A program made the translations under genes and the position numbers. Below the pieces are notes generated by a model. It worked only from the letters and a program-made list of their open reading frames with translations. It was not told the origin of the DNA and made no database searches. From a virus, in IMG/VR virus record IMGVR_UViG_3300005613_000028, positions 64,001 to 86,880 of that record: a stretch of DNA of 22,880 nucleotides; one strand, written 5' to 3'. Below are positions 1 to 22,880 of the stretch, in pieces (within the stretch, counting starts at the first letter, position 1; each line of letters starts with the position of its first letter).

Positions 1-324
1 TTTAAATTTATGTTTATTATTTTCTGAGGAGGTAGCCCATTCTAAATTTGATACATGATTATTTTCTTTATTCCCATCTTTATGATTTACTTGAGGTTTA
101 TATTTTGGATTTTTAATAAAATAAGAAGCTACTAATCTACTTATTGAAAAATGTTTCATTTTATTATTTTTATATAAATTAACTCTATAATATCCAAAAT
201 TCTCTTTAATTGGTTTCAAAATTTTTTCATATTTGCGATTTTTACGAGGCATACTTTTTACTCTTCCAAAATTACTAACTTTATAATTTGGATAGTTTTT
301 AACTGTTTTCCAAATTTCACTCAT
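1..324 (-). CDS. HNH homing endonuclease with NUMOD4 motif (3' end outside window)
   Basis: Predicted free-standing homing endonuclease that would cut a specific DNA site and promote its own spread. The 108 visible residues start with a NUMOD4-like DNA-binding motif (W5 followed by YKVSNFGRVKS at 14-24). They continue with an HNH_3-type core: RLVASYF at 63-69, then QVNHKDGNKENNHVSNLEW at 78-96, where H81 is the expected catalytic histidine. The reading frame is still open at base 1, so the C-terminus is missing. The start is supported by GGAGG seven bases upstream, inside the end of the neighbouring gene, which it overlaps by 8 bases. Such genes are common passengers in phage genomes. The family call is firm; the target site is unknown. 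Confidence 0.9.
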   Translation of the reverse strand, partial: MSEIWKTVKNYPNYKVSNFGRVKSMPRKNRKYEKILKPIKENFGYYRVNLYKNNKMKHFSISRLVASYFIKNPKYKPQVNHKDGNKENNHVSNLEWATSSENNKHKFK

Positions 325-544
325 TATTTTTCCTCCATATTTTTAAGAATTTCTTTTTTAATTCGTTCATAAGAATTTCAACGTGAATTAATCTTTCTAA
401 ACACCATCTATCACTACAATATTCTAATCTGTCTGCAACAAAATAAGAAAGTTCATAAATATAATCCTCATCAGATGTGCGATTTCTTATTTCTTTAATA
501 TCTTTTTCTGCAACTTTTACCCAATGTCTTAGCTCATAACTCAT
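317..544 (-). CDS. Small charged protein of unknown function
   Basis: A 75-residue protein I do not recognise. It is predicted to be mostly helical and has a very basic C-terminus (KKKFLKIWRKNN). There is no signal peptide, membrane segment or metal motif apart from two isolated cysteines. The start has a clear GGAGG site and lies on the recombinase stop as an ATGA overlap, so the two are probably translationally coupled. Its own end overlaps the homing endonuclease start. Position next to the integrase could suggest an excisionase-like partner (small and basic at one end), but no winged-helix signature is visible and this is only a guess. Confidence 0.75.
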   Translation of the reverse strand: MSYELRHWVKVAEKDIKEIRNRTSDEDYIYELSYFVADRLEYCSDRWCLERLIHVEILMNELKKKFLKIWRKNNE

Positions 545-1353
545 TTTTTCCTCCGTTTCTTTAATACATCTTTAATAATTTCCATCGCTTCTGAATTTGT
601 AATCTTAGAATATAAAATGATTGTTTGAATATCTTTATGCCCCATAATTTTTTGTACTACATGATAATTATTATTAGTATGTTTTAACCAAAAATGGCAA
701 GCTGAATGTCTAAAAGTATGAGGATGTAAAGAAAAATCATATCCTAATTGTTTACCAATTCTATATAAACATTGTCTAACTGAAGCTGAGTTAGTGTTAA
801 AAGCATTTATATCTTCTCTATCTACTAAATAATAAACTTTTAAAAGTGTAACTGTTTCTTTTGTAATAGGACAAACTCTTGATTCTTTTCCTTTTGATTC
901 TTTTACAAAAACTGTCAACTCGTCAAACTTAATATCTTTTCTTTTTAATCTCATAACTTCTTCTATCCTTAATCCAGAATAAAACATCAAACTACATAGT
1001 GCTTTATATTTATCTGGTTCACTAACCATCCAGTGCATTTTTTCAATCATTTCTTCTAACTGTTCTTCTTTAATATAAGGTCTCAATTCTTTATTAGGAA
1101 TTTTATTTTTAGGAAATTCTATGTCTGATTTAATAAATCTTCCATATTTAATAAAAGCATTTCTATATCCATTGAAAGTAGATTTTGCTAAGTTTTTTTC
1201 AAGAACAGAGATTAAAAATGCGTCTATATTTTCTTGATTAAATTCTTCATATTGTTGAAAGAAAGTAGTTAATCTTTCCATATAGACAGATATAGTGTTC
1301 TTCGATAAGTCACAAAGGAGTAGCCAGTTTTTAAATTTTGTTAAATCGTTCAT
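541..1353 (-). CDS. int: Tyrosine recombinase / phage integrase
   Basis: Site-specific recombinase of the lambda-integrase/XerD superfamily; it would integrate or excise the element, or resolve dimers, through a 3'-phosphotyrosyl intermediate. The 270 residues have a SAM-like core-binding N-domain (about 1-90) and a complete catalytic domain. Visible catalytic residues are R129 (GLRIEE), K154 in the beta-hairpin (SKGKESR), H212 and R215 (HPHTFRHS), H239 (MGHKDI) and nucleophile Y248 (LYSKI). The start has a GGAG site and overlaps the stop of the zinc-finger gene upstream (ATGA). Length and motifs are typical of short phage or Xer-type integrases. It implies a temperate phage or integrated element, but no attachment site could be located because the downstream side leaves the window. 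Confidence 0.95.
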   Translation of the reverse strand: MNDLTKFKNWLLLCDLSKNTISVYMERLTTFFQQYEEFNQENIDAFLISVLEKNLAKSTFNGYRNAFIKYGRFIKSDIEFPKNKIPNKELRPYIKEEQLEEMIEKMHWMVSEPDKYKALCSLMFYSGLRIEEVMRLKRKDIKFDELTVFVKESKGKESRVCPITKETVTLLKVYYLVDREDINAFNTNSASVRQCLYRIGKQLGYDFSLHPHTFRHSACHFWLKHTNNNYHVVQKIMGHKDIQTIILYSKITNSEAMEIIKDVLKKRRKK

Positions 1354-1517
1354 TTCTTTTCTCCATATTTATGAGTATAAATATCCCCATTCGTATACTG
1401 AATTTCACAATACTCTTTATTTTTTTTATGTTTAGCTCTATGACGAGCAATACCTAAATAATGGAAGGCTTTTTTACAAGTATAACAATAACAATTTTTT
1501 AACCTAGTAACTTTCAT
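1350..1517 (-). CDS. C2H2-like zinc finger mini-protein
   Basis: A 55-residue protein beginning MKVTRLKNCYCYTCKKAF. It has one C-x2-C-x11-H-x3-H unit (C13, C16, H28, H32) with the usual aromatic residue four positions after the second cysteine, followed by a basic KKNK stretch. This resembles small phage zinc-finger proteins containing HYLGIARHRAxH. The fold probably binds zinc and may bind nucleic acid. It overlaps the integrase start by ATGA on one side and the stop of the next upstream gene on the other, and has an AGAGGGG ribosome site. The loop is one residue shorter than a classical C2H2 finger. Confidence 0.8.
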   Translation of the reverse strand: MKVTRLKNCYCYTCKKAFHYLGIARHRAKHKKNKEYCEIQYTNGDIYTHKYGEKK

Positions 1518-1714
1518 ATTTTAATACCCCTCTTTGTTGCTCTATTTAAAATTTCATATCCCATTAATACTGTGTCAAAAAAATCATCCTCTACTACTTT
1601 AAAATTCTTACTTAAATATGTAATCTTGATCTGTTTTGTTTTCACTCTTTGCCTTAAAGCAAGATTGTATAACTTAGATTTTCTTAATGTATTTAATCTT
1701 TCTTCAGAATTCAT
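1514..1714 (-). CDS. Small basic protein of unknown function
   Basis: A 66-residue, lysine- and arginine-rich protein that I do not recognise. No membrane segment or metal motif is visible. The start has a good AAGGAG site seven bases upstream and lies inside the last codons of the RuvB-like gene (11-base overlap); its stop overlaps the zinc-finger start (ATGA). It is therefore part of one coupled string with the helicase, zinc finger and recombinase. The basic character and company suggest a nucleic-acid-related role, but nothing in the sequence proves it. Confidence 0.75.
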   Translation of the reverse strand: MNSEERLNTLRKSKLYNLALRQRVKTKQIKITYLSKNFKVVEDDFFDTVLMGYEILNRATKRGIKI

Positions 1715-2747
1715 TTAATACTCCTTTCAAAAATATTTCACCTTTAATAGTTAATTTTCTTTTATTAGAAACAGTAATTAATTCTTTGAACATTAAATAA
1801 GGTTCAATTTCAAATTCATAAGTTTTAGGTTCTACTCTTAAGAATTTAGCAAGGGTATTTTTACCAGCCCCATCAACATCTTTAATATATTTTAAAACTT
1901 GAATATCCCTGTAAGTTAAGCCCTCTTTAATAATGCTATTGCTATCTTTTACTTTTTTCCAATTTCTAGTATAAATATATTCTCTTAATAATGATAATCC
2001 TATTCTTGGAGTAAATTTACAATTTTCTGCAATTTGATAAAGTATATCTGTATTTACATTTTCTCCAGAATATTGTTTATCTATGAATTGCTTTACAATT
2101 TGTATTAATTCTTCTGTTTTATAATTTTCTAAATCAATAGGAAGAAACCTTTGAATTAAAGCAGATAAATTTTCGGATATATTTCCTTTATGAGTAGTAG
2201 CAAAGATGGTTACAAAAGGTTTAATTGATTTTCCAGAAATCTTCCATTCTTCAAGTATGGGTAGAAAAAATGTCCCAATTTTATTACTAATTCTGTGAGC
2301 CTCGTCGAGAAAAAGGATTCCACTATTACATTCTATAATTTTGTCTACGAGCTGTTGCTCTGATTTGATTTCTCCTGCGGTAGCACAAACAAATTTTTTC
2401 CCTAAAAGATTAGCAGTAATATTAGCAAACACCGTTTTTCCGCATCCGCTAGGAGCAGAAATAAAAAGATGAGGAAATGGGTCATTAAATTTCTTACAAC
2501 CATCAATATAACATTGTACTCTTTCTTTCGCTTTAATCTGTCCAATATATTCCTCAAAAGATGTAGGTCGGAACAATCCTTCATTCTTATTTTCTTCTAC
2601 ATTAGATAAATCTAAGATTTCAGGTTTAATAACCACTTCCATTGGATTATTCTTTTCCTCTGGAATATAGTTAGGTTTATTATTTTCAATAGCTTTTTTT
2701 AAATCTGGTTTATCTTTTAAGTAATCTTCCATGAAGTCTGTTAGCAT
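1704..2747 (-). CDS. ruvB-like: RuvB-like AAA+ Holliday-junction branch-migration ATPase
   Basis: An AAA+ motor related to RuvB, which drives branch migration of Holliday junctions. In the 347-residue product the N-domain has a RuvB-like entry (LFRPTSFEEYIGQIKAK). Then come Walker A (APSGCGKT, about 98-105), Walker B (LFLDEAH, about 145-151), sensor 1 (FATT), a candidate arginine finger (QRF, about 200) and sensor 2 (TPRIGLSLLRE). The C-terminus is a RuvB-type winged helix (GLTYRDIQVLKYI, EPYLM, TIKG). I chose the ATG at 2747 because AAGGAG lies five bases upstream; an in-frame ATG at 2774 has no ribosome site. No RuvA or RuvC partner is seen here. Likely used in phage recombination or replication. 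Confidence 0.92.
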   Translation of the reverse strand: MLTDFMEDYLKDKPDLKKAIENNKPNYIPEEKNNPMEVVIKPEILDLSNVEENKNEGLFRPTSFEEYIGQIKAKERVQCYIDGCKKFNDPFPHLFISAPSGCGKTVFANITANLLGKKFVCATAGEIKSEQQLVDKIIECNSGILFLDEAHRISNKIGTFFLPILEEWKISGKSIKPFVTIFATTHKGNISENLSALIQRFLPIDLENYKTEELIQIVKQFIDKQYSGENVNTDILYQIAENCKFTPRIGLSLLREYIYTRNWKKVKDSNSIIKEGLTYRDIQVLKYIKDVDGAGKNTLAKFLRVEPKTYEFEIEPYLMFKELITVSNKRKLTIKGEIFLKGVLNEF

Positions 2748-2863
2748 AGTATCTCCTTCTTTATTCCCATCCATGAGAAATTTCTATTCTAAAACAAAAT
2801 TTTCTTTTTAAAATAAATATAGAGCATCTGAAAATTCCTAATCTAAAATATTTGTAATATTGC

Positions 2864-3025
2864 TTAGATTTCATAATTTATATTTTCCTCAATAATAATT
2901 CTTTCCTCTATATCTGGTTGTAAATAAATTCTTTCCTCATTTGCTTTTTGATAACTCTTAAATTCTAAAGGTTTATCCACATCTTTAATTACACAATTAG
3001 ATTCCACTAATTTTAAATAATACAT
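2864..3025 (-). CDS. Small hypothetical protein
   Basis: A 53-residue protein starting MYYLKLVESN and ending in an acidic, isoleucine-rich tail; not recognised. The start at 3025 is preceded by AAGGAG six bases upstream. A longer reading frame to 3082 would run deep into the next gene and has no ribosome site. The gene follows the hexapeptide-repeat gene by one base, so it is probably co-transcribed with it. About 115 bases without a convincing gene, promoter or terminator separate it from the helicase gene downstream. Confidence 0.7.
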   Translation of the reverse strand: MYYLKLVESNCVIKDVDKPLEFKSYQKANEERIYLQPDIEERIIIEENINYEI

Positions 3026-3026
3026 A

Positions 3027-3638
3027 TTATTCTCCTTTAATTTCTTCAATAACTTTAATTTTCTTACATCTAATTTTACCATCTAAACAAGTAATAATAT
3101 CTTTTACATTTACTTCACAAGCAATTAAAGTATTTCCTTTAGTCCAATAAAAAGGTGTAGAAACATGGATGCCAGATGAACAAGAATTATTGATATTAGT
3201 ATCAGGATTTTTTACTTTTGCAATTTTTCCATCCTCATAGATAAAGTTTTCATCATAGCAAGAAGTATATTTACCTTTGGATATTTTATTTACTCTTTTA
3301 TAAAAAATATATTTGTTTCTAATTGGATATATATTTAATGTTTTAGCAATATATTGCTTAATATCATTTTTCATTGATTTTTCTAATTTAGCATTTTGTA
3401 CTACTGACGCCCTATAACCTACTGACGCCCCATTACCTACTGACGCCCAATTACCTACTGACGCCCCATCACCTACTGACGCCCCATTACTAATTTTAAT
3501 GCCCATTTTTAATTTTGCTTCTAAAGAAATTGTAATATTTCTTTTCTTAAATTCTTTTTGTAAAGATTTTAATGTTCCTTCATGTAATTCCCATTCAAAA
3601 GTTGTTAAATTTTTTAAATAAACTTTTAATTTTGTCAT
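3027..3638 (-). CDS. Hexapeptide-repeat protein with DUF5758-like C-terminal domain
   Basis: A 203-residue protein in three parts. Residues 1-48 are a basic N-region. Residues about 49-79 are five hexapeptides of the form ASVGxG, matching the [LIV]-G-x-x-[STAV]-x rule for left-handed beta-helix coils. Residues about 100-203 form a compact domain with SCYDENFIYEDGKIAKVKNP, then NSCSSGIHVSTPFYW, then CLDGKIRCKKIKVIEE. This last part resembles a family seen in phage and giant-virus proteins next to pentapeptide repeats (DUF5758-like). That assignment is from memory of the pattern and uncertain; the function is unknown. The repeat DNA is far richer in GC than its surroundings. The start has a good AGGAG site. 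Confidence 0.8.
   Translation of the reverse strand: MTKLKVYLKNLTTFEWELHEGTLKSLQKEFKKRNITISLEAKLKMGIKISNGASVGDGASVGNWASVGNGASVGYRASVVQNAKLEKSMKNDIKQYIAKTLNIYPIRNKYIFYKRVNKISKGKYTSCYDENFIYEDGKIAKVKNPDTNINNSCSSGIHVSTPFYWTKGNTLIACEVNVKDIITCLDGKIRCKKIKVIEEIKGE
3403..3492 (-). repeat. Five-copy 18-bp GC-rich minisatellite
   Basis: Five head-to-tail 18-bp units at 3403, 3421, 3439, 3457 and 3475. Each begins ACTGACGCCC on the plus strand and varies in the next five bases. They encode the ASVGxG hexapeptides of the surrounding gene. Copy number is a multiple of six residues, so gain or loss of units keeps the frame. Confidence 0.95.
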
Positions 3639-3650
3639 TTTTTCTCCTTT

Positions 3651-3812
3651 TTAAAAATTAATAATCTCCCTCTCCTTAATATTCTCTTTATTAATGATAA
3701 TTGCTTTCTTAATATTACTTTGTTTTAAAATCCATTCTTCGCATTGGGCTTTTGTTTCAAAGTTTTTAGCAATTAAATTTCCATCTTTTAAAGTAATACC
3801 TACACGATACAT
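3651..3812 (-). CDS. Small hypothetical protein
   Basis: A 53-residue protein starting MYRVGITLKDGNLIAKNF. It looks like a small alpha/beta fold (two strands, a helix with the sequence KAQCEEWILK, then a strand AIIINKEN). Not recognised by name; proteins of this plan are common as accessory phage proteins. The start is well supported by AGGAGG seven bases upstream, directly after the hydrolase gene. The stop lies 12 bases before the next gene's start. Confidence 0.75.
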   Translation of the reverse strand: MYRVGITLKDGNLIAKNFETKAQCEEWILKQSNIKKAIIINKENIKEREIINF

Positions 3813-3823
3813 TTTATCCTCCT

Positions 3824-4252
3824 TTATTTATAAAATAGGTGATTTTTTATTTTAATTGTAAACTTTAAATGCCAACTTCTTTTTTTCTCTCCAATTCTTC
3901 TAAAATATAATGCTCCATTTGTAATATCATCAAACTCTAAAATATTCTCTGCTAAATAATCACAATAATCTTTTCCCTGATTATATAACTCCTCTCTATT
4001 CTCTGCTGTATATCCATAAAATTGATTTTTTTGTGTAACAATTTCATAAGGAGTTTTATTCCATTTAATACTTCTGTTTTTAACTACATTTGAGATAGCA
4101 TAAAGTCCGACAAATCCTTCTCCAACCCCTTCCGCACATATTACAGAAGCAACAACCTCTTTAGGAGTATAAAATCTCTCTGCCTCTGCTCTAATAGGAA
4201 GTATAACACATATTAACCCAAAAATCAAGGGCAACACTAAATATTTTTTCAT
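3824..4252 (-). CDS. Secreted SleB/CwlJ-type cell-wall hydrolase
   Basis: Predicted peptidoglycan hydrolase of the Hydrolase_2 (SleB/CwlJ) family, which cleaves the glycan strand as a lytic transglycosylase. The 142 residues start with a Sec-type signal peptide: MKK, a hydrophobic core at 4-20, and a likely cut after AEA at 24. The mature domain has SVICAEGVGEG (36-46, with E41 the expected catalytic glutamate), YAISNVVKNR, QFYGYTA, GALYFRR and a terminal NHLFYK. The domain is complete but minimal and lacks an extra wall-binding part. The start overlaps the stop of a 35-residue coiled-coil gene (ATGA). A signal peptide on a phage lysin suggests export without a classical holin. The hydrolase call is firm; a role in lysis is inferred. 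Confidence 0.9.
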   Translation of the reverse strand: MKKYLVLPLIFGLICVILPIRAEAERFYTPKEVVASVICAEGVGEGFVGLYAISNVVKNRSIKWNKTPYEIVTQKNQFYGYTAENREELYNQGKDYCDYLAENILEFDDITNGALYFRRIGEKKRSWHLKFTIKIKNHLFYK

Positions 4253-4356
4253 TTTATTTTCTCCAATTTTTTCTTTAACCTTTTAATTTCATCTTCTTTA
4301 ATATTAATTAACTTTTTAATTTCTCTTATTAATAACTCTCTTGTATTACTATCCAT
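4249..4356 (-). CDS. 35-residue coiled-coil peptide
   Basis: A short gene starting MDSNTRELLIREIKKLIN, almost entirely one amphipathic, lysine-rich helix with heptad-like spacing. There is no hydrophobic membrane segment, so it is not a holin by sequence. It overlaps the hydrolase start (ATGA) and the end of the upstream coiled-coil gene by 8 bases. The AGAGG ribosome site is moderate. Translational coupling to the hydrolase suggests a helper or spacer role; function unknown. Confidence 0.6.
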   Translation of the reverse strand: MDSNTRELLIREIKKLINIKEDEIKRLKKKLEKIK

Positions 4357-4534
4357 TGACAACCTCTTTCCTCGCCTCATTATATTCATCTAAAAGTTTA
4401 TCTATCATTAAATCCACTTTCTTTATTTGTGCTTTAAAACTTTCCTTCTGTACTAAATTAAAAGTATTTTTAACTTGATTTTCAAAACTTTCTCTACGGA
4501 CAGCAAGGATTTTAAATTCTTCTTCTAAGGTCAT
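4349..4534 (-). CDS. Small coiled-coil protein
   Basis: A 61-residue, highly charged, probably all-helical protein with leucines and isoleucines spaced for a coiled coil (KKVDLMIDKLLDEYNEARK). No metal, nucleotide or membrane motif. The start has GGGAG six bases upstream. It sits between a one-helix membrane peptide and the 35-residue peptide, in line with the secreted hydrolase, and all may belong to one lysis-related or envelope-related group. Not recognised. Confidence 0.7.
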   Translation of the reverse strand: MTLEEEFKILAVRRESFENQVKNTFNLVQKESFKAQIKKVDLMIDKLLDEYNEARKEVVNG

Positions 4535-4543
4535 AATCTCCCC

Positions 4544-4636
4544 TTATCTTATAAATTCCCAAAGAAAACTTAGGAATATTGTTAAATAAAAGATACAAGC
4601 TAAAATTATAATTGTATTTCTAGCGTTTAGATACAT
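4544..4636 (-). CDS. 30-residue single-span membrane peptide
   Basis: The reading frame starts MYLNARNTIIILACIFYLTI and is dominated by one hydrophobic helix of about 19 residues (9-27) with a short basic N-terminal segment (NAR). This is the composition of small phage membrane peptides, including pinholin-sized ones. It overlaps the gene upstream by 10 bases, as genuine genes here do. No clear Shine-Dalgarno site precedes the ATG, so translation is uncertain. Its position two genes from a secreted cell-wall hydrolase makes it a possible holin-like partner, which is inference only. Confidence 0.4.
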   Translation of the reverse strand: MYLNARNTIIILACIFYLTIFLSFLWEFIR

Positions 4637-5043
4637 TTATTTTTAGTTATCCATACATAAGGTAAATTTATATGTTCTTTCCAACCAAATTGAGAATAAT
4701 ATTCAAAATTTTTTCTTAATAAATTACTTCTATGACTTGCGTGGAATTTTTCATTACCAAACCATAAAGGCAAATTTTCTTCTATTGTCATTAAAATAGG
4801 CATTGTGTTTTTATATCCTCTTTTAATCCATTCCCAAATACATTCATTATGATATTTTGCTAAAGAATGAGGATTATTTTTCCACATTAAAACAATAGGA
4901 TGATTTCTCCAAGCATTACTTTTAGCTTGTCCAGTAATTATATTATATATCTGTTTAGCTTCTACTCTTTGTTTTCCTAATCTTCGATAGTCTAAACATT
5001 GAACAGATTTTTTAAAATCAGGTATAGGAAGAAATGTCTGCAA
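4627..5043 (-). CDS. Conserved MQTFLPxPDF-type protein, probably DNA-repair or nucleic-acid related
   Basis: A 138-residue protein of a family widespread in phages and bacteria. Conserved landmarks are the N-terminus QTFLPIPDFKKS, CLDYRRLGKQRVEAKQI, WRNHPIVLMW, EWIKRGYKNT, FHASHRSNLLRK and LPYVWI. Members are annotated either as MSMEG_6728-family proteins or as pyrimidine-dimer glycosylase-like; I cannot decide, and no catalytic residue is proven. I set the start at a TTG codon: CAGGAG lies six bases upstream, and translation from it gives exactly the conserved MQTFLP beginning. An ATG seven codons earlier (at 5064) has no ribosome site. The upstream gene's stop overlaps the ribosome site, so the two are coupled. 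Confidence 0.85.
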   Translation of the reverse strand: MQTFLPIPDFKKSVQCLDYRRLGKQRVEAKQIYNIITGQAKSNAWRNHPIVLMWKNNPHSLAKYHNECIWEWIKRGYKNTMPILMTIEENLPLWFGNEKFHASHRSNLLRKNFEYYSQFGWKEHINLPYVWITKNKCI

Positions 5044-5044
5044 T

Positions 5045-5251
5045 TTATTCTCCTGTGTACTCATAAACTTCTGTCATATAATTTGTCAAAGCATCATATA
5101 ACCAATGTTTTTCTTGTTCGTTTTTATGTGTAGCATATAAAATAAAATTACTTATCTCAAGCCAAACTTTTTCTCTTTCTACACATTCAGAAGAACAATA
5201 TCCATTTACATTTTCCCCTAAAATTTCCATTTGACAATGTTTACATATCAT
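5045..5251 (-). CDS. Small zinc-binding protein
   Basis: A 68-residue protein with an N-terminal treble-clef or zinc-ribbon-like site: C3-x2-C6 and C19-x3-C23 (MICKHCQMEI, then GYCSSECVE). An acidic helical C-terminus ending YEYTGE follows. The start has AAGGAAG upstream and overlaps the stop of the next gene (ATGA). Its last codons carry the ribosome site of the TTG-started gene downstream. Zinc binding is likely; the role is unknown. Confidence 0.8.
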   Translation of the reverse strand: MICKHCQMEILGENVNGYCSSECVEREKVWLEISNFILYATHKNEQEKHWLYDALTNYMTEVYEYTGE

Positions 5252-5406
5252 TTTATTCTTCCTTTCTTATTTAACACAAATTTAATTTCTTCTATTCTAT
5301 TTTCTATTCGCCCAAAATCTTTACTTTCCATATCTTCTAAACATAATTCTAATTGTTGTTCTAATTTATCTATTCTATCTTGTAATTGATAATGTAAAAT
5401 ATCCAT
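5248..5406 (-). CDS. 52-residue coiled-coil protein
   Basis: A protein starting MDILHYQLQDRIDKLEQQLE with regular leucine/isoleucine spacing over its whole length, so a long coiled coil or helical hairpin. Highly charged, with no membrane or metal motif. It is preceded by AAAGGA and overlaps the zinc-protein start (ATGA), which supports a real coupled gene. Not recognised. Confidence 0.7.
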   Translation of the reverse strand: MDILHYQLQDRIDKLEQQLELCLEDMESKDFGRIENRIEEIKFVLNKKGRIK

Positions 5407-5420
5407 AATCTTTTCCTTTC

Positions 5421-5594
5421 TTATTTAACTTGTTCAATTTCAAATGCTCTTATTCTTTTAAACCTTCCAGTAATATTAATAGCAGAGTCTAAAATTAAAC
5501 TAACTTTTCTTTCTAATAATTCTAAAGCTTCTTTTGAAATTTGCTTGTTGTTTTGTTTAGCATAAAGTTTAACTTGTTTGACATTCAGTAGCAT
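5421..5594 (-). CDS. Possible histone-fold small protein
   Basis: A 57-residue protein: a first helix (VKQVKLYAKQNN), a KQIS turn, one long helix (about 20-41, KEALELLERKVSLILDSAIN), then GRFKRIRAFEIEQ. This helix / S-turn / long helix / basic R-x-R turn / short helix order matches the layout of archaeal histone-fold monomers, where the last loop is typically GRKTIKAEDI. Histone-fold proteins pair and bind or wrap DNA. Identity is only at the pattern level, so this is a hypothesis; a generic helical phage protein is the alternative. AGAGGAT precedes the ATG. Gaps to both neighbours are about 15 bases. Confidence 0.7.
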   Translation of the reverse strand: MLLNVKQVKLYAKQNNKQISKEALELLERKVSLILDSAINITGRFKRIRAFEIEQVK

Positions 5595-5609
5595 TTTATT
5601 ATCCTCTTT

Positions 5610-5801
5610 TTAATCAATTAAAATAAAGCTATTAGTTAAAATTAAATCCTCATTATTAATACAATCTTGAAAATAATCAAGGCTATAAACTGAGCCTTGT
5701 TCTTCAGCTTTCTCTTTAATAACTCCATAGTCTCCTACTTGTTCATAACCCCTAAAATCAAAATTCCAATCACAATTAATTACATATACTTTCTTCTCCA
5801 T
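5610..5801 (-). CDS. Small acidic hypothetical protein
   Basis: A 63-residue acidic protein (MEKKVYVINCDWNFDFRGYE at the start, ending SFILID). Probably alpha/beta with an N-terminal strand; not recognised. A strong GGAGG site lies eight bases before the ATG. Its start overlaps the stop of the gene upstream by one base. Confidence 0.75.
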   Translation of the reverse strand: MEKKVYVINCDWNFDFRGYEQVGDYGVIKEKAEEQGSVYSLDYFQDCINNEDLILTNSFILID

Positions 5802-5974
5802 TATAATTCCTCCTTCAGCTTTTTATTTAATTTCTCTAATGCTTTAAAATATAAATCTCTCTCTTGAAATCTCTCAAAAGCATTACTAATTAATTCTATA
5901 TCTTTATAAATTAATTCCTCTCCATATTCTATTAGATTAATCATCATATTGCTTAATGGATCAAATTTATTCAT
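5801..5974 (-). CDS. Small helical hypothetical protein
   Basis: A 57-residue protein, mostly helical, starting MNKFDPLSNMMINLIEYGEE and ending in a lysine/glutamate-rich helix. Not recognised. A GTG three codons upstream is possible, but AAGGAG would then touch the start codon. From the ATG at 5974 the spacing is eight bases, so I prefer that start. It overlaps the next gene by one base. Confidence 0.72.
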   Translation of the reverse strand: MNKFDPLSNMMINLIEYGEELIYKDIELISNAFERFQERDLYFKALEKLNKKLKEEL

Positions 5975-5991
5975 TTTAGACACTCCTTGCT

Positions 5992-6163
5992 TTATTTTTT
6001 TAATACAGCTTGAATAATATTTTTGATATATCTAAATTCTTTTAAAGTACATTCTGATTTTACAGTAGTGTAATGAATATTTTTATATCTTTAATTAAAA
6101 ATGCCTACAATCTATTTGAATACAAAGTCTACCTTGCTTTTCATAAAAATTAAACTTTTTCAT
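5992..6163 (-). pseudogene. Frameshifted small phage gene
   Basis: A strong AGGAGG site and an ATG overlapping the upstream stop (TAATG) open a frame of only 22 codons (MKKFNFYEKQGRLCIQID, stop at 6095). Downstream, another frame without a start codon reads HYTTVKSECTLKEFRYIKNI and ends at 5992. Joined, the two halves look like one small protein of about 50 residues. The break lies in the AT-rich bases about 6065-6100. Likely a real gene broken by a small indel or insertion, or a sequencing error. Confidence 0.5.
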
Positions 6164-6546
6164 TATATAACCTCCTCATTATAAGGACAGCCATCACAGG
6201 CATATCCTATATTACAAATTGTTTTATTTTCTTCTGCATTGGGGCAAATACTATCTTCTTCTGTAAATAATCTATTTTTATTTTCATCTGTAACTGTAAA
6301 TATTTGATTATCGCCACATACATATTCGTTAGTTTTAATTTTGGCTTTTGTTATATCGTAAGCTTCAAAAGTATCAAAACATTCAACCTCAATCCACCCT
6401 TCTTCATCTGTGTTCGTATGTTTAGAATTAGGTAAACTATCAAGAATATTTTTAATTCCATTTTCATACATTTCATTTTCACTTATATTATCATCTATCC
6501 AATTATAGGGATTATGCCATTCAATCCAATGTATTTGAAATTTCAT
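6163..6546 (-). CDS. Acidic hypothetical protein with C-terminal cysteine cluster
   Basis: A 127-residue acidic protein, tryptophan-rich at the N-terminus (FQIHWIEWHNPYNWIDD) and with cysteines grouped at the C-terminus (SICPNAEENKTICNIGYACDGCPY), probably a metal site. The middle has an EVECFDTFEAYDITKAK segment that looks like a small alpha/beta unit. Not recognised. AAAGGAG precedes the start, and the stop overlaps the broken gene downstream. Confidence 0.78.
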   Translation of the reverse strand: MKFQIHWIEWHNPYNWIDDNISENEMYENGIKNILDSLPNSKHTNTDEEGWIEVECFDTFEAYDITKAKIKTNEYVCGDNQIFTVTDENKNRLFTEEDSICPNAEENKTICNIGYACDGCPYNEEVI

Positions 6547-6613
6547 TTTTTATTTCTCCTTTTTAAATTAATAATCCTGATTGTAATACTTTGTTATTTT
6601 TAACTATTCTTGT

Positions 6614-6778
6614 CTATTGATTTGTTGGATAGTTTTCATCATTGAGCCAATCAGAGATATAACAAAGCAAATTGTCTACATCTTCTGTTTCAAATATAGT
6701 TTCCCAAGCTGAGTTTTTATGTACTTCATATTCAGGGCGTTGACTTTCCTCGACTTCTGCAATTTGAAATTTATACAT
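6614..6778 (-). CDS. Small acidic hypothetical protein
   Basis: A 54-residue acidic protein starting MYKFQIAEVEESQRPEYEVH. It appears to be a strand pair followed by a helix (DVDNLLCYISDWLND). Not recognised. AGGAG lies six bases before the ATG, and the start sits one base from the stop of the DUF7167-like gene upstream. Confidence 0.72.
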   Translation of the reverse strand: MYKFQIAEVEESQRPEYEVHKNSAWETIFETEDVDNLLCYISDWLNDENYPTNQ

Positions 6779-6779
6779 T

Positions 6780-6965
6780 TCATTCTCCTATGCTTGTAAT
6801 TTCCCAACTAATATTTTGCTCAAAATCATCTTGAACATATTGTTCTATTAATTTTTGTTTTTCTTCTTCTGTTTCACAATCAGCCAATTCATCATCAGGA
6901 ATATTCACATATTGAGGTCGACTCTTTCCAACATAACCATCTGATACTTCCCAAGTTATTCTCAT
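6780..6965 (-). CDS. Small acidic conserved phage protein (DUF7167-like)
   Basis: A 61-residue acidic protein whose conserved landmarks are the N-terminal ITWEVSDGYVGKSRPQYVNI, the DDELADCETEEE stretch and the end VQDDFEQNISWEI. This plan occurs in many phage genomes as an uncharacterised family (I believe DUF7167, from memory). Negative charge and small size would fit a DNA mimic or a small regulator, but no function is established. AGGAGG upstream gives a firm start. Confidence 0.8.
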   Translation of the reverse strand: MRITWEVSDGYVGKSRPQYVNIPDDELADCETEEEKQKLIEQYVQDDFEQNISWEITSIGE

Positions 6966-7015
6966 TATTTTCCTCCTTTTTAAAAATAAGTTTCATATTC
7001 CGCTTTTTCTTCGTT

Positions 7016-7159
7016 CTATACCCTTCTTAATTCAAAAGAGTCTGTTACATACTCTTTTGGCAATTCTACATCTTCTCCAAAATCAATAATTTCTTCTTCT
7101 GTTTTTAAGTTTTCTGGTATCTCATATTCTAATTGACAATTAATTATTAATTTTCTCAT
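7016..7159 (-). CDS. Small acidic conserved phage protein
   Basis: A 47-residue protein (MRKLIINCQLEYEIPENLKT, later ELPKEYVTDSFEL), a beta-rich acidic mini-protein of a type common among phage early genes. No known function. The ATG at 7159 is nine bases from AGGAGG; an ATG at 7167 reaches a stop after three codons. Confidence 0.7.
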   Translation of the reverse strand: MRKLIINCQLEYEIPENLKTEEEIIDFGEDVELPKEYVTDSFELRRV

Positions 7160-7178
7160 TTTTGCATACCTCCTTTTT

Positions 7179-7388
7179 TTAAACATAATTTAATTCCCAC
7201 CATCCTCGAAATTCTATACAATTTTTTTCTTCATAATAATTTAATTCTCCGCTTGTATATCCCTCTTTTCTCATTTCTAAAATTCTTCTTTCGGCTTCTT
7301 CCTCTAATTTTTCGGCAACATAATCACAATAACAATCTGTATCATCCCACCAATTATATTTTATTTCTATTGTTCTTGATAATTCCAT
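7179..7388 (-). CDS. Small conserved phage protein
   Basis: A 69-residue acidic protein. The central helix is rich in glutamate (AEKLEEEAERRILEMRKEGY) and the end has GELNYYE then IEFRGWWEL, a pattern seen in uncharacterised phage proteins. No metal or membrane motif. AAAGGAG precedes the start. It sits in the same leftward operon as the zinc protein upstream. Confidence 0.75.
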   Translation of the reverse strand: MELSRTIEIKYNWWDDTDCYCDYVAEKLEEEAERRILEMRKEGYTSGELNYYEEKNCIEFRGWWELNYV

Positions 7389-7403
7389 AAGATCATCTCC
7401 TTT

Positions 7404-7880
7404 TTATTTTCTTTCCCAAGAATATTTTTGACCTTCCAAAATTTCCATTTCTTCGCATATTTTAGATATAATATAATCGAGTAAAATTGCTTGCCCAGTA
7501 CAACATCTTCCCCAATAATAATTGTTTCCCCATTCTAAAACACAATAACCTTTTTCTTTTAATTTTCTATAAAGAAATTCTGAAACAATCCACCACTCAT
7601 AAATTTCTTTCATTTCATTTTCTATATATTCTTGACAATGAGGACATTCTTCATCCTCAATATTATCTTCTTCTAATTCTTCTCCACAATTTCCGCAATA
7701 TTCAGGAAAGGTATACAAATTTTCTATATCTTCCCATGTTGGCAGATCACTTTTTATTTCATAACTAACCTTTAAAATACTATCCATTTCATACGAAAAA
7801 CAAGTATATACTTCTCTTTGTACGAATTGCCCTTTAATATCCTGATTGACGTTTGAATTATAGTCTATTTTTGTTTGCAT
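7404..7880 (-). CDS. Zinc-finger conserved phage protein
   Basis: A 158-residue protein. Residues about 62-82 form a zinc ribbon (CGNCGEELEED, then CPHC). The C-terminal half carries the conserved segments YEWWIVSEFLYRKLKEKGY and EWGNNYYWGRCCTGQAILLD. This plan recurs in phage genomes without an assigned function. The GRxCTGQAI part looks like the family core, with cysteines that could be structural or catalytic. The start has AAGGAG at good spacing, and the gene is preceded by a 47-residue TTG-started gene. Confidence 0.82.
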   Translation of the reverse strand: MQTKIDYNSNVNQDIKGQFVQREVYTCFSYEMDSILKVSYEIKSDLPTWEDIENLYTFPEYCGNCGEELEEDNIEDEECPHCQEYIENEMKEIYEWWIVSEFLYRKLKEKGYCVLEWGNNYYWGRCCTGQAILLDYIISKICEEMEILEGQKYSWERK

Positions 7881-7900
7881 TTTAGAATCTCCTTATATTG

Positions 7901-8044
7901 TTATTTTACAATCTGTAAATATTCTTTGACTAATTGATTATATTCTATCCATAAAGGATTTTTATTATCTACCTCAACAAACATATTACCTTTAAATAAT
8001 TTCTTTTTTAATTCCAAAAATCTTTTAATTTTTTGAATAGTCAA
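7901..8044 (-). CDS. Small basic protein with TTG start
   Basis: A 47-residue lysine-rich protein (translated TIQKIKRFLELKKKLFKGN, then NKNPLWIEYNQLVKEYLQIV); helical and not recognised. The only sensible start is a TTG: AGGAGG lies five bases upstream. It is the first gene after the leftward promoter at 8064-8091, with a leader of only about 13 bases, so transcription very likely begins just ahead of it. Confidence 0.7.
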   Translation of the reverse strand: MTIQKIKRFLELKKKLFKGNMFVEVDNKNPLWIEYNQLVKEYLQIVK

Positions 8045-8063
8045 TTTATCCTCCTTTTTGTAA

Positions 8064-8091
8064 AGTATAACATATTATTCCAAGATTGCAA
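8064..8091 (-). promoter_or_regulatory. Leftward extended -10 promoter
   Basis: Reading leftward, -35 TTGCAA (8086-8091), a 16-base spacer and -10 TATACT (8064-8069) preceded by TG (TGTTATACT). It points at the TTG-started gene at 8044. The block AATATGTTATACTT is shared with the two rightward promoters. Confidence 0.75.
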
Positions 8092-8100
8092 GTTTTTATA

Positions 8101-8127
8101 TTGTTATATTGCAATAGTTTATAACAA
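8101..8127. promoter_or_regulatory. Nested palindromes upstream of promoter
   Basis: Perfect 8-bp arms TTGTTATA (8101-8108) and TATAACAA (8120-8127) enclose the 10-bp palindrome TATTGCAATA (8107-8116). It lies between the stop of the upstream gene and the promoter at 8064-8091. There is no T-run for a terminator, so an operator is more likely. Confidence 0.5.
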
Positions 8128-8128
8128 A

Positions 8129-8398
8129 TTATTTTAATTGAGATAATATTTTCTTATCTTTAATCCCTTTCCATCCGCTCATTACACAATCATTTTCTTT
8201 ACAATCTTGATATTGCCCTGTAAATTCTCCTATTGTTTGATGTTCTTTTCCTGATACAGATTCTTTTATTGTAGTATTGCCAAAATTCTTTTGATATTCA
8301 AGCCATATTTTAGCTTTCTTAAATGCTTCTCTTAATGTATTTGCTTTAATATGCTTACTTCTCCATGATGTAGTCATTAAAAAGGTATATTCTTTCAT
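8129..8398 (-). CDS. Hypothetical protein
   Basis: An 89-residue protein starting MKEYTFLMTTSWRSKHIKAN, then a helix ANTLREAFKKAKIWLEYQ and a C-terminal part with two cysteines (DCKENDC) and SGWKGIKDKK. The beginning (strand, turn, then an EAFKKAK helix) resembles small phage proteins of unknown function. Good GGAGG upstream. It is the last gene before the intergenic promoter at 8.06-8.09 kb. Confidence 0.75.
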   Translation of the reverse strand: MKEYTFLMTTSWRSKHIKANTLREAFKKAKIWLEYQKNFGNTTIKESVSGKEHQTIGEFTGQYQDCKENDCVMSGWKGIKDKKILSQLK

Positions 8399-8412
8399 AT
8401 TTAAACCTCCAT

Positions 8413-8577
8413 TTAATATTTATTCCAAAATAAAGTAACAAAGCCAATATGTAAATAATTTGCATTATAAAGAGAATTATATGTATAACCTATCTTAAAA
8501 TTTGTATACAATCCTATTCCAATGCTTTCAAAATTTCCAATATCTCCAAAATTTTTATAAAATAATTCTTTATACAT
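8413..8577 (-). CDS. Small aromatic-rich hypothetical protein
   Basis: A 54-residue protein starting MYKELFYKNFGDIGNFESIG, with many tyrosines and phenylalanines and alternating patterns (GIGLYTNFKIGYTYN) that suggest beta strands. Not recognised and no similarity asserted. AGGAGG-type site upstream; its ribosome site overlaps the end of a 19-codon frame. Confidence 0.65.
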   Translation of the reverse strand: MYKELFYKNFGDIGNFESIGIGLYTNFKIGYTYNSLYNANYLHIGFVTLFWNKY

Positions 8578-8578
8578 T

Positions 8579-8638
8579 TTATTCTTCCTCCTTTTCTTTT
8601 TCTTCCCTCATTCTTTCTATTAATAAATTATAATCCAT
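8579..8638 (-). CDS. 19-residue acidic peptide
   Basis: A very short frame (MDYNLLIERMREEKEKEEE) with a strong AGGAGG site eight bases before its ATG. Its end overlaps the ribosome site of the next gene, as in a leader or coupling peptide. It may be a real micro-protein or simply the tail of a coupling device. Confidence 0.4.
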   Translation of the reverse strand: MDYNLLIERMREEKEKEEE

Positions 8639-8652
8639 AGTATAACCTCCTT

Positions 8653-8886
8653 TTATTGTATACTTAATTGAGATAAATTTAATCCTGATATTAATTGATT
8701 GACTATATCATGGCATAAAGGGATATAATCCTTTAATTGTAATGCTTTTTTATTCATAAAACTATTATCAATTATTAGTGTTTCACCTGTAAAATTATCA
8801 ATAATCTTAATTTCAAATTCTCTATACCTTCTTAATAAAATTAGATCATATCCCTTAATTAAAGATATTCTTTCTTTTATTTGCAT
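8653..8886 (-). CDS. Small hypothetical protein
   Basis: A 77-residue protein: a basic alpha/beta start (MQIKERISLIKGYDLILLRR), then FEIKIIDNFTGETLIIDNS, then a helical end. It could be a small beta-sheet fold with a C-terminal helix. Not recognised. AAGGAGG precedes the start, in the same GGAGG-T-TAC-TAATG arrangement used by several genes of this cluster. Confidence 0.7.
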   Translation of the reverse strand: MQIKERISLIKGYDLILLRRYREFEIKIIDNFTGETLIIDNSFMNKKALQLKDYIPLCHDIVNQLISGLNLSQLSIQ

Positions 8887-8898
8887 TAGTTTACCTCC

Positions 8899-9084
8899 TT
8901 AATTAAATTTTAAGGTACATAATTCCCTAGTATACTTATGCTCAAATATTCCTATATTAGATAATATATTGACTAATTCTTTTTTATCCTCAAATAGATG
9001 TTGATTTCTAATTGATATTATATTACCTGAATTATTTATTACAGCATAACATTGATTGCAAGGCAAAAATTTAATTTTTAACAT
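8899..9084 (-). CDS. Small conserved phage protein (FLPCNQ type)
   Basis: A 61-residue protein beginning MLKIKFLPCNQCYAVINNSG and continuing with HLFEDKKELVNILSNIGI. I recognise the plan FLPCNQ-S/C-Y-A-V, a basic loop, then a helix ending LxxxGI, from small phage proteins without a known role. The GGAGGTGTACTAATG start context is shared with 9788. Confidence 0.75.
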   Translation of the reverse strand: MLKIKFLPCNQCYAVINNSGNIISIRNQHLFEDKKELVNILSNIGIFEHKYTRELCTLKFN

Positions 9085-9097
9085 TAGTACACCTCCC

Positions 9098-9307
9098 TTA
9101 ATTAAAATAGTTTTTAATTTCTTCTAATAAATCACTTCTAAAAGGTATATCCATATATTGTTTATTATACCAAGATTGATCTTTAACATCTGAATATTGC
9201 CATTGATAATTTAATTTTTTTGTTTCACAATAGGATTGCAGGTTATTTAATTCTTTTAAGGTTTCTGGTAAAATTAATAAATCTGTTTCATGTATATCAA
9301 ATTTCAT
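9098..9307 (-). CDS. Small hypothetical protein
   Basis: A 69-residue acidic protein (MKFDIHETDLLILPETLKEL at the start, ending DLLEEIKNYFN), helical, with several tryptophans and tyrosines in the middle. Not recognised. AAAGGAGG site upstream; gaps to its neighbours are 13-21 bases, consistent with a tightly packed operon. Confidence 0.7.
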   Translation of the reverse strand: MKFDIHETDLLILPETLKELNNLQSYCETKKLNYQWQYSDVKDQSWYNKQYMDIPFRSDLLEEIKNYFN

Positions 9308-9328
9308 AATATTTTACCTCCTTTGATA

Positions 9329-9544
9329 TTATCCTTCATAATTAAAATCATCAAAATCTATTAATTCAATAAAATTATTTTCATTAGTATTTAATTTTTC
9401 TATTGTATTCCCTGATGAATCTTTGGTAAAAGAAAAATAATTTTTCTTTGCAATCTTTAAGGCTTCAATTTCATTAATTGCAATAATTAAACAAGAGTAA
9501 ACTCCTGCCTGATTGCTTCTCTTTAATAAATAAATATTTTTCAT
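9329..9544 (-). CDS. Small hypothetical protein
   Basis: A 71-residue protein starting MKNIYLLKRSNQAGVYSCLI, then IAINEIEALKIAKKNY and an acidic C-terminus. The layout (strand with KR, strand with AIN, helix EIEALKIA) resembles small phage proteins in which a strand pair is followed by an E-x-E-A-x-x-I-A helix; no function is known. Good GGAGG site. Confidence 0.72.
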   Translation of the reverse strand: MKNIYLLKRSNQAGVYSCLIIAINEIEALKIAKKNYFSFTKDSSGNTIEKLNTNENNFIELIDFDDFNYEG

Positions 9545-9569
9545 ATTCTTATACCTCCATTTAATAGGT

Positions 9570-9788
9570 TTATAATCTTTTTATAACTTTGTTTTCTATA
9601 ACATAATCCCATCCAAAATAATTTTTTTGTTTTTTAACTCGATAATATATATTATTTTCCCATATTTCAATACAAAAGATAAACCCTTCTTTAATTTCAG
9701 TTTTTATTTTTTGATAATATCCGTTTACTTCTTCGCAAATATCCTTCTCATATTGAATATTTTGATTAACTTTATATTTTAGGTTCAT
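9570..9788 (-). CDS. Small protein, possibly SH3-like barrel
   Basis: A 72-residue protein with alternating strand segments: YKVNQNIQYEK, then EEVNGYYQKIK, GFIFCIEIWENNIYYRVKK and FGWDYVIENKVI. The order YKVxQ, a turn, YYRV, then FGWDxVIE is reminiscent of small SH3/KOW-like barrels found in phage proteins. This is a fold guess only. Strong GGAGG-GTGTACTAATG start context; the start overlaps the stop of the 255-residue gene by one base. Confidence 0.7.
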   Translation of the reverse strand: MNLKYKVNQNIQYEKDICEEVNGYYQKIKTEIKEGFIFCIEIWENNIYYRVKKQKNYFGWDYVIENKVIKRL

Positions 9789-10555
9789 TAGTACACCTCC
9801 TTTAATTTTAAAATTTCTAACATATTATCAATTCTGTATTTAATTTCATCTTTAAAATTTAATCCTTTATTGAAAATATTAATTTCTTCTATAATCCAGT
9901 ATAAGGCTTCTATCAATCCATTGTCTACATAATATAGACAATCTTCAATATATCCTTCTCTATCTTCTTTATTATCTGAATCTTTAAAATAATCAAGATT
10001 ATTTTCTATTTCATCAATCCTATTTTGGAGTATATTGGCTTCCTTAATTCCTAACCATCCTCCAGACCTTCCAAAAAATCCTGATAATTTATTATCTAAT
10101 ATTGATAAATATTTTAATTCTTTTATATCCTTTGCTTTCCATTTTTCCAATTCTTTGATTTTATCCGCTTTCTTCCCTATATTATCTATATGAGGATAAT
10201 TAATTTTTTCATTACTTTTAACTAGATGTATTTCTTTATCCCAATATTGAGCATTACAATTTCTACATCCTCCCATTACATCATCAGTAAAATAATTTGC
10301 TTCATTTTCTAGCCAATAAAAATATATATCATTTATATAATTCTCTGAAAATTCACTTTTCAAAAAATCTTTTTTCTTCTCTGATATTTTCATATCATCA
10401 ATTAAATTTTCTACATTTACATAATCATTATATCTTTTTACATTTACAGCGATATATTGATTATATCTATCATTATGACAATGATTTTCCAAAATATCCT
10501 TTGCATTTTCCAAAAAATTATTGATCTGTTTTAATTCCCTTGTAAATTTTTTCAT
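9788..10555 (-). CDS. Large hypothetical phage protein with GRSGGWLGI motif
   Basis: The largest protein of this cluster (255 residues). Segments are a helical N-third, NDIYFYWLENEANYFTDD, a GGCRNCNAQYW cysteine pair (possible metal site), and GFFGRSGGWLGI (about 158-169), which looks like the family core. A mostly helical C-third rich in aspartate and isoleucine follows. I know this layout from phage proteins that pair a YFWxE-type helix with an RSGGWL motif, but no activity is known. Its ribosome site is TGGAGG. It is the first gene downstream of the leftward promoter at 10588-10617. The last codons (LKLKEVY) are read through the ribosome site of the next gene. Confidence 0.78.
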   Translation of the reverse strand: MKKFTRELKQINNFLENAKDILENHCHNDRYNQYIAVNVKRYNDYVNVENLIDDMKISEKKKDFLKSEFSENYINDIYFYWLENEANYFTDDVMGGCRNCNAQYWDKEIHLVKSNEKINYPHIDNIGKKADKIKELEKWKAKDIKELKYLSILDNKLSGFFGRSGGWLGIKEANILQNRIDEIENNLDYFKDSDNKEDREGYIEDCLYYVDNGLIEALYWIIEEINIFNKGLNFKDEIKYRIDNMLEILKLKEVY

Positions 10556-10587
10556 TTTTCTACCTCCATATTAATTGATATTAGTTA

Positions 10588-10617
10588 AATATAACATATT
10601 TTAGGCAATATTGCCAA
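10588..10617 (-). promoter_or_regulatory. Leftward extended -10 promoter overlapped by a palindrome
   Basis: Leftward -35 TTGGCA (10612-10617), an 18-base spacer and -10 TATATT (10588-10593) preceded by TG. The perfect 12-bp palindrome GGCAATATTGCC (10604-10615) covers the -35/spacer border, a classic operator position. It shares AATATGTTATAYTT with the other promoters. Confidence 0.7.
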
Positions 10618-10622
10618 TTTAT

Positions 10623-10775
10623 TTAAAATATAGCAGTATTCCATTTATGCCATGAAAAATTTTTATTGTCTGTTCCTGCTAATTTTCCTATATTTTCATA
10701 TAAAGATTTTTTGGTATCTTTACAGTTTACCTCTTTTATAATCTTTGCTAATTGTATCAAGATTTTTTTATCCAT
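10623..10775 (-). CDS. 50-residue hypothetical protein
   Basis: A protein starting MDKKILIQLAKIIKEVNCKD and ending FSWHKWNTAIF; two helices with a tryptophan/histidine-rich tail. Not recognised. GGAGGTG lies nine bases upstream of the ATG. The stop is eight bases before the palindrome that overlaps the next promoter. Confidence 0.7.
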   Translation of the reverse strand: MDKKILIQLAKIIKEVNCKDTKKSLYENIGKLAGTDNKNFSWHKWNTAIF

Positions 10776-10805
10776 GTTTACACCTCCATATTATATTAGT
10801 TTATA

Positions 10806-10997
10806 TTATACTTGCATATCCTTTATATGTATATTGTATAATTCTATTAGATCATCTTGTATTTTTATTAATTCTTTATATTTTAATTTTTCCAATTCTT
10901 TAAAATATATTTCACTTCCTAAAATTTGACTCATATTTTGAATATTGCATATTATAGTCATAATTGCAGGATTTTCTTTTATAGTTAAATTTTCCAT
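10806..10997 (-). CDS. 63-residue hypothetical helical protein
   Basis: An isoleucine-rich helical protein (MENLTIKENPAIMTIICNIQ at the start, then a lysine/glutamate-rich helix KELEKLKYKELIKIQDDLIE). No membrane segment long enough for insertion and no metal motif. AGGAGGTG precedes the ATG; the stop of the TTG-started gene upstream lies in that ribosome site, so the two are coupled. Not recognised. Confidence 0.7.
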   Translation of the reverse strand: MENLTIKENPAIMTIICNIQNMSQILGSEIYFKELEKLKYKELIKIQDDLIELYNIHIKDMQV

Positions 10998-11008
10998 CTT
11001 TACACCTC

Positions 11009-11134
11009 CTATATTAGATGTATTAATAAAAAGGATTTTATTCTTTGCCCTAGTTTATAAGATATTATTTTATGATGTTTTTCACCATCTATATTTTCCA
11101 ATATCCTATATAAGAATATGCCTAAAATAGTCAA
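11009..11134 (-). CDS. 41-residue protein with TTG start
   Basis: Translated from a TTG (TILGIFLYRILENIDGEKHH and onward, ending GQRIKSFLLIHLI). GGAGG lies six bases upstream and no ATG is available in frame, which makes TTG the likely start. The TAG stop overlaps the ribosome site of the gene downstream. The end xxRIKSxLI resembles that of the broken gene at 11513-11626, so the two may be distant copies. Confidence 0.6.
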   Translation of the reverse strand: MTILGIFLYRILENIDGEKHHKIISYKLGQRIKSFLLIHLI

Positions 11135-11152
11135 AGTATACCTCCAATATTA

Positions 11153-11434
11153 TTATAATTCTTGCATAATTCTATTTAAAGCTGTTTTTAAGTGATTATC
11201 ATTCATATATGGATATAAAATATCGCAAATAAACCTTGTTGATGTATTGTCATTTATAATACTATTATTCAAAAGATCAAAACAAGCTCTATCTTTTGGT
11301 ATATTGCCTATATTATTTTTTTGATAATATTCTATCAATTCACTTTTCGAATTAATGCCTTTTGATTTTAAATTTTCAAGTGATTTTTTCATACCTTCTT
11401 TTAATAATTTGTAATGTTCTTGTTTTATTTTCAT
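11153..11434 (-). CDS. Small conserved phage protein (NDNHLKTAL type)
   Basis: A 93-residue protein starting MKIKQEHYKLLKEGMKKSLE. Its C-terminal half has DRACFDLLNN, then ICDILYPYMNDNHLKTALNR. The Y-x-x-L start with a C-terminal DNHLxTALxxI block is a plan I know from short proteins of many siphoviruses; no biochemical function is known. I use the ATG at 11434 because GGAGGTG then sits six bases upstream. An earlier in-frame ATG at 11449 overlaps that ribosome site. Confidence 0.78.
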   Translation of the reverse strand: MKIKQEHYKLLKEGMKKSLENLKSKGINSKSELIEYYQKNNIGNIPKDRACFDLLNNSIINDNTSTRFICDILYPYMNDNHLKTALNRIMQEL

Positions 11435-11512
11435 ATAATACACCTCCAATTTATCCCTATTGAATGATAAAAAATAACCTATACTCTAGTATCAATTTTA
11501 AAAGATCGTTTG

Positions 11513-11626
11513 TTATACATCAATTATGAGGGATTTTATCCTTTGTTCTATCTTTTGTCTTTCATTTTCCTTACCGTATATAAAAGGTATATAATTTTTT
11601 CATATAATCGCTTTTATTTTTGGCAT
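11513..11626 (-). pseudogene. Interrupted small gene in a degenerate 240-bp stretch
   Basis: Between 11435 and 11672 there is no intact gene. A frame from ATG at 11626 (AAGGA upstream) reads MPKIKAII, hits TGA at 11600-11602, then continues in the same frame as KNYIPFIYGKENERQKIEQR to a TAA at 11513. The second part looks protein-like and resembles the end of the gene at 11009-11134. A strong AGGAGG with ATG at 11654 opens only six codons. Read as a decayed gene; TGA is a normal stop elsewhere, so recoding is unlikely. Confidence 0.4.
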
Positions 11627-11672
11627 TTTTTCCTTATGTTTTATAGTTTATCATGAAAAGATACCTCCTCAT

Positions 11673-12119
11673 TTATACGTTAAACTTCTCTTGTATATAG
11701 TTTATAGTATCACAAAGTATATTTTCACTATATAAGCCAATTTTAACAGCTTTATTTTTTGAATTAATACAGGTATTATATATTTTCTTTATTCTAGGAT
11801 ACTCTGATAAAGATTGATCATTATATCCGTATTCATTGATAAAATTTTCAAAACTATAATATCCGCTTATACTATCATTTATAAAACAATATAAAGCAAA
11901 GACAAGATCATCCCTTGTCAATTCCTGTTTATTTGCCTGATAATTTGCTATTGAGTCAAAAAAAGTGAAGTATATTATTTTTTTTGTATTTTCATTTTTT
12001 ATACTTATTTTATATTTATAAACTATTCTTGAATCATTGGAATAATTAAAAGTACTTTCACCTTGAAAATTGGCCTTTACTCTATAATATACATCATTCA
12101 ATTTTAATCTTTTATACAT
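11673..12119 (-). CDS. Conserved siphovirus-type hypothetical protein
   Basis: A 148-residue protein. The first part is a beta-rich domain (YYRVKANFQGESTFNY, then KYKISIKNENTKKIIYFTFF). The second part is helical: FDSIANYQANKQELTRDD, VFALYCFINDSISGYYSFEN and NEYGYNDQSLSEYPRIKKIY. The order (FxDSIAxYQ, DDLVxALYCFxxD, FxxEYGYD, then a helix with IYxxC) recurs in phage proteins of unknown function. I start it at 12119, where GGAGG is eight bases upstream; an ATG five codons earlier overlaps the ribosome site. Confidence 0.82.
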   Translation of the reverse strand: MYKRLKLNDVYYRVKANFQGESTFNYSNDSRIVYKYKISIKNENTKKIIYFTFFDSIANYQANKQELTRDDLVFALYCFINDSISGYYSFENFINEYGYNDQSLSEYPRIKKIYNTCINSKNKAVKIGLYSENILCDTINYIQEKFNV

Positions 12120-12147
12120 GATATAAACCTCCATTTAATTATTAATT

Positions 12148-12867
12148 TTATTCTATGCAATCATTACATAATATATTAGAAGGATATTTTTTGACTATAT
12201 CCTTATATTTGCTTATATCATTTAATATATCAATATTTTCAATAAATTTATTGCATTTATTACATACTGGAGCATTGAGGCATTGATCATAATTTTCTAT
12301 ATAAGATGATATATATATCTCCATATTATAATATATATCTATCTCTTGAATATTTAAAATTTCAGCGATAAATTGAAGTATACTGCCTAGAAAATGACTA
12401 TTTTCAAAAGTAGTAAAATTATTTGTGTCATTCTCCCATGATAAAAAATCATTATTATAATGAGATATAAAGCCATCACAAGAAGTATATTTATTTTTGA
12501 GATATAAAGAAAATTTGCCTTTATTCTCATAGATAAATTTTTGGATATTCTCAATTTTAGGTGTAATAGTGCAATCAATAGAATCATTTATATAATTATA
12601 TTGTTTTGGGGATTGCAAGTTTTCAAATTCTATCTTCTCTATATAGTCATGCAATACATTTTCAATTTGATTGCAGACCTCCCTTGATATATCCTCAGTA
12701 TATTGCTTATGATCAATTTTTAAATTATCATAGTCAATTTTACCTTGTTTTCTATCCTGATTAATACTATATATTTCATTTTCAATAGATCCATCATTGT
12801 CCCATATAGTATTGTAGAATCCTGAAAATATAGGAAGCCATGTTTTTATCCCTTGTAAAGTTTTCAT
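12148..12867 (-). CDS. Conserved phage protein of the LPIFSGFYNTI type
   Basis: A 239-residue protein with the family landmarks TWLPIFSGFYNTIWD (9-23), a central QYNYINDSIDC segment, KYTSCDGFISHYNNDFLSW and LGSILQFI. It ends in a cysteine pair set typical of a zinc site (CNKCNKFIE, then CNDCIE). Such proteins are widespread in low-GC phages, especially early regions; the role is unknown. Compared with the usual members the zinc knuckle end may be an addition. AGGAGG precedes the start. It follows a 58-residue gene in the same leftward operon. Confidence 0.83.
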   Translation of the reverse strand: MKTLQGIKTWLPIFSGFYNTIWDNDGSIENEIYSINQDRKQGKIDYDNLKIDHKQYTEDISREVCNQIENVLHDYIEKIEFENLQSPKQYNYINDSIDCTITPKIENIQKFIYENKGKFSLYLKNKYTSCDGFISHYNNDFLSWENDTNNFTTFENSHFLGSILQFIAEILNIQEIDIYYNMEIYISSYIENYDQCLNAPVCNKCNKFIENIDILNDISKYKDIVKKYPSNILCNDCIE

Positions 12868-12893
12868 AATAAAATACCTCCTCTTTATTGATA

Positions 12894-13070
12894 TTATTTA
12901 AGTATATCTAAAATTTTCTTTAATTGCTCTATTGAAACGTCAATATAATTACTTTGAATATTCAAGTTATCCCCTCCAGAAAATACTTTGATCTTTGCTT
13001 TATACTTGTCATGTTCTTTTTTCTGTATATCAATTATAGGCTGAAGCTGATCTATATAATAATTATACAT
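12894..13070 (-). CDS. 58-residue hypothetical protein
   Basis: A protein starting MYNYYIDQLQPIIDIQKKEH, then IKVFSGGDNLNIQSN and a helical end SIEQLKKILDILK. The central KVFSGGDNL loop is unusual, but I recognise no family. AGGAGG lies upstream at long spacing. The gap to the next gene (12867) is 26 bases, so the genes are co-transcribed. Confidence 0.68.
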   Translation of the reverse strand: MYNYYIDQLQPIIDIQKKEHDKYKAKIKVFSGGDNLNIQSNYIDVSIEQLKKILDILK

Positions 13071-13095
13071 TATATTTATACCTCCTCTTTATTTA

Positions 13096-13188
13096 TTAAT
13101 ATAATCCTTCTTTAATAGTCAATAGCTCCTCTTGATTTTCTACATCATAACTATCTGGATATAATTCTTTTAATTGATCCTCATTCAT
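13096..13188 (-). CDS. 30-residue acidic peptide
   Basis: A short acidic protein (MNEDQLKELYPDSYDVENQE and onward, ending KEGLY). AGGAGG sits seven bases before the ATG, and the ATG overlaps the stop of the frame upstream (ATGA). Both observations favour a real coupled micro-gene. Not recognised. Confidence 0.55.
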   Translation of the reverse strand: MNEDQLKELYPDSYDVENQEELLTIKEGLY

Positions 13189-13382
13189 TGGTAAACCTCC
13201 TTTAATTTTAAAATTTCTCTTGCTAGTTTATCTCTACCATAAAAACAATTATCGCAATAACACTTATTCTTTTTTTATCCTTTATTTATAAAGATTTTAA
13301 GAAAATACTTTCCTATATGTATTTCAATCTTATTAAATATTGATACTGCATAAGTGCAATCTGTTTTATAAAATTCTAACAT
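13185..13382 (-). pseudogene. Small gene with an in-frame TAA in the middle
   Basis: From ATG at 13382 (AGGAGG nine bases upstream) the frame reads 35 codons (MLEFYKTDCTYAVSIFNKIE and on) to a TAA at 13275. The same frame then continues without a stop for 29 codons, with a CYCDNC cysteine cluster and a basic helix, to a TGA that overlaps the next ATG (ATGA). The second half has no start codon of its own. This fits a 64-codon gene broken by one nonsense change, a 35-residue protein with a dead tail, or read-through. The break is beside a run of nine A/T bases, so a sequencing error is possible. Confidence 0.5.
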
Positions 13383-13408
13383 AGTTTAATCCCTCCTATA
13401 ATAAATAT

Positions 13409-13561
13409 TTATAATACTTGACATTTTCCCATATACATTAATATAAAACCCTTCTCACTATTATTTAAACTAATTTTATTAATCCAATACATTACAGCCT
13501 GATCACTTTCAAAACATTTTAACATCTGGATTGCTTCAGTTATTCTTTGATTAATTATCAT
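13409..13561 (-). CDS. 50-residue first gene of the leftward operon
   Basis: A protein starting MIINQRITEAIQMLKCFESD, then QAVMYWINKI and ending MGKCQVL; helical, not recognised. A GGGAGG site lies nine bases upstream. It is the first gene behind the consensus leftward promoter at 13586-13613, so it should be among the earliest and most strongly made products. Early-first position is typical of host-takeover or anti-defence proteins, but nothing in the sequence shows this. Confidence 0.68.
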   Translation of the reverse strand: MIINQRITEAIQMLKCFESDQAVMYWINKISLNNSEKGFILMYMGKCQVL

Positions 13562-13585
13562 GGTATTTTACCTCCCTTTGATTAA

Positions 13586-13613
13586 AGTATAAAACATTTC
13601 CCCAGCTTGTCAA
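13586..13613 (-). promoter_or_regulatory. Main leftward promoter
   Basis: Leftward -35 TTGACA (13608-13613, a perfect sigma-70 hexamer), a 16-base spacer and -10 TATACT (13586-13591). It drives the gene starting at 13561 and the cluster beyond. No terminator was recognised between it and the promoter at 10.6 kb. Confidence 0.85.
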
Positions 13614-13822
13614 TGGTAACAAGTGAAGTATTTTAATTTAATTTATTCATAACTTATTGATAATAAATAACTTATGTATTTATTATTATTTATTTTCTTT
13701 ATTCCTGTTTTTAATTCTATTTATTAATGATCTTTAAATTCCCTTATAATATGTTAATAAAATAATTTCCTGCATTAATGCCTATTTATTCCTATACATT
13801 AATTAAATGTTTTATTTAATAA

Positions 13823-13842
13823 TAGTATTAATTGGAATACTA
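13823..13842. repeat. Inverted repeat TAGTATT / AATACTA
   Basis: Seven-base perfect arms at 13823-13829 and 13836-13842 with a six-base centre. First of the inverted-repeat cluster. Confidence 0.6.
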
Positions 13843-13892
13843 CTATAAAATAGTCATAACTTATTTAAATTGAATAGATTATAATAAATAAG

Positions 13893-13910
13893 AGTAATAA
13901 ATTTATTACT
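13893..13910. repeat. 18-bp perfect palindrome
   Basis: AGTAATAAATTTATTACT reads the same on both strands without a spacer. Its last four bases are shared with the outer arm of the larger inverted repeat that follows. Confidence 0.75.
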
Positions 13911-13950
13911 TTATTTTAATCACTAGTAAATTACTAGTGATTGTAAAGTA
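13907..13950. repeat. Long two-part inverted repeat
   Basis: Inner arms AATCACTAGTAA (13918-13929) and TTACTAGTGATT (13931-13942) are perfect with a one-base centre. Outer arms TACTTTA (13907-13913) and TAAAGTA (13944-13950) are also perfect, so 19 pairs in all with a small asymmetric bulge. It could extrude as a cruciform or bind a dimeric protein. Confidence 0.8.
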
Positions 13951-13999
13951 TTGGTATGAAAAGAGTTAGGAAGAATTTTTGATTCAAATTTTTTAATCC

Positions 14000-14035
14000 C
14001 TACTAAATTAGTAGTATTTAATAACAAAGTGTTAT
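14000..14035. repeat. Two further short inverted repeats
   Basis: CTACTAA / TTAGTAG (14000-14006 and 14008-14014) and ATAACA / TGTTAT (14021-14026 and 14030-14035), both perfect and six bases apart from each other. Confidence 0.55.
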
Positions 14036-14079
14036 GTTATTATGAAACCTTATATATACCAATAGGTTATAGATAATAA

Positions 14080-14136
14080 ACCTCCCTCAGGTCGATTTTA
14101 GCTAAATAATCGGAGAGGGGAAACCCCATACCACCG
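14080..14136 (+). other. GC-rich foldable element
   Basis: A GC-rich island in very AT-rich DNA. CCCTC pairs with GAGGG around an inner stem CGATT / AATCG, whose loop contains TTAGCTAA. The 3' part can instead form GGGG-AAA-CCCC. The two folds exclude each other. It could be a structured RNA leader, a packaging site or a protein site; the sequence does not decide. Confidence 0.4.
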
Positions 14137-14260
14137 CAAAATTCCCATACTTTTCCCTCTTTTTAAACTTTCCTCTTTCTTTCCTAACCTCTTCTCTCCC
14201 AACGACTTACAACTTTTTTTAATTCTCTTTTTCTTTCTTTTCGATTTCTTCTGAATTTTC
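14136..14260 (+). other. Pyrimidine-rich tract
   Basis: About 120 bases dominated by C and T on the plus strand (runs such as TTCCTCTTTCTTTCC), hence purine-rich on the other. No reading frame of note. Strand-asymmetric tracts like this occur at origins and in duplex-unwinding or triplex-forming DNA. Confidence 0.5.
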
Positions 14261-14436
14261 ACTCAAAATCACTGATTTTTCGTTTAATTCGAAAAAATGA
14301 ACAAAATCTACTTAAAATGAATAAAAATCAAGCTTTTCGGTAACTTTTATTTAATCAAGCTTACGCTTGTAAACCCTACTTAAAATCAATTCTTTATAAG
14401 GCTTTTAGGGACAAATTTGAACGATCTTAATAAATT

Positions 14437-14457
14437 AGACCCCTAGGGTCTTTTTTA
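14437..14457 (+). terminator. Rightward intrinsic terminator with no gene in front
   Basis: Stem AGACCC / GGGTCT (14437-14442, 14446-14451), a three-base loop and six Ts. It would end a rightward transcript, but no plus-strand gene lies in the 850 bases before it. Confidence 0.75.
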
Positions 14458-14510
14458 TTTAAAGTCGAATACAGGGTTATTTAGAGGTATTTATGTGGAT
14501 TAGTGATATT

Positions 14511-14555
14511 TGTTGTAAATTTACTACATATAGTTTATGTTGTAATTATACTACA
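14511..14555. promoter_or_regulatory. Two copies of an 18-bp dyad operator
   Basis: TGTTGTAAATTTACTACA (14511-14528) and TGTTGTAATTATACTACA (14538-14555) are the same TGTnGTA-n4-TACnACA dyad, 27 bases apart centre to centre. They end 29 bases before the -35 box of the rightward promoter. Spacing near two and a half helical turns suggests a pair of dimer sites for an activator or repressor. Confidence 0.65.
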
Positions 14556-14584
14556 AGATTATGGGTTTTTGGAATATATTAACC

Positions 14585-14613
14585 TTGACACCTCTAAAAA
14601 AATATGTTATACT
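14585..14613 (+). promoter_or_regulatory. Main rightward promoter
   Basis: -35 TTGACA (14585-14590), 17-base spacer, -10 TATACT (14608-14613) with an extended TG. The expected start point, seven bases past the -10, falls on the A of the ATG at 14620. Nearly identical to the promoter at 19131-19159. Confidence 0.9.
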
Positions 14614-14619
14614 TATTAT

Positions 14620-14772
14620 ATGAAGAACAAAATTCAAAGGTTTATATGTTTTTTATTTGGGCATAATTATATTAGGTTAGATGGGTATGATAATGGTCGA
14701 AGTAAATTTGCAGATTTTTTATGTCAAAGATGTGGGAAACTTTATCAAACTCAATATGATTATGGTTCATAA
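14620..14772 (+). CDS. DUF1660-like zinc protein, apparently leaderless
   Basis: A 50-residue protein starting MKNKIQRFICFLFGHNYIRL and ending with CQRCGKLYQTQYDYGS. C10, H15, C35 and C38 form the C-x4-H ... C-x2-C zinc site of the small DUF1660-type phage family (CxxFGHxW ... CxRCG). The function of that family is not known. The start codon sits only seven bases downstream of the -10 box, so the message should begin at or within a base of the AUG. There is no room for a ribosome site. A longer frame back to 14503 would run through the promoter and is rejected. Confidence 0.8.
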   Translation: MKNKIQRFICFLFGHNYIRLDGYDNGRSKFADFLCQRCGKLYQTQYDYGS

Positions 14773-14784
14773 AGGAGAATTAAT

Positions 14785-15441
14785 ATGTTTTCTTATTATG
14801 GTACAAAAAAACGATTAGCTAAAGAATATCCAGTACCTAAATATGATATTTTGATAGAACCTTTTGCTGGAGCTGGTGCTTATTCTTTATATGGAGATAA
14901 TTGGAAGAAAAATGTTAAATTATATGATACTAACCCCAAAATCTATAAAACTTGGAAATATTTGTTAAATGCTGAGAAAAGTGATATTTTGAATTTACCA
15001 GATTTAAAAACTGGAGATAAGGTTACAGATTTTGATTTAAGCGAAGCTGAGAAATATTTAATTGGATATTGTATTAATCCTGGCTCGAGTAATCCTAAAA
15101 TTACAGCTAGTAAAAGAAGTTCTTGGAATAGATATAAATTGAATATAGCAGAAAATTTATATAAAATTAAACATTGGGAAGTATTTAATACCAGTTATGA
15201 AACTATACCTAATTGTAAGGCTACATGGTATATTGACCCACCTTATCAAAAGGCTGGTAAATATTATTTTGGATATAAACAGATGGATTATAAATATTTG
15301 AGAAATTGGTGTATAGAGAGGTTAGGGCAAGTTATTGTATGTGAAAATGAAGGAGCGGATTGGTTACCATTTGATTTTTTGACTAAACATCAAGGCTCTA
15401 TTCAGAATAATACTGAAGTTATTTATTATCAGGATGATTAA
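14785..15441 (+). CDS. dam-like: D12-class DNA N6-adenine methyltransferase
   Basis: Transfers a methyl group from S-adenosylmethionine to adenine N6 in DNA. The 218 residues hold FSYYGTKKRL at the N-terminus (D12-class entry motif), motif I EPFAGAGAYSLYG (25-37, FxGxG), LYDTNP (47-52, acidic tip of the second strand) and the catalytic motif IV YIDPPYQ (149-155). It is shorter than bacterial Dam and has a reduced recognition part, as often in phages, so the target site cannot be read from the sequence. AAAGGAG gives a firm start. It is separated by two bases from a nuclease-like gene. Likely role: protection of phage DNA against host restriction, or marking of its own DNA. Confidence 0.93.
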   Translation: MFSYYGTKKRLAKEYPVPKYDILIEPFAGAGAYSLYGDNWKKNVKLYDTNPKIYKTWKYLLNAEKSDILNLPDLKTGDKVTDFDLSEAEKYLIGYCINPGSSNPKITASKRSSWNRYKLNIAENLYKIKHWEVFNTSYETIPNCKATWYIDPPYQKAGKYYFGYKQMDYKYLRNWCIERLGQVIVCENEGADWLPFDFLTKHQGSIQNNTEVIYYQDD

Positions 15442-15443
15442 TT

Positions 15444-15926
15444 ATGACTAATCTTAAAACTAGAGATATGGAGTTAGCATTAGTTAGGTATTTGAATAAT
15501 AGAGTTAATTTTATTATTCCTAATGTATTTTGGGGTTTAAATTTTAATTATGAATTAGATTTAATGGTGGTAAAGAATTCTGGCTATGCTTATGAAATAG
15601 AGATTAAAACTTCTATTTCTGATTTAAAGGCTGAAAAGTGGAAAAAGAATAAACATTATAGTAATAGGATAAAACAATTGTATTTTGCTATCCCCTGGGT
15701 CTTATTGCAAAAGGCTGAACCTTTAATTCCTGAAAGGGCTGGTATTTATACTGTTGATGAATATTCAAGGGTTAGATTATATAGGAAACCTAAGATTAAT
15801 GTTAATGCAAGGAGATTAACAGAGAAAGAGATTATTAAATTAGGAAAACTTTCTAATATGAGAATGTGGAACGCAATTGAAACTTTGAATCAAAGGATTA
15901 AAGATGGCACTATTAAGAACAATTAA
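15444..15926 (+). CDS. PD-(D/E)XK-type nuclease-like protein (MmcB-like)
   Basis: A 160-residue protein with the outline of the PD-(D/E)XK nuclease fold: YELDLMVVKN (D39), a strand GYAYEIEIKTS giving E53-I-K55, then SDLKAEKWKK and HYSNRIKQLYFAIP. The downstream pattern (QLYFAxP, ERAGIYTV) matches MmcB-like/phage DNA-repair nuclease families, which act on damaged or branched DNA. The catalytic set D39/E53/K55 seems intact. It starts two bases after the methylase stop and overlaps the next gene by 23 bases. The methylase/nuclease pairing could be read as restriction-modification, but the fold more often serves repair. Confidence 0.82.
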   Translation: MTNLKTRDMELALVRYLNNRVNFIIPNVFWGLNFNYELDLMVVKNSGYAYEIEIKTSISDLKAEKWKKNKHYSNRIKQLYFAIPWVLLQKAEPLIPERAGIYTVDEYSRVRLYRKPKINVNARRLTEKEIIKLGKLSNMRMWNAIETLNQRIKDGTIKNN

Positions 15927-16644
15927 ATTTAATTTTTCTGGATTAGGTGGAGAAATTCGTTTTAGCTTAAAAGTTAATGTAAATAAAGAAGGATTATTTA
16001 CAGCTTATTATCCAGAAGAAGTTCAGAAATTTCTTACTGATAGATTTATTTTATTAAATTATGGTAGAGCTAGTAAAAGTGGTTATTTAGAATCTAAATC
16101 TTTACAAGAAATAATTGATTATGTTAATATTGATTTTAATAAAGCGTTAGAATGTAAATTATTAAAAGAGTATGTTGTAATTAAATATAAATTAAGAGCT
16201 TCAGCAGGATTTTGTTTAGATTCGGATAATAATATCCATCCTGATGGAAGTAATTGTGAAGCTTATTGGTATTCTGGTAAAACTCAGATTGATGCTTCCC
16301 ATAAAAAATTTTATGGTATTAATATTTATGCTAAATTATGGTTAAAGAAAGAATTTAAAACTATAAATGGAATAAAATCACAATATGAATGGATAGGTGA
16401 TTCTAACGCTGAAGATTTAGGGAAAGAGGCAGATACTTTACAAAGATGGAGATGTCAACACCATGATGAAGTTAGAGATGAAAATTTAGAAGAATTAATT
16501 TATACTGAAGAAAATGCCAAATTTTTTAACACTATATTCTTTAATATAGCTAAAATGACAATGAAGATTGATAAAATTTCTGAACCCAAACGATTAATAC
16601 AATTTATTAAAGCCCAAAACAAATTATTAACCTTGGAATCATAA
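15904..16644 (+). CDS. Hypothetical protein, 246 residues
   Basis: Not recognised. It begins MALLRTIKFNFSGLGGEIRF with strand-like segments, has a central CLDSDNNIHPDGSNCEAYW stretch, and an FYGINIYAKLWLKKEF segment that looks like the conserved core. A QHHDEVRDENLEEL region follows, then a helical end. No nucleotide-binding or catalytic motif could be assigned. AAAGGA lies about six bases before the ATG, so the 23-base overlap with the nuclease gene appears real. Its stop overlaps the next ATG (TAATG). Confidence 0.78.
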   Translation: MALLRTIKFNFSGLGGEIRFSLKVNVNKEGLFTAYYPEEVQKFLTDRFILLNYGRASKSGYLESKSLQEIIDYVNIDFNKALECKLLKEYVVIKYKLRASAGFCLDSDNNIHPDGSNCEAYWYSGKTQIDASHKKFYGINIYAKLWLKKEFKTINGIKSQYEWIGDSNAEDLGKEADTLQRWRCQHHDEVRDENLEELIYTEENAKFFNTIFFNIAKMTMKIDKISEPKRLIQFIKAQNKLLTLES

Positions 16645-16781
16645 TGAAGATTAATTTATTAGAATGTTATAAAAAGGTTAGAAAGTTTTGGAAAATAAAA
16701 CCTCAAACTAAAATTATCCCTGATAAGAGAAAGAAATATAATCGAAGTAAAATTAAACAAGATTTAAGAAAGGATTATTAA
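16644..16781 (+). CDS. Small very basic conserved phage protein
   Basis: A 45-residue protein (MKINLLECYKKVRKFWKIKP at the start, then PDKRKKYNRSKIKQD) with many lysines and arginines. The KKVRKFWxIxPxTKIIPDKKKYxR plan recurs among short phage proteins and suggests a nucleic-acid-binding or disordered basic peptide. Its ATG overlaps the upstream stop (TAATG), and its stop is one base before the ATG of the Ntn-hydrolase gene. Confidence 0.72.
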   Translation: MKINLLECYKKVRKFWKIKPQTKIIPDKRKKYNRSKIKQDLRKDY

Positions 16782-16782
16782 T

Positions 16783-17325
16783 ATGACATGTATAGTTGGA
16801 TTTATTGACAAGAATAAACAATTGTGGATGGGAGCAGATAGTTTAGGTTCTACAACGTCTATGAAATCTAAAAGAAAAGATACTAAACTTTTTAGAAATA
16901 AAGATTTTCTAATTGGTTATACTTCTTCTTTTCGTATGGGGCAACTTTTAAGATTTAAATGGATTCCACCAGAACAAAAAAGAAGTAAAAATGATTATGA
17001 ATATATGTGTACTTGTGTTATTGATTCTATAAGAAAATGTTTGAAGGATAATGGTTATTCTAAAATTAAAGAGAATACAGAAGAAATAGGGACTTTTTTA
17101 ATTGGGTATAAAAATAAACTTTATAAAATTGAAGACGATTTACAAGTAGAAGAATGTATTGATAATTATAATGCTTGTGGTTCTGGAACTTATTTTGCTA
17201 TTGGTGCTTTAGAGATTTTAAATAAAGTTAATGATAATCCAAAAGATATTTTAAAACAGGCATTGCAAACTGCAGAAAAATTTAATCCATATGTAGGTAG
17301 ACCATTTGTTATTAAAAAATATTAA
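16783..17325 (+). CDS. Proteasome-beta/HslV-like Ntn hydrolase
   Basis: Predicted N-terminal nucleophile hydrolase of the proteasome beta/HslV group, probably a peptidase. After removal of Met1, T2 (MTCIVGFID) would be the nucleophile. D19 (MGADSLGS) and K35 (TKLFR) sit at the places of the proteasomal Asp17 and Lys33, and NACGSGTYFAIGALE (130-144) matches the GSG loop followed by the alanine-rich helix. At 180 residues it is near HslV in size. No ATPase partner such as HslU is in this window. Phages do carry such proteins, but their target is not established. It may process phage or host proteins. AT-rich spacing before the ATG has only a weak ribosome site; the TAATATG context suggests coupling. 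Confidence 0.88.
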   Translation: MTCIVGFIDKNKQLWMGADSLGSTTSMKSKRKDTKLFRNKDFLIGYTSSFRMGQLLRFKWIPPEQKRSKNDYEYMCTCVIDSIRKCLKDNGYSKIKENTEEIGTFLIGYKNKLYKIEDDLQVEECIDNYNACGSGTYFAIGALEILNKVNDNPKDILKQALQTAEKFNPYVGRPFVIKKY

Positions 17326-17336
17326 AGGAGATTAAT

Positions 17337-17549
17337 ATGGAATTTTCAGAAAAAGAACAAGCAGTATTAGATTTAATTAAAAGGGAAGGTAAGGTTACAA
17401 TTAAGCAGATTGAAACTCTTTTGAGTAAAGCGCATGTAGGTGGGATTGGTAAATTAATTCAAGCAGAGTTAATTGAAAAACAAACTATGAGAACTGGAGA
17501 AGGTTATAATATTAAAAATTATAAATGTTATGTTATTAAGGAAAAGTAA
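17337..17549 (+). CDS. Small winged helix-turn-helix protein
   Basis: A 70-residue protein that is little more than one winged-helix domain: helix EKEQAVLDLIKREGK, then VTIKQIETLLSKAHVGGIGK (helix-turn-helix), and wing segment EKQTMRTGEGYN. Residues at the turn (VGGIGKLIQAELI) fit a MarR/PadR-like layout. Likely DNA-binding regulator or recombination-directionality-type factor. AAAGGAG precedes the start, and the stop touches the next ATG. Confidence 0.82.
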   Translation: MEFSEKEQAVLDLIKREGKVTIKQIETLLSKAHVGGIGKLIQAELIEKQTMRTGEGYNIKNYKCYVIKEK

Positions 17550-17864
17550 ATGAAAAATTTAAAAAATAAAACTAAAAAAGAATTAATTGAAATAGTAAAA
17601 GAGTTACAATCTGACATAGAGAATTTAGAAATGAGTTTACTTGATGAATGTGAGTTTGATACTTCAGAGTTTGACGAAGAGATTGGGTATTTAAAAAGAC
17701 AAAATGAAGAACAAGAAGAAATGATTGATGATTTAAATAGCACTATTACCAATCTTGAAGAAGAAAAAATGAATACTGATGGAATTAGAGAGGATTTAGA
17801 ATCTATAGGTAGCGATATGGATAATTTACAATATAAAATTGATATTTTAAAGGAAAAATTATGA
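17550..17864 (+). CDS. Acidic coiled-coil protein
   Basis: A 104-residue, strongly acidic protein that is coiled coil almost throughout (KKELIEIVKELQSDIENLEM, then long glutamate/asparagine-rich helices ending IDILKEKL). There is a short break around residues 35-44. No membrane or enzymatic motif. It could be a scaffold or a dimeric adaptor. The gene starts directly after the winged-helix stop, with AAGGAAAA upstream, and overlaps the next gene by ATGA. Confidence 0.8.
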   Translation: MKNLKNKTKKELIEIVKELQSDIENLEMSLLDECEFDTSEFDEEIGYLKRQNEEQEEMIDDLNSTITNLEEEKMNTDGIREDLESIGSDMDNLQYKIDILKEKL

Positions 17865-18220
17865 AACTAGCAATTGTAGGAAGTAGAGATTTTAAGGCTG
17901 TGGCTTTTGCTGTTGATAAAATATATGATTTTCTTGTTCCTCATGAACATGAAGAAAATTTTTGTGTAGTTAGTGGCGGTGCTAAAGGTATTGATTCTTT
18001 AGGAGAAGCTTGTGCTAAAAAATTAGGTATAGAAACATTGATTATAAAACCAGATTGGGATACTCATGGAAAGAAAGCTGGATTTTTAAGGAATATAGAT
18101 ATTATTAAAAATGCAGATTTTGTGTTAGTTTTTTGGGATGGAAAATCAAAAGGAAGTAAGCATAGTATAGATTTGGCTATAAAAATGAATAAACCTTTAA
18201 ATATTTATGTGAGGTCATAA
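17861..18220 (+). CDS. SLOG-fold nucleotide-binding protein (YspA/YAcAr-like)
   Basis: A 119-residue Rossmann-like protein of the SLOG superfamily, close to the short YspA (DUF2493/YAcAr) type. Landmarks are VGSRD (6-10), VSGGAKGID (37-45, phosphate-binding loop), GFLRNIDII (74-82), ADFVLVFWDGKSKGS (85-99) and a helix-strand end. SLOG proteins bind nucleotide-derived ligands such as NAD or ADP-ribose metabolites and often act in defence or counter-defence, but for this member no ligand is known. ATGA overlap with the coiled-coil gene upstream; TAATG with the transglutaminase-like gene downstream. Confidence 0.87.
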   Translation: MKLAIVGSRDFKAVAFAVDKIYDFLVPHEHEENFCVVSGGAKGIDSLGEACAKKLGIETLIIKPDWDTHGKKAGFLRNIDIIKNADFVLVFWDGKSKGSKHSIDLAIKMNKPLNIYVRS

Positions 18221-18669
18221 TGAAAACATTTCTTCCTATATTGCTTGCAGGAATTTTAATAAGCTCTTCTCCTCTTTACCCTTCTACAATAAAAACTCCT
18301 ACTGATTTAGGAAATTGGTTAAAATCTAATTTTACTTATAAAGACGAGATTGAAGATTATTGGCAGAGCTCAGAGGAGACAGTGAAATTAAAAACTGGAG
18401 ATTGCGATGATCTAATGATTCTTTCAGATAAAATTTTAACTGATCTTGGATATGATTCTACTAAATTAGCAATTTATTTTTCTGAAGGTTCAGGGCATGG
18501 AGTAACTTTACTCAAAATTGATGGTTACTATACTCTTTTTTCTAATACTCAATATTTATCTAAAAAATTTAAATCTTTTGGTGTAATGCTAAACTATTAT
18601 TTTCCAACCTGGAATAAAGTTTATGTAATTATTGGTAAAAAGAAAGGTATTTTAATAGGTGAAAGATAA
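18220..18669 (+). CDS. Exported transglutaminase-like (papain-fold) protein
   Basis: A 149-residue protein with an N-terminal signal peptide (MKTFLPILLAGILISSSPLY, hydrophobic to about residue 19). A transglutaminase-like domain follows: C62 in KTGDCDDLMI (the cysteine nucleophile), H93 in GHGVTLLKIDG, and a third position that reads FSNT (N109) where most members have Asp. Such proteins act as cysteine peptidases or transamidases, often on the cell surface or wall. The missing Asp may mean altered activity or that another residue serves. GAGG lies upstream of the ATG, which overlaps the SLOG gene stop. Confidence 0.82.
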   Translation: MKTFLPILLAGILISSSPLYPSTIKTPTDLGNWLKSNFTYKDEIEDYWQSSEETVKLKTGDCDDLMILSDKILTDLGYDSTKLAIYFSEGSGHGVTLLKIDGYYTLFSNTQYLSKKFKSFGVMLNYYFPTWNKVYVIIGKKKGILIGER

Positions 18670-18862
18670 ATTAAGAATAAATAGAAAGCATCAAATTGAA
18701 ATAGATAATATTAAGTATATTAAAATTAAAGGCAATATTGTTTGGATTTATTTAAGAAATTCTTATCCTCCTATTTTAAAAACTGATTATAATTATGATA
18801 AATTAAAATTAATGCTATTAAATATGGGAATAACCCCTTTATCAATTGAGGTTAAATTATGA
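18659..18862 (+). CDS. Small basic hypothetical protein (GTG start)
   Basis: A 67-residue basic protein starting with GTG (KDKLRINRKHQIEIDNIK, then YIKIKGNIVWIYLRNSYP, ending PLSIEVKL). Beta-rich pattern; not recognised. The GTG start has only a distant AAAGG site and overlaps the upstream gene by 11 bases; a later start cannot be excluded. Its own stop overlaps the ATG of the zinc-ribbon gene. Confidence 0.6.
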   Translation: MKDKLRINRKHQIEIDNIKYIKIKGNIVWIYLRNSYPPILKTDYNYDKLKLMLLNMGITPLSIEVKL

Positions 18863-18969
18863 ATATAGATAATTCTTGTATATGCCCAAAATGCGAATCT
18901 TTAATTCCAAAAGGAGAGGTTATTTGCCCTTTTTGTGGTGAAGCCTTAAATATAGATAGAGAAGACTAA
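18859..18969 (+). CDS. 36-residue zinc ribbon
   Basis: A tiny protein with two cysteine knuckles: CPKCESLIP and CPFCGEAL (C9 and C12; C23 and C26). This is the classic double CxxC zinc ribbon. It starts inside the last codons of the gene upstream (ATGA overlap) and is the last gene of the rightward operon before the terminator at 19025. Likely a minimal protein-protein or RNA-binding zinc ribbon. Confidence 0.75.
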   Translation: MNIDNSCICPKCESLIPKGEVICPFCGEALNIDRED

Positions 18970-19024
18970 AATATTTTAATTAAAATAAATTATTTCTGAT
19001 TTTAAAATTAATTATATCCTTTAG

Positions 19025-19057
19025 AACCCCAATGGGTTACACCATAGAGGTGTTTTT
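19025..19057 (+). terminator. Probable terminator of the rightward operon
   Basis: Two tandem hairpins: AACCC-CAAT-GGGTT (19025-19038), then ACACC-ATAGA-GGTGT (19039-19053) followed by five Ts. Stems are only five pairs each, so moderate strength. Confidence 0.6.
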
Positions 19058-19130
19058 ACTATTTTTTAAGATAAGTATAACTGTTGGTATTAAGAGGGTT
19101 AGGAGAAATTTCTCATAACATTCCGACCCC

Positions 19131-19159
19131 TTGACACCTAAGATATAATATGTTATACT
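19131..19159 (+). promoter_or_regulatory. Second rightward promoter, copy of the first
   Basis: -35 TTGACA (19131-19136), 17-base spacer, -10 TATACT (19154-19159) with extended TG. It shares CCTTGACACCT and AATATGTTATACTTATTATAT with the promoter at 14585-14613. Expected start near 19166. Here the ATG of the first copy reads ATA, so no protein begins at the start point. Confidence 0.88.
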
Positions 19160-19165
19160 TATTAT

Positions 19166-19475
19166 ATAGAGGTATATAACAATACTTAGGGTTTCTCTGT
19201 AAATTCTAGGAAAATGTTTTATAACCCCTTTATTCACAAGGCTTTAGTGAAAAACTAAATATAAAAAGCGTACTGGCGTAATCCAGTTCTAAGAAATACT
19301 AACCTCAAGTTAACGCTCTTGAGCCATGATGCAATGTAAATATAACTAGGGTTTCCTGGGTATGTTGCTTGCATCCCAATGTTTTTATCAAATTTAAATT
19401 CCCAATATAATCATTATTTTTATAATAATATGTAAGAAAACTGTACCTAGAATTTAATTATTCTAGGTCTTTTTT
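19166..19475 (+). ncRNA. Candidate structured noncoding RNA, about 310 nt
   Basis: Bounded by a strong promoter and an intrinsic terminator, with no supportable gene inside. Visible helices are TTCAC/GTGAA (19233-19251), ACTGG/CCAGT (19272-19287), CTCAAG/CTTGAG (near 19304-19322), GATGCAA/TTGCATC (19328-19334 with 19369-19375) enclosing CTAGG/CCTGG, and TGGG-ATG/CAT-CCCA (19358-19378, competing with the previous helix). AGCGT at 19267 can pair with ACGCT in the CTCAAG hairpin loop, a pseudoknot. AATTCTAGG (19202-19210) is a perfect match to CCTAGAATT in the terminator. No known RNA class was recognised. It could instead be a regulated leader for the gene at 19503. Confidence 0.55.
19445..19475 (+). 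terminator. Intrinsic terminator of the noncoding transcript
   Basis: Perfect nine-pair stem ACCTAGAAT / ATTCTAGGT (19445-19453, 19460-19468), six-base loop, then a run of six Ts (19470-19475). Very typical rho-independent signal. The next gene starts 28 bases later. Confidence 0.9.
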
Positions 19476-19502
19476 ATTTTAGCACTAAATGTAAGGAAAT
19501 TT

Positions 19503-20225
19503 ATGAATATTGAAGTAGATAAAGAATATCGAAGATTGCGGAATCTCAAGCAAAACCAAGGGAAATCGGATGATGAGCTAAAATCTCTGTATTCCAATGC
19601 CCAGGTCAATGTTGCTAGAAAAAAAATTAAGATAGAAGATAAATTTAAAGATAGCAAAGAAATTAAACAAGCTATAAAACTTTTTGAATTTTATGTTTCA
19701 GCCTATGAATTTGAATCCTATACTGATCTTCAGACATTAAATACTTTAATATATGAAGAAATGTTGCTAAAACGTGTTCAAAACCACATTAATGTTCTTT
19801 ATGAAACAAAAAAAGATACCTATTTAAATAAAAGTGATAGAGAATCTTTACATAGTATTGAAGATAGAATTATGGAGTTAAAGGTTAAATTGGGAATTGA
19901 CCAAGAAGATAAAACTAAAGATGAATTAACTGAACTTCAATTACTTAAAAAAAGATTTCATGCTCACATTCAGAAAAATAAGTCTGATTTCACGATTAGT
20001 TGTGGAAAATGTGGAACTATGTTGCTTTTAAGGAAAAAAGTTAGTGACTATGAATGTACAATACATCCTTGGTTTCATAGTAGATGGTATTTCAATTATG
20101 AGATTTTAAAAGATTGTAAAGAAGGAAAAATTTCGAAAAAACAAGCTTCCAGATATTTAAATACAAGTTTAGATTATATTCAATGGTGTTTAGAAAATTG
20201 GGAGAAAATTTTAGAAGGTAATTAA
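19503..20225 (+). CDS. Zinc-finger protein at the head of the structural region
   Basis: A 240-residue protein. The first 140 residues are helical and charged (YRRLRNLKQNQGKSDDELKS and on). Then SCGKCGTMLLLRK (about 166-178) forms a zinc knuckle, followed by CTIHPWFHSRWYFNYEILKD, where the Cys and His may complete the site. The last part (GKISKKQASRYLNTSLDYIQ) looks like a small helix-turn-helix. Position before tail genes and after a terminator recalls small-terminase or packaging proteins, but no terminase motif proves it. AAGGAAA precedes the ATG. Expression depends on read-through of the terminator 28 bases upstream or on a promoter not recognised. Confidence 0.78.
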   Translation: MNIEVDKEYRRLRNLKQNQGKSDDELKSLYSNAQVNVARKKIKIEDKFKDSKEIKQAIKLFEFYVSAYEFESYTDLQTLNTLIYEEMLLKRVQNHINVLYETKKDTYLNKSDRESLHSIEDRIMELKVKLGIDQEDKTKDELTELQLLKKRFHAHIQKNKSDFTISCGKCGTMLLLRKKVSDYECTIHPWFHSRWYFNYEILKDCKEGKISKKQASRYLNTSLDYIQWCLENWEKILEGN

Positions 20226-20226
20226 T

Positions 20227-20589
20227 ATGGCTACATATAAAGCAGTAATAAATCCTTTTACTGGAAAGCTGACAGTAATAAGACCAGATTCAGCTTTTCA
20301 CATGAAGGATAGTGTTGATACTTATAATTCACTTCCTATAACTGGAAATAATGAAAATGATTCAAGAGTTACTAGAGATACAGATAAATTATATACTTGG
20401 GGAATATCATCTCCTAGTGGAAGTTTATCAGATTGGATAGAAATTGGTAGTGTAACTTCAGTTGATTGGTCAGCAATTATTAATAAACCTGACCTTGTAG
20501 AAACAAGTGAAGATGGTGATTGGAAAAAAGTTACTGAGCTTCAATATAACCCTGTTACCGAAAAATTAAAAGTTTTATATGAAGAATAA
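20227..20589 (+). CDS. Tail/fibre-associated small structural protein
   Basis: A 120-residue protein with the tail-associated motif VDTYNSLPITGNNENDSRVT followed by DTDKLYTW, then SLSDWIEIG and VDWSAIINKPDL. The YNSLPxxGNxxNDxRxxxDTxxLYxW block is widespread in phage tail and fibre proteins, and the WxxIxNKP pattern occurs next to fibre shafts. A virion role is therefore likely. It starts one base after the upstream stop (TAATATG) with a weak site of its own, so coupling is probable. Confidence 0.8.
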   Translation: MATYKAVINPFTGKLTVIRPDSAFHMKDSVDTYNSLPITGNNENDSRVTRDTDKLYTWGISSPSGSLSDWIEIGSVTSVDWSAIINKPDLVETSEDGDWKKVTELQYNPVTEKLKVLYEE

Positions 20590-20617
20590 AAATTAAAAAA
20601 AAAAGGAGAATATTAAA

Positions 20618-21091
20618 ATGGCCATTGCAAGTGTATTAATTGATCCAAATGCAGATAATAATGCATCTACAGCAGATTCTAAAGCTGTTGTCGCTCAAGA
20701 AAATGCTTCTATAGCAGATTCCAAAGCGGTTGTTGCTCAAGCAAGTGCATCTACTGCCGATAGTAAAGCTGTTGTTGCAGATGATGAAGCTTCAGTTGCA
20801 GATTCTAAAGCTGTTGTAGCGATTGCTGACGCATCTACAGCAGATTCTAAAGCTGTTGTTGCAGATGATGAAGCTTCAGTTGCAGATTCTAAAGCGGTTG
20901 TTGCTCAAGCAAGTGCATCTACTGCCGATAGTAAAGCTGTTGTTGCTAACGGAGTTGCTGACGGAGCTTCTGAAGCTGTTGCTAGTGCTATTGGTTCTGA
21001 ACCTGGCGTGGGTGATTACAAAGTTACCGATGTTAAGAGAGATACTGATGGTAGTATAGTATTTGAATACGATGATAGTCAGATAACATAA
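20618..21091 (+). CDS. Repeat-rich fibre-like protein (seven 14-residue repeats)
   Basis: A 157-residue protein. Residues 15-112 are seven units of the type ASTADSKAVVAQEN; each is two heptads with alanine/valine at the core positions, the pattern of trimeric coiled-coil shafts in phage tail fibres. The end (VADGASEAVASAIG, then GDYKVTDVKRDTDGSIVFEY) looks like a small cap or connector. AAAGGAG gives the start. It lies between a tail-type gene and a glycosyltransferase. A virion fibre or neck-whisker part is the best reading. Confidence 0.82.
   Translation: MAIASVLIDPNADNNASTADSKAVVAQENASIADSKAVVAQASASTADSKAVVADDEASVADSKAVVAIADASTADSKAVVADDEASVADSKAVVAQASASTADSKAVVANGVADGASEAVASAIGSEPGVGDYKVTDVKRDTDGSIVFEYDDSQIT
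20660..20953 (+). repeat. Seven 42-bp tandem units with higher-order duplication
   Basis: Seven in-frame units of 42 bases. Units 3-4 and 5-6 share a stretch of about 47 identical bases 84 bases apart (20765 and 20849), and units 2-3 and 6-7 share one 168 bases apart (20723 and 20891). Multi-unit blocks were duplicated, not single units. Confidence 0.93.
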
Positions 21092-21116
21092 TGGTATCAA
21101 AGGACTTACAACAAAT

Positions 21117-21139
21117 GATGGGAGATTAAATCTCCCATC
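21117..21139 (+). repeat. 10-bp perfect hairpin with a stop codon as loop
   Basis: GATGGGAGAT and ATCTCCCATC are perfect arms (21117-21126, 21130-21139); the three loop bases are the TAA of a 12-codon frame that begins on the upstream stop (TAATG, 21091). No T-run follows, so it is not a typical terminator; an mRNA processing or stability element is possible. Confidence 0.7.
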
Positions 21140-21158
21140 CCAAAAGAAAGAATTTTAA

Positions 21159-21209
21159 ATGGTTTACAAAAATAAAGAAACTGAAAGACTATATAAACTT
21201 AAATGTTAG
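21159..21209 (+). CDS. 16-residue peptide, possibly the remnant of a larger gene
   Basis: A short frame (MVYKNKETERLYKLKC) with a weak purine-rich site. The beginning resembles the MxYKxKExxREY start of phage HNH proteins, so it may be the stub of a deleted HNH-type gene. No more can be said. Confidence 0.25.
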   Translation: MVYKNKETERLYKLKC

Positions 21210-21216
21210 GAACATA

Positions 21217-22251
21217 ATGCTACATGTGATTCATTGGTCAAATTGGGCTCCAAGAAAATCTGGACTTTTTGAATGTACAAAAGATCAAATTAAGTACGAG
21301 AGAAAATTTGGTCTTGATTCTCAAATGGCTATATATGAAAAAGAAAATCCTAATGATTTACAAGATGATTGGTTAAAACCTGTTTCTTGGGATTTTGCAA
21401 AAAAAGCTGACTTGTTTGTTATCCATCGTGGTTTACCTCCTAAGGTACAAAAATTATATCCGAATACTAAAAGAGTAGTTGTTTTACATGGAACAAGTGA
21501 ATTTTTAATATTAGAGGATATTTTCTCTCAAGCTGAAAAACAGAATTTTAATAGTCATATTAATTTTATAAATAATAATGATGCAACTACTGTTGTTAAT
21601 CAACATGATTATGATATTTTAAAGTTATACGATTACAATGATAAATTAAGTTTAATTAATGATGCAATTGATATAAAAAAATATAATTTAGAAGGGTATA
21701 AATATCCTTATAAAAATCATCCACAAATTTTATTTTGTGATAGTTTAAGAATTAATAAACATCCAGCACATATAATTTGGGCAATGGAACATATAATTAA
21801 GGAAATCCCCAATGCTCGTTTAACTATTGTTGGTTTAGATTTATTAGATATATTAACTTGGAGAAATTTATTATTACGTTCTAAACAAGGGAATTTAAAA
21901 AGGTATTGTGAAGTAATTCAGTTTAAAACTTCTGATATTTTACCTTATATGCGAAGTGCCGATATACTTTATAATTCAAATGCAAGTGGAATTTTTTCAA
22001 GAGTACAAATAGAGGCATTGGCATGTGGATGTCATGTTATTAGTAGTAATAGTAAATTTACACCTTTTAACTTTAAAACTTATGATATAAAAGATATAGC
22101 CAAATCAGCAATAGAATGTTGGAGATTTATAGAAAAGAATAAAGAGCAAGCGAGAATAGATGCTAGAAAAGTAGCATTGAAACATTTTAATATGGAAAAG
22201 AAGGTTAAAAAAGAATATATACCACTTTATAATAAAGTGTTAAATAAATAA
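21217..22251 (+). CDS. GT4-type (GT-B fold) glycosyltransferase
   Basis: Transfers a sugar from a nucleotide donor to an unknown acceptor. In the 344 residues the first Rossmann half holds FVIHRGLPPKV and VVVLHGTSEF (the HG after strand 4). The second half has RINKHPAHIIWAMEHI (178-193), IPNARLTIVG (197-206) and SADILYNSNASGIFSRVQIE, then ALACGCHVI (to 275). That last block is the EX7E-type donor site, with E266. The size and order are those of family GT4. AGGA lies five bases before the ATG. The gene lies among fibre genes, so its acceptor could be a virion protein, phage DNA or a host surface glycan. Likely intact. Confidence 0.88.
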   Translation: MLHVIHWSNWAPRKSGLFECTKDQIKYERKFGLDSQMAIYEKENPNDLQDDWLKPVSWDFAKKADLFVIHRGLPPKVQKLYPNTKRVVVLHGTSEFLILEDIFSQAEKQNFNSHINFINNNDATTVVNQHDYDILKLYDYNDKLSLINDAIDIKKYNLEGYKYPYKNHPQILFCDSLRINKHPAHIIWAMEHIIKEIPNARLTIVGLDLLDILTWRNLLLRSKQGNLKRYCEVIQFKTSDILPYMRSADILYNSNASGIFSRVQIEALACGCHVISSNSKFTPFNFKTYDIKDIAKSAIECWRFIEKNKEQARIDARKVALKHFNMEKKVKKEYIPLYNKVLNK

Positions 22252-22267
22252 TAGGCGGTAATTGTAA

Positions 22268-22880
22268 ATGTCAATACAGGATATAAAAGTTGATCCTCAT
22301 GTTCAAAATACAGATACTAAATTAGATGAAGACGGAACTAATGAAGTTTCAGCTTCTGAAATTTTAGTTGGATTAAAGAATATAATGGTTAATGCTTTCA
22401 GAATTGCTGTAAATGGTAGTCTTACACAATTTAACATGATTGATGGTATAGTAGATGAATATGAAGATGAATCTGGAATAGACACCACATCTTCTACTAA
22501 TGAAGACTATGATTCTACAGATGATTATTATAGCCCTTCAGGAGGGGGACAAGTTTCTGTTTCACCTTACGCTCATTATAAATGTAACGACGATGCAGGA
22601 AATACTACTGTTACTGATGATGGGACAGGAGCAAATAATGGAACTTCTTCTACGAATACAAGCAATCTTTCAGTATCAGGAAAGATAAATGATGCATTTG
22701 AGTTTAATGGAAGTAGCGAATATATAAATATAGATGCTCTTAAAGTTGATATTGGTAGTGATACTACTGGTTCTTTTTCTTTTTGGGTAAATATGAATTC
22801 TGAACAGAATGGTAATATTTTTTGTTTTGGAGATACTAATACAGATAACTATTTACGTTGCACTATTTATAGTAATAATA
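22268..22880 (+). CDS. Tail protein with LamG/concanavalin-like domain (3' end outside window)
   Basis: A frame of 204 codons still open at the window end. It starts MSIQDIKVDPHVQNTDTKLD, with a probable helical head (EILVGLKNIMVNAFR) and an acidic linker (DEYEDESGIDTTSSTNEDYD). From about residue 104 it matches the Laminin_G_3/concanavalin-like sugar-binding fold: HYKCNDDAGNTTVTDDGTG, GKINDAFEFNGSSEYINI and SFSFWVNMN. Such domains in phage fibres bind surface glycans. Its start is 16 bases after the glycosyltransferase stop with a GGCGG-like site. Receptor binding is inferred. Confidence 0.83.
   Translation, partial: MSIQDIKVDPHVQNTDTKLDEDGTNEVSASEILVGLKNIMVNAFRIAVNGSLTQFNMIDGIVDEYEDESGIDTTSSTNEDYDSTDDYYSPSGGGQVSVSPYAHYKCNDDAGNTTVTDDGTGANNGTSSTNTSNLSVSGKINDAFEFNGSSEYINIDALKVDIGSDTTGSFSFWVNMNSEQNGNIFCFGDTNTDNYLRCTIYSNN

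Follow-up and report, generated by a model that had tools for sequence, protein, structure and literature searches.

What is the role of a stretch of some 310 nucleotides that carries no credible gene, is framed by a strong promoter and a strong terminator, and lies just ahead of a phage's structural genes? The stretch in question (19166-19475, plus strand) belongs to a window, the whole 22,880 nt of DNA that was analysed, which covers positions 64001-86880, the final quarter, of a virus record that is 86,880 nt long. Its features support a putative phage-encoded structured RNA running from promoter to terminator. As to its function, we see about an even chance that it would gate the late operon as a terminated leader transcript of ~305-310 nt, comparable to pR'-6S-tR' of lambda; taken as a whole, this late-gate reading, which draws on sequence, is promising but unproven.

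The promoter is the natural place to start. At 19131-19159 on the plus strand we find TTGACA-17-TATACT with an extended -10 TG, matching the consensus at 11 of 12 positions, and the complete 31-nt motif, TTGACACCT-N8-ATATGTTATACTTA (19131-19161), has six copies in its own record (five of them exact, the sixth differing at one position). Since a reversed control gave no match, the six copies constitute a real promoter family, and the strong consensus promoter proposed in the first-pass annotation is confirmed. At the five sister promoters a start codon follows ~5-25 nt downstream; the copy at 19131 is the only family member with ~340 nt of gene-free sequence after it. The start of its transcript, 19166, was placed from the -10 element.

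Several smaller features surround this promoter. Just 5' of it lies an imperfect 22-bp palindrome (GTTAGGAGAAATTTCTCATAAC, 19098-19119) with 11-nt arms that are 91% complementary; it is unique in the record at up to three mismatches and is a possible operator or protein-binding site. The -10 region recurs in reversed form (ATAAGTATAAC) at 19071-19081. Further upstream, a weak terminator-like hairpin on the plus strand (ACACC-ATAGA-GGTGT followed by a T-rich run, 19039-19062; 5-bp stem with three G-C pairs) would close the upstream forward operon. Elsewhere in the window, the sister promoter at 14585-14625 has its first in-frame ATG approximately at the expected start site, which suggests a leaderless mRNA (MKNKIQRFICFLFGHN...). 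A blastn search of the locus in INPHARED returned matches mainly to the promoter stretch. Staphylococcus phage Stab22 (LR215721.1, L020:1001-1952) has a promoter with 85% identity over 39 nt, and between it and tRNA-Asp lie ~900 nt in which no gene is annotated; apart from the tRNA, that stretch has no Rfam match.

Does the sequence behind the promoter encode a protein? The longest plus-strand open reading frames in 19160-19500 have 18 and 14 codons and none has a well-placed Shine-Dalgarno sequence, in keeping with the earlier statement that no gene can be supported here; a small-protein reading was dropped on the same evidence. What the stretch does possess is structure. RNA 19166-19480 has a minimum free energy of -67.7 kcal/mol (z -3.2), a value reached by none of 100 shuffles, and the minus strand of the same region has z -1.5. 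The helices, at least four, named in the first-pass annotation belong to a plus-strand fold that beats chance. The presumed transcript would begin with a 5' hairpin domain, P1 (19166-19232, plus strand; -15.5 kcal/mol and z -1.75 for 19166-19234, versus -10.2 on the minus strand). It then enters a GC-rich structured core at about 19260-19390, whose plus-strand z of -3.28 compares with -0.72 for the minus strand. In the predicted fold, the core is closed by a helix of 19264-19271 with 19379-19386 and contains hairpins at 19272-19287, 19304-19323 and 19328-19375. Its GC content reaches 0.40, compared with 0.26 window-wide; in AT-rich genomes, GC-rich gene-free segments are an established indicator of structured RNA (PMC6429828). 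The long central hairpin (19328-19375) has -19.7 kcal/mol on the plus strand and -10.4 on the minus strand, and ranked fourth in stability among the loci of an unselected scan that covered 43,310 52-nt windows on both strands of the 86.9-kb record. The plus-strand fold rests on G-U pairs that are absent from minus-strand RNA, and its orientation matches that of the promoter and the terminator.

One proposed element of the fold lacks support beyond chance. A possible pseudoknot had been suggested between AGCGT (19267-19271) and ACGCT (19313-19317). Both strings are present; by our estimate a 5-bp match of this kind arises by chance fairly often, and AGCGU is taken by the predicted closing helix. 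We do not count the pseudoknot because of its length of 5 bp and this competition.

At the other end of the stretch, the first-pass annotation had proposed an intrinsic terminator, and the call holds: at 19445-19475 (plus strand) a 9-bp stem with three G-C pairs and a 6-nt loop is followed by the T-rich tail CTTTTTTATTTT, and the stem-loop has -10.9 kcal/mol and z -4.7. The first late gene begins 27 nt further on (19503-20225, plus strand). It encodes 240 aa with a CxxC motif and a possible zinc ribbon near the C-terminus; the structure model of this product is of low confidence and too poor to use.

This gene opens a late operon of 28.6 kb, all forward, which extends from record position 83503 through the joined ends of the record to 25270. 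A 475-codon open reading frame reads across those ends, and the record looks circular or circularly permuted. The operon encodes a tape-measure protein, tail-fibre-like proteins and a TerL-like protein, the last with Walker-A-like and nuclease-like motifs read by eye and without a family match. Three long perfect hairpins without T-tracts lie in its gaps (window 21117-21139; L007 10007-10030 and 13956-13981), possibly as mRNA stabilising or processing sites.

How, then, are the structural genes transcribed? A record-wide motif search found no family promoter inside the late operon. Sigma-70-like sites occur there at chance level (99 versus 98 expected; 85 versus 82), and no late-promoter motif is repeated in the operon's gaps, where only Shine-Dalgarno-like strings recur. 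As no promoter was recognised in the operon, the structural genes would be reached either by readthrough of 19445-19475 or from an unrecognised type of promoter, which could possibly lie within 19391-19502 or inside genes. The first-pass annotation had offered three roles for the RNA. Of these, a leader for the structural genes stands as the best contextual fit, given the 27 nt that separate it from a 28.6-kb operon with no other family promoter; for the sponge and for regulation in trans we found no evidence.

These features can be arranged into a simple scheme. Host RNA polymerase would initiate constantly near 19166, while the five sister promoters are also active, and after ~310 nt would mostly stop at 19445-19475, releasing the folded RNA. 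Later in infection, antitermination would let the polymerase read through into the structural genes, by means of a phage protein of no recognisable family or of a changed RNA fold. Against such a gate, no Q-like antiterminator or sigma factor family was recognised among the proteins scanned with Pfam and PHROGs (for a 76-protein batch, this holds among the 25 of 34 PHROGs families listed). In addition, the z-scores of plain 150-nt windows are ordinary: the region is unremarkable in them (best rank 26 of 727), and the fold signal lies in the GC-rich core (19258-19391).

Those ordinary windows also speak for a different explanation, in which the stretch is a long 5' untranslated spacer of the ordinary kind, or acts at the DNA level (as a packaging or replication site), and its folding is incidental. 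A terminase-like gene ~5 kb 3' of the leader locus fits this too. Such an account must contend with a family promoter and a terminator that share one orientation, with a fold specific to the plus strand, and with the layout of the genome: the GC-skew minimum lies at ~78 kb in the record, in a gap without genes that separates divergent operons (window 13562-14502), and the maximum at ~25 kb, where operons converge. The minimum marks the likely origin; the leader locus, at 83.1 kb, is therefore not at it. We regard a spacer or DNA element as highly unlikely.

The gap at 13562-14502, probably the replication origin, has features of its own. It comprises ~940 nt without a credible gene, with divergent operons on either side, strong local structure at ~13900-14070 and a GC-rich patch at 14041-14233. 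A strong plus-strand terminator (AGACCCCTAGGGTCTTTTTTATTT, 14437-14457) has no plus-strand gene ahead of it, a hint that a second transcript without a gene may span 13.6-14.4 kb. The tail of this terminator, GGTCTTTTTTATTT, is identical to that of the terminator at 19445. The window also holds a tyrosine recombinase of the integrase family (541-1353), and the same phage encodes its own primase-helicase, clamp-loader-like, UvsX and ligase genes.

Could the leader itself decide whether the terminator forms? A candidate antiterminator strand, TAAATTCTAGG (19200-19210, plus strand), is a perfect 11-bp complement of 19446-19456, the 5' arm of the terminator, a match in length with p ~0.01. In a transcript cut at 19456 this pairing dominates at equilibrium (probability ~0.96), and it gives way to the terminator once the transcript reaches 19468. 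Here lies the case for a cis-acting RNA switch or put-like antiterminator, in which the leader fold sets termination, for example through this pairing, and a ligand, a protein or translation of a leader peptide are possible drivers. There is a precedent in the put RNA of HK022, where RNA alone can cause antitermination (PMC9378689). The energy test is less favourable: 56 of 400 shuffles equal or exceed the leader in capturing the terminator arm, which is not significant, and for that reason RNA-only antitermination through 19200-19210 stays a hypothesis. Nor did Rfam return a riboswitch or T-box match, or our searches any homologues in which conservation could be followed. A switch of this kind seems to us distinctly unlikely.

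Searches for known RNA classes gave the same answer throughout. Rfam (6S, tmRNA, riboswitches, T-box, group I intron and others) had no match at gathering or permissive thresholds, the best sub-threshold hit being Spy490483c at 22.2 bits against a cut-off of 65, and ARAGORN found no tRNA or tmRNA in the locus; the failure to assign the RNA to a class by eye is thereby borne out. Type III toxin-antitoxin RNAs of the ToxI kind have ~35-nt tandem repeats, with a terminator and a ToxN-like gene downstream. This candidate was rejected: the locus has only two 22-nt copies, 77% alike and 160 nt apart, and the downstream protein has no ToxN match.

Relatives were equally elusive. The RNA body alone gave chance-level matches only against phages and plasmids, and hairpin and promoter patterns had no match in IMG/VR; one relaxed helix-pattern match, antisense to a 602-aa gene on a contig of 49% GC, was set aside as chance. 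No close relatives were found through the neighbour gene, the TerL-like protein, the capsid region, a 541-aa structural-region protein or UvsX (IMG/VR; partly GTDB contigs, phages and plasmids), in scans that use short exact peptide stretches, reach close relatives only and cover part of the combinations of queries and collections.

The same RNA could also be free-standing and act in trans, with host RNA, RNA polymerase, a nuclease or a ribosome factor as its binding partner; that it lies ahead of the late operon would then be incidental, and the late genes would have their own unrecognised promoter. A promoter and a terminator bound the locus, a terminator-like site closes the upstream operon too, and the core folds strongly on the plus strand alone, all of which suits an independent unit. 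The searches found neither a target nor a family, and no other promoter was recognised in the late operon. We consider a trans-acting RNA rather unlikely. It is unlikely, too, that we are dealing with a new class of phage structured RNA that itself times late expression, either through RNA-only antitermination or through an effect on the host polymerase, in a lineage without close relatives in the collections searched. If the late gate is real, its presence in an unrelated, AT-rich phage without a recognisable Q or sigma factor would suggest a strategy that extends beyond the known protein families, and a defined 310-nt RNA with a long strand-specific fold would be available for testing RNA-based antitermination.

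How does this arrangement compare with known systems? Going by sequence, its layout would be a known kind of late-gene control, and the RNA matches no known family. The best-known cases of a late operon gated by a terminated leader come from lambdoid phages, where gating involves a sigma-dependent promoter-proximal pause, readthrough of the terminator and the Q protein; the 6S RNA of lambda is ~190 nt long. The likeness to pR'-6S-tR'-Q is one of sequence layout only: a promoter, a short untranslated terminated RNA, a terminator, and a late operon without another recognised promoter. Unlike the lambda gate, the leader here is ~310 nt with a strand-specific fold, no Q-family protein was recognised, and the promoter belongs to a family common to the phage's other operons.

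The put antiterminator RNA of HK022 binds RNA polymerase and needs no protein to cause antitermination. It resembles our locus in having a folded RNA near a phage transcript start and a terminator downstream, with no sequence link between the two. Put RNAs act on early operons and are ~70 nt long, with two stem-loops (PMC9378689), whereas the first 67 nt of the leader are predicted as one long hairpin; put-like elements can, however, sit further downstream. Similarly, IsrK of prophage Gifsy-1 combines a terminated short RNA and a presumed readthrough mRNA from one phage promoter, but the leader described here has no known target and no adjacent antQ-like gene was recognised (PMC4825925). Finally, in layout the leader would be like the abundant non-coding RNAs of mycobacteriophages L5, D29 and StarStuff, as a gene-free transcript from a strong phage promoter. 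For those RNAs the promoter is the early Pleft, located at the right end of the genome (PMC5712189), whereas the leader here precedes the late operon.
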